The notes beneath the pieces were generated by a model. It was not told the origin of the DNA. It did not search any database and saw only the letters and a program-made list of their open reading frames with translations. Source: Tubulanus polymorphus (Eukaryota; Nemertea; Palaeonemertea; Tubulaniformes; Tubulanidae). Taken from it: 64,000 bases of DNA. Below are positions 1 through 64,000 of the stretch, piece by piece (position 1 is the first letter of the stretch; the number at the start of each line of letters is the position of its first letter). The position numbers and the translations under genes were made by a program. Location: the NCBI RefSeq assembly GCF_964204645.1, contig NC_134029.1:22710450-22774449 (forward strand), written 5' to 3'.

Positions 1-481
1 ATTGATTTTTGTCTTTTGTACTTCGAAACTGCAATTAACTTTATATCTATAACAACTAGGACATTCATATCAATATCGATTGAATTGGAGTAAAATCTTA
101 ACAAAATTTTTCAATTAGTTTATCAAATTACAACGGTACGAATAACGTTTATATATGAAATGTTCCATTTTGACGCGACAGGTCGAAGACCGTTGAATGA
201 CACACGATTTGAAGTTCTATGTCAAGCACTACTCAACATTATATCGTAGACTATATGAAGACAAGTCTCTTCACTGGATGCCCGATGGTGAATACAAAAG
301 AGCTTCAGTTACAATAGCCTTTAACCCGATGTTTAATTATGCGTCTAGGATGACTTGACACGCGTTAATAGAATCGTCTCATGAAGGGAAAACCGAAAAT
401 ACATTTATTTTTGGGAAAACTTATCAACGAATTCATATTTTTATTCAACCAGGAAATACTTCACTGGTATTAATCTCAGTA

Positions 482-606
482 GTTCAGGGTTAATGAGTAC
501 AGTTGACGAATTAACAATTCATTCGGACAGTTTTCCAAGTTTTCGAAACTGTCGGAATAAATTGTTAAATCATCAACTGTGGGTTTAGCTCATTAACTCT
601 GAATGA
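482..606. repeat. Inverted-repeat MITE-like element
   Basis: A foldback of about 125 bp: the left half (GGGTTAATGAG, ACAGTTGACGA, TTAACAATT, CGGACAGTTTT) is mirrored in the right half (AAACTGTCGG, AATTGTTAAAT, TCAACTGT, CTCATTAACTC). Related arms occur at 37780-38085, so this is a dispersed family. No coding potential and no clear target duplication. Confidence 0.6.
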
Positions 607-630
607 AATACTTTATTTTGAATTTTTTAC

Positions 631-3600
631 CTTAGTTCATCGGTTTCCGCCATTCCGCGATACGACAACTGGGCTATCACCCGCCTTCTGCTATCAACAG
701 GCTGCAAAACGAAACAGAAATTCACATATGAAATTTCCAGCGATAACCGTCACCTGAATTCATCTCGTAAACAACTCGACTCCGCGATAAAAACATTTCC
801 AATTATCGAAATTGTGTGATTATCTCGAAATATGCACAATCATCAACTCGAATTCAAACTAATCTCAAAACTGTGACGATAAAACATGGCAAAAGTGTCC
901 ACAATTCGACATTGCGAAAGAATTGAAGCTTTTACTGGTAACTGTTGTTGTGATGAAAACATGAACTAACTTAACCCTTTCAGTGCTGACTAATTAATAC
1001 CCTATAGTGCTGGAGAAAATTTGAAAATTCTAAAAAATTCCACCCTAGTGTGTTGAACAATGGGAATACCACTATAGTGCGTCTACACCGCAGTGCGGTG
1101 TATCGTTAGTTACTAGTATTTCACTATGTTTGACACTTTCTGCCATTTTTCAATAGAGATAATTACAAATTACTAATTACATCAATACACTGCAGTGCGG
1201 TGTACTAGCAAAATCCATCACTGATTTATACACCGCACTGCGGTGTAGACGCACTGAAAGGGTTAAGTAAATTCTGTAAACTGAAGATTACGTTGCCAAA
1301 CTGGACCAAAATTTTATGATAAAACTCACAAATTGGCGTCATTTTCATCATAAATTCGGATTACGTTAAATTGATTTAGCATTTACCGACTTGAAATGGA
1401 CTGATTTTCCAACTTTTGGGTGACACTTAACCAGGAACTGTAGAACAGGGACGAATTCTGAATTTAATTTGAATTTAATTAGCTGTTTTTATACTTTTGC
1501 TAGTAATAGTCTGTACTAATTTGGCCCATACTTGGAAAGGACCAAATCAATGCTGTGCGTTCAGGCACTTTTAAATCAGTTGTTATCACTGTTCCAGCTA
1601 GACTCAATACTACGATTGACAAAATTCAAAAGTTTTTATTCATACCCAGAAATGGTTTATTCTTAAATCACAGAACGTAATCAGACAGACCATTCTAGAC
1701 CATTCTTTTGGCAAGTGTAAATAAACGCTTGTTTCGTTCTAAATCGTACCGGACTAAATTTTGAACGATCTAAATAACCAAGTGTGAACTTTCGCCACTC
1801 TCGGTTACTTACCTCTGGCGGTGGACATGGTACGGTTAGACGTTCTCCCTTCAGTAAATCAGATACGCGTGTATAATATCCGATTAGTTCTGATAACGAG
1901 CTGAACTGACGACCGCCGATGTAGAAATCACCACAAAGTGCAATTATCCTATAATTCAACAAAATATAAATACCAATGAATATACACGCTAAGGAAATCA
2001 GAATTGAAAGTAAAGTGATCATTTGTCGACGTGCGGCTCTTTAGTTTTTATCGGTTTATTATCAACTGTTAGAAATTACGTAACCGAAATCGTTTTATCA
2101 GTTAGGGCCTACACAAAAAATATCTCGAGTGCGTGACACTAAATTTAGACGAAACTCAGATTATGAGTAATCAGGTCACCATGTATAAAACCTGAGCCTC
2201 TCCTCACTGATAGGAATCGATATCGCGACAAGAAAACGAAAGTCAACTTACGACGACACGATTTGAAACATTATCGAATTGAATATAGAACTCGTGGTTT
2301 CGCGCCCGACTTGAAACGAGCGCAGATGATAAGCCCAGTTTAATATCGAAAGCAGGAATGAAGACGATATCGTCACGAGACGATTCTTCACCACCTGCGA
2401 ATCACGATAAATCATACACAGCTGCATTTCAGTGTTTAACATTATTACGAAGATAACGTTTATTTTCGAAATGCGTATTACCAGCGAATAGGAAGAAGGA
2501 AGTTATTTTTCAATCAGTGGGCGTTTTGTCAATTGCTTTATCATTTGATTGTTCGTTTATGGGACAGATTCGCCAGGACTAAATACGTAATTGCGGACCT
2601 CAGATAACCCTCCCACAAAAAATGGGAAAAATCGAAACACATCAGTATAGTTTGTAAAACGAACTAATTATTGTTAACTATTAAAAAAAATTGATTATTC
2701 ATTATAATGTATTGTTCTAAAAATAAACATTTTCATCATCGTTAAAGAAACTTTCAATATTTTGGTTTTCTAATTTATAATAGAAATAAGGCGGCTAGCA
2801 GTTTATTTCTAATTTCCAATTCAATTCATTAGGTAAAAACTTGTTAATGTCACGAATAAGGCCGGTCGGATGCTAGGCATGAGATTTGGGATATGCCTGG
2901 CATGTGGAGTCATTCAAGTGCTTAAAACACATGATTTCACGATTCAATTCATGATTTCAGATCCTAGAATTTCTATTAAAGGTACTTAAGTCTAGAACAC
3001 TCCGCACATTCAACCAAAAACATAAACTCACATCTAGGCCTATGTATTCATGATTTGACCCAGAACTTACTCAAATATTCGGAAAGTGCAGAGAGTTGAG
3101 GAATTAATAATCACATATATAAAGCCTGGATACTGGTTGTTGTGAAGATTACCGATAGCTTACCTAAAATGGCTCATGCCAGTTTTACCGCAAAATGAGA
3201 GTACAAATGAACCAGGCCGGCGGTCACTTTCTCTGATTAGATAAAGACCTGGTTCTCCTTTCACTCGCAATCGTTCCTCTGTCGTTTCTCGGTCCAAACG
3301 TCCGTGAAACCATCTATAATTAACAAACATATTTAAATTCTAGCAATTGACAATTACATCAATAGGCTACATGTGTGATCTGTACATGAGTAAGGTGTAG
3401 AATATCCACCCCTGGCAGGGATTCGAACCCGATGGTGATGAGACTCTCCACGGCGGCACACAAGACCGGATGTGCAGGCACACGCGCTGATCTAGTGCGG
3501 CAGGAGTTCGTGTCGTGTCTAAATTTACCGACATTATTTATATATATATAGGATAGTAGGCTAACTAAAAAATCAGTAAGTAGGCCCTAAAAGACCGCAG

Positions 3601-3947
3601 TTTAAAGTGTAACTATGGGTTCAAGCAATAGTTAGGTTAGGATAATTACTATTCATTAATTAGGGATTATTTAATAAACTGCAGTCAAATCAATAAATCA
3701 GGAGGAGGGGAAAGGTACATTTAGCTGTTTCGTGATTGGTGAGTTTTGAGGAGTGGTTGAGCTGGAGGAAGCGTTTTTTCGATAGAGAAACTCACTCTTT
3801 TTCGGGAGGTGCATCCAAATCTACGTTTACAGGTTCATCAACGAGTTCTACTTTAGAAGAGAAAGGGTCGAATTCATCGATATCGTTCGTGATTAAGGTC
3901 GTATCATCTAAATTCGTCGAGCACAATTCGCTCAATTCCGCCATCAT
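631..3947 (-). CDS. RASA1: RASA1 / p120 RasGAP, 5' coding exons (partial)
   Basis: This is the N-terminal part of a Ras GTPase-activating protein, which binds phosphotyrosine proteins through SH2-SH3-SH2 domains and switches Ras off. Four coding exons are seen: 3796-3947 (ATG at 3947), 3164-3313, 1813-1948 and 631-701, all with GT-AG borders and compatible phases. Exon 2 begins WFHGRLDR and contains YLIRESDRRPGSF, the pocket of the first SH2 domain; exon 3 carries RIIALCGDFYIGG and LIGYY, the second half of the same SH2; exon 4 starts the SH3 domain (RRRVIAQLSYR, then TDEL). The region before the SH2 is only about 50 residues, much shorter than the roughly 180-residue low-complexity N-terminus of vertebrate RASA1. 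An upstream ATG (ATGGCAGGATGA) makes a three-codon upstream frame that overlaps the start. The rest of the SH3, the second SH2, PH, C2 and GAP domains must lie beyond the left edge. The family match is very clear. Confidence 0.93.
975..1262. mobile_element. piggyBac-like MITE, copy 1, in RASA1 intron
   Basis: A 288-bp non-coding element bounded by CCCTTTCAGTGC and its inverse GCACTGAAAGGG, flanked on both sides by TTAA (971-974 and 1263-1266). TTAA duplication and CCC-starting ends are the hallmark of piggyBac-type transposition. Inside are three near-perfect palindromes of the type ACACCGCAGTGCGGTGT (near 1085, 1195 and 1240). A second copy in opposite orientation lies at 29250-29527. No open frame; presumably moved by a transposase encoded elsewhere. 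Confidence 0.85.
3405..3525 (-). repeat. Possible tRNA-derived SINE fragment
   Basis: On the minus strand this stretch reads GGTTCGAATCC followed by a CCTGCC-type tail, a perfect pol III B box, downstream of a GC-rich tRNA-like segment. A full cloverleaf with paired acceptor stem cannot be drawn, so a tRNA-derived SINE is more likely than a functional tRNA gene. It lies in the RASA1 intron between coding exons 1 and 2. Confidence 0.4.
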
Positions 3948-6707
<2,760 letters not shown>

Positions 6708-6748
6708 TAATACTCATGTGTAGCTTTTTATGTGCGCAGTATTTTATA

Positions 6749-6994
6749 CAGGGTGGCCACTTTCCATCCATTCCCTGAGTTTTCCATGATTTTTCCATGT
6801 GATTACCAGTACTCAAAATCTCCTGCGTGAATCGGAGAAATTTCCAGGTTTAAAATGTTACAATTCATTCAGAATCATACGTACTGATTAAGTGGTCAAG
6901 TGGACAATACAAATTCCCAGAATTCTGCAGATTTTTTTAGTTTTTCTAGATTTTTTCTGATTCCCTGAGTTTTCCAGGTCAGGTGGCCACCCTA
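6749..6994. mobile_element. hAT-like MITE in TMEM184C 3' UTR
   Basis: About 245 bp bounded by CAGGGTGGCCAC and, at the right end, the inverse GTGGCCACCCT. The interior is made of short phrases such as TTCCCTGAGTTTTCCA repeated in both orientations. The ends resemble hAT MITEs (CAG start). No clean 8-bp target duplication is visible, so the copy is old. Related phrases recur around 25290-25490 and 44410. Confidence 0.6.
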
Positions 6995-7817
6995 TTAAAG
7001 GTCAATTCCAGAATATGATGTACTAGTATGAACTTAGTACCAGTAAGTAGCAAGGGACCATTGCGCCGGCTCAATTTGTTTACTTAATTTAGGTACCGCA
7101 ATTGCCTTAATTGATATAATTTTTACGAGTTGTGTTCAACTAATAGATTGTTTTAAATGTATTGAGTGGGTAACTGCTTGTGAATGACTGCACAATGTAT
7201 CGTTTCATGGAATCATTTAACTAATTGTGTAACCTTAAGCTTAGCTGTGATATGAAAGTTTCCGTGGAAATTCTGTCATGATTTCTGATTATAAATATGA
7301 AATTTTTTGTTTGGTCAAACCGAGCAAATAAGTTTCTTGATAAAAATTGAGATGCAGAGTGCCATTGAAGGTAAAAAACCTTATTATTCAGGGATGAATT
7401 GATGAGATATAATATTATCGTCTTTTTTGTAATTCACCATTCAAAAACTTGTATTTTTAAATTGCATGTACGAACGTGTTTCTATGCGAAATAAAAATTT
7501 TGATGTTTGAAAAGTTGGTATTACTTCCATTCTGAAAACTGGCAACAACTTCGGATTTCTTACAACAAAGTTCTTGTGGGTTTTGGAAAATGTGAATTTT
7601 TTTTTTTCAGGCCCATGAAAAGCTATGGAAATTCAGAAAATGTTCCCGATATAACATTTTCCGTACTTTTGAATTCAAGGCTTTATATGGAAAATCGTCT
7701 TAACTATTTCAAAACGGGGAGTTGCTACTTTCCTTCATGGCCACTACATATTTGGTGAAAATCTTTAAAACACTATGTGAATGGTATAATTTATGGAAGC
7801 CCTGAGACGACATTGCC

Positions 7818-7857
7818 AGTTGCCAGTTGCCAGTTGCCAGTTGCCAGTTGCCAGGTG
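7818..7857. repeat. Tandem repeat of TTGCCAG
   Basis: Five to six consecutive copies of the heptamer TTGCCAG, the last ones degenerate. A simple slippage-type microsatellite. Confidence 0.9.
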
Positions 7858-7989
7858 CCAAATGCTTCTTGTTTGCTAGCTTTCCTTGCTTGCTTGAGTG
7901 CCTATTCTGTCTTCGAAAAGAAAGGCTCAAATAAATTTTTTCCCTTACCAATCTTATCCGTAAACAAACATTTACATGTTAACGCCATT

Positions 7990-8262
7990 AAAATACTTTG
8001 GAGAAAAACAGATACTATCATTTTAAGACTGAAAACAAGAAACGAAATTCTTAATATGGACTTTCCTAGATTTACATGATGATGTACCGTTTAATCCAGT
8101 ATCAAAATTAAAGAAAGAAATTTGGGTTTTTCAAATTATGAGTGGTAAGCGCAATGAAGTTGTTGGCAGAATTTCCAGAGGATCCACGCTGCAAGTAATC
8201 TAAAAAGCCTAATAATATGTCTCCACTCAATTGAATAAGAATTTTTATGAATTAAAATCTGT
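7990..8262. repeat. Dispersed repeat R1, copy 1
   Basis: About 250 bp starting around AACAGATACTATCATTTTAAG and ending TGAATAAGAATTTTTAT is repeated with a few substitutions and indels at 21148-21392. In the second copy it joins directly to dispersed repeat R2, suggesting both belong to one larger mobile unit. No intact protein frame. Confidence 0.8.
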
Positions 8263-8710
8263 CTATTGACGGGGTTTTTGACCCCAGTATCCTTTGGTAG
8301 GCCTACTATGTATAAAAAATAACCCAGACTGAAACATCCATGCTGGGCTAACCAGGATACAAGGGATACTTTTGCAGCGAGAGATACAAAAACAAAGAAA
8401 CTCCATCGACAATCTCCTTGCCTTGAAGTCTGCTGAGGAAACCACCAATTAAGCATTCAAAACGCTAAGAAAGCCTGGGTATAGACAAATTCGAGAAGTC
8501 AGCATGCAAACCCAGATGAAATTTGGTCAACCTTCCGAACAATGACTAAACAACAGTCTAAGACGAAAGACCGCAGTCATCAAAAATCTTCTTAATAATG
8601 AACAACCAGGGCTCATAAACATAGGGCTGACCGGGGACGTTAGTACGGGACGTTTGTGTTACGAACGTGAATTGACTGAATTGAACTGGCGTATAGTAAA
8701 TTCCCTGAGA

Positions 8711-8943
8711 TACCCACCCACGATCAATCGACTGTGACCATGTGAAATCTTTACAATCGCGTCAATGTATTACGGCATAGGCTACTGAATGAAACAATGT
8801 GATTCATACCTTCCACAGCCAAATCCCCACCCACGATCATTCGACTGTGACCAGTGAACTCTTAGCACAATCGCGTCAATGTATTACGGCATAGGCTACT
8901 GAATGAAACATAATGTGATTCATACCTTACACAGCCAAATCTC
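8711..8943. repeat. Tandem duplication, about 113-bp unit
   Basis: Two adjacent copies share CACCCACGATCA, TCGACTGTGACCA, CAATCGCGTCAATGTATTAC, GGCATAGGCTACTGAATGAA and GTGATTCATACCTT, offset by about 113-117 bp. No coding content. Confidence 0.85.
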
Positions 8944-9460
8944 CAATAGTTTACAACAAATTGCAAACCAACCTCCTTTGGAATATATCTTTCAGGGTCG
9001 GTTTTGGTTTTTTAATGAGAAATATTGTAACAGGCATACTTTCGATATTATTGAAACTAATGTTCAAAACATGTTTTTCTTTTAAATCAGATGTATTTGC
9101 CTTTATCCATCGCTTCCTCAACGGATTTCTTCCCAAGATTCTGATAAAATGGCCACCTGTCCTTGATGTAGACTTCAGGTGCTCATTTTTATGGGACTGA
9201 TTGAGTTTGATGAATCTTGACGTGAACAAATCTACGCAGTGTGATTTGAACTTCTAGACATTCCCTGAGATGCTATACTCTCTCATTCGACCACACTGTA
9301 TTAAGTCTAGCAATTGAAATTCGGATTTGCATAGATCTGACCTCGTGGTGTAATTAGCTTCAAGCCCAAGCTACTTCAGGCATGTGATATCCTGCACTTT
9401 TGATATTTTCCTTCTCGATTTTGTTTATGTTGCGTCAAGGCTTTTGTAGTTGGATAATGC

Positions 9461-9490
9461 ATGGACGTATAAACTAGTTTATACGTCCAT
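9461..9490. repeat. Perfect 30-bp palindrome
   Basis: The left half ATGGACGTATAAACT is followed immediately by its exact reverse complement. The direct repeat TGGATAATG occurs on each side (9451-9459 and 9490-9498), as a target duplication would. Diverged relatives lie at about 20676-20720 and 22148-22186. Confidence 0.85.
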
Positions 9491-10317
9491 GGATAATGTA
9501 AGCCTAGTGGTCAGGCCTACGATCCTAATTACTTTTTCCATTACGGTACGGTAACGCAATTAACCAGGCCCTGAGAGGATAACCTAATCCTTTCTAACAT
9601 TTATTACCCGAAGATTGTTTCGCTGCTATCTTTCAGTGGGCCAACGAGTTGTTGTTTGTGAAATCTGAATTTGAACATAATTTGTATTTTGAATTTTCAA
9701 ACTATTAACTTTGACGTGGAGAATAAATAGAACAATCTACTGTTCGGATAATAATCATTTAATTATCTAGCTCTACCCCTGAAAATGGATCCAATATGAT
9801 CTATAGTCTTGGGATGGATATCACAAGACACGAACGACGTAAACTAAACAAGATAAGTAAACGGTAGGCCTCATGTACAAATACGGGTAGAGTATATTAA
9901 TCGATTAGTTTATGTATTCGCCACAGTATTTAGGGGCAGCACTAGACGATTGAGATTTGACAGAGCTGTGGCGTGCGAGCACGAAATTTATCCGCGATCC
10001 TTTTATCCTACCCTCACAATTAGATATTAGTCAATAATCCTAGGTCTTAAATCTAATTTGTATTTAAAATAAACATTAAAACATCGATTAAAACGGGTTT
10101 TCAACTGACGTGGACTGAAAATCAATTCCGTTCAATAAAATATCTACATTTATGTTTGCATTTGATAATGTAAAATGCGGAATTTCTCCACAATATCGTT
10201 CAATCGAGTACTAGTCTTTGACACGATCAGATGGCGTTCTCTCGAGCTCTTCAGCTTTTGCTGTGTTTCCTGGCGATCTTGTGGCGCGGTGTTTTTCGGA
10301 GTGGTGGCGTGGCGCCG

Positions 10318-10412
10318 GTAGCGGTGGATGGAGTTATGTGTGCGGTGGATGGAGTTATGTGTGCAGTGAATGGAGTTGTGTGCGCGGTGTGTGCAAGAGG
10401 AATGAATGGAGT
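10318..10412 (+). repeat. Minisatellite, about 21-bp unit
   Basis: Three to four tandem copies of a unit like GTGGATGGAGTTATGTGTGC, with the later copies diverged, followed by a T-rich tract (10440-10510). The reading frame through it is open but low-complexity and is not taken as a gene. Confidence 0.75.
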
Positions 10413-10534
10413 TTATATGTGTCGTATGAATGTGTGGTATATTTTATATCTTATTTTTTTCATTATTTTTCTATATTATTTTTGTTTTTTCATTTTTTTT
10501 TCTTTCATTTCATTCGCCCCCGCCCTCTCAATCT

Positions 10535-11150
10535 CAGGGTTTCAACTGGCAGCGGCAGAGTCGGAGTTCTCTAACGTGGCCTCGCACCAGCTAGTGGCGG
10601 AGTGCTGGTGATGCAGATGTTACTACGGGGGACCTACAATCAGAATAAGATGGGGGCGGTAGCAATCTTCGACTGAGGGGGCTGTTGGATCTTTAGGTCC
10701 CCAGTTTGGTCCATTCTAGTCTGAATCTGCTGGTTCATTGCCTAAGGCTACCCATTGGCATCTTGCTGATGGGCTCCCCGTTCACCCAGTTTTTCCTCTG
10801 TCATCTGGGTGTCGGTTGTCTTAGGTGGTGTGCTCAATTCTCAATTGGGTCCCCAGTTAGGTCCATTCTGGTCTGAATCGGCTGGTTTCTTCGCCTAAGG
10901 CTACCCATTGGCATCTTGCTGATTGGGCTCCCCGTTCACCCAGTTTTTCTCTCTCATCTGGGTGCCGGTTGTCTTTTGGTGTTGATGCTTGAAGATCGGA
11001 TATCCCCCGAAGTTGAAGTTGTTTGTCGCTTCCCGTCTTACTCTGATTGCGGGTCCTCCGTAGTAACACCAGTGTCATCGGCACCCCGCCACTAGCTGGG
11101 ACGAGGCCACGTTAGAGAACACCGACTCTGCCGCTGCCAGTTGGAACCCT
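10535..11150. repeat. Inverted-repeat structure of dispersed repeat R2
   Basis: The segment near 10540-10610 (AACTGGCAGCGGCAGAGTCG then TCTCTAACGTGGCCTCG) reappears in reverse complement at about 11085-11155. Between them the phrase on ATCTGGGTG, TTGTCTTAGGTGGTG and TTGCTGATGGGCTCC occurs twice in tandem (about 10690-10840 and 10850-11000). The whole looks like the terminal part of a foldback element. A partial copy is at 21392-21620. Confidence 0.7.
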
Positions 11151-11221
11151 GAGAACCGGACTTTGCTGTTATCAGCCAGAAGTTCTGTGCTGACTTCTTT
11201 CTCTCGGGTTAGATCGAATAT

Positions 11222-11515
11222 GATGTAAAGCCGTTAAAACTATGTATTACCAGCGTCTATATGGTTGTACTTCAATTTAAGCCGTAAAACTGTGTAAATT
11301 TTATTTTTCATCCAAGGTTCTTTCCCCTTCCATCAAAATCTTTCCCAATTTTTCTTGTCGCAGCGGATGATATCGTCTATATTGTTTTCGTGAACTCTGT
11401 AATCTCGAGCATCTTTTGTGTACTTCAAATACATCGTAAACTCTGTATCTTCGATTTCTGATTCAGACACCTCATCCTGGCCTTTCATCTTTTTCATCAT
11501 CCACTAACAAAGTTA
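11222..11515 (-). repeat. Dispersed repeat R2 with decayed coding-like stretch, copy 1
   Basis: Nearly the same as 21680-21965. On the minus strand both copies read as a protein-like frame with FTMYLKY, RDYRVHE and a charged start (KMKGQ then SESEI), but the copies differ by indels and this one stops early. It may be a captured exon or a remnant of a transposon gene. The family is not recognised. Confidence 0.55.
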
Positions 11516-13680
11516 GATATAGTTGCAAATTTTGTCTTGTTAATTAATGATTATGTACTATTTAATTTCAGCTCATTTTAAGCAAACTTGGGGAATAGTG
11601 GTATATCAGGGGTTGATTTTTACTAATTCCAAAATACCGGTGTTTGATTCTCAGAAAAAAAATCCTGGCATTAGGAGGGGCTAGTGGTTATTTGGTGGTC
11701 ATTTCTTACTAGCCTTAAGGCAAAAAAATACGGACATTCTGTTCTCAAAAAACACTTATTGTGTGGGGAAGAGGTACATGGTTTGGCTGTATATGTACCT
11801 AACCCAGACACGAACGGAGCTGGCATAAATCTGTGGCACGATAATAGTTAATACTATTAACGATAGGGATGGTTATGAGATAATTAAAGTTTTCTCAAAC
11901 CACAGTGGTCAGGCTCTGTCTGACAAACATTTTGACTTAATATATAATATGCTCTCTTCATCTTGTCATTTCGCTAGCCAGAAGTCAAACTCCGATGATG
12001 AGAAGTCTGGTGATACCAACATCCATAATCCGACTCTGGGACTCAGTCCGATGGCACCATTGGACGTTCCAAGAACATCATTACCTAGTCAAAACGCGGG
12101 ACAAAAAACTTGGAGGATGAGTAAGGATATAACTAAGGTGAATTACTCGTTAAGGTATTACTTAGATATCTACAATTAAGGTAAATTCAATGATGTGAAA
12201 TTATTTTTCATTCAAGTACATAGACATCAAAAAATGTAGCTGATACAATGTGTATCTGAGCACATTACTTATTTATCTGTATCTAAGTGAACCTATTGTG
12301 TCTTCATACAGCTGTATTAGTTTTGATACATATTGCCAAAATCATTTAATGCAGATTTACTTCTGATGGAAGGGAGATAAAACAAATCTGTGCGTGCACA
12401 AATACATTCCTGAATTTGTGAGGGGGAATATTTCAATTTCACTGTGTATGTCAGATTGAGAGCCTTATTCTGACAGGATATCCTGAACTTAGGTCTTATT
12501 CCTCTCGCTAATAGCTCTCTTTTACTAACCCCTCTCCTTCAAACTATATTCCAGCATCATGTCTTGCACCGCACCAGGGAGGTCCGGTCATAACAAGGTC
12601 TTTTGATCCTTATACACAGTGTACTGTAAAAGGGAAATAAAGATTATATTGCAATTCGGGTAAGGGAATTTCTAATTTACCACTAAAAATGATTTTATCT
12701 TAAGTTCTGATCAATTCAAATAGTGATGAATTCACCACATCTGAAATTCTACTCGTGTAGGTTTTCAGGCTCCATATAAATGTTGTTCGACTGACAATTA
12801 ATTGTGGCTAGTATGATTACTAATTAATGGATCGCTTAGATATCAGAAAATTAGTTAGAATTAATTCAATATAACGAATTTAAATTTATTAAAAATAGCG
12901 CAGTGGATGAGACGACTGTATCGTGCAATGTTGTCTGCGTCTAACTGGGCCACATGTGTGTCGGATCTGTTGAATCAGTTAGGTTTTGGGGAATTCTGGG
13001 TTCGTTAAGCTAGTTATATTATCATAATCATAAGATCATTGTATATATTTTACCAGCAATATTTAAAATTACTGAAATGGATTAGAATACCATTCACTGG
13101 GCACAGATGTCTGTGGGAAGAATACATATCTCTTAAAAGTTTATTAATTGGCGACGAAGTTAATTTAATAATACGAACATAGTTTAGCTGGGAATCGAAA
13201 TGTATATAGGGGCATTATTACTAGCAGGTTTGCACTATATGATTCTATTAATCAACTAGTCATAAAATTTACAAAATGATCTTCAACCTTGTAATATAGA
13301 TATTCCAAATCTCGATGTATCAAAATAGGCAGTCCCCAATCAGACGCTTGCCAGTTCAGACTGGTTGGAAGATTAATTGAAGGCACCGGAACCGAATTTC
13401 CCGTTATGTGCTTGGATTTCAAGAAAAGAAAATTTATGTAAAATGAACCCCCGATCACGCAACTATATCTGTACTTCGATTTCCGATTTTGAAAAAACTT
13501 TACACGGAGAAAGCAAAAGTAAAAAGTAAAACTTAGACAAAATTATCTTAACCTTGTAAACTTTCGGACTATTTACATGAAAAGAAAAGCAAAGAAATGT
13601 AAAATTAGACAAAATTCAAACATTGTAAACTTTTGGACTATTTACACAGAAAAAACAACAAAAGATATGTAAAATTAGAC
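11515..13680. other. Interval without a supported gene
   Basis: Several short open frames (for example 11949-12179 on the plus strand) carry no recognisable domain, splice context or family motif. The phrase GCGCAGTGGATGAGACGACT at about 12898 resembles a pol III A-box region and could be a decayed tRNA-derived SINE. Otherwise nothing is seen. Confidence 0.45.
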
Positions 13681-14359
13681 TACCAACTTAGGAGACCCTC
13701 GCCGATAATGAACCCGGCAATCATAAAAGGTAACTTAATATAGTTGAAATTATTGCGATAAATTCTAAATGAAATACTTTGTCATTACAGGATATCTTCT
13801 TTTAATCATTGCAGCTAAATTTCAACTATGAGAAAAACCCAGTTTGAGATCAACTACTCGTCCAAAATCGACCAACTGGAACAGCGCTCAGCCAACTAGA
13901 ATCAACCAATCAACTAAGATGATCCACGCCGATAACGAATCCAGCAATCATAAAAGGTAACTTAATATAGATGGAGTTATTTCGATTCATTCTCAATGAA
14001 ATGTTTTGTGATTACATGATATCTTTGTTTACTCTTCAGCTGAATCCTATCTTCATCAAACTGCCCAGCTTGAGATCAACAACAAATCATGAATCTACCG
14101 ATAAGAACAGCCCACAACAATTCAAGCTTAAATCAAATGCATCAATGAACTTAGAACATTTTAACTGATACGGAACCCAGCAAACTTGAAATGTAAGTTG
14201 ATATTTTATGGAAATGATAATGATGAATTCTAAATGAAATAATTTGTCATTACAGGCTATCTTCTTTTAATCATAGCAGCTAAATTGCAACTATAAGAAA
14301 AAACCCAGCTTGAGATCAACCACTCTTCCAAAATCGACCAGCTGGAACAGCGCCATTTG

Positions 14360-14475
14360 CCAAATTTTTGTAGTCTCTCCTACTGTAAACAGAGGGCGCA
14401 TGGGTCTGCTGGCATAGCCACTGACTAGAGACAGCCACTGTTGTCACTGTTGATACAGTACGATGTGACCTGGCT
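14360..14475. repeat. Insert repeated inside the array
   Basis: A segment of about 100 bp running from CCAAATTTTTGTAGTC through GCATAGCCACTGACTAGAGA to GTTGATACAGTACGA recurs at 14788-14890. It interrupts the regular unit spacing of the surrounding array and was probably duplicated along with it. Confidence 0.8.
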
Positions 14476-16999
14476 ACAAAGTCAAACGAGCGCTTGAGGT
14501 CAACAACTCATCTAAAATCTACCGATTAGAGAACAGCGCACAGAAGGGGCCAATTTGAATTGATCTCAACATCAACCAACCAACTTAGGAGATCCTCGCC
14601 GATAGCGAACAAAGCAATAATAAAAGGTAAGTTGATATACATGAAATTATCTTATATAATGATACTGAATTGTTGTACCGACTGCTCCATCGTTACTGGA
14701 TGTATTGCCCTGAAAATTTGCCCGGCGGTAGATCTCGACGTCTTTTATCGCTTGGACATGGTTTCCATTCAAAATTATTCATTTTCCAAATTTTTGTAGT
14801 CCTTCCTACTGTTCACAGAGGGTGCATGGGTCAGCTGGCATAGCCACTGACTAGAGACAGCCACTGTTGTCACTGTTGATACAGTACGAGCTACTGCTGC
14901 CTTTGTGACCCGGCTGCCGGGTCACGAAATTCATACATTATGAAATGATCATATCGGTACTTAACATATTTGTTTCTATCTATAGTTCTGTAACCTTGGG
15001 CCTCCATGGGCAGAAGGTCAAGTGAGTCCTGAGATCCCGTATGGTCTCTATATGGGCACAGCTGATCACACCACATAAATTAGGCAACTTTGAAATACCC
15101 AAATACTCAATTAACATGCAACGAAATAATAAGACGGAAGTTCTTCGTTTAGAAATCACCCGTGGTTTCCACTTGCTTTCCACTAGTTACGATTAATTCT
15201 GAATGAAATATTTGTATTTACAGGATATCTTTGTTAACTCTTTCAGCTTTATCCTATCTATGTGAACCAGCCGCGCTTAAGATCAACAACTCGTTTGAAA
15301 TCTGCCGATTAGAGAACAGCGCACAGAAGAGGCATTTAATTACCAAAATCTATGCAACGGTCCACATTGCTGATCTTATATATATCCGGCCGTCATTAGT
15401 CAGTGATGAACTAATGCTACTACTACTACAAATAATTAGGCAGTTGGGGTTCGAAACTAATGTCCGAACACACCGAGTATCCAAGCCAATACCGAACAAA
15501 GCAATCGTTAAAGGTAAGTTGATATACATGAAATTATTACGATTAATTCTGAATGAAATATTTGTATTTACAGAATATCTTTGTTAACTCTTTTAGCTTT
15601 ATCCTATCTATGTAACCAGCCGCGCTTTAGATCAACAACTCGTTTGAAATCTGCCAATAAGATAACAGCGGAAAGAAGAGGCATTTATTTACCAAAATCT
15701 ATGCACCGGTCCACATTGCTGATCTGATATATATCCGGCCGTCATTAGTCTTAAACAGTGATGAACTAATGCTACTACTACAACAAATAATTAGGCAGTT
15801 GGGGTTTCGAAATTAATGTCCTAACACACCGAGTATCCAAGCCAATACCGAACCTAGCAATCGTTAAAGGTAAGTTGATATACATGAAATTATTACGATT
15901 AATTCTGAATGAAATATTTGTATTTACAGGATATCTTTGTTTACTCGTTTCAGCTAAATAATATCTATATGAAACTGCCGCGCTTGAGGTCAACAACTCG
16001 TTTAAAATCTGCCGATTAGAGAACAGACTTAGACAATCCTAGCCGACACTAAACCCAGTTATCACAAATCACATCTATAAGAAAAAGCCCATACTAAGAT
16101 CAACTAACCATCTAGAATCTACTGATTAAAACAGTCGACAGAAGAATGCAACTTGAACTTAGAACCAACTTAGAACTCAACCAACCTAGAACTCCTAGCC
16201 GACACTAAACCCAGTTATCTTGAAAGGTAAATTGATTTACATGGAATTTATTATGATTAAAGCTATATGAAGAATTTTGTATATTGTAAGATATTGTATA
16301 ATTACAGGATATCTTCTTTTATTCATTTCAGCTAAATCACATCTATAAGAAAATGCCTAAGATTAACTAGTCAAAAATCTACTGATTCGAATAGCCAACA
16401 GAATACTCCAACTTGAATTGAAATCATCGACTACCACTGAACGAATTTAACTCATGAACCAACTTAGACGATCCTAGCTGATACTTAACGCAGCAATCTT
16501 GAAAGGTAAGTTGATTCACATGGAATCTATTATCATTAATGCTATATGAAATATTGTGTGATTACAGGATATCTCCTTTTGTGCATTTCAGCTATATCAC
16601 ATCTATAAGAAAAAGCCCATACTAAGATCAACTAACCATCTCGAATCTACTGATTAGAACAGACAACAGAAGAATGCACCTTGAATTTTACTAATTAACT
16701 AACTTAGAACTCCTAGCCTACACTAAATCCAGTTATCTTGAAAGGTAAGTTGATTTACATGGAATTTATTATGATTAATGCTATATGAAAAATGTGTATA
16801 TTGTAAGATATTGTATAATTACAGGATATCTTCTTAAAACTGCCAACAGAAGATTCTAACTTGAATTGAAATCATCAACTACCACAGAAGAGTCCAACTT
16901 GAATTCAACTGCGTAGGCCTAGAAGTCCAGATGAGAAATTCAGCCAGCAGCGGTTAATCGCCCAATGACGGCTTTCTTCTACAGGTGGAGCAGAGACAA

Positions 17000-17165
17000 T
17001 GCGTGTGTTATATATAAACAATTAATCAGGAGCAGCAGAGACAATGTATATATATTGTGAACATTTATTCAGGAGCAGCACAGACAACGCGTATCTTATA
17101 AACACTTATTCAGGAGCAGCACAGACAATGCGTACCTTATAAACACTTGTTCAGGAGCAGCAACG
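17000..17165 (+). repeat. Tandem repeat, about 58-bp unit
   Basis: Four copies of a unit containing CAGGAGCAGCACAGACAATG and TTATAAACACTT. It forms the 3' end of the array at 13684-17300. Confidence 0.85.
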
Positions 17166-17299
17166 TCAGTAGAATATGTAAAGTATTGATTTATTTTGTG
17201 TATTACCTTTTTACAAACCAGTCTGATGTGTAACATGGGTTTCAAAATGCGTCTTAAAATGCACTGTCTATTTGAAGAGGTGGAAATAAAGAAATAGTT

Positions 17300-18800
17300 T
17301 TAATGTTGATTAACGAAAATTGAAGTTAGATAATTAGGGCTCTTGGCCTGAGAAGGAACTATTCATATTTGAATATTTCAATAAAATGGCATCCTAATTC
17401 TTTCATATTGATTAGGCAAACTGTTTTCGATTTGTAAACAGATGTGTCATGTCCTTTGTAATGTGACAGAAAGTTCCTTCTTGGAGTCTCATGAAATCTA
17501 CGCTCCATTAATTGATGGTATTGATCGCATTCAGCGTCACGGTTCTACTTAGGTCCGTTGAAATACACCTAAACTGAGATATGATATCAACAGGATAGTT
17601 CAGATAATCTTCATACTTAAACATAGCTTTGCATGATTTGTAATAATGACATAGTTTGGTCTCTTAGAAACAGTCATTCATTTTATATTCCCTGAGAGTG
17701 AAAATGATTTGCATAGCCTGAATGTTCAAAAGGGAGAGGGTAGTCAGTTAAACGGTTGAAACTTTTAAACACAATAAAGGAAGTTGATACCTGATTAGTT
17801 AAACTCGCCCAGCAAGTTTATGGGCTTTGAATAAACATGTTTTGAAAATGATTCCTTGGCCAAAAAGTGGGCCTTCAGTATAGACTGGCTACGCCCTTGA
17901 ATATCATCACGTAGTTAAGAAAAATATAGACTATAATGTTTGGCAGTGTTCTGTGTACAAATACTAAGTTTATATACCAAAGTGTTGATGTATTTGTTGA
18001 TGCCATAATTTTTTTCCAATGCCCATAAAAGCGATTTGACTAATGAGTAGAACATCTCGATATGGAAGGTATATGAAAACTTGTATCTTAGTACATTGTA
18101 TCCACAGAGGTATAAGAGAGGTATAGCTAGGAATAATGTGATATAAAGGAATAAATGATAATGGCCAGCAATAATTTTGATCGTTTTAATTCTGTTTATA
18201 GCTGTTTAAACTTCTTTCATCGTCATCCATATCATAAGGTTGAGTTGCTTTCAATGATCGCTTAACTCCAAATCGGGGTTTTTAATGATAAACGATTATC
18301 TAGGAGCAGCAGTGAATTTGTAGCACTTTTTAAAAGTGAGCCCATATTTCCACCGGTAAGAAATTCCTGATGATGTAAATAGTAAAAAATAGTACAAAAT
18401 ACAAAATACAAAATACATAGAACATAATTAAGGAAGTAAATAAATAAAAAAAACAATGAATAAAAAAAAACAATGAATAAAAAATACATAACAAAATAAA
18501 TATTTAAAAAAAAACAAATAAAATCATAAGTAATAAAAAAATAAACAAAAACGAACAAACAATTAGTTTACTTCTATAATTATAATCATCATCAGGAATT
18601 TTTTTAAAATAACTTAATCTAATCATTAAAGGTTCTTCTTCACATGGAACAACCTTCTCTAGAGTTTCCCAAACTCTTATGATCATTTCTGTTGTTGTTT
18701 TAAGCATTCTATCGGACAGTTAGTAATAAACAAAACAAATAACCATAAACCTTAACTAAACCAAACACACTAAAAAAATAACTGATTTGATAGAATGCTT
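17300..18800. other. AT-rich interval without a supported gene
   Basis: Contains an A-rich simple-sequence tract at 18385-18570 (units like AAAATAC and AAATAAAA). Open frames across it are low-complexity products of the tract. Nothing else is recognised. Confidence 0.5.
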
Positions 18801-21800
18801 CAAATAACTGATGAAAGATCACCCGCCCTTTTACCTATAGCACACCCTGTCACTGCTGTTACTGTTGATTGTTTTAGGGATAATATCTGGGAGATTTTAC
18901 ATTTTACTCTTTTTTAGAAAGAATGTTAAACAGCTTTAAACGTGATTAGTTATCGATAGTTAAATTATTGTCATGTTTTCAAATAACTTTGTATTAAATG
19001 TATTAAATGAGCGAACTGATAATGTTTGAAAATCATAAGTTAAGACGAGGGGCAGCGGAAGCGGGACTTTGTAGGTTTTGTCTCTTGTTTAAATGCTTTT
19101 GTGTCTAACTGTTATTAAAATACAGTCCATTTGTTAACAAGGAACTTACATGATAATTCCTCGAGTACGTAAATACCTGTCATTTAGCAAGGTTTTGTCA
19201 TGAGAATAAAACGACACATGTGTTCATTATTCATCTTAAAATTTTTCGACTGTTTAGTTAGGTTTATAGCAACTATCAAACTGAGGTCCTATCGAATATA
19301 GAGGAGCATTCTTTTCTATAAATGAGGAAATATGAACAGTGTTGATTAGTAAATTGTCCTAGCTATGTTTTGATAGCTATATTGTCAGTTTTACAATATA
19401 TGGGGCCTGATTCAAATCTGCGCATGATGCATTTCCGATCTCGAAAAAGTTATCGAATTCAGCTTAATTGTAGATATCTCAGTGATCTGTTATTTATAAT
19501 TTACCTAGATATATGGATAGATGAAATATCTAAACGATGATACTCAATATATCGTAATTAAAAAACCTTCAAAATACTTTGCATTAAACATAAAAATGTT
19601 GAGAAAATAACATTGATTATGTTTGAAAACCTCAGGCAAGGTTGGCAAAACTCTAGCTATCTTACTTAAAACTCTAGTTATCTTGTAAAATAATGTTAAT
19701 GGACATGAAAAAATTAAGATTGATTAGTTAATCTCAAGCTTTCCAGTTTGAATCTGTAGGTATTATTAGTTTTAATGCTTTTATGTTGAACTGTTTTTCG
19801 AATACAGTTTACTCATGTGTTAACGAGTAACTTACAATTCCTAAAATACCAAGCAAAGTTTGCGAAATTTCGGTTTTCTTTTAAGAATAATGTTTAATGA
19901 AATGAAATTAGAGATTGATTATTTGAGAGAGCGAATTTGTGGATTTATGTAGTTTTAATGTTTATATGTTGGAGATACGTTATGTAGTTCTTTGATGATT
20001 GATGATACATAAACAGAGTATCCTAAATATCTCTTACATTGTCATTTGAAGAGTTGATATGGTAAAATGCTTCATATTTCATGAAATAGCCAAATGTCAC
20101 TTATGCCTGGTGACTTCATGAATTGTCAAATTAATAGTCTTAGACATTCAGACTGGTCCCAATTGTCGGTGTTTTATGGATCAAAATTCACAATTCTTTG
20201 TGTTATTTTATTATTATCCTATTGATTCAAATTTTCTGAATCAGTTGTAGTCGAAATGTTTTTGGTGAATAAAAACCTTGAAAAACCTTGCAGTAGCAAT
20301 TGTGATGTTAAAGGCTAGAACGGTAATCTTATTTTTTGGATAGCTCATTATAAGGCTAAAAATGATACCTCGGCCAGCTGTCATTTTGTAAATAACAATG
20401 ATATTTGTAATCAGTTAATCTCTATAACTGCCGAATCTGTTATGGTTAGCTTGATCATGATTTTAAAGTAATACCTATAAGGTAGATAGGCGGCTGGCCG
20501 GGTCAACTTTTAAGAGCAAAAATGTAAATCAGATTGGTTCAACATTAAATCTTACGCTTTCCAGGGTAATTGGCCAGGTTTACCTCTGGTTTTAGTGCGG
20601 GGAGCCATGGACTCTTACAGTTTAGAGCCCATGGTTGTGGCCCATAGACATTTCCGTTTTAGAGTCTATGGTTGGACCATGGTTGTATAAACTCTAGTTT
20701 ATAGTTTATGCATCCATGGTTGGACTGTTTATGAAATACAGTCCACGTGTTTGAGGAACTTACGGTATAATTCCTCGAGCACATACCTGGCATTTTGTAT
20801 AATTGTTGTATGATAATGAATATGTTTGTTTGAAATTCTTTATTTTATTTGTTTAGTTAATTAGCTATTCTGAACTTTGCTAGTTGACCAGTCAGTGGTT
20901 TTTTTTGCAATCTACCTCTTTTTTTCAACCCAATATTTCCACCAGCATTGTCCGGAGACGAGGATGTGCGGAAAACATGATGGTGCGATTATATCAATGG
21001 CAATACAGCTTAAACCGGACACACTGACACTTGTTGACCGGTTAGAAGCAAGTGTTTAGCTGCCGAAGAGTATTGTGAAATCAGCAATCTTTTTGATTGT
21101 CACTATAGCCATTCGTTGACCAAACAGGCTTTAAAATATTTTGGAAAAAAACAGATACTATCATTTTAAGACTGAAAACAAGAAACGAAATTCTTAATAT
21201 GGACTCCTGGATTTACATGATGATGTACCGTTTAATCAAGTATCAAAATTAAAGCAAGAAATTTGGGTTTTTTCAAATTATGAGTGGTAAGCGTAATGAA
21301 GTTGTTGGTAGAATTTTCAGAGGATCCACGCTGCTGCAAGTAATCTAAAAAGCATAATATGTCTCCACTCAATTGAATAAGAATTTTTATTTCACCCAGT
21401 TTTTCTCTCTCATCTGGGTGCCGGTTGTCTTTTGGTGTTGATGCTTGAAGATCGGATATCCCCTGAAGCCGAAGATGTTTGTCGCTTCCCATCCTACTCT
21501 GATTGCGGGTCCTCCGTAGTAACAACCGTGTCATCAGCGCCCCGCAACTAGCTAGGACGAGGCCATGTAAGAGAACTCCGACTCTGCAGCTGCCAGTTGA
21601 AACCCCGAGAACTCTGACTTTGCTGTTATCAGCCTGAAGTTCTGTGCTGACTTCTTTCTCTTTCTCAGGTTAGATCAAATATGATGTAAAGCCGTTAAAA
21701 CTATGTATTACCAGCGTCTATATGGTTGTACTTCAATTTAAGCCGTGAAACTCTGGAAATTTAATTTTTCATCTAAGGTTCTTTCCCCTTCCATCAAAAT

Positions 21801-22350
21801 CTTTCCCAGTTTTTCTTGTCGCAGCAGATGATAAACGTCTATAATGTATTCGTGAACTCTGTAATCTCGAACATCTTTAATGTACTTCAAATACATCGTA
21901 AACTGTGTAGCTTTGATTTCTGATTCAGACCCCTCACCCTGGCCTTTCATCATTTTCGTCATCCACTATTAAAGTTAGATATAGTCGCAAATTTCATCTT
22001 GTTAAATTTGTATTTTTTATCTTTTTTTCAAAATACAGGTCATGTTTTTGTAAATGAGGCACTTCCTCAAGTACATAAATACCTGTCATTTAGGTATAAT
22101 TGTTGTTGTTGGATAAAACGACATGTTCATGTCAATTGAACCATTACATGGGTGTATAAACTCGTTTATAGTTTATACGCCTATGGTGGTTGGACTAGTT
22201 GTTTTTTAAAGTCGACGTGTTTGAGGAGCTTACATTATAATTCCTCGAGCACTCCTGGCATTTTCTAAAATTGTTGTACGAGAATAATTATGATTGATTT
22301 TAAAATTTTTCATTCTTTTAGTTAAGTTCAATATAGCAAATCCTGGATTG
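18800..22350 (+). repeat. Diverged family of a dispersed unit, at least five copies
   Basis: The phrases TACAGTCCACGTGTTTGAGG, AACTTAC, ATAATTCCTCGAG and TACCTGTCATTTA recur in the same order near 19120, 19805, 20740, 22035 and 22210, with the following T-rich stretch and an ATAAAACGACA phrase in some copies. The palindrome relatives at 20676-20720 and 22148-22186 sit just before two of these units. This looks like repeated segmental duplication of one non-coding sequence. No protein frame is conserved. Confidence 0.6.
21148..21965. repeat. Dispersed repeats R1 plus R2, copy 2
   Basis: Bases 21148-21392 match 7990-8262 and bases 21392-21965 match parts of 10930-11515, here joined without a gap. 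The join suggests a single composite mobile unit whose parts are found separately at the first site. The minus-strand frame at 21738-21962 (KMMKGQ, TMYLKYIKDVRDYRVHEY, LLRQEKLGKILMEGE) is the better-preserved copy of the coding-like stretch. Confidence 0.75.
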
Positions 22351-22804
22351 AGGCCTATCGTTTAAGAAAAACTGATTTAATGAAGAAATTAAATCGATTT
22401 AAGAGTTAAACCTTTTTATGAAACTCCTGTGTTTTATTCTTGCAATCTACTTCTTTTTTTCAACCGAAAAAAATAATCCCACCACCAACTGGTCTTCCGA
22501 CAAGCTTAGATGTGATTTTATCTACAGCACAAAAACCATACATTCCGACACTGCACATTAACATTGGGCCCGTTGACAGTTGTTGACGCTCAACTCGCAA
22601 CTACTAAAGCAACTGGCAATGTCATCTCAGGGCTTCCATAATAATTGACACTTATTTATTTTGATTGGATGGACTACATTGGGTGTTCCAGGTTTTTGAT
22701 AGGTAATTTAAGGGTATGGCAAATTTATAATCTGGGTATGGAAAAGGTTGGAAAACGATATCCGAGACGAAGCGACCTCTACCAGAAATTAAATAAATGA
22801 ACTC

Positions 22805-23642
22805 TTCGATTTCAAATAGATACTGATTTATTAGCCATTTGTATATCGTATATACACGTATTTCATTTATATATTATTTTCATCTAAACTTGAAAGAAAA
22901 AAACTTTATCATCAGCACGATGAAACTAACTGGTTGTTTACACATATACAAATACACGCACACGTTGTTGGCACAAATAAATCTAATCGCACAAAAATAC
23001 ACGTCGAGTCTAGTACGAGATTGAAGGTGCGGTATTTTCTCCGATCATGTGAGGTTTGTGGAAAACTTTTCGACGCAAACTTTATAGATAGTCGATTACT
23101 ACAGTATCTAAATCTTAGCCTGCTTGCCTTGATTCGATGAGAGCGGAAAAATATGATAACAAGCAGTGTGTGTCATGAGAAAGATGGCGGACGAGTGACT
23201 ATACAAACATCCACGCGCAGTATTAACAAACAGGGTATCAAAATTACCGGTTGTATACCGATGCCTTACATAGCTACTACGTACCTATATTCAAACAATT
23301 TATATAACCTTAAAACTTTATCTACCCAGGAAATACGATAATTCATCATTAAAAGTAGTTTTAAAGGTAGCGTATCCACCTCAGTCGTCAATATCCTATT
23401 TATCAGAAACAACTTAAACAAACGTACGAAGGAACTGAGCAGCAGGAAATAAATATACATGAAAATGCTTCGAGTTATAAAACAGTGAGAATCAAAATCA
23501 GTTTTGAATCATCGTTTTTTAATTCCACCTATTAACACACTGTATTCAGATATGTTTGTCTAATACAATCGTCGAGGTGGGTATAATCGAGTAAAATAAG
23601 CAGCTGATCTGATACGATACACCGTGCGTTTATAGTAAATAA
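22805..23642 (-). other. UBE3A: UBE3A 3' UTR
   Basis: Follows the UBE3A stop codon on the minus strand without any convincing frame. A minus-strand AATAAA (TTTATT on the plus strand at about 22828) is the best poly(A) signal, giving a 3' UTR of roughly 830 bp. Confidence 0.55.
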
Positions 23643-29991
<6,349 letters not shown>

Positions 29992-30346
29992 AAAGACCTC
30001 CGAACTCTGGTGAATATTTTTTTTGATTGTTCAATCGATATTTCGATCTCTAACGACTGAAATGGCGAAGTTTTAGTAATGAAGTCGCTGAAAATATTCG
30101 TCAAATCGAATAGTGGCCATGACAGAAAACAGGAAGTCAGTGGTGGCGCTACTAGACGGTGGTGATACTGGCTCAATAAATACGAATTGAATTGAAATAT
30201 GTTCCCGTCCCACGTCCGAACTGTTCCGCACGAACCCGGAAATAAATATAGATTTATTCAAAAATCTTCATAAAAACCTTTAAAATCTATCTGTTCGCGA
30301 TCCCTGCACGACTAAGATTGATATATATCCTCAACCTGTTTAAACC
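29992..30346. promoter_or_regulatory. Divergent UBE3A / ANAPC11 promoter interval
   Basis: The start codons of two ubiquitin-pathway ligase genes lie 355 bp apart, pointing in opposite directions. No TATA box is clear. Shared control is inferred from spacing. Confidence 0.5.
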
Positions 30347-30990
30347 ATGAAGATCGATGTCAAAAGTGAGTGATTTTTTCGCTTTTAACCCGAGATATTG
30401 CAAATAAACTAATCGATGATTTCACAATTCAATACCAATGTAAATGCGATTTTATTACATTATTTCCGTTATTTTTTATTTTCATGATTCTCATCGATTC
30501 CATTCATATTCTAATCGCTGTGAATGATAAAAACTAGGGTAGGTGTAGTTTTCTGTTCATATAGGAATGTTGGCTTTTTAGTGTGCACAACTCATGATAA
30601 TTCAATCAGTTGTATTTTGCCTGCAAAATATATTGTAGTAACTATTGGTTCCATACTTTATTTTCCAGTTGGACCGCTGTCGCTACCTGGAGATGGGTCG
30701 CCAATGACGAGAACTGTGGAATATGCCGTATGCCATTTGATGGATGTTGCCCGGACTGTAAACTCCCAGGGGATGACTGCCCATTAGGTTCGTTAAATTT
30801 TCATGGGCTTACAATAATTAATTTCTTTGAACTGTTTCATCGTATTTCAATCAGAGAAATGGTTTCGTTTTCAGTGTGGGGTCAATGTTCACATTGTTTT
30901 CACATACACTGCATCGTGAAATGGTTGAATTCACAGCAAGTTAATCAACAGTGTCCGATGTGTAGACAGGAATGGAAATTCAAAGAGTGA
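30347..30990 (+). CDS. ANAPC11: ANAPC11, RING-H2 subunit of the anaphase-promoting complex
   Basis: The small RING subunit of APC/C, which with ANAPC2 recruits E2 enzymes to ubiquitinate mitotic cyclins and securin. Three exons: 30347-30365, 30669-30787 and 30875-30990. Reading MKIDVK, then WTAVATWRWVANDENCGICR, CCPDCKLPGDDCPL, VWGQCSHCFHIHCIVKWL and CPMCRQEWKFKE, it matches human APC11 nearly throughout, including all zinc ligands. Length would be 84 residues, as in human. Oddity: using the canonical GT donor (30366) and AG acceptor (30668) the exons are one base short of a continuous frame; family conservation (K-S-W) requires one more G at the first junction. Exon 2 also has a weak donor (GTTCGT). 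AATAAA at about 31107 gives the 3' end. Confidence 0.93.
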
Positions 30991-31139
30991 TACAGATTAT
31001 TCATAAACTGCCTGATAACATAGTTTTCTGACGACACTCTTCAGTGACGTTTTGATTTTTGTAATGAAACTGACCGCATTTATGTACATATATTTGACGA
31101 TTTTTAAATAAAGATATTTTCATATATAAGTACCGGTAT

Positions 31140-34100
31140 TCTGAAAAGTGCTGTCTTTTTTTCGAGGGTGTGATTAGCTGTTATCTGATGAGAGGTCCAT
31201 ATAGTCCATTGGATTACTGAATCTGGATTGAATATACCGTAGTTGGTCATTTTAATGATATGGTATCACACCGTGAATGGAGCACACCGTCCCTGACTAG
31301 TCACCAATTAGTTTATGATTGACATGCAATACAAACCATCGAAATCCTGATGAAGTTGTCAGCGCATTGGTTTTAAACAGAATAATATCTGAATGTAGTG
31401 CGCCGACAGGAACCAATTCTTGCGGGTGAGGGAGGGTTACTCTACTGGGTTAGTAACACGGAGCCTTGCTCGGAAGGATATCACCGAAGGTGCTGTAACG
31501 GTGGTCTTAGGTTGTTTCCATTCAATCAAAGTTTTGATTAACTGCCCAGGCTCAATGAAGACAACCTATTTTAGTATTGGTGTTATTAAGGTTTAGTTTT
31601 TGTTAAATCGATGGTTTTATCGCTATCAATAAAAAATCTTTAGTAATACCATATCCCACCGCCAGTGCACCTTACCATATCTCGCACCACGTCCGAGCGC
31701 GCAGTCAATTTCAATTTGCATTTTGCTTATAATTCACGTTGATTTCGCGTCACTTTTTCTTATTACCGTATAAGCAGCTAAATTTCTATTAAGTTTGCCT
31801 TATTTTCCTGTCCAATCTCATTGTTATCATCCCAATCTGTTGCGAATATCAATTCTCGGCTGTTTTTATCGAATTATTCGCATCGGTTGTTTTTGAGTCA
31901 TGGATTTTCATTTACTATCGCGGTTTGGCAATAATCAAATATAACGCCAATAACTTGCCATAATTTCAGTTAGGCCAAAACGCTGAAACTGTTCTGATAG
32001 AAAAACTCTGCGATACCGCTGTGAGTTCAAATAGAAACCGCATTGAATTGTGTGCCTGTGTATTCATTCAGCAAGCAATTGGACGTGGTGATACTTGCAA
32101 ATATTCCAACCCTTTTTTCATATCGTCAGAGTAAGTTGATGACAACATAATGTTTTCAAAAAAGCCTTGCTTTCGAAAGACGTTTTCATGTTATGTAATG
32201 CATACGTTTGCAATTTGCAAGGCATGGAATTAGCGGTAGAAGACTTTATCTGAAATAGAATCCCCTAGAATACTTTCATTGGCGTTCATAGGTTCCAGGT
32301 TCCGCATTTTTTTAGTTCAAAATGTTTGGTTTTTTCACATTCCGGAAATTTCATAAAAATCTTGCCTTAAAAGGTCCAGAAAATACCCTGCCAAGCATCG
32401 AATTTAAAAAATTAAGACTATTTAAGAACATGCAATCAATTTAAAGGATTTAGAAATGCTCGTTTGCCTTCGGCGCTCGGCGGAGACGGTGCAAAGTATG
32501 GCACGTATATAGTTCCGCTTGTGTTAATTCCGACCCCCTTTAGAAATCCCTAGGGACACCCGCATGAGTTCAGTTCATTACAGTAAAGTAAAGTAGAAAC
32601 TTTGATTTTCTTTTTCGCGCCTAAAACTTGGTTTTCTACATTGTCATCGCGATCATTTCCAGTTTTATGAAAGTATGATGGAATTAACGCAATACAGAAA
32701 TTTCTGCTACGGCGTCTTCCATTCATTTAATAATAATGCCTTGAGGCGCCTCGGTAGAAATTTGCTTTTAGTTTAGTTTTTCTGCTAGGCTGAAGCTCGT
32801 GTCAGGAAGGTTTCTCGTAAATGAATTCGATTCATTTCTATCAGATTTCTATCTGCTGATTTCTGTAACATAACGCGATATCATCTCTCGCATAATCTGA
32901 CAGGTATACGCGCCCGCCGTGTTTGAAAATCGTGTCCCAAATACTGCCCGTATATAACATAATCGGAAGAAAACTTATTGGACGATGATATTAATGACAT
33001 TAATTGCTTCGTCTTATAACATTGAGAATCTGCATGAATCCAGGAAATTGAAGATATACCACAAAACAACCGATAATTCCAATTATAGTGGGTGATTTAA
33101 AAAGTCATAATTGGAAAACATCTAATGAAATATTAATCGTTAATGTACACAAAAACGCAGGTAAGTATAGTTCCCAAGAACGATGTCGCTAGGTTGGTCG
33201 TGTTTTGCTTGGTGAATAATTATTTTCCGCTCGATCTAATTAGGGTAAATTTGTGTGAATTAAGCGCGCTTATTTGACAGATCGGTGTATCATCAAATCG
33301 TTATTTTGCGGCTAATATGAATTTTCATGCAGAGCGCCGCGTAATCCATCTAAAGTTGAACCATCACCAGAATCTTCGAAGAAAGATGGACCATTGAGGT
33401 AGTTAGCCGAGGCCTCCAAGCAGACAAACTTGTTCAATCCATTATTCTGTAACACTCATTATTTTCAAAGATTTGCAAAAACATGAACAAACCTGAAAAC
33501 CATCGATACCATGAAAGATTCAGATTTCACTTCTTAGATCGACACGATATTAGAAAAGGAGATAACCTCTTCACGGTATCGTTGAGATTATTAGAAAGAT
33601 TACGGGAATTCTGTGACTTATTCAGAAAAACCGAGGCTGTGGATAACAGGTGATATGATTGATAACAGCCATTTCTGAGCACAGTAATGACGCATTAATC
33701 CAAAACCAACCTTTTCTTCTCGTTTCCCAAACAAAATCACATACTGTCTTAATCAATCTGCGCTTATCAAATTTATTATATTAATACGTTCGTTTTGCGG
33801 CGTGTTAGTGGAGTTGATTGGCCACTAACAAGCTCCCCGGGGATATTCTTTGTAGCTAGTTAGCGGTAAGGAGTTGTCATCAGATAGTTGAACACTACAT
33901 CATCGTAACACCCGACGTGTGCGTACGTATGTGTGCAAGATTGATCAAAAGTCTCCTGATTCGAGGTTATCTGTTTGTCAGGTGTTGATAAATTCGACTT
34001 AAACAAACTTTCGACCAGTTTTCTACGTTGTTGTTGTTGTTGGCAGTTTCCAAGGATCAGTGGGAAGGTCGTCGACATGCTCTCTGGTAACTGCGTAGTC

Positions 34101-37100
34101 CACGATCCACAATCTGACCCCCCTCCTCATCGGCACACCCAGGACATCCTTGGGGGTTAGCAGCCGATGCTTACCTCTTACTGCGTCTCCACTGGAGGAC
34201 TCAAACGCAGCATTACTTTTCTAATGTTTCCCCCGCAAAGAATCATTTTTGGGGATTTATATTTTTCAGAAAAACCACATAATTATCATCATGCCCGCGG
34301 TGTCCGATGTTTCGGTCGTGGTCACTCCTCAACATCGTTATAAAACCGAGATTAAATCAAACTAATGAACGCGCTATTATTAAACATTAATTTGAATCTG
34401 AAACTGAGGAGGAGCTGCTGCTGACTGAAAAGACGACACTTTAAGATCGCGCACTGATGGCTAATCACATAAAGATCAAGTAAACCACAGCCGTCTGGTA
34501 TCCGCAATTAATTATAATCAACAACACTCACCGGGGTCGTATCCGACGGAACTCTGATTAAGATCGTCGATTCTTGAAAATCGCGAGTGTCTATTGGTGA
34601 TTTTGTGAAACGCTCCCTCGATGACCAGTTGTCGTGGGCTCAGATGTTAATCGAACATGATTACTTTCATTAAATCTAATCAAATCTGATGCAATCTTAG
34701 TTTTCGTCTTGCGTCCACCTGGGGTTCACAGATCTACTATTGTTAGGATCTAAAAAAACTAGTATATTTCCTCGATAGTTTTGGAAATGGTACTTTCATA
34801 TATTGTTTTTTGCCCAGAAATCTGTAACTATCGAAAGTTGATGAAGATGACCTTTTTTTCGAGCAACGTATGAAGCCGCGTGCTGCGATCAAACTGTGAA
34901 AAGCAAAAAAAAAGAAATCCAATTTCAATTTCGAAAAAAAAAACGCTCGGAGGCTTTGTCGTCGTTTGCGGCGCGATCGTGTTCAAAACTGCGTTTACAC
35001 CAAAACGACCGCACTTAGTATAGATTAAAATATGAATAATTAAGCGTTTAACAGTTACTGATTGGTGGACGGATATAGAAATAAGCACCGTTTAATCATG
35101 CAACCGTGAGCATCAGATGAATTAATTCACTTGCAATTAAAACAAATTGTCTGGCTCAACCATGAGCAAAACGAAACCATCAATATTGATACGCACAAAA
35201 GCAATGATCTCATGAATCGTAAACCGTCGACGATGAATAAATTATAAAGCTCCGCTAGTTTTAGTTGTTTTGGACAAAATTTTAATAAAAGCCTATACCA
35301 TTACGGTAACGAGGACCGGTGAGATGAGGGCTTTATGAATTATACATGGCCGTATTAAACGACGGTTTCGCCGATGAGTATCCCGAAATCGTTCATCGCT
35401 ACTGGACACGCTTCTATGAATAAAATGCTCGTAAGAATCGTAAATTTTAACGACATTTTTACTGTTTAAGGTGCAGGCGTCGTAAAATACATTCTCCGAA
35501 GTCACGTTTGAATACATTGCGTTATTTCAACATTCGCATTAGCTTCATAAAACTGGAAACCACTAGTTGAAATTGAAATCATCGAGTCTATAGCAATATC
35601 TCAGCGAGCTTGAACATTTTGAAAAATTGTCGAATCTAAAGTCGAATTTACAGAAGTTTTTGTATAAATCGATTGATTCGAACAATCTTCCAACCAGCCT
35701 GAAACTCCTTTTCAGCCTCAGTGCAGATAAATTAAAAACATCAATATTTTCGGGGGCATCTGCCGGCCGAATTGGGCATGTCGGAGTCAGTGTGAAATAA
35801 CTGGGTGATATGTCTATTAACGAGGCAGATGGGTTTGCATATGATGCTTAATTCGATGGCATATTCATATTTAGAACGATTCAATGATTTTGCGACTGCA
35901 GCGGCGCAGGTACTCTATAGAAAGTCATCACCAGGGCACAATAGGTAAATTCTGATAATCGGTGATTAGTAATTGTGTCTATCTCATCATACATTTATAA
36001 CTCTTGTTCATGTGTGGTCATTGCACACTCTCTATATAGATGACTTTATGTTATTAAATAGATTCAGTTGTTGATTATTAATTAATGAAGCCACTACTGG
36101 CCGCGGCATTCGTCCTGGAGCTATATATATCTCAACCACTTCAAGTCTTATGAGGTTGAAAAACTTGTTTTTCTATTTGCAATAAACGCTACAGCTTTAG
36201 AGGTACACAACCAGACACATCGCATCACATCGAGATCTGAATCGCGAGACTTTTGTTTCCCTTTTCGATGTGTTTTGTTCATTTAATTTTGATACAATAA
36301 CTAATAAAAGAATGGATTATTTGTGAAAGAGGGAATAGACGTGAATTACATACATACATTGACAGAAGGTGATCTTTTGTGTAAACCCCTCATTGGAAAC
36401 TGCAATTAAGACTACATTATATTACTGTATCACAGATGTAATTTGATTTATCAAACCAGTTTGGTATCATTTCATAGCATAACCATTGCACGTGTCCAAC
36501 ATCCAGGTGAACGTGTATGAATGTCGCGACCGGAACATGGACAGGAACTGCCGCGTGTCACCCCGACACCGTTCAAAAGGCACCATCTGTTTTACAACTG
36601 TTTCCAAAACATGACAGCTTCTGTCCGCATCTCCGAACCGAGCTCCGAAAGCGGAAAAGTGAACAAGTTCTCGTCGTTCAATAGATTTTCGTAAGCGATT
36701 CACGCTTTATCTCTTTGGGCGGAATTCGCGAAAGGGAAAGTGTTAAATAATGAAATATGACCCCTTCGGGCAGGTCCAGAGACCGTCTCAATAATTAACC
36801 GGTCGTCTTTATTGTTTCTGATAATATTGCACCTGATCTTGCTCCTGAGGAGGCGTGTTTTCTTCCTTTGATAACAATTGATTTGCGTGACGTCAAAACG
36901 TATTAATCATTCTTCGGTTTATGTGTGCGCGGGCTGACAATAGATAATCGCAGTGCGCTTATTAATTCAAACAATTGAGATTTCCTGGTGGCTTCAGCTC
37001 CGCGGACGCGATGCGGGAAGAATAGACAATAAAGCACGAGACTAATTGGGTTTAATTAGCCGCACTGAGTAATTTAGGTAAACAAGAAGAAAGTAACCAA

Positions 37101-38500
37101 ATTCACGCGTTTGAAGTGTTAAATATTGTACTGGCGCAGCGTGAATCGTTTTTCAGGTCGTTGTCACCTCATTCCCAATCGATAAAAGGTGATGCTATTC
37201 ATAAGGTTTTCCTTTTTGGTATTTTCAAAACATTTCAAGCTTCATTACGATATGTATGAAATATTTGAGAAATACCGGTATCGATTATTTCCATAAACCC
37301 CGTGAATGAAAACACCGTTAGTATATACATTTGTATATTAGGCTATGGTTTTCGCATTGTACTTTTCTCCTTACTTCTGGATGAAACGAAATCATAATTC
37401 GCACCGGAATATTCAAGATATCCAAAAGAAGTCCAGAAACCTTCGATAAATAATGTATGATCGTCGATACTTTATCATTCGTACAAATACTGTTACACCT
37501 CAGGCGTTATGGTATAGACCCGATCTGCGGATACGATTCCGCAAAGTCAAGGGTTTATTGAATTTGTAATGATTACTATTTAGTAACGCGTGGAGACATG
37601 CGTTATGACTTTGTTTGCGATAATTATATATTTGCCATTAGTTCGGCGGTTTTGTAGAGGAGGAGGTGGTGACACACGAGGTTTGAGATATCGTGTTGAT
37701 TTTTATAAAGTGCAAAGCAATCTATAAAACTGAGTGTACATTTTAAACGATGATCGGGTATTAATCATTAGTAAAAACTCTACAGTTGATGATTAAAACA
37801 TCTGTTGTCTGAAAGTTTCGGAGTTTGTAGAATAACCACACTCAAACGTGGAGAACGGATAATAAGATTAAAACCCACTATACATGCAGATTAAAAGTTA
37901 GAAATCGAAAATTTGTTCTAGAAAACTTATTGAAAAAACGCTCAGAAGAGATCATCACCAGGTGTCTCTCGATTTCGGAGTTAACCTAAACTCCAAAACC
38001 TAAAATGGAGATGAGATAAACTCCGAAACTATCAGACAATAAACGTTCTAATCATCAACTGTGGGATTATACTTATTAAATCTGAATACTGAGATTGATG
38101 TCCCAGTCATGATGGTATCGTCTTGAATATCGTTATCCCCAGTTTGAGCGTGTACTCTAAAACAACCCGTTTTGTAGTCCATGGTTTGAGAGATAAAAGA
38201 TATAGTGTGACTCTGGCGTCGCTTTCTATCATATTTTTGCCGTTAGGTAAATGTATGCCCAATCTATGGAGTCATCGCGGTACAGAAATGTATAACGTCC
38301 CCTAAAGCACTGATAAGGCCTATCCCGAATGAAAAAATTGTTTCCAACTCCGAAGATCTGATGAAGAACATAGAGACAGTGAAAGACATCTCGCTGCATC
38401 TAAAACTGATGCTGGGATGATGGCGACGATTACTGTTGTCGCAGCCAGCAGGCGGGTAGGCGTGTCTGCATAATCAGCTGCAAGTTAGTTATTGGATGGA
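31140..38500. other. Gene-poor interval upstream of SKOR
   Basis: No coding exon is supported over 7.3 kb. A minus-strand frame at 36467-36703 is open but shows no family motif or splice context. A foldback at 37780-38085 is listed separately. The large empty flank beside a developmental corepressor gene could hold cis-regulatory DNA, but nothing in the sequence proves this. Confidence 0.5.
37780..38085. repeat. Inverted-repeat MITE-like element, copy 2
   Basis: Left arm (CTACAGTTGATGATTAAAAC, TTGTCTGA, AGTTTCGGAGTTT) and right arm (AAACTCCGAAACT, TCAGACAATAAACG, CTAATCATCAACTGT) are reverse complements about 200 bp apart. The arms are related to the element at 482-606. Confidence 0.65.
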
Positions 38501-38530
38501 TGTCTATTGAATAACGAGTAATTGTAGTGC

Positions 38531-38660
38531 TATATAAACCCGCTTTAATGTCCACAGGAAGCCACAGATCATCAATACTAAATACCTGACACTGGCTCTT
38601 TCAATCTCGCACATAACCGATAGGAAATTCTCGTATCAGCTTTTTCTCAAGTTCATGTAA
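38531..38660 (+). promoter_or_regulatory. SKOR core promoter and untranslated first exon
   Basis: TATATAAA at about 38531 is followed about 30 bp later by the presumptive start and a roughly 100-bp leader that ends at the donor CAT/GTAAGT (about 38657). The matching acceptor is TTTCAG at 39025-39030, just before the coding exon. The motif GCATAATCAGCTGC lies about 65 bp upstream of the TATA box. Confidence 0.6.
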
Positions 38661-39049
38661 GTAAATATATGAATTTCTGATACTTTCAAGTAATTTCTTT
38701 GCTAATAAATACGTATGTTTTTTGGTAACTGTGTTTTGAACAATGTAAAAGTATGATTGATATCATCGATAATATTTATCTAAATAAAGCTCACTTAAAT
38801 TTGAATGAAATCCATGCTATGCATACATCCTGTAAAATGTTTTCTTCTTTAAACATTGCAAAAAATTGATTTAGAATTAAAATCTGATAGAATGAGACTT
38901 AAATCCTGTTCAATTGTCGAGCGGTGTAGTTTGTAAATGATTTTTTCGCTCAAATATTGTTTTACTTTCATACAAATTGTGAGATGAAGAGTTTTGGGAA
39001 CATTGGAAATATATGTTATTTTCATTTCAGTGATAGTAGAGAGTTAACG

Positions 39050-41485
39050 ATGGAAACTCCGCCACACATGCTCAGTCGATCGCGATCCTGTAGTCCGGAT
39101 TCGTCTGGCTCGTCGCCGAGACCGACGAACGGCGAAGATTACCGAATATCCGCGAATCAAGGGGTTCTCGGCAACCAAGCGCAAGAAAACTGCGGCGGCA
39201 ACGAAAGCCGTCAGAACCACGTATCTACAGTCGTACTTCGTCGGGTTCCGATCGTCAGTCTTTTCATCGACGGAAAAGAACGACTGTGTCTGGCGCAAAT
39301 ATCCAATACGCTTCTTCGAGATTATAGCTATAATGAAATACACAATCGTCGCGTAGCGTTAGGCATCACTTGTATCCAGTGTACCCCTGTTCAACTGGAG
39401 ATATTACGGAGACAAGGTGCGATGCCCGTATCGTCCAGACGGTGCGGTATGATCACTAAACGCGAAGCCGAACGACTCGTTAAATCGTTCCTCGAAGAAA
39501 TCGCACCCCCGAAGTTACCGGAAAATTTTGCTTTCGACGTCATCCACACTTGCGGCTGGGGATGTCGCGGTTTCTTTCTGCCGTCTCGTTACAACAGCTC
39601 CAGGGCAAAATGCATCAAGTGTTACTACTGTAATATATTCTTTTCGCCGAACAAATTCATATTTCACTGTCACAGGATGCCGACATCGACATATCGACCT
39701 CCGGACGCGGCAAATTTCAATTCTTGGCGTCGACACATCGTACTTTCCGAAAAGGACGCTAGCGATGATTTGGCATACGCGTGGGAGGACGTGAAAGCGA
39801 TGTTTAATGGTGGAAGTCGTAAACGGGTGGTGAGCGGAGGAGGAACCGCGACAGAAATAACAACTACCAGATCTCCAGTAGATGACGAACAACCCGAGGA
39901 TAGTAAGCGACCCTGCCTGGAGACAGTTCCCGCATTACCACAACGTGCAACCTACCCGTATCACATCTTCCCGATGGCAAATCCAAGTTATGGTTTTTAT
40001 GGGAACTTTTTCCAACGACAACCATCATCACACCCAGCGTTTCCGTACTTAACGATGGAGCGTCAAAGTTTCGGTCACGCCGCCTCAGCAACATCTCCGT
40101 CATCACCACCGCAAGAGCGATGTAAGTTCAACATGGCAGATATACTTCGAGGTTCGACTGCTGCTGGTGTGTCGCCGTATTCGTTATTCTGGGAGAAAAA
40201 CTTCGAAAATCGCCAAATGAACTTTCCATATTCTCCGAAAGGCGACAAAAAGCAGTCGAAATATTTGGCTCACGCGAATTGGTCGAACGAATCGTCGGTG
40301 ACCTCGCAACATCGCGACAATAAAACAGAACTGATCAAAGACTTTTCTCTCAAAAATAGAAACCAACAACAAGCGCATAGATCGTCTGCATTTAAAGCCG
40401 TGACAAATTCCGATATTATAATTCAAACGCCGGGAAAACAACACGCATCTATCGTGAAATCATCAGAATCAAAGGATACACATGATAATCCGGGGTTACC
40501 GGTAGCAGAAGATTTAAGTGTTCACGACGTTCAAGTTGATGTCTGCACTCGAGACAACATCCCGGAACCTTTAGACATCAAAGCCACGGCTGCCGAGAAA
40601 CTAGTAAGTAAAGTGTAATACATCATCCCACCGTAGAAAGTAATTTATAGCAGTTAATATATTTTTTGTCACTTGCAGGGCCAAACAATGGACAATAGGA
40701 AAGAATCGCCAGTTTCTGAAAGTAAAGAAGCGTATAAGTCAGGTAAGCTATGATCTAGTGATCGGTATTGACTTAAAGCGTATTAAATTTATCGTTAAAT
40801 TTTAACGCATTTTATGTTCTTTTCAGACGCTTTCCGCGAAGAAATTCAACGTCTCGTCGAATTAAGAGAAAAAGCCGACCACGAATATAAAATTCTGAAA
40901 GGTATGCGTATCTGATAACCCTCCGATTACACCGTTTATTCTAAGTATGAAAATATTGATTTAACCTCGTATTTCGCCCCGAGGGACTCGTCATGAACTG
41001 TCCTCAATCTTAACTAAAGTATCTAAATGATTTATGTATAAATTCGATAATTACAATAAAATGATGAAATCTATATTTCATATGCTATGAATGAATATTT
41101 TTATCACGCAATGCGGAGTGAATAAGTCTCCAGCATCTTTTCCTAAATGAGTTCACCATTCGTCGCTAACTACGGAATCGAATATTGATTAACTTATTGT
41201 CTGACCACTCGTCGACAGACAACAATACGAAGATACTCATAATTCCTATTATTTATTTTTAAGAAACGATGTACCAGGGTGACATGAACGCCGAAGACAT
41301 AAAAAATAAATTATCAGGTAAATGAAACGTAACATTTTGTCCAGGCAAATTCACGGTAGTTACTGCATCAGTTAATTATTATATTGAATAATCTGGTTAA
41401 TTTTTTTACAGAAGCTCAAAACGCACTACGAGAATTTGCAGCACGGATCGATGCTATTAAAGAAATTTCGTCACTTAATTCATAA
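39050..41485 (+). CDS. SKOR: SKI-family transcriptional corepressor (SKOR / Fussel / CORL)
   Basis: Five coding exons: 39050-40603, 40679-40742, 40827-40901, 41264-41317 and 41412-41485; 1821 bp, 606 residues. The ATG at 39050 is chosen because a splice acceptor ends at 39030. Residues 58-150 form the SKI/SNO/DAC homology domain (VPIVSLFIDGKERLCLAQIS, YNEIHNRRVALGITC, GMITKREAERL). Residues about 155-250 form the SMAD4-binding SAND-like domain, including WGCRGFFLP, YNSSRAKCIKCYYCN, FFSPNKFIFHCH, DAANFNSWRRHI and AWEDVKAMFNGGSRKR. These last motifs mark the SKOR/Fussel branch rather than SKI or SNO. The middle is low-complexity; the small last exons encode a coiled-coil-like tail (FREEIQRLVELREKADHEY). 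Homologues repress BMP/TGF-beta targets in neurons. Vertebrates have two paralogues, so a single orthologue name is not assigned. Confidence 0.94.
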
Positions 41486-41944
41486 TCTGAAGAGGCGCTC
41501 GGTGGGCCATGATCGCTGCCATTTTCTGACTAGTTCATCACAAACATTTACTTTGATTGGCTGTTGAATTAGTGTTTTTGTATATATTTAAACGTCTTTT
41601 GTAAGAAAAAATGAATACAATTTTCTGAACATAAGTCTTCTTTCTAATACTTGTCTGATTTGGTAATATCTTCTGAGTCCGTAGTGATTCCACTATGTCG
41701 GAGCCCTCCCCGTCGTGATGATTGTTTCATTGAAAGTCCGGTATACACGTCCGCATTGTTCCGATTGCAACCCGATCAGTGCTGCCATCTCTAAAGACCA
41801 CGTGATTTCTATACGGACCAATCAGAAGCCGTACTTTTAGCACGAAATAGGAATTTCTATCCGTTATTTCTCTCAGTCTCGCGCGTAGCAAGCAGCTTAC
41901 CAATTTTTTGCTCTAAAGACAGCAACTGCTTTTCCCACATCAAT

Positions 41945-42883
41945 ATGAGTAGTGCAAGCAAGAATATTTACTATTCAGAAAAATACACTGATGATGAAAA
42001 TGAATACAGGTAAAAATTGAAATCTCGCTCTGCCTGCAGTCGCAGACAGACTACTACTGTCCCCCTCTGTCTGTGTCTAATTTTTCCGAGCCTTCTCTAT
42101 TATTTTTTTCAAAGTTCTCAATTCTCCGGATTTGCATTATAAATAATGATTATTTCAGGCATGTTCATCTTCCAAAAGAAATCTCGAAACTTGTACCGAA
42201 AGATCGACTGATGTCTGAGAATGAATGGCGAAAAATCGGAATCCAACAAAGTCATGGATGGATCCACTACATGCATCATAAACCTGGTAATGTCCATAAG
42301 AAACTTCGAGACGACGTTGGACGCCATAATTCAGTCGCTTTATAATTTCTTGCCTGCAGTGATGTACCTGATAAAACATGATTTTTGGTCCATTTGACAC
42401 TGCGAACATACTCTTTACATTGGATCGAGATTCAACTTGAGATAACTTTTTGGCAATCCGTCAATACAGTTCGAAATGGATGGTAAAATCTTTACATAGA
42501 CTGTGCTGGTTATTTGAAATCTTCATTAGGTAATGCGTACAGTAGACTCCCCCAATTCGGATCTAATTGACTCAGATTACTGATCAACACCATCTTTTGA
42601 AATGTTTTTTGTGACACTATAGGGCGTATACGAAATACATTACATCCGATTCGTATATCACTCTCAAGTCGGGCACATTTTTTTGTCCCTCAACTCTGAC
42701 TTGAGCAAAGTCCGCTGTACTACTTAACTACCTTATGACAAACCAACATCCACTCAAACAAGTTATACAATATCCGTAATGTCTTTTGACCGTTTCCTAA
42801 TCTCTTTCTTTTGCGCATTTTCAGAACCGAACGTTGTGCTATTCCGCAGACCGCTGTCAAACACTCAAAATCAAATGCGATAA
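41945..42883 (+). CDS. CKS1: CKS1, cyclin-dependent kinase regulatory subunit
   Basis: Three coding exons: 41945-42009, 42159-42286 and 42825-42883; 252 bp, 83 residues, close to the 79 of vertebrate CKS1/2. The protein binds CDK1/2 and, through an anion pocket, phosphorylated substrates and SKP2. Signatures: [56 protein letters not shown]. The hinge HxPEPxxxLFRR that governs strand exchange is intact. The SKP2-contact and phosphate-binding residues (Lys, Arg, Ser, Trp, Arg in the conserved motifs) are present. AATAAA near 43420 gives a long 3' UTR of about 540 bp. Confidence 0.96.
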
Positions 42884-43449
42884 TAACGATATGAAACCGT
42901 CTGGAAATTTGAGTGAGTCAAAGCAGCTTGGATTCTGTGATCAAAGTAGAGGCCTGTTTATGGACCGTTAATAGTTTTGGTGCGCTTATACGACTCGAGA
43001 CTACCTCGCCTTTAGTTGTCAGTTTGTGTTTAGTCGTAATTATTGTGCTGGGTGATGGATTTTTAATTATCGATTAGATCTTCTGTTCATGGAGGAATTT
43101 TTTTAATTTCACACACACAAGGCCTGTGCGTTTTTGTTTTGGTTTAAGCTAATGTAATCCGCTGTATCTCGTTAACTTGTTTACATGAAACTGATTTAAC
43201 TGAATGGAAGTTGATCTCTATAGCGTTGACATCGTCAGGATTCTCTGCCAGTGTTGTCCGTTTGTGTTGTATGACTGATGGATTTTTGTATATATGGAAT
43301 ATTGATGTATGAAACATGGACTATGATAATTGGAGTATGTATTGGGTTCGATATTAACTCCCGAGACTTTTCTTGTGTAGAGTCATGATACGACTTGTTT
43401 CATTTTATACACTTTGTCAAAATAAATGTCTGTATATTTGAACTATTTT

Positions 43450-44140
43450 ATTGAAGTTTCTTCATTTTAGATTCAGTTTTATCATCTGTATTGATTAGTA
43501 CCGGGTGTAATACTCCCTCTGTACTGCAGCGCAAGTAGTATAGACTTCATCACCGGTCACACGACCATGTATTTCTGCATACAGTAAACGTGACCGTTGA
43601 AATTTAGGATCAAAGGTACCGACTTAATTGGAGAATAAATATGTTCTGTCAGGACAAGGGTGAGGTTTACTTCGTAATACTGACAGGTCAAGGGAAAATC
43701 ACATTCAGCCAACCTGCGTCATATCGTGGACATGTATAAACTAGTTATCAGTCTGATTACTCTCAAGATTGAACGATACGAGCTGGTACAGTTCATCAGA
43801 TGGTGCACTAAGGACAAATGCCGTCGAGCGTCTACAGCTGGGGTTTCTCATCATTTCTAACATTCGTAACGTCACCATTCTCCGCCTGCTGGCTAACCTT
43901 TCAGCAGATTGAGCAGTCCATCAAATTGAGCTGTATCTCTTAGTAACCTTTGGTATCATATTCTACATACAGTATTTTAAATTCCATAACTCCTTTTCCA
44001 AGTTAAGCCCTAACCTCATGTATCACAGGCAACAATTCAATCATTCTCATCTGGCTTTTGGTCTATGCAGAGCCTGTTGTAAGTCTGAATTCACCAATCA
44101 CTGCATGACCACAAAAATCAACGAACATAAAATGTCAATT
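43450..44140. other. Intergenic interval between convergent CKS1 and RPL4
   Basis: No gene or clear repeat is seen. The RPL4 minus-strand poly(A) signal (TTTATT on the plus strand at about 44150) marks its right edge. Confidence 0.5.
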
Positions 44141-44201
44141 TGAAGGGATATTTATTTTCCATTTGATAAGATTTAAACACACATTATGTTTGGTGCAGTG
44201 C

Positions 44202-46932
44202 TTATTTTTTGCCTCCCTTTCCCTTCTTGGTTGGCTCTGCCTTCTTCGCCGTCTTTCCCTTCTTGGCTGCCCTTTTGGCGGCAGCACTTTTCTTCTTTGG
44301 GGGTTTTTCAGTTGGAGCGGCCTGAAAATATTCCAGAAATCATTATTAATGTTAATTCAACATCGGCCTCACGATTGGACCCAACTCATTTAGGCTTATC
44401 CACTTTTCCCAGATTCCCTGAGTTGCTGCGTTATTATAACGTCAAACTTGTAACACAAAATTCCACGAATGAATCTGCCATGGATTAATGCAGAAATTTC
44501 TTGGTTCAAAATATTCTATTTTTCATGTATAGCGCTTAAGAAGATGTGTCATCAACGAAAATAGCATATGTGAATTCCCCAAGTTTATAGGTCCGCTCTA
44601 CCCTGACATTACATAATGATTTATTGACAATCAAAACTGTTAAATTATTATCGAATATGTGTCGGGCAGAATGAACATGACACTTACACCACGTTTCTTC
44701 ATGATCTCCAATTGTCTGTTCTTGCGTTGTCGTTCCTGAGCGAGAATCGCGTGTCGTTTCTGAACAGACGCGTACGGATTCAATCTGATCATCGTTCTGA
44801 TGTTCTTCAACGGATTCTTCTTCAGAACCTTTCTCTGAACGCGAGACCTGAAATTGATCACGATACAAAATTAAATACAATTCACTTAATTAACATATTT
44901 TTCTCTTTCAACGTATTCCCCCTTACAGATCAGGGAATCCAAATATCTGATATTTCCTCAACCAACTAAAATACTGATTCACTCAAAAAATATGCCGAGC
45001 TGTTTTGTAAGAGGCTATCTGTGCAACGAGACACCAAATATTCATATTCCCTGCCAGAATCCTGATCCCTAAGGAATACCAAACTAATATCTTACTTTCT
45101 CGGTCGAAGGGCGCTCTTGATTTCGTCACTCTTCAACAATCGAGCCAAATCGCTGTTTGTCATTTTCGGCATCGGTAAGTTGTAGTCGGTCTTTTCCTTC
45201 GAGGGTGTTTTCCAGGTTCCGTAAAGCTTGTCGAGACGTTTAAAAGCGGACTCGGTCCAGATACAAAATCGTCCGACGTGACCACCGGGGGCAATTTTTA
45301 AAAGATTCAAACGATTGACATTGATTAAAGTAATACCTGAAAAAAAAAGAAGATGATTATATTTAATTTGAAATTCATCATCATTAGGTCAAAAATATAG
45401 ATAAGTTTAATCTTAACTAATTCATAAATTCCATCCCGACCTCTGGGTACACAAATATTGCTTAACAGCCTGGATGGAACCTTCATATAAACTGAGGTGA
45501 GGGAATAGATCTTATAACACATTCATCAGTATCATATTTTCTTGCACTAACCTGGGATATTACGGAAAGCTCGGCAGATTCCATTGTCCTGGTTATAGAT
45601 AACAAGAGGACCTCGTTTCTGGATGCGGCGACGATTCCTCATTTTACCTTTACCGGCACGGAATCGTTTCGATTTGTAAACCTTTTCGATATCGGCCCAC
45701 GCCTTGAAACTCTTCAGAACTTTTACGGCCTCTTTCGTTCGCTTGATTTCTTCGACTTTGTCGGCGATGACCAACGGAACTTCGGGAGTCTCTTCAATTC
45801 GGTGACCTATAACCAGACGAGGGAACACGCGATATAATATCAATTGGACATAGGAGTGAGTCCAGGGGGACTTAACTTGTACAAGTCCATCAAATTTGCC
45901 TAAGATCTATCCATCTATTAGTCCCATTGATAAGATTTCAATTTATTTTATTTGACCATACACCCTTGAAAATCATAACCCAAGTATGGGACAATTGGAT
46001 CCTGGGCCCATACTATTAATCCTACTGAAGTGAACTCAACAGTAAAATCAAACCAAGAACATTCAAACTCTGATGTCTAGACTCAATATGTTCAGATATA
46101 TACCTTTAGACATGACGAGAGCTGGGATACCAGTAGCAGCGATTGCCGAGCACATGGCGTATCTCCTCTGGTTGATGTTGATACGTCTGTGCCAGCGTCT
46201 GTAAGTCTTAGTTGGAGCGAACATACGTCCTCCTCGGCACATGTTACCGAACGCACCCTGACCAGAACGATGAGTACCACCACCTCGTACACGAGGAATA
46301 CGAGCTACAGCTCGTCCTGTACCCCATGACTCAGCAGATGTCTGGTGACCTATAAACAGAACATTCATCAATGTTTACAACAATTTTCACTTCTTCGACA
46401 ATAATAAAATTCTAAATATCATTACAGGTTACTTCTCAATTAATTTACAATCTTCTTACAGTTGATCTTATTTCATTGAGACATCATCTTGTTGACTTAC
46501 CGGCATCTTTGCTGACAGCGTATGGTTGTCTGGTGTTCTTCAACATTTGGAAATGAACGAAGTTGACGATATCCGGCCTGATCGGGGCTCGGAATACTGC
46601 CGGCAACATAATGTTACTGTCGGTAGCTTCATTTTTATCACTATACACCGATATCAATGGACGGGCAGCCTGAAATAGTAATTCAAGAAGGGGATGCTTA
46701 GTTATAAAGTGATGGTCGAACTTACTCAGGCGGCCCGGGCAGCAAGCAAGTGCCGCCTTTAACATCAACTCAAGCCGCGCCGCCGGACCAGAAAATAAAA
46801 TCGCACCAAAAACTACTCAAAATAAACGATGTCTCCATCAACCCATACATCAATCATTTACTCATCACACAATTAAACATTTCAACTAATTTATAAGAAT
46901 AATTACGAACTAATTAAGGCAGAAATTACCAT
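44202..46932 (-). CDS. RPL4: RPL4, large-subunit ribosomal protein uL4
   Basis: Seven coding exons: 46930-46932 (ATG alone), 46501-46669, 46104-46349, 45552-45806, 45096-45336, 44688-44847 and 44202-44321; 1194 bp, 397 residues (human 427). The product is a core protein of the 60S ribosome lining the exit tunnel. Signatures: [116 protein letters not shown]. The C-terminal tail is Lys/Ala-rich as in other animals. The first intron follows the start codon directly. A 12.3-kb transposon separates the codon-proximal 40 bp of leader from the probable start site at about 59345. Family assignment is certain. Confidence 0.97.
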
Positions 46933-46972
46933 TTTATTTGGAGAATTATTTTAGCGTGACCGCTTCTACACG
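46933..46972 (-). other. RPL4: RPL4 5' UTR, codon-proximal part
   Basis: Forty bases between the ATG and the target duplication of the inserted element. On the minus strand this continues in sequence sense from the pyrimidine-rich stretch at 59331-59350, with one TGTCCGACC copy between them. Confidence 0.7.
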
Positions 46973-46981
46973 TGTCCGACC
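46973..46981. other. Target-site duplication, left copy
   Basis: TGTCCGACC, identical to 59322-59330. Nine bases is the standard duplication length of Mutator-like elements. Confidence 0.93.
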
Positions 46982-47025
46982 GCAAAAGGTTGAAAGCCTG
47001 TTTTGGTCGATGGCTAGTGACGTCA
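46982..47025 (+). repeat. MULE terminal inverted repeat, left
   Basis: Forty-four bases matching the inverse of 59278-59321 at 43 positions. It ends in the palindrome TGACGTCA, a CRE-type site, present in both ends and possibly regulatory. Confidence 0.93.
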
Positions 47026-47144
47026 TCAAGATCGCCTTTTTGTTACTCCCACAGCTAAACAACTCACTTTTAACGGTTAACCGCTGAATTTGAATTTTCT
47101 GTCAAGTGTATTCTTGCTGGCTGTTGATTAAAAGATTGTGAATC

Positions 47145-50100
47145 ATGTTTTCCGAACGTGTTAAGCTTGTCTCCGGACCAGTTGGTGGGAATATTGGTTT
47201 GAAAAAAGAGGTAGATTGCAAGATTATAAAAAACTCACTGGGTAACACTGGTGAACGCCGCGAGGATCGTACACGGTGGTGCAGGCGAGGCGTCGCGACC
47301 GCGCGGCGGCAGGGCTTTTTAATTTTGGCTTTTGCCAGTTTTGGAGTCTTGTTATTGCCACCACGGCCACGTTACCACCACACTCACATTGTCGCTAGGC
47401 CTACTGTACTGCCACTACTTTACTTGCTTGCTACTTACTCGGCTAAATTAATTTGTCTTCATCCACGCTTACTTCCCCCCTCCCCCCCCCCATGTTAACA
47501 AGTAATTTCTGCCAACCGAACCACCAGTCGCAGTAGCCGTAGGCAGTATACTATAGTGCAGTAGTGGGTACCCAGTGGCATGCCATTGCCATGCCACTGG
47601 GTATAGGCCTATGTTGCCCGTACACAGTCACCACCTACTAATGTCTATTTATTAATTGATGAGACCTGTTTTTCTTGGATATTTTGCTTACTTTTTGGGG
47701 TACATACCTCATTTATGTCTTAACAGAATGCCAAAAATCGCGGACAACAACTGAATATCCGATATATTTCCAGTTCTGTACCATTTAGATGGATTGGCAA
47801 AAAGACTCCTTAAGTCCAGTTGAATGAGAGAGAAAATCCTCCATTTTGTGAAATTTCTTGAATTTTTACATTGTCACCATGCCTACGAAATTAAGTTATA
47901 TTTCTTGTGGGGTCTCAACAACTAAATCAGGGTGGCGTAGGCATGGTAACAATGTTCAAATCCAAGAAATTTGACAAAATGGAGGATTTTCTCTCTCATT
48001 CAACTGGACTTAAGGAGTCTTTTTGCCAATCCATCTAATTGGTACAGAACTGGAAATATATCGGATATTCAGTTGTTGTCCGCGATTTTTGGCATTCTGT
48101 TAAGACATAAATGAGGTATGTACCCAAAAAAGTAAGCAAAATATCCAAGAAAAACAGGTCTCATCAATTAATAAATAGACATTAGGCCTTAAATATTCCA
48201 ACAACCATTCCAAATCCAGCAACAAAAAATAAACAATAAATTTTAAGGCCTCGAAACAGAAGAATGGTAGTTCCCTGTATTCAGAGTCAATGAAAATGTA
48301 TTTCTTGTTGCAGATAGATAGCCTAACCAATTTCAGGATAAGTACTTTTCATTCCTTTATTTATATACGTAGCCTAACTGTTTAATCCTGGCCCTGGCCA
48401 CTGAGGGTGTATGCATTAGGTCTGGTCCCAGTTTCACTGAGCTAGTTAGCCAACAATTAAGCTGAGAAATTTTGTTAATTTGATTTAGAGGAATCTTTTA
48501 ATTTAGTGCCTGATGTTAGGCCTTCCACAGCCTGGTAGAGGTGGTTTAGGTGAACAAGTTAGTCTTCACACTGCAGGACTTTTAGGTGAAGGTGAAACTG
48601 GCCCTTGTTTATGCATAGGCTACTGTGTGTGCACGCTTATCTTTATGCTTATTCAATTAGAATACCCATGTAGCTACCAAATAAGCACCGCTTCAGAGGA
48701 TTTTAGAAATTTTCACTTCAATAACACTGTGTTCTATTTTTGGGCACTAGCTACTATTATGCACAATTTTTTCAATCAATTCTATCACATTGATATACAT
48801 ATATGTGTCACTTCTTTTGCATGTAGTAGGGTCTTACAGTAACCAGTGTGCTCTCTCACACCTCCCTGTGATATTGGCCTGAGACTGACAAATAATCTTT
48901 TTTGTAGCGTATTGGTCTCGTAGCAGACAGCATTTTAAAGTATGCTGGGCTAGATGGTGTAGGCTTATTTGAATGGACAAGGATCGTGTGCCCCGGAGGA
49001 ACCATTGAAACATTGATGGAAGGTAATTTCTCGGTTCAGTACTGATTTATATTGTTCATTTTCATTGGGTTACTGATTAGTTGTATATTACAGAATTGAA
49101 AAAGGTGAAGATGCTGAATGTGGAACAACTAATCGTCCATGTTGGAACAAATAATATGACGTGTGATGTCCCGCTTGAGATTGTTCTGCGAAGACACGTT
49201 GAATTAATTCGATTGTTGCTCTATAAATGTACTGGGACCATCATTGTACCAGCTCTTTTTCCTCGATGTGATGAGTAAGTATCAAGAATAGATTTTTCTT
49301 GAAGTACTATATTTATGATCGATGTAATGATTTTTAAATTTCTTTCTTTTTTAAAGTTTCGATGCTGACACAAAAATATTTCATTACAATGAAATGCTGC
49401 ACCGCGAATGCTTTACACTTGGTGTAAAGTTCGTTGATTTTCACTTCTCAAGAGATCTCCTTTCACCGTAAGTAATCGTTTAATTTTAATAAGCCCAGTA
49501 GGTTATGTGCATTTTTTCGCGATTTAAACTAACTTGTTTTTTTCTAAATTTTGTGATCTAGGACTGACTTGTTACACCCCAGCCGTAAGGGAAATCAGTT
49601 CATAAATAACAGGATAATGGAACTACTGCTATTGAAAAATGAAGATGAAATGTACGTAGAATTGCATTATTTTATCCAATTACCAGGTATGCAAACTACA
49701 TAAATTTTATGATTGTACTGGAAATAATGAATGATTCTTAATCAGGTGCCCTCAATACTTTCCATATGAGATTGAAAAGATGCAAAGAAGTAGAGCAGTC
49801 CATCGACGAAAGGTAATCATTTAGCATTGATATCCTAGAAAATGAATGATTTGCAATTAGTTTTTATAACTTGAATACGAAACCACTTTATTCAAAATCC
49901 TTGCATTGAATTAATGAATCATATTGATAGCTGATAGCAAAAAACAAATTGAAGGATGATCAAGCAAGAGCATGGGATGATTCAACAATAGTGGTAAAGT
50001 TGTTTTCCTAAGTGATTTGTACGTGATTTATCTTTATAAAGTTAGATATATTTTAACAGTTTTTTGTATCCTTCAATCCAGTATAGCAGTTTTGACGTTG

Positions 50101-53100
50101 CGCATCATACAAGGAAACAATTCTGTTGTGAAGATCAAAGAGCCTTTTTCACATTCGACCAGGTACATATCATCTCAAGAACTTATGATTTAATATTAGT
50201 TTGGTCACTTTTATTTCACAATTACCTAAAGGCTGTGCATGCACAAATCTGTCTTTTTTTTCCAGTACATGACTAAAATTGATGTGGCTGGTGTTGCTAT
50301 TTGTTTAAAGCCTCAATTATTTACTCCTTTTTATCAGACTAAGAACGTGAGTAATATGTTTCTCGAAATGAAATTATAGAAATTCATTGGTATTGGTATG
50401 ATTTATGCTGTAAAGCTTTGTTTTCATATTCAGGGATGCTACAATAGAAGTTGTCACAATACTAAAAGATTTAACAGAAAAAGGAAGTCAGTGGAACATG
50501 TAAGTTTGATGCCCTTTCTGCGAGACGCGGGTTCATTTTTGTTATTTTTGCTTAGATGTTGAAGCAAAAACAGATTAATGTGCTCTTCCACATTAGGTTA
50601 TTCATCCACAGACGGATCCTGCTGACTCGACATGTTTTTGCGGAGTTGAATTCACCAATTGGAAAGATCTTCTAGACCATGTTAGTTTAAACCATACTGA
50701 AATGTAAGTACAACATAATTCAATTAATTTAGTACCTACAAATCTAAATGACTTAATGCAAATGACTCAGAGATACCCATGTTTTATGTTAGGCCTATAT
50801 GGGTAATTTCATACTCTATCTATTCATATGTCTAAAAAAAGTGAGTTGATAATGTGTATTTCAGGCGGACAATGGAGGAAGAAGGAAAGGACGCGGCTTG
50901 TGACAATTTCTCGGAAGGAACGATAGAGGAAGCAGAAAAGATGCAGGAAGATAGTTTGAAAGAAAGGATAGAAAGATTAAAGATGCAGGAAGATAGCTGG
51001 ATGGAAAACAAAAAACAGCTAAGTATCACAGGTGGTGGAGGTATCGAACCAATCATAATTGATGATAGTGATGAGAATGATTCTGATGATGAACATGTAT
51101 GTAGAAGAAATTTTAGTTACAATCCAACAGAAATGTGCCTCAATGACTATCAGTTTTTGAAAATTCCTCCTGTTATGCCATCAAAGGTCACGTCATTCAG
51201 AATTTGTGACATGTCTAATTCATGTCATTTGGCTGATGATGCCCCCACTATGCCCCACAAAAATCAGTTGGAGGACATAAAAGCACAGATGCAGTCAAGG
51301 ATTGTCCGTGACCCTTCCATTAATATCCATGTGAGACTCGATACAGGCTGCTATTCTATTGATCAGATTAATAGGTTTCTTTTCTTACATTATGCTAAAA
51401 CCAAACAACAAGATCTTTTTGCCATGAATCTTTGGGTAAATAGTAAGCCTTTAAGCCCCACTGATTCAGTCGATTGGGAACAGATTCAAGCATTTTCAAA
51501 TATGCTCTTTTCCTTAAAACCCTCTCAACAATTTCCAGTTGGTAATAATAATAGCGTATCTGTATCAGAACTTCAGACGATGACTAATCAAAAATGGTTT
51601 GAAGGATCTGTGTTAAATGCTTTTGCATCTATGATAAATGAACAGTACTGTAATATTCATGCATTTATGATGCCACTTACATTTGATGCTAAGAAATATG
51701 TTTCAAATTTATATAAAAGATTCGGTCCTAATCCACTCATAAGTTGTGATAAACTAATTTTTTTCCTGCATGTTGGCACCCAAAACGATTTCGTATTTCT
51801 AAATTCTTATGGACATGTTGTTGCCAATCATTATGCACTAGCAGTTTTTTACCCAAAAAGTAACAAACTGTGTTATGCTGATACACTAGCATGGGATTGT
51901 CCAAGGGAATTTAAAAATCATTTAAGATCTGTTTTGAAAGGTTTGAATTGCCCTGATCCTGTTTATATCCACCTCCATGATCCTCATTTTGTTACTGAAA
52001 ATTCAGTGCATGTATGTAGTAATAATTGTACTAGTTATTACCCACTCCAATCATGTTCATCTGTCTGTGGCCCTGCTACATTAATTGGTGCTTGCATTGC
52101 AACCTATTATGAAAAGGATATTTCAAGTGTATTTTCATCTCCCAATGAATTATCTTATCTTAAGAACATTTCTAACTATTCTGATTTTGTTAGATTGATA
52201 TTGATTAATTGGCTTATGAAACATCTAATTGATATTACTCAACTCTTCTCAAAGTCATCTCAACCTACTGCTAATAGTACTACTTTCTCTAAGATATCAC
52301 GATTATCTCGCAGACAGAGACATAAACGATCAACTGAGTCAAATAATACACTAGCTAGTTCTGAATTAAAGATGTCAGACTCTTATATTGCCCCTAAAAA
52401 AAGCAAATCAGTCTTAACTACAGCCAAATCTAAATCTACACCAATTTTGAATAATGAATCAACACTTGAATCTACACCAATTTCGAATTATGAATCTGCA
52501 GCAATTTTGACTAATGAATCAACACCAATTTCGAATAGTGAATCTGCACCAATTTTGACTAATGAATCAACACCTGAATCAACACCAATTTCGAATAGTG
52601 AATCTGCACCAATTTTGACTAATGAATCTACACCAATTTCGAATAGTGAATCTGCACCAATTTTGACTATTAAATCTACACCTGAATCTACACCAATTTC
52701 GAATAATGAATCTACACCTGAATCTACATCCTCAATTTTGAATCTTCAATCCTCATTAACTCTAAATTCAGCTGAACCATTAACTTCCCATATTAATGGT
52801 TCTAAAACTACTATCTCCCATCGCATCAGGAGAGGAAAGCATTATCTTGAAGTTGCTTTTCATTCAACTGGCAGTAAGACGAAGTATAAAAGTTTTCATT
52901 GTACAGACCAAGGTACAAATGACCAGGTAGCCATTGACACTATCAAGAAATACCTCAACAACCAGAATCCACTTAGTGATGAATGGGTTGAAAATGGGGA
53001 AGTAATGACTGGTGCTGACACAAAATATTATTTCGATAGATTCACTTTTGATTTTACAAAAACAGTTCGTCTGCATAAGAATGTGCGGCCTTCATTTGTT

Positions 53101-56100
53101 GGTAACCAGACAACGATGAAAGCTTCCTTAACATTAAAAAAGAATTGGCAAACCCATAGATTAGATAATAAATTTGAATTTATTGAGCCAATTGTTGAGG
53201 ATACTTCTCAATTTGTGGCTGCAGAAATGCTCATAAAATGTTCGTCAAAGTCTTCAGTTTGTAAATCATCATGTGGATATTATCTTTCAAAGTTGAATAT
53301 GTCCAGTAACATCACTAATTGTCCCTCATGTCAAATTGACGTTGTTTTAAATGATAAACAATGTATTCATTGCTCCATTACCATGTCTAACAAATGGAGG
53401 AAAAATGCTGATGGTGAAACACTTTGTTCCAACTGTTACAACTATAAGCTGAAGAATAAACGTGATCGTCCTGTGAAGTTAAGGCAGCAGTTTGAGCCAA
53501 AAAAATTAATTCACCCTCATTTTATGTGTTATTGGGCAACGAAACTTGTATTATTTAGTACTGATTTATCCAAGTGGAGAATCTTCAGCAAACCACTTAA
53601 TGGTCAATATCATGACAATATTCCTTTACAAATTAAAAAGCGACCTAATTTATCTACTAGAGATAGATGGGATGAAAATAGAGTCATGATGAAAGCCACA
53701 GCAATGAAGGTTCTTTCTGCCACCAATGCTCACAATAACCTTCATGTATCAAATGTAAATGATGGCGCCGGTCATGACCATACCCTAGATCAAATTTCAA
53801 ATAGATTGAAATATATTGATAAATCTTCGATAAAATTACATATGAAATCTCAAGACGAAATACCTATTCTAAGTTCTGATTGGAGAAATACTGAAAAATT
53901 ATTAGAGGGTAACTATGAATCTGTCCTTTTATTTCAACGAGGGGATGCCACACTCAAACGTAATTATCACATTATTCTCTCTGATCCTCGTTCTCTGGAA
54001 CATTTATCCAACTTTGGACAATCTGTCATTGGTATTGACGTGAAACATGATTTCAATTCGTGGAAATTCAAAACTTCATTTGTAACTTTTGCAGACAACA
54101 AAAATGAAGGACGTATTGCTGCTGCATCAATTAGTAGTGATGAAGGGGGGCTACTCATGCAACTACCATCCAGTTAGTTCTAGCCAATACACCATGTAAA
54201 GACGAAAAATGTAATCATCCATCTGAATTCTATATATTTAATGATGGCAATGGTTTTTTCAGAATCAAGCCATGTTCATCAACATCTAGATTTTGTCCTT
54301 TTGTACAACATGATAAAGATGCAAGTCTAAAGCAAGGAGCATCTGACAATAATCTTAAATCAGTACTATGTAATTTTCATGTCCTGCAGTGTATTCGTCG
54401 CTTCATGAATGAAAATCAAGAACTTCGCTTATTTTGCAAGCCTCTAGAAACTGGTTTCAAATGCATTATGAGATCATGGGATGCTTCCTCTAGAACTGAT
54501 ATAGCCAATTCATTTATTAGTTTTATTGAGAATGATATTTCTTTAGACCTTATGTCGCAAGATACAAAAACATTATTTATTGATTACCTAAAGAAGAATT
54601 GGTTTAATTCCCAAATTTGGTCTGATGCATTCAATGCTGAATCAATTTATCAGTCAGACCAATCTAACAGAAATAACCCTTTGCTATTAACTGATAATAT
54701 TACTGAGCGCAAATTCAAACAAATAGATGATGTCTACTTAAGTGGACACCTAAATAAACTGATATCATCTTTTGTACGATTACTGTTTGAAAATGTTTTT
54801 AATGATGAGATCAAAGCGACAAATATGAACAATCTCCAATTTAAGCAACTTGACCAACGAGTTAAGAATATACGTCACCTTGAAAAGATAGAAAAGTGTT
54901 GCAAAAGAGCCTTTGATTTATTACAGAATAATGAGATTTTAAAATATGATGAAGAAACTAATTGGTTTGTTGTGAAGAGTTCTTCACGAAAGAACTTAAA
55001 TAGGTTAGAAGATAATGATAATTTTTTCAATGGTGATACTCAATATACATTCAATCAGCTTGATGTTTTAGAAGAAAGATTCCCCGATAAAGTATCAATA
55101 TCCGAGGAACATTCATATGACATTTCAAAAAAATGCCGAAGGTACATAGGAAATTTAGATTCAATATCCAGTCGTATCTTATTCAATTACGTTATTACAA
55201 TCGTTCCTGAAAATTGTCTTTCATACGTAGATGGTAATTGCCATTTAATCAATTTGAAACTAGGTATATGTACTTGTGAAGCTTTTATAATGATTGGACA
55301 ACCATATTTTTGCAAACATCTTTTTGCCTGTTTTGCCCAAAAAAACAATATAACCACAACGAAGGCTTTAATTGATGCATATAAATTCCACATTGTGGAG
55401 CCTCTGCCAACTTACAATTTTACTCGACAAAATATTTCTGTTTCATCTACCCTCATTGATAAGTTAAAAGATCATTCCCACATTGCTAGCTCGAATGATA
55501 TCAATGCTGCTCGGAAAGGGCACATTCTAAGTATTTTACATAATGAAAGCCACTGTGGAATTAAGTTAATAAGCGGACGACCTGCCAAACGACAACCTCA
55601 CAATATGGCTCATAGGCGTGCTGAGGGTCCAATCAAGGACAATCAGGTTGCCATAAACCTTCCTGAACTTGAAGTGATAGACCCTTACTGCCCTAAGGTT
55701 ACAATGCCTAAAGATGCTGAGAATGCAAGACACGGAGGGCGAAAGATAATTAGACCTGCTAACAGAGGTGTATCCTTTTCTGCTATGGTTGAAAATGCTG
55801 CTATCAAACTAGGTAAAAAAGCTAAAATATCAGAAATTGAAACCATAGACTCCACTGATCCAGATCCTGGCAATGATATCGAATTTTCAGCAGATATTTT
55901 AAGTCAGAATAAATCATCCTTACCAAAAAAATCAAAAGATACCAAACCAAAAGATATTAAGTCAATACCAGTTGTTAAAAATGACTCGAAGTCTGTTTTA
56001 TTTGAAAAAAGTATTGTCTGTTCCTTTTGTATTAAAGACAAAATAAATCCTCCATATCTTTGTTCATGTCGCAGGGAACTAGATAGGCACATATCCACTT

Positions 56101-56600
56101 CTCATTCATCTTTGAAACCTATCTCATGTGCTATTTGTTGGGCAGATGGGGTTATTAATTCATATGCAAGTGAAACATTCCTTCAAAAGCACATTCGTAT
56201 TGAACATAATCATCATAAGAAAAAATCTATTGTAATCGATTATAATAATAGAGATGATTATCTCAACAGTTCTCCTATTACAGAAATCAATAATTCCAAT
56301 TCTGAAAAAGAATTAGAAATTCTTATAGATCAACCTGGAAATGCAGGCCTCCAAAACCTAGCAAAATTGAAACTAGATAATCTTTTGTCATCAAAAGTTG
56401 AAAAAACCCCTTCTCAGTTAGTTGCTGAAACCTGCCCTGTCTGCCACAAAAACTGCAATGCTAATCCTAAGAAAAAGTCCACATTCTCAATTGAATGTGA
56501 TAATTGCCATAGATGGTATCATTGGAAATGTGCTCCAATCAATGAGGCTCCTCCTGAACATATCAGGTGGTTTTGTTTTCATTGTGACCCGATTTCCTAA
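47145..56600 (+). CDS. MULE multidomain transposase: SGNH - C2H2 - Ulp1 protease - GATA finger - DDE - SWIM - PHD
   Basis: Exons: tentatively 47145-47210 (weak donor), then 48908-49022, 49094-49274, 49357-49467, 49562-49651, 49746-49812, 49931-49993, 50082-50162, 50266-50346, 50434-50499, 50597-50703 and 50865-56600; about 2250 residues. Exons 2-5 read as an SGNH hydrolase: LVADSIL (Ser block), CPGGTI (Gly), HVGTNN (Asn) and DLLHPS (Asp/His). A C2H2-like finger (CFCGVEF, then LDHVSLNH) ends exon 11. In the large exon: Ulp1/C48-like protease (NHYALAVFYP, YADTLAW, QSCSSVCGPATL; about 51750-52110), a Ser/Thr/Pro repeat (52437-52735), a GATA-type finger (CIHCS, KWRKNADGETLCSNC; 53362-53475), the transposase start (IGIDVKHDF at 54031; HDKDASLKQG then CNFHVLQC), SWIM (CTCEAF, FCKHLFAC), two finger-like segments and a C-terminal PHD finger (56432-56590). 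The frame breaks once at the G tract 54145-54150. Confidence 0.8.
47571..47601. repeat. Short hairpin
   Basis: CCCAGTGGCATG and its inverse CATGCCACTGGG separated by seven bases, close upstream of the large hairpin. Confidence 0.8.
47639..48184. repeat. Long hairpin with 249-bp arms
   Basis: Left arm 47639-47887 and right arm 47936-48184 are near-perfect reverse complements, from TAATGTCTATTTATTAATTG to CCATGCCTACG, with a 48-bp loop. It lies in the putative first intron of the MULE gene. A transcript through it would form an almost uninterrupted duplex of about 250 bp. Confidence 0.95.
52437..52735 (+). repeat. In-frame tandem repeat in the MULE gene
   Basis: Units of 36-60 bp encode variants of STPISNSESAPILTNE, repeated about six to eight times with no frame loss. 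It forms a disordered Ser/Thr/Pro linker between the protease and GATA-finger regions. Confidence 0.9.
54145..54150 (+). other. Frame break in the MULE gene (G6 tract)
   Basis: Upstream frame stops at 54175-54177. The +2-related frame downstream is open from before the tract to the stop at 56598-56600 and continues the transposase domain without loss of similarity pattern. One missing base in a run of six G accounts for the break. Assembly error, inactivating mutation or ribosomal slippage are possible. Confidence 0.85.
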
Positions 56601-57364
56601 ATAGTTTGTATAGAATATTATTGATCGGGTTTCGAATGAATTCCTGACGTTAGAAATATTTTCATTTCCCATGGTGAACGTAGAAGCCTATAATGACCGT
56701 CACTTAGTCACCTATATATTTACTCGATTATATATAAGGTTAAGAAGCGATGTATATGCACTGGTGTTTATAGTGCTCTATTTCAGGTTTTTTCTTTCAG
56801 GAAAATATATTTTGTGAATAGATTACCGCTTGATTTTTTATGTTACAGGTTACTGCAAAATCATCAGTTATTGTGATGCGTGCCGATGTCTCTGGATGAT
56901 TCTGACCATGTCTAGAACTTCAACATCCTTGACTTATCATCAATTGGCAGCAGTATACATACATGCATGTTCAGAGAGTGTATGAAGAGAGTGTATGGAC
57001 ACATCAACCTCGGTTCAAGGCTGTCCCTGATTAAATTGTATAATCCATATATAATATATATAGATTGGTCCCATTTTAACTTACTCAACTGCTTGAATGT
57101 CTTGTTTGTTATTCGTAAATTTTCACTTATTCATTGATTGTTTCTGTAGAATTTTATATGTGATATATAAACGTGGAAACCAGGGCCCATTGCACTATGA
57201 AAGACACTTGACATTTTTTTGGGACAGATCTTTCTATATGTTTATGTCCTCGAGGCATCTGAAGTTAAGAAAATTCCCTTTGAAAACTGGAAATGACATA
57301 ATGAAATAAGTTGTGGAATGTTTACAAATGACAAAATGAATGAATTTTGCATTCCTAAGGCCCT

Positions 57365-58240
57365 ATATATTTACTGCAGTTAGTCCTGTATGTCTTTTTT
57401 ATCGCAATTTACTGTGGTTTATTCCTGTTTGTCCTGTATGTCTTTGTGATCGCGATCGCAATTCATTGGTTGCATTGTTTACTGTTAGTCCTGTATGTCT
57501 ATCGCAATTAAGTTAGTCCTGTATGTCCTGTATGTCTTAGTTAATCGCAATTCATTGGTTGTTGAATTGTCTACTGTTAGTCCTGTATGTCCTGTGGTTT
57601 AGTCCTGTATGTCTTAGTTAATCGCAATTCGTTGGTTGAATTGTCTACTGTTAATCCTGTATGTCCTGTATGTCTATCGCAATTAAGTTAGTCCTGTATT
57701 TCTTAAATAATCGCAATTCATTGGTTAATGAATTGTCTACTGTTAGTCCTGTATGTCCTGTGGTTTTGTCCTGTATGTCTTTGTGATCGCGATCGCAATT
57801 CATTGGTTGCATTGTTTACTATTAGTCCTGTATGTCTATCGCAATTAAGTTAGTCCTGTATGTCCTGTATGTCTTAGTTAATCGCAATTCATTGGTTGTT
57901 GAATTGTCTACTGTTAGTCCTGTATGTCCTGTGGTTTAGTCCTGTATGTCTTAGTTAATCGCAATTCGTTGGTTGAATTGTCTACTGTTAATCCTGTATG
58001 TCCTGTATGTCTATCGCAATTAAGTTAGTCCTGTTTGTCCTGTATGTCTTAGCTACGAGCAATTATCAAACTTGATAATTGCTCGTAGGTCTTAGTTAAT
58101 CGCAATTCATTGGTTGCATGGTTTACTGTTAAAGCTGTATGTTCTGTATCTCTATCGCAATTTCATTGGTTGCATTGTTTACTGTTAAAGCTGTATGTTC
58201 TGTATCTCTATCGCAATTTCATTGGTTGAATTGTTAACAG
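57365..58240. repeat. Higher-order minisatellite
   Basis: Basic phrases TTAGTCCTGTATGTCT, TATCGCAATTAAG, TTAATCGCAATTCATTGG and GAATTGTCTACTG are arranged in a longer block that repeats with a period of about 339 bp (the phrase GTGATCGCGATCGCAATTCA is at about 57448 and 57787). It lies between the MULE gene and the right end of the element. Confidence 0.9.
58053..58088. repeat. 17-bp-arm hairpin inside the minisatellite
   Basis: CTACGAGCAATTATCAA and its exact inverse separated by two bases. It interrupts the array once and is not part of the repeat unit. Confidence 0.93.
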
Positions 58241-58385
58241 TCCTCTGTATGTACATGTAAAAATAATTAAGGTTCTGACAACAGGTTTGTAAAGTAATCA
58301 GCTATCTGTTTTGTCTATCGTTGCTTAAATTGTTAACTGTTGTTTTAGAGTTCTGTATGTCTTTGTCGATCATTTTGTCTGCACT

Positions 58386-58618
58386 CAGGGGCGGATCCAG
58401 CATTTTGAAGGCAAATGAAAGCAACAACAGATGGCTGTAAGCCATTCCAGAGCAAGCACCGATAACGCGAAGACCCTCCCTAAAAATTTTTTGGAAAAAT
58501 AGATGCAAGCAGGTGCATTCTGAGCATTACTTAATAGAAAGATTTCATTCGGTTTTTACTCAGTAACGCATAGATTTGCGGCTACATCGGTAAAAATAGA
58601 GGGGTGGAACCGCCACTG
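58386..58618. mobile_element. hAT-like MITE nested in the MULE
   Basis: About 233 bp with ends CAGGGGCGGATCCA and (inverse) TGGAACCGCCACTG, the type of end typical of small non-autonomous hAT elements. The flanks give no clear 8-bp duplication. Confidence 0.6.
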
Positions 58619-59277
58619 AATAGCTATTGTTTTGTGTAGGATTGTATCTGTGAATTAAGTAAAGTTACTTACTCCAGTCTGATGTTATTGCTTATTGCTC
58701 GTATTTTATTGTTTTAAGTGTGCGAATACTTTTCTTAGATTTATGGAGATCAGGATGACGAGGGTTCGATTTGAACCAACAAATAAACAAAAACATTCAA
58801 ACCTCAAATTAATCCGTTTACTTGTCTTTATTTTTGGGGAACATTTTTTTACCTAGTTCAGATTTGATAACACAGTAGTCGCTTGTTCCAAAGCGATGTG
58901 CCGTTGAAGACAGACATGAAGGTCTTTGCCGACAGCGATGCTATCCAGGATTTCAAAGGATGTGAAGAAGGTGCATCTTCGACAACCATAGTTTGCAGTT
59001 TTAACAATTTAAAACAATAATAGTTTCATTAAACAACTTAAAATTTAAAGATTTAGTGGACTTACTGTTTAACCAGGGCAGGGATTTCTCGCAACCGTAC
59101 ATGATATATACATACACTAGCAGTAAATACAATGTACTTCTAACCCTTATAAAACTTAAACTATTTTTAGTTATTTTACAATTATTAAACGGCAACGTTG
59201 AAATGCGATGTGCGCTCAGAGCGGCCGTAGTGATTTTGGCGTATTGTGGGATTCGAACCGCTCGGAATTTGTACTAG

Positions 59278-59321
59278 TGACGTCACTCGCCATCGACCAA
59301 AACAGGCTTTCAACCTTTTGC
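59278..59321 (-). repeat. MULE terminal inverted repeat, right
   Basis: Inverse of 46982-47025 with one mismatch (C for A on the plus strand within the segment). Followed directly by the second TGTCCGACC. Confidence 0.93.
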
Positions 59322-59330
59322 TGTCCGACC
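59322..59330. other. Target-site duplication, right copy
   Basis: TGTCCGACC, identical to 46973-46981. Confidence 0.93.
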
Positions 59331-59500
59331 TGAAAAAGAGAGAAAGTAGATCGACGAGGTGGGCGGTGAACAGGGTCTGAGAAATAGTTCAAAATTTCAC
59401 AGCAATAACAGCTATATTTCGTTTATACTTCTTATTCCAAGCATATTCTATTTGTGAGATAGGAAATTTATGGACATTCCAATTATATTTTATATACATG
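59331..59500 (-). promoter_or_regulatory. RPL4: Displaced RPL4 start site and promoter
   Basis: Read on the minus strand, the bases next to the duplication are CTTTCTCTCTTTTTCAG, a pyrimidine tract like the 5' TOP initiators of animal ribosomal protein genes. Removing the element and one target copy would give a leader of about 60-70 nt to the RPL4 ATG. No TATA box is seen. The tract also resembles a splice acceptor, so a leader intron cannot be ruled out. Confidence 0.6.
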
Positions 59501-59860
59501 AGATAAGAACTTAACATGCCAATTATCTTTCCAATTAGCGTAGGGATATATTAATTGAAGAGGGCAGCACCAGCTGGGAATATAAGGACTTACTATCATT
59601 AACTGGCGGGCCGCTACAACGGGTCCACCGGAATGTTACTCCTAAGACTGCATGAAAATCCTTTTATATGAATGAAGACGAAATATAAGTCCATATATAG
59701 TCTATATAAAATTTATTTTATTGAAAATATATAAATTATCTTCTATTGTTCTTAGTTTACTGGACGGACAAAGTCTAGGTGCTGCACCAGGCTCGTAGTC
59801 AGGCTTCATTGGCAGTTCCATGAGATGCAACAGTTGGCAGATTACTCATCCAAAAATCAA

Positions 59861-62849
59861 TTACTTTGATCCTGCTACTGGCTTGCTCCGACTAACTATC
59901 GATGAAAACCTTGGCCGGTCAGACAGAGGAGCTTTTGATGACATTCTATCTTTCGCCGCAAGATTAGGGTTACTGATAAAAAAACAAGACAGATATTTCA
60001 AAGTTAAAATCAGTCCATCATTTACAGTAGTATCTCAGTGAATTAGTCGAATATCTGATGAGAAATATACATACGCCAATAAGACATCAATGTTTGCCTG
60101 GGTCTCTTTAGTTTTCTTATGATTACTACCATACATCATGGTTTGAATAGAGAGACACTGGAAAGAATTTAAGATGACAATGATTTCAGAGTTAAATATA
60201 CGAGGCAGGTTTCGATTCAAGGAATTCCTGTTTAGGAATACTGATTCCGTATCACAAACTCTCTACCATAAAGAGATATTAGGTTTACAGATTACGCTAT
60301 GCCAGAATAAGTAAGAGCATATTCTGGTTGAAACTAACACGCTGGATGAGAAATCCAGAATCTGTAGAGACCAATCAAAACCTGCCATAATGACGTACGT
60401 GTACTTATTTGACTCCTTACAATTATTCATCATTACCTTCCTGAAAGCCTTTAAAGCTAGTTCCATATTTCCGTTCGAAAGATGAATGGACGCGATTAGT
60501 TTATTTGTATCGGCAGTCTCGTCTGAAAATTCTCCAAATACTTCTTGTTTTGCTGGTATAGTCGATTTCAACAATGATATCGAATCCTAAAGAAACAAGC
60601 ATCGTCATCATTACTGGAGCATTTTCCATATCAATTCACCTTTAACGAAAAATCTCTTAAAATATTACCGTTTTTCTATCCGTCCTGATCATAAGTTTTG
60701 CCAGTTCATCGTGAATTCCAATTGTTTTTTCGTGATTCGGTCCGTAATGCAGTTGATACATAGCCAAACATTCGTTCAAATAACTTTCAGCAGAGGCTGT
60801 AACACAATGTTTAAAAACCTCAGGCTAGAGCCAGTTTTATAGACAGTATTGGGTCTAACTAAATCATTGTCAATTGAGTTAAAATATTTAACAGGGTGAG
60901 ATTAACACCCTTCTATAAAATAGGTTTCATATGGGAATCAGTGAAGAACTCATTATATCTTAATACTAACCTTCTCCATGGGGATCAGCTGTGTTCGAAT
61001 AAGCCGATGCTAAGGCTTTAGCTGTTGATGCTAGTTCTACACTATTAGTCTTGTAACTGTAATAAATAAACGCATATGGAATAAGACTTGAACATTGAAG
61101 AAAGTACGGGTAACTCTATGGTTGTACTTACTGAGCAGACGCAATTGAATGACCTTGTAGATACATTTCAATCGCATGTTCCTGGTTGGCATGTTTTCCT
61201 TTAGATTGTTCTACGTAAAAATATGTGTTAAAGAAAACCAAGAGAGTCGCCGTCATTAAAAGTGTAAATTTATCAAATCTATAGATAAAAGGATATTTGT
61301 CCCATTCCTTGGTAAATCGGTATCAGATCGAGACTATCGGCTCCTTTAGATTTAGTGATTAAATCTTTCGCGTGTTCGTAGTAAGTCATAGCTCCAGCTT
61401 GTTTCTGCTGTCGCAAATTCACTCTAAATGGAAAAATGGAATATGGCAGATGTTACATGATGATCAGTCATGTTTACCGGCGTCTGTAAATTTCGAGAAT
61501 GAAACAAACTTTGCTAGAGCGATGGCAATTTTGATATCCCACACGCGAGAATCTTCAACTGAGACAGATGGAGATTTTAATCTTTGTTTGGAGATTGAAT
61601 CGGCTTTCAGGAATGCTTGTTCGGCTTCATTTTGCGTACAGAGAAATAAAATTAAGGATACTGACATCTAATAACTATAATCTGGATGAGTCTAATGTTA
61701 CTCAGTCGATGGAAAGTTTTCAACCGATTAAAAGGATATTTTTTCAACACCGAACAAGATCGTCCCATTGTGTAATATATGTCCATAAAAGTCGATAACA
61801 TGGCAGCTTTATCAGAATCCGATTGTGATGTATGCAGACCTGACATCATTATATTCTTGGCTGTCTCAGCGTGTTGGTATGCCTGTGGGGCATAACCTAA
61901 GATAAAGAAATGTTTATAGAGTAAAATAAGGCAGGATTACCGGGTATCTGGTATGACGGGTAATGCCGGAACAAGGCAAGCATCGGACCGACCACAGATA
62001 GATTTCCAAGCTGGGGTCCCCCGCAGAAATTCATTTTAAAAATTCTATGAATTCTGACTGCTTCTAGATTCGGTATCCTCTCACTAGTCACTAGTGTACT
62101 ACAGTCACGCGTGCAACAAGACGTATCTGTCAGTTTACGGCTGAAGGTCGAAAGTATAATCAATTTTTGCCCCAGTGGTTCCGACACCCCTGTACGAGGA
62201 GGAAAGGACTTTTCCATAACGGTGCAAACCTTTCAAATCAAAGTATCCTTGCGCTAAATTGCTGTAAGCCTGAGCATGTTTCCAATGTTTATCACCGTAC
62301 ACAATACGTGTTAGCGCTACGCATCGAGTTAACTGACGAATTGCTTCATCATTCTGAAATAAAGCGACAACAATATAAAAATAGTCCAGATCACATTCAT
62401 CAAAACTGTCAAGTTTCTTTCTTTTTTTTCTATTTACCTTTTCATTGTTTGTCAACTCTTTAACATCTCTTTCTGCTAATTTCAGTAGTTTTTCTGGTGG
62501 TGTCATGTCGATATGCCGCAGGCCGTTTCTCTTCTTCTTCTTTTTAGTCGTTTTAATTTTTTTCTTAGTTTTCGGGGCTCGATTCTCCTCATCGCTGATC
62601 TCGTTGTTTTCTGAGTTTTCATTTTCATTTAAATCCTCCTCGATTTCATCTTCTTCTTCCTCAAATTCATCAGAGCTGAAATACACGATTTGATTTGTAG
62701 CATTATTATTGGGCACCACTAACTAACAACAACCATTATCATCAAGTTCAAGTTCATATTCTTCCCGGATAGAATCAAACAAATATCATTACTCACTAAT
62801 CACCCCCATATCCTGGGACATCAACTATTGATAAAGCAGGGTCGTCCAT
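59861..62849 (-). CDS. TTC23: TTC23-type tetratricopeptide-repeat protein
   Basis: Twelve coding exons: 62797-62849 (ATG), 62438-62675, 62230-62353, 61740-61896, 61478-61635, 61297-61421, 61132-61214, 60971-61056, 60669-60796, 60437-60586, 60075-60157 and 59861-59972; 1497 bp, 498 residues (human TTC23 447). TTC23 localises to the ciliary EvC zone and supports Hedgehog signalling in mammals. Signatures: AIRQLTRCVALTRIVYGDKH then WKHAQAYSNLAQGYFDLKG, YYTMGRS, QNEAEQAFLKADSISK, YLNECLAMYQLHYGPNHEKT, EVFGEFSDETADTNKLIAS, CLSIQTMMYG. The N-terminus adds an acidic then Lys-rich segment (about residues 18-75) absent from human TTC23. Introns 61636-61739 and 61215-61296 have AT-AC borders and U12-type signals; the others are GT-AG. 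TTC23L is a related alternative. Minus-strand poly(A) signal about 59710. Confidence 0.93.
61215..61296 (-). other. TTC23: Second AT-AC (U12-type) intron in TTC23
   Basis: Begins ATATCCTTTT and ends TTTTTAC on the minus strand, with TTCTTTAAC as branch-site candidate 12 bases before the end. It joins IYQGMGQ to VEQSKGKH in phase 0 as family alignment requires. Confidence 0.87.
61636..61739 (-). other. TTC23: AT-AC (U12-type) intron in TTC23
   Basis: On the minus strand the intron begins ATATCCTTTT, the U12 donor consensus, has TATCCTTAAT as branch-site candidate and ends CTCTGTAC about 17 bases later. Only this splice keeps the TTC23 frame across VLKK and QNEAEQAF. Confidence 0.88.
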
Positions 62850-63588
62850 CTTCACGGCTTGACAATGGTATCAATAAACTTAACTTTGAATTTGTATTTG
62901 TTGAACGTTCTTCGACACTAACACTCGTTTTTGAGAATAATCGCCTAAAATTTGAGTTTTTATTTAGTACCAATAATTATGCAAGTGCCGGCACTTATAC
63001 TAAAGCATACGAAATTACAACCATTATAGCTAAGGAAAAGAGGTAAAAAGAAACAATATTTACCAAGCTGACAAGTCGTAACTAGGAAGTAACTTGTTGG
63101 GGAATTCCACACTTTACTTCCGGGTTCCGGTGCCTTATTAAACCTTGGTGCCCTATTGAACCTTGGAGTGTCAAATGATTACCCCAAGATTGAACTGACT
63201 TTTTACGAGATTCGCCAACTGCATAAGAACATTTGATTTACCGGTCTGCTTTATTCATTTAATTCATTGTTTTAATGTTTAATCTTAGGCCTAACTTTAG
63301 GGATGTCATTGTAAAATCTGTTTTTAACTCCGGTGTCGACATAGAGGGGTTCATTTTTCAGTATCCTGCTGCTGTCTGGTGACAGCTGGTGTAGAACATA
63401 AATAGATCATTATAATTCAATATTGATTCTCTATGTACTAGGGTACAAGTACTGTCTGCTGTGTAAGGTCTCTTGTTCTGGTCTATTGGCATTTATAACA
63501 GTAGGCCTAACGGCTAAAATAAATGGTTTGTGAAATTTTCTTACACCCTTTTTTAACTTGCAGCTTTCGGACTATTCATTGATCAAGA
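62850..63588. promoter_or_regulatory. Divergent TTC23 / MAT2B interval
   Basis: The two genes start back to back. Contains a short tandem repeat near 63135 (units of CTTATTAAACCTTGGTGC type) and a MAT2B leader acceptor TTGCAG ending at 63563. No TATA box is clear. Confidence 0.5.
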
Positions 63589-63961
63589 ATGGCAACAAAA
63601 AAAGTTCTCATCACTGGAGCGTCAGGACTGCTAGGACGGGCACTATTTGAAGTTTTTTCGGCTTGTCCTCAATGGGAGGTGCTGGGATTAGCATTTCGAC
63701 GAACGAAAGGAAATTTGAGAAAAGTTGATCTCACTGATCGCGATGAAGTATCATCGGTCATAAATAGCTTTAAGGTAATCAACGTTTCTTGAAAACCCGA
63801 GTAAATTTTAAATTCATAAACTGAATTTGAATCTTTATATTTGTAGCCAGACATCGTGATACACAGCGCGGCTGAGCGAAATGTTGATAAGATTGAAAAT
63901 GAGCCCGTCGGAACAAAGGCATTGAACATTACAGCAACTCAAGTTATATGTGAAGAATCCA
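63589..63961 (+). CDS. MAT2B: MAT2B, methionine adenosyltransferase beta subunit (partial)
   Basis: First two coding exons, 63589-63774 and 63847-63961; the gene runs off the right edge. The product is an extended short-chain-dehydrogenase-fold regulatory subunit of MAT II, binding NADP(H) and tuning S-adenosylmethionine synthesis. Signatures: KVLITGASGLLGRALFE (Rossmann TGxxGxxG), GLAFRRT, PDIVIHSAAERNVDKIENEP, the last matching VIVHCAAERRPDVVENQP of vertebrates. The start lies just before the Rossmann strand, like the shorter vertebrate isoform. A leader exon is implied by an acceptor at 63563. Confidence 0.92.
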
Positions 63962-64000
63962 GTAAGTAAATAGCAACATTGTCATCGCAGAATTTGTTGA

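Follow-up and report, generated by a model that had tools for sequence, protein, structure and literature searches.

Elements of the little-known Rehavkus kind carry a 9-bp duplication of the target (TSD) and terminal inverted repeats (TIRs) of 26–400 bp; their transposase has a PHD finger, a minisatellite precedes the 3′ TIR, and they have been treated as an outgroup to the Mutator-like elements, or MULEs (PMC6446971, Table 1). MULEs surveyed in arthropods measure 1.4–10.0 kb (PMC13359780). Mu elements of maize insert most often near transcription starts, in correlation with H3K4me3, a preference for which open chromatin has been named as the cause (PMC2774946). The same histone mark is read by the PHD finger of TAF3, a component of TFIID, through a cage formed by W868, W891, M882 and D877 (PMC12238850).

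The window analysed here, a stretch of 64,000 nucleotides from the nemertean Tubulanus polymorphus, holds a transposon with several of these traits within the 5′ leader of the ribosomal-protein gene RPL4. Taken as a whole, the locus is best explained if a Rehavkus-like element inserted recently by cut-and-paste transposition; it would have been mobilised in trans, belong to a family favouring gene starts and be present as a segregating allele, an account in which we place good confidence.

The interrupted leader of RPL4

RPL4 lies on the minus strand and is intact, with seven exons, no frameshift and consensus splice sites. Comparison with the PDB identifies its product as uL4 (best E = 2e-184), with vertebrate and other chains scoring above the Drosophila chain. 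The start codon stands alone in exon 1, the donor following directly. The gene, the two halves of its leader and the borders of the element are arranged as follows.

44202–46932, minus strand: RPL4 coding exons, an intact CDS of 397 aa (46932–46930, 46669–46501, 46349–46104, 45806–45552, 45336–45096, 44847–44688 and 44321–44202)
46930–46972, minus strand: RPL4 exon 1, made up of a 40-nt leader remnant (46933–46972) and the ATG (46930–46932), then intron 1 (GTAATT...TTTCAG)
46973–46981, no strand: left TSD, TGTCCGACC, exact over 9 bp
46982–59321, plus strand: Rehavkus-like DNA transposon of 12,340 bp, given in transposase orientation, opposite to RPL4, and recognised by its TIRs, exact TSD and about 30 sister copies
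46982–47025, plus strand: left TIR of 44 bp, terminating in the palindromic TGACGTCA (47018–47025)
46982–46989, minus strand: outermost element bases toward RPL4, CCTTTTGC, in the former place of CTTTTTCA, with a putative function
59278–59321, minus strand: right TIR of 44 bp, with TGACGTCA at 59278–59285
59322–59330, no strand: right TSD, TGTCCGACC, exact over 9 bp
59331–59346, minus strand: ancestral RPL4 pyrimidine tract CTTTCTCTCTTTTTCA, a probable TOP-like start region (a 3′ splice site is less likely), resembling tracts in eight ribosomal-protein genes

These coordinates bear out the abutment described in the initial annotation, with the pyrimidine tract against the right TSD copy and the 40-nt leader plus ATG against the left one. 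The perfect 9-bp duplication and the 44-bp inverted ends with one mismatch were likewise confirmed. The sole mismatch falls at the 34th base, T on the left and G on the right. Almost every sister copy shows the same difference, with T in its left and G in its right end; it is therefore a fixed trait of the family rather than decay. About 30 more copies share these ends elsewhere in the genome, and for 19 of them the local target sequence is duplicated exactly over 9 bp, which excludes chance; counting the RPL4 copy, exact duplications flank 20 of the 27 paired copies. The palindrome TGACGTCA, a CREB/ATF-type site, is present in both TIRs and kept in almost every copy seen.

A sister insertion at C6:22.7M provides the transposon family with direct empty sites: eight or more further copies of the repeat it invaded match the joined flanks without the element. 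This repeat is multicopy and itself bears YY1-like and ETS-like promoter words. Elsewhere, the unplaced 244-kb contig C13 starts (C13:1–158) just beyond a sister copy, six bases from its right end, which looks like an assembly break at that insertion and could reflect either heterozygosity or the repeat. For RPL4 itself, a probe of the joined flanks found in the assembly only its two halves and no element-free copy. The check for a second cytosolic RPL4, in which the assembly was searched with the RPL4 protein, likewise returned the window locus as the sole match; both results apply to an assembly that is a haploid representation. A Pfam L4 search of the genome gave one further match, on C1, which is probably a mitochondrial paralogue because the RPL4 protein itself matches the window locus only. 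Other genes in the window include a UBE3A-like gene named by eye (26837–29216, minus strand) and a Ski/Sno gene (38930–40618, plus strand; PF02437, PF08782), and a search of the window for RNA families gave zero matches.

Starts were located for eight ribosomal-protein genes other than RPL4 in the same genome, and all eight have a pyrimidine tract immediately 5′ of the first coding exon.

RPL3: CTCTCTTTTTCAGATC
RPS4: CTTCCTCTTTT
RPS6: CCTCTTTTCC
RPS11: CCTTTCC
RPS15A: CTTCCTCTTCT
RPS18: CCTTTTCC
RPS23: CTTTCTCTTC
RPL23: CTTCCTCTT

The RPL3 tract (GCTCTCTTTTTCAGATC) is nearly letter-for-letter equal to that of RPL4 (TCTCTCTTTTTCAGGTC). Because similar tracts precede the first coding exon in these eight genes, the earlier proposal that the insertion divides the RPL4 5′ leader is well supported, and the likeness to RPL3 and the others supports the reading of the RPL4 tract as a TOP-like start region. 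The tract might instead be a 3′ splice site, used in cis or in spliced-leader trans-splicing, in which case the element would have entered the start of a spliced leader exon. The score of TCTCTCTTTTTCAG, at 22, is higher than that of five of the six RPL4 acceptors, and CAG also terminates the RPL3 and RPS6 tracts. However, the tracts of RPS18, RPS11, RPL23 and RPS15A have no terminal AG, whereas a TOP start suits all nine genes, and we regard the splice-site reading as unlikely. Even under that reading, the insertion is still within the RPL4 leader.

Structure, classification and age of the element

The interior of the RPL4 copy contains a transposase in two pieces, a minisatellite and a smaller nested insert.

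47640–48183, no strand: nested 0.54-kb foldback insert with arms of about 250 bp and TA on both sides, missing from two sisters
50845–54177, plus strand: N-terminal part of the split transposase frame, with the first catalytic-D region (VIGIDVKHDF) and a GATA-like zinc finger
54144–56600, plus strand: C-terminal part of the transposase, with a CNFH motif, a SWIM-like CxC...CxH and a PHD finger
54144–54149, plus strand: G run that causes the frame split, six G long in this and two further copies and seven G long in three sisters
56433–56585, plus strand: PHD finger (PF00628, E = 1.5e-5), its nearest solved relative being the TAF3 PHD (PDB, E = 3.5e-9)
57428–58235, plus strand: minisatellite between the transposase and the 3′ TIR

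The transposase frame of this copy is broken into two ORFs by a one-base loss in the G run. The copies at C4:12.48M and C12:9.99M have the same six-G frameshift, and an assembly error is for this reason unlikely, with a shared homopolymer error conceivable. The arms of the foldback insert are 97% complementary, and it is probably a nested mariner-type miniature element. The initial annotation had called the transposon full-length, a description that stands for its length and fails for its intactness, given the split frame and the nested insert. Within the transposase ORF, 24-bp tandem repeats at 52433–52756 encode a repetitive ESTPISNxESAPILTN stretch, which is likely to vary between copies.

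The label of MULE given to the element holds for the type of its TSD and TIRs and has to be narrowed for the rest. The exact 9-bp TSD of the RPL4 copy and 19 others, a 44-bp TIR inside the 26–400 bp range and a minisatellite preceding the 3′ TIR all correspond to Rehavkus, as does the PHD finger, which scores above the PF00628 cut-off and is also found in diverged families here. The comparison also covered a single transposase ORF and a host in Arthropoda or Annelida; a single ORF is present in sisters (at least seven with 1,918 codons) and broken in the RPL4 copy. As to the host, a search of the assembly for COX1 gave no match. The element differs from Rehavkus in carrying the additional GATA-like and SWIM-like motifs, and its 12.3 kb exceed the range of the surveyed arthropod MULEs. 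A canonical MULE would also have a TSD of 8–11 bp and TIRs, features common to Rehavkus, and the CNFH and SWIM-like motifs, both read by eye, would be in keeping with it. Yet no Pfam MULE or MuDR transposase domain was found in the element at E values up to 5, only PHD and GATA domains, and both the PHD finger and a minisatellite in front of the 3′ TIR characterise Rehavkus (PMC6446971), which makes a canonical MULE quite improbable. The element is better read as Rehavkus-like, because the PHD finger, the minisatellite and the TSD and TIRs fit and the Pfam MULE domain is absent; the assignment is one by trait description.

The family is young. In the longest aligned blocks, two full sisters are 99.75–99.87% identical to the RPL4 copy, and over 10,572 compared bases the RPL4 copy has seven private substitutions and the two sisters eight and six. 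One sister encodes a single transposase ORF of 1,915 aa, and the frame of 1,918 codons stays open in at least seven copies, which suggests that the family is probably still active. The frame-broken version seems to have moved in trans, since two other copies share its six-G state, and the RPL4 copy would have been moved by a transposase made elsewhere. A diverged Rehavkus-like family is represented at C6:15723173–15725125; it is 42% identical over the C-terminal part and has an open frame of 1,787 codons and a PHD finger with Trp at the position of TAF3 W868.

Consequences for RPL4

In the preferred account, a Rehavkus-like transposon would have inserted a few bases downstream of the pyrimidine-rich start region of RPL4, inside the 5′ leader. 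A segregating insertion, probably heterozygous in the sequenced animal, is most likely, because the family is young and the disturbance of a ribosomal gene is costly. Expression of RPL4 from this allele is probably reduced, and its residual transcription would most likely begin at the outer end of the element. Three outcomes had been put forward for the locus, namely a near-null allele, a start inside the element and removal of the element by splicing; a near-null state, an element start and partial splicing are not separable from sequence alone.

Several features of the junction bear on these outcomes. A leader read through from the old tract would measure 12.4 kb and contain 244 ATGs. Transcription starting at the element end would give a leader of 57 nt with no upstream ATG, the same as the ancestral length, and TGACGTCA is found roughly 36 bp in from the end that faces RPL4. 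These features, the positional match between CCTTTTGC and the CTTTTTCA it replaces among them, were noted after the fact and back a hypothesis only. That hypothesis, in its strongest form, is a fixed or homozygous insertion with RPL4 well expressed from the outer end, where TGACGTCA in the TIR would be a CREB/ATF-type site and CCTTTTGC a new TOP-like start. It would accommodate the intact state of RPL4 as the sole copy found, the retained leader length free of upstream ATGs, the occurrence of TGACGTCA in both TIRs and nearly all copies seen, and the similar CCTTTTCCGG with which RPS18 begins. Sister copies, on the other hand, have an identical end, so there has been no tuning to RPL4, and the positional match carries the weakness already mentioned. 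A fixed, well-expressed allele of this kind is therefore possible and clearly the less expected state.

Transcription might also continue from the old tract, with most of the element removed from the leader as a large intron. A donor-like ACAGTAAGT (about 59062) and an acceptor-like TTTTAATCAACAG (47121) score in the range of known sites in the gene set, on a crude splice-site model. By the same model, sites near the junctions are weak (CAGGTCGGA scores 4.3, against 6.2–11.1 for known donors), and element sequence would stay on both sides of the spliced leader; such a splicing rescue is very unlikely. Should the insertion be tolerated, the locus would offer a natural test of how the expression of an essential, mTOR-regulated ribosomal gene persists or is lost after its start region has been moved by 12 kb.

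Apparent insertion-site preference and the PHD finger

The RPL4 copy is not alone in lying next to a gene start. Genes were recognised within 1.5 kb of the insertion at eight sites, amounting to 11 gene ends, and all 11 turn their 5′ side towards the insertion. In four cases the start codon is at most 80 bp away from the duplication: RPL4, GIPC (79 bp; PF25083), DDX46 (identified by PDB match) and an unnamed ORF. Other genes at insertions include an SR/RRM gene, a DOMON gene, a GPCR and SGF29 (at an internal exon), together with whirlin-, TLC- and SLC35D-like genes named by eye only; the whirlin-like domain had zero matches in the PDB.

Sequence words around the insertions were examined with an unbiased test of all 7-mers within 40 bp of 20 insertions against 300 displaced controls. 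ACTTCCG, an ETS-type promoter word, was the top 7-mer, at a level exceeded by none of the 300 controls. Three repeat-embedded or doubtful sites were then removed, after one of the promoter-motif sites had turned out to be part of a multicopy repeat; ACTTCCG still ranked first, though less strongly, with corrected values of 16/1000 at 40 bp and 57/1000 at 60 bp. A hold-out set of 19 ends, taken from copies that were imperfect, single-ended or unpaired, had no motif excess (1 against 1.4); several of these ends sit in repeats. A first, stronger motif statistic was dropped in favour of the unbiased test, as its motifs had been picked after the flanks were read. Overall, a preference of the family for gene starts is likely but not proven, with moderate support, and the evidence for targeting is suggestive rather than conclusive.

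The transposase itself contains a candidate for such targeting. After TAF3, the closest PDB relatives of its PHD finger are those of CXXC1 and BPTF, both of which are readers of H3K4me3. As in TAF3, the transposase finger has a CDxCxxWYHW core that includes the equivalent of the cage tryptophan W891; unlike TAF3, it has Glu at the equivalent of W868 and Ser at that of M882. More distant families in the same genome retain Trp at the W868 position. An AlphaFold model of the isolated PHD finger was of insufficient quality (mean pLDDT 51.8) and was discarded. It is conceivable, if doubtful, that the TAF3-like finger reads H3K4me3 and directs integration to active promoters, the outer end of the element then serving as the start of the invaded gene; such reading would explain the insertion at the start of RPL4.

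The wider interest of the locus lies in this apparent gene-start preference combined with a TAF3-like PHD finger. The element resembles Mu/MuDR of maize in its 9-bp TSD and in insertions apparently gathered at gene 5′ ends, and differs from it in the length of its TIRs (44 bp, against about 215 bp in Mu) and in the PHD finger of its transposase. To our knowledge, maize Mu has not been described as having such a finger. The family may represent an animal counterpart to the gene-start preference of Mu, with a candidate cause in a PHD finger related to that of TAF3.

Follow-up and report, generated by a model that had tools for sequence, protein, structure and literature searches.

Introduction

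LINE, Penelope-like and some LTR retroelements are known to carry SGNH esterases, and such an enzyme also accompanies a fish Helitron. Work on an RNA-based element has led to the proposal that in retroelements these esterases serve membrane binding or RNP assembly. Going by the title of a 2003 paper by Kapitonov and Jurka, an esterase and a PHD finger reportedly occur together in CR1.

Rehavkus elements, as summarised in PMC6446971, have a 9-bp target-site duplication (TSD), terminal inverted repeats (TIRs) of 26-400 bp, one ORF, a PHD finger and a minisatellite before the 3' TIR, and their hosts are given as arthropods and annelids. The same summary describes MULEs as prone to acquiring host gene fragments. 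As for accessory domains, a passage of PMC2836005 reports Ulp1 in hydra and lancelet Mutator elements; the legend of a figure in that paper aligns Ulp1 and PHD between Ginger1 and Mutator transposases. The literature searched yielded no transposase of the MULE/Rehavkus kind that has an esterase domain.

Results

The gene lies within a young transposon

The window, that is, the whole stretch of 64,000 nucleotides analysed, contains a 12,340-bp transposon of the nemertean Tubulanus polymorphus (46982-59321). A sequence-only reading had taken 47145-56600 as the extent of the feature; these limits hold for the gene, but the unit is larger, being bounded by TIRs and a 9-bp duplication:

46973..46981, no strand: left 9-bp TSD, TGTCCGACC, compared with the right copy
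46982..47025, forward strand: left TIR, 44 bp, matching the right TIR at 43/44 positions
57384..58235, no strand: minisatellite with periods 74, 166 and 56, between the gene and the 3' TIR
59278..59321, reverse strand: right TIR, pairing with the left TIR
59322..59330, no strand: right 9-bp TSD, a perfect match to the left copy

With its 9-bp TSD and 44-bp TIRs, the window copy has what characterises MULEs, namely an 8-11-bp duplication and terminal inverted repeats. Membership of KDZ/Zisupton, which needs an 8-bp TSD, is ruled out by the 9 bp found here.

The family is young, multi-copy and recently mobile, and would move by cut and paste. Many genome-wide matches to the 5' end start at or near 46982, the first position of the left TIR. 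There are at least 41 matches to the 5' end (among those listed, 32 of at least 119 bp, 94-100% identity) and at least 40 matches to the 3' end (32 of those listed of at least 116 bp, 95-100% identity). Counting the window copy, 10 of the 12 copies examined have a perfect 9-bp duplication; the TSD of one other is shifted by one base, and in a copy at a contig end the six bases present mismatch. A deletion derivative occurs at four loci, with a perfect 9-bp duplication in the three that could be tested, and its presence at these loci indicates mobilisation in trans. As for target choice, the GC content of 20 insertion flanks is 0.41 versus 0.38 +/- 0.04 in the background; CpG enrichment was absent from these flanks, the background being the 64-kb window only, and targeting to promoters is thus unsupported.

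The element might simply be a Rehavkus, with some or all of its additional domains already present in Repbase Rehavkus entries and little that is new, which we regard as rather unlikely. The likeness, by description only, comprises the 9-bp TSD, the 44-bp TIR, which is within the range, the single gene, the PHD finger and the 3' minisatellite, all of which match the summary in PMC6446971. The minisatellite stops approximately 1 kb short of the right TIR. A paralog also has an array of 28 x 74 bp 3' of its gene; comparison of its 5' and 3' parts by BLAST gave no convincing TIR. However, the SGNH, Ulp1 and GATA domains set the present element apart, as PMC6446971, in the parts consulted, has no mention of them for Rehavkus, and GATA, protease and Ulp are not mentioned in its main text. 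Furthermore, none of the four protein matches obtained, in a search of limited sensitivity, is named as arthropod or annelid (one of them, P0004, is nameless).

A 12-exon gene is predicted to encode a single large protein

The gene (47145-56600) comprises 12 exons, with GT-AG borders at 11/11 introns and junctions that stay in frame up to a break in exon 12. Its features are as follows:

47145..47210, forward strand: exon 1 with the start codon, the same in 4/4 intact copies tried
48908-49022, 49094-49274, 49357-49467 and 49562-49651, forward strand: exons 2-5, SGNH/GDSL hydrolase (PF13472, PDB profile, dN/dS)
48908..49651, forward strand: SGNH blocks VADSIL, PGGTI, HVGTNN and DLLHPS within exons 2-5 (PF13472)
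49746-49812, 49931-49993, 50082-50162, 50266-50346 and 50434-50499, forward strand: exons 6-10, linker (frame, splice sites)
50597..50703, forward strand: exon 11, C2H2-like finger CFC..H..H (splice model; lineage L056)
50865..56600, forward strand: exon 12, with Ulp1, Cys ribbon and GATA, MULE core, SWIM, two C2H2-like fingers and PHD
51238..52260, forward strand: Ulp1/C48-like cysteine protease (PDB profile, alignment)
51826-51849, 51871-51894 and 52042-52071, forward strand: Ulp1 motifs with His, Asp and Gln/Cys, respectively
52433..52718, forward strand: in-frame tandem repeat, low-complexity linker, periods 24, 48, 60 and 108
53233..53463, forward strand: Cys-rich ribbon (53233-53331), then GATA-type finger CX2CX17CX2C (53362-53436)
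54031..54054, forward strand: MULE core, first catalytic Asp, GIDVKHDF
54144..54177, forward strand: frame break of the window copy, where two large open frames overlap
54306-54320, 54366-54380 and 54696-54713, forward strand: MULE core, with the second Asp in QHDKD, the motif LCNFH, and the Glu in NITERK (assigned by motif only), respectively
55269..55319, forward strand: SWIM finger CxC...CKH (motif only)
56019-56105 and 56127-56207, forward strand: two C2H2-like fingers (read from the sequence; aligned in the paralog)
56433..56585, forward strand: PHD finger (PF00628, PDB TAF3)

In the window copy the reading frame is interrupted near 54150, within the transposase core, and consequently the frames of 1,110 and 818 aa are unconnected. 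Exon 12 runs unbroken over 1,918 codons in seven other copies, and the full protein of 2,254 aa is encoded by 4/4 intact copies tried, which differ from one another at 0-6 positions per pair. The predicted order is SGNH, C2H2-like finger, Ulp1-like protease, GATA, MULE DDE, SWIM, two C2H2-like fingers and PHD. The analysis bears out the Mutator-like gene with SGNH, Ulp1, GATA, SWIM and PHD proposed from the sequence alone, in the order and near the coordinates then given. The sequence-only reading had passed over the ends of the element and its TSD, the interrupted frame, the additional C2H2-like fingers, the minisatellite on the 3' side and the resemblance to Rehavkus.

Reading frame and splice sites suggest that a single mRNA would span all 12 exons. 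Alternatively, the SGNH exons might be transcribed on their own, or make up a gene of their own, with the mRNA for the transposase beginning near exon 9. The annotation lends itself to that arrangement: P0001, an isoform X2 under an NCBI locus name, starts in exon 9, and the annotated proteins P0001-P0004 lack SGNH (no match to the SGNH profile; best P0004, E 2). A search with the SGNH part for proteins bearing this domain found none, the proteins being of approximately 445-1,416 aa only. Nevertheless, each of the 11 junctions keeps the phase and has GT-AG borders, no stop codon interrupts the frame from SGNH to the end of exon 12 in the 4/4 intact copies tried, and exons 6, 9 and 11 are kept between SGNH and Ulp1 in the diverged lineage L056 (exons 7, 8 and 10 gave no match above shuffles there). 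We therefore consider two products unlikely.

Transposase core, protease and zinc fingers

Single-sequence searches with Pfam, NCBIfam and phmmer gave no match for the MULE or Ulp1 parts. Profile-profile alignment (hhalign) of the core to known MULEs gave E 8.7e-5 and a score of 42.2, the best of 30 column shuffles reaching 20.4; the first two Asp and the C..H fall in register. The MULE set in that comparison was a narrower one plus L052, a locus of the same genome (C5:13342500-13347800) where a Ulp1-like region (tblastn E 2e-12 against the paralog) precedes PF10551 and SWIM. The narrower set by itself gave E 0.031 versus 0.33 for a reversed control, direct alignment to L052 alone covered the SWIM end only (E 0.0032), and the frame of locus L008 gave no match (E 0.43). 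As for the third acidic residue, the Glu of TERK is invariant in our two alignments, A1 and A2; the MULE profile alignment ends before it. PF10551 itself has no match in the window protein. This absence is a detection limit of the library, and a PF10551 match is no defining feature of the superfamily. In two Patella homologues, PF21056 (ZSWIM1-3 RNaseH-like) matches at E 0.042-0.045, under the cut-off. The SWIM motif CxC...CKH is invariant in A1 and A2, with no Pfam match in the window protein. Thus, SGNH, GATA, PHD, Ulp1 and MULE are each backed by Pfam, PDB or profile comparison, and SWIM by its motif.

The Ulp1 profile, built from aligned rows, matches yeast Ulp1 in the PDB at E 1.6e-5, and also SENP2. 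Ulp1/SENP or related bacterial thiol proteases and deubiquitinases make up 19 of its 21 PDB matches at E <= 10, the other two being iodotyrosine deiodinases at E 6-7. The H, D, Q and C residues are invariant in 5/5 aligned rows, as their intact appearance in the sequence had suggested; none of these rows has a Pfam C48 match as a single sequence. For the Ulp1 part, the decayed copy L054 gives a dN/dS of 0.70, which weakly backs constraint there. The exon-12 dN/dS of L055 was left out, its alignment being mostly gaps (586 gap codons).

The GATA finger matches GATA-1 in the PDB at E 4.3e-11, and all ten matches at E <= 0.01 are GATA factors; its Pfam score of 18.5 is under the cut-off of 26.8. 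The PHD finger (C4HC3) matches PF00628 at E 1.5e-5 (25.3 bits versus a cut-off of 24) and TAF3 in the PDB at E 3.3e-9.

Exon 12 has homologues in Patella caerulea (32-33%), and a wider protein search with A2 found nothing beyond P0001-P0003. In the tree, L053, which bears SGNH, groups with the Patella proteins at a support of 80/87, under the threshold for a firm branch.

The SGNH domain is constrained and recurrent

The SGNH part of the spliced window copy matches PF13472 at E 1.1e-7 with 32.9 bits, exactly the cut-off. With exons joined by eye, L056 scores above it (36.5 bits) and the paralog below (29.1 bits). Five PDB entries match the profile at E <= 1: three PAF-acetylhydrolases (one putative), a LINE ORF1 protein and a lipase/acylhydrolase (E 0.91). 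The suggestion that this domain acts on RNA or DNA ends is unsupported here; the nearest solved relatives of the domain are PAF-acetylhydrolase and the LINE ORF1 esterase. Below-cut-off matches to GIY-YIG, Corona_NS1, Defensin, DUF, F-box, GSAP-16 and DOT1 were judged to be due to chance.

Given that MULEs are inclined to pick up host gene fragments, according to the summary in PMC6446971, the SGNH part might be a captured passenger without function. Its recurrence upstream of the Ulp1 region at diverged loci and its low dN/dS (0.15 and 0.39) show it to be no stray passenger. It was found upstream of exon 12 in the paralog, and at further loci with distant SGNH matches (E <= 1) it lies upstream of Ulp1-region matches in 4/4, which gives this order at five diverged loci in all, one of them weak. 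Moreover, the catalytic Ser, Gly, Asn and Asp-His are invariant in 3/3 lineages, again in keeping with the motifs first noticed, and L056 shares SGNH exons 2-5 with 61% identity in SGNH versus 32% in the Ulp1 region. We consider a functionless passenger quite improbable. As for a domesticated host gene, which the many exons and the NCBI locus name might evoke, its probability is negligible, and it is ruled out by the TIRs, the TSDs, the dozens of near-identical copies and the deletion derivative.

Discussion

We consider it probable that the locus is a young cut-and-paste transposon of the MULE/Rehavkus group, with one 12-exon gene joining SGNH, Ulp1, GATA, DDE, SWIM and PHD. In such an element, the DDE core would excise the transposon and reinsert it at 9-bp staggered cuts, and the SWIM, GATA and C2H2 fingers would bind its ends. 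The Ulp1 part might strip SUMO or a similar modifier from repair factors of the host or from the transposase itself, and the PHD finger might read histone tails and thereby bias insertion. It is tempting to speculate that an acylated or lipid molecule is the substrate or ligand of the SGNH part, which would thereby aid localisation or assembly. As the transposase core of the window copy is broken, its mobility would require transposase from another copy.

More tentatively, a functional SGNH enzyme could have belonged to the polyprotein of a cut-and-paste transposase since the nemertean-limpet ancestor. It would then define an ancient spiralian clade, so far undescribed and standing next to MULE and Rehavkus, in which DNA transposition would involve an esterase, a SUMO-type protease and a histone reader acting jointly. 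We see this as possible but do not favour it.

The presence of SGNH under constraint in a DDE transposon raises the question of whether such esterases serve mobile elements beyond RNA packaging. Since intact copies of this young family exist, the role of SGNH is directly testable by removal of the domain. The element also offers an animal MULE-type setting for asking about the roles of Ulp1 and PHD domains.

Among known systems, Zisupton/KDZ elements are likewise DDE elements with accessory enzymes, TET/JBP in fungi, but differ in their 8-bp TSD, according to the part of PMC12730594 consulted. The texim genes of fish Helitrons provide an intron-bearing SGNH gene tied to a DNA transposon, in that case a rolling-circle element with SGNH as a separate gene (PMC4021074, in the part consulted). 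L052 has a Ulp1-like region, MULE and SWIM in the same order as the window element, but is simpler: MULE is clear by Pfam, GATA and PHD are absent by Pfam in its two frames, and the SGNH profile gave nothing below E 7. Animal Mutator elements combine a MULE-type transposase with Ulp1, as here, but no mention of SGNH or GATA was met in the part of PMC2836005 consulted. As Ulp1 and PHD were already reported in animal Mutator elements by that source (Ulp1 in hydra and lancelet, both in its alignment), the first reading was too strong in calling Mutator-like transposases with a Ulp1-type protease or a SWIM finger known separately. The CR1/RTEX/Penelope esterase (ZfL2-1 ORF1p, PDB 4c1b) is likewise an SGNH domain within the protein of a mobile element and shares the catalytic residues; as described in the part of PMC3905857 consulted, it resides in a retroelement ORF1, whereas the domain described here belongs to a DDE transposase.

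Structure and mobility of the element

The window contains a real and recently mobile transposon of the MULE/Rehavkus type, with a transposase gene that is unusually rich in domains. The sequence-only reading had proposed a gene unit at 47145-56600; the gene does lie in that region, but the ends of the enclosing transposon, which is 12,340 bp long, had been missed. The window is placed at C5:22710450-22774449 in a genome of 268 Mb, and the element is delimited as follows:

46973-46981 and 59322-59330, 9-bp target duplication TGTCCGACC, the identical word directly outside both TIRs
46982-47025, left TIR, 44 bp proper, one mismatch to the right TIR
57384-58235, minisatellite of the transposon
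59278-59321, right TIR, 44 bp proper, one mismatch to the left TIR

Next to the transposon, at 45500-46980, is a minus-strand gene for ribosomal protein L4 (uL4), with the transposon immediately on its 5' side; this gene was called by a PF00573 scan of two pieces, one of them below the cut-off.

Window copy included, the 5' end has at least 41 matches in the genome and the 3' end at least 40; both counts are lower bounds. At least 32 of the 5' matches reach 119 bp or more, with identities of 94-100%, and at least 32 of the 3' matches reach 116 bp or more, with identities of 95-100%. A perfect 9-bp target duplication flanks 10 of the 12 copies with both ends, including that in the window, and all 10 words differ. 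As for the two exceptions, one duplication is offset by one base, and the other copy is next to the end of a contig, the six bases available there being a mismatch. Likewise, 20 5' flanks yielded 20 different target words. At 20 sites (L009-L028), these words show a weak bias, with G/C at both ends, T at positions 2-3 and A at positions 5-7. The window copy is 99.76-99.88% identical to six sister copies over 8.0-9.9 kb, and 98.8% to a seventh, L043. We also found a deletion derivative at four loci with identical match scores. The three loci with both ends carry perfect 9-bp duplications, each at a different site, which points to mobilisation of a defective copy by the transposase of another.

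The gene comprises 12 exons, in frame up to a break in exon 12, and all 11 introns have GT-AG boundaries. The break, near 54150, leaves overlapping frames of 1,110 and 818 codons in the window copy; the same 818-aa frame occurs at two other loci, and at seven the frame runs unbroken for 1,918 codons. In the four copies tried, all exons are present at a single locus and exon 12 is unbroken; their predicted spliced product is 2,254 aa long without internal stop, with 0-6 pairwise differences. At a rounded identity of 100%, the sequence encoded by exon 12 of a sister copy matches an NCBI protein from the palaeonemertean Tubulanus polymorphus. The public protein (isoform X2) starts in exon 9, which we counted against the joining of SGNH and transposase, and a search for SGNH-bearing proteins in a restricted length range (approximately 445-1,416 aa) found none. 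A single product with the SGNH exons and the transposase is a prediction from the gene sequence.

Intron 1 holds a near-perfect palindrome (47638-48185; arms of 250 nt, 97%), which is present in four of the ten other copies spanning the site and cleanly missing from six; a subfamily probably acquired it as a fold-back insertion. At 48476, about 292 bp of intron 1 are missing from the window copy and present in all ten other site-spanning copies.

Domains of the predicted protein

The domains read from the sequence alone (SGNH, Ulp1, GATA, transposase, SWIM and PHD) held up in separate tests. Exons 2-5 match the SGNH family PF13472 at the cut-off (E 1.1e-7). An SGNH profile of three lineages had five PDB matches at E <= 1, namely a putative PAF protein (2.4e-5), the ZfL2-1 LINE ORF1 esterase (5.9e-5), PAF-acetylhydrolase (4.2e-4) and two others of the same kind. 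A five-row Ulp1 profile matches yeast Ulp1 (1.6e-5) and SENP2, and 19 of the 21 matches that it has up to E 10 are with Ulp1/SENP or related proteases. The His, Asp, Gln and Cys residues do not vary, and their spacings, 17 and 6 residues, are those of Ulp1. The GATA finger matches GATA-1 (E 4.3e-11). In a profile-profile comparison, the MULE core matches proteins of the PF10551 type from this genome (E 8.7e-5) with a score of 42.2, where 30 column shuffles reached at most 20.4. The alignment has the first two Asp residues and the C..H motif in register and ends before the Glu. The SWIM call comes from its motif alone, which is invariant. The PHD finger scores above the PF00628 cut-off, and its closest relative is that of TAF3, a reader of H3K4me3. 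Sequence reading also pointed to C2H2-like fingers in exon 11 and N-terminal to the PHD finger. The functions that Ulp1, SGNH and PHD may have in this transposon are taken from relatives only.

SGNH as a probably inherited part of the system

The SGNH domain looks like an inherited, constrained part of the element, since it lies upstream of the Ulp1 region in a paralog and at distant loci and has low dN/dS. The paralog (C6:15723173-15728515), 44% identical, has the same exon-12 domain order as the window gene, and its upstream SGNH domain has all blocks; with its pieces joined by eye, it scores below the PF13472 cut-off (E 1.6e-6). At E <= 1, the SGNH query found four more distant loci, on contigs C7, C4, C10 and C1, the last at only E 0.69. 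All four lie 2-14 kb upstream of distant Ulp1-region matches on the same strand; for any one locus, a simple count puts the chance of this at about 4e-4. MULE-core matches follow downstream at the C4 and C10 loci; none was found at those on C7 and C1 among the matches listed. The C7 locus, a diverged lineage (L056), shares SGNH exon boundaries with the window gene; identity is 61% for SGNH but 32% for the Ulp1 region. Matches exceeding those of shuffles were obtained for exons 6, 9 and 11 of this lineage but not for 7, 8 and 10. At this locus (C7:9328900-9335200), the Ulp1 region is duplicated in tandem, and one of the two copies contains a stop.

Changes in the SGNH exons between copies of the family are largely synonymous for the number of sites, with 9 synonymous versus 5 other changes in the L054 copy (dN/dS 0.15, p 7e-4) and 9 versus 13 in L055 (dN/dS 0.39, p 0.03). 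Exon 12 of L054 has decayed, and its Ulp1 part has a dN/dS of 0.70.

In a MULE-core tree, the SGNH-bearing lineage L053, which fills 44% of the columns, groups with annotated Patella caerulea homologues of exon 12 (80/87, not firm). This grouping suggests an old association between SGNH and the transposon. The SGNH profile found no such domain in the annotated Patella proteins.

Comparison with known systems

Rehavkus elements, used as an outgroup of MULEs, are described in part of PMC6446971 as having a PHD finger, a minisatellite that precedes the 3' repeat, and 9-bp duplications, and a passage of PMC10218199 reports tandem satellites inside the inverted ends of a Tribolium Rehavkus element. 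Compared by description only, the window element is clearly similar in its 9-bp duplication, PHD finger and 3' minisatellite. The paralog has a tandem array of 28 units of 74 bp approximately 220 bp 3' of its gene (L051:2365-4456), whose units are apparently unrelated to those of the window minisatellite; none was found in L053.

Passages of PMC2836005 describe Ulp1 in Mutator elements of animals, and Ulp1 together with PHD in Ginger1. The same Tubulanus genome also harbours a simpler Ulp1-MULE-SWIM element (L052, C5:13342500-13347800) with a clear Pfam MULE match. As for SGNH esterases, parts of the respective papers place them in LINEs and Penelope-like elements (PMC3905857), in bdelloid LTR and Athena elements (PMC5408684) and alongside fish Helitrons (PMC4021074), and the term SGNH is also used in work on DIRS-like and Ngaro-like elements (PMC9210276). 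Searches of open-licence papers turned up no title that places SGNH in a DDE transposase. What is new in the window element is a constrained SGNH domain together with a GATA finger.
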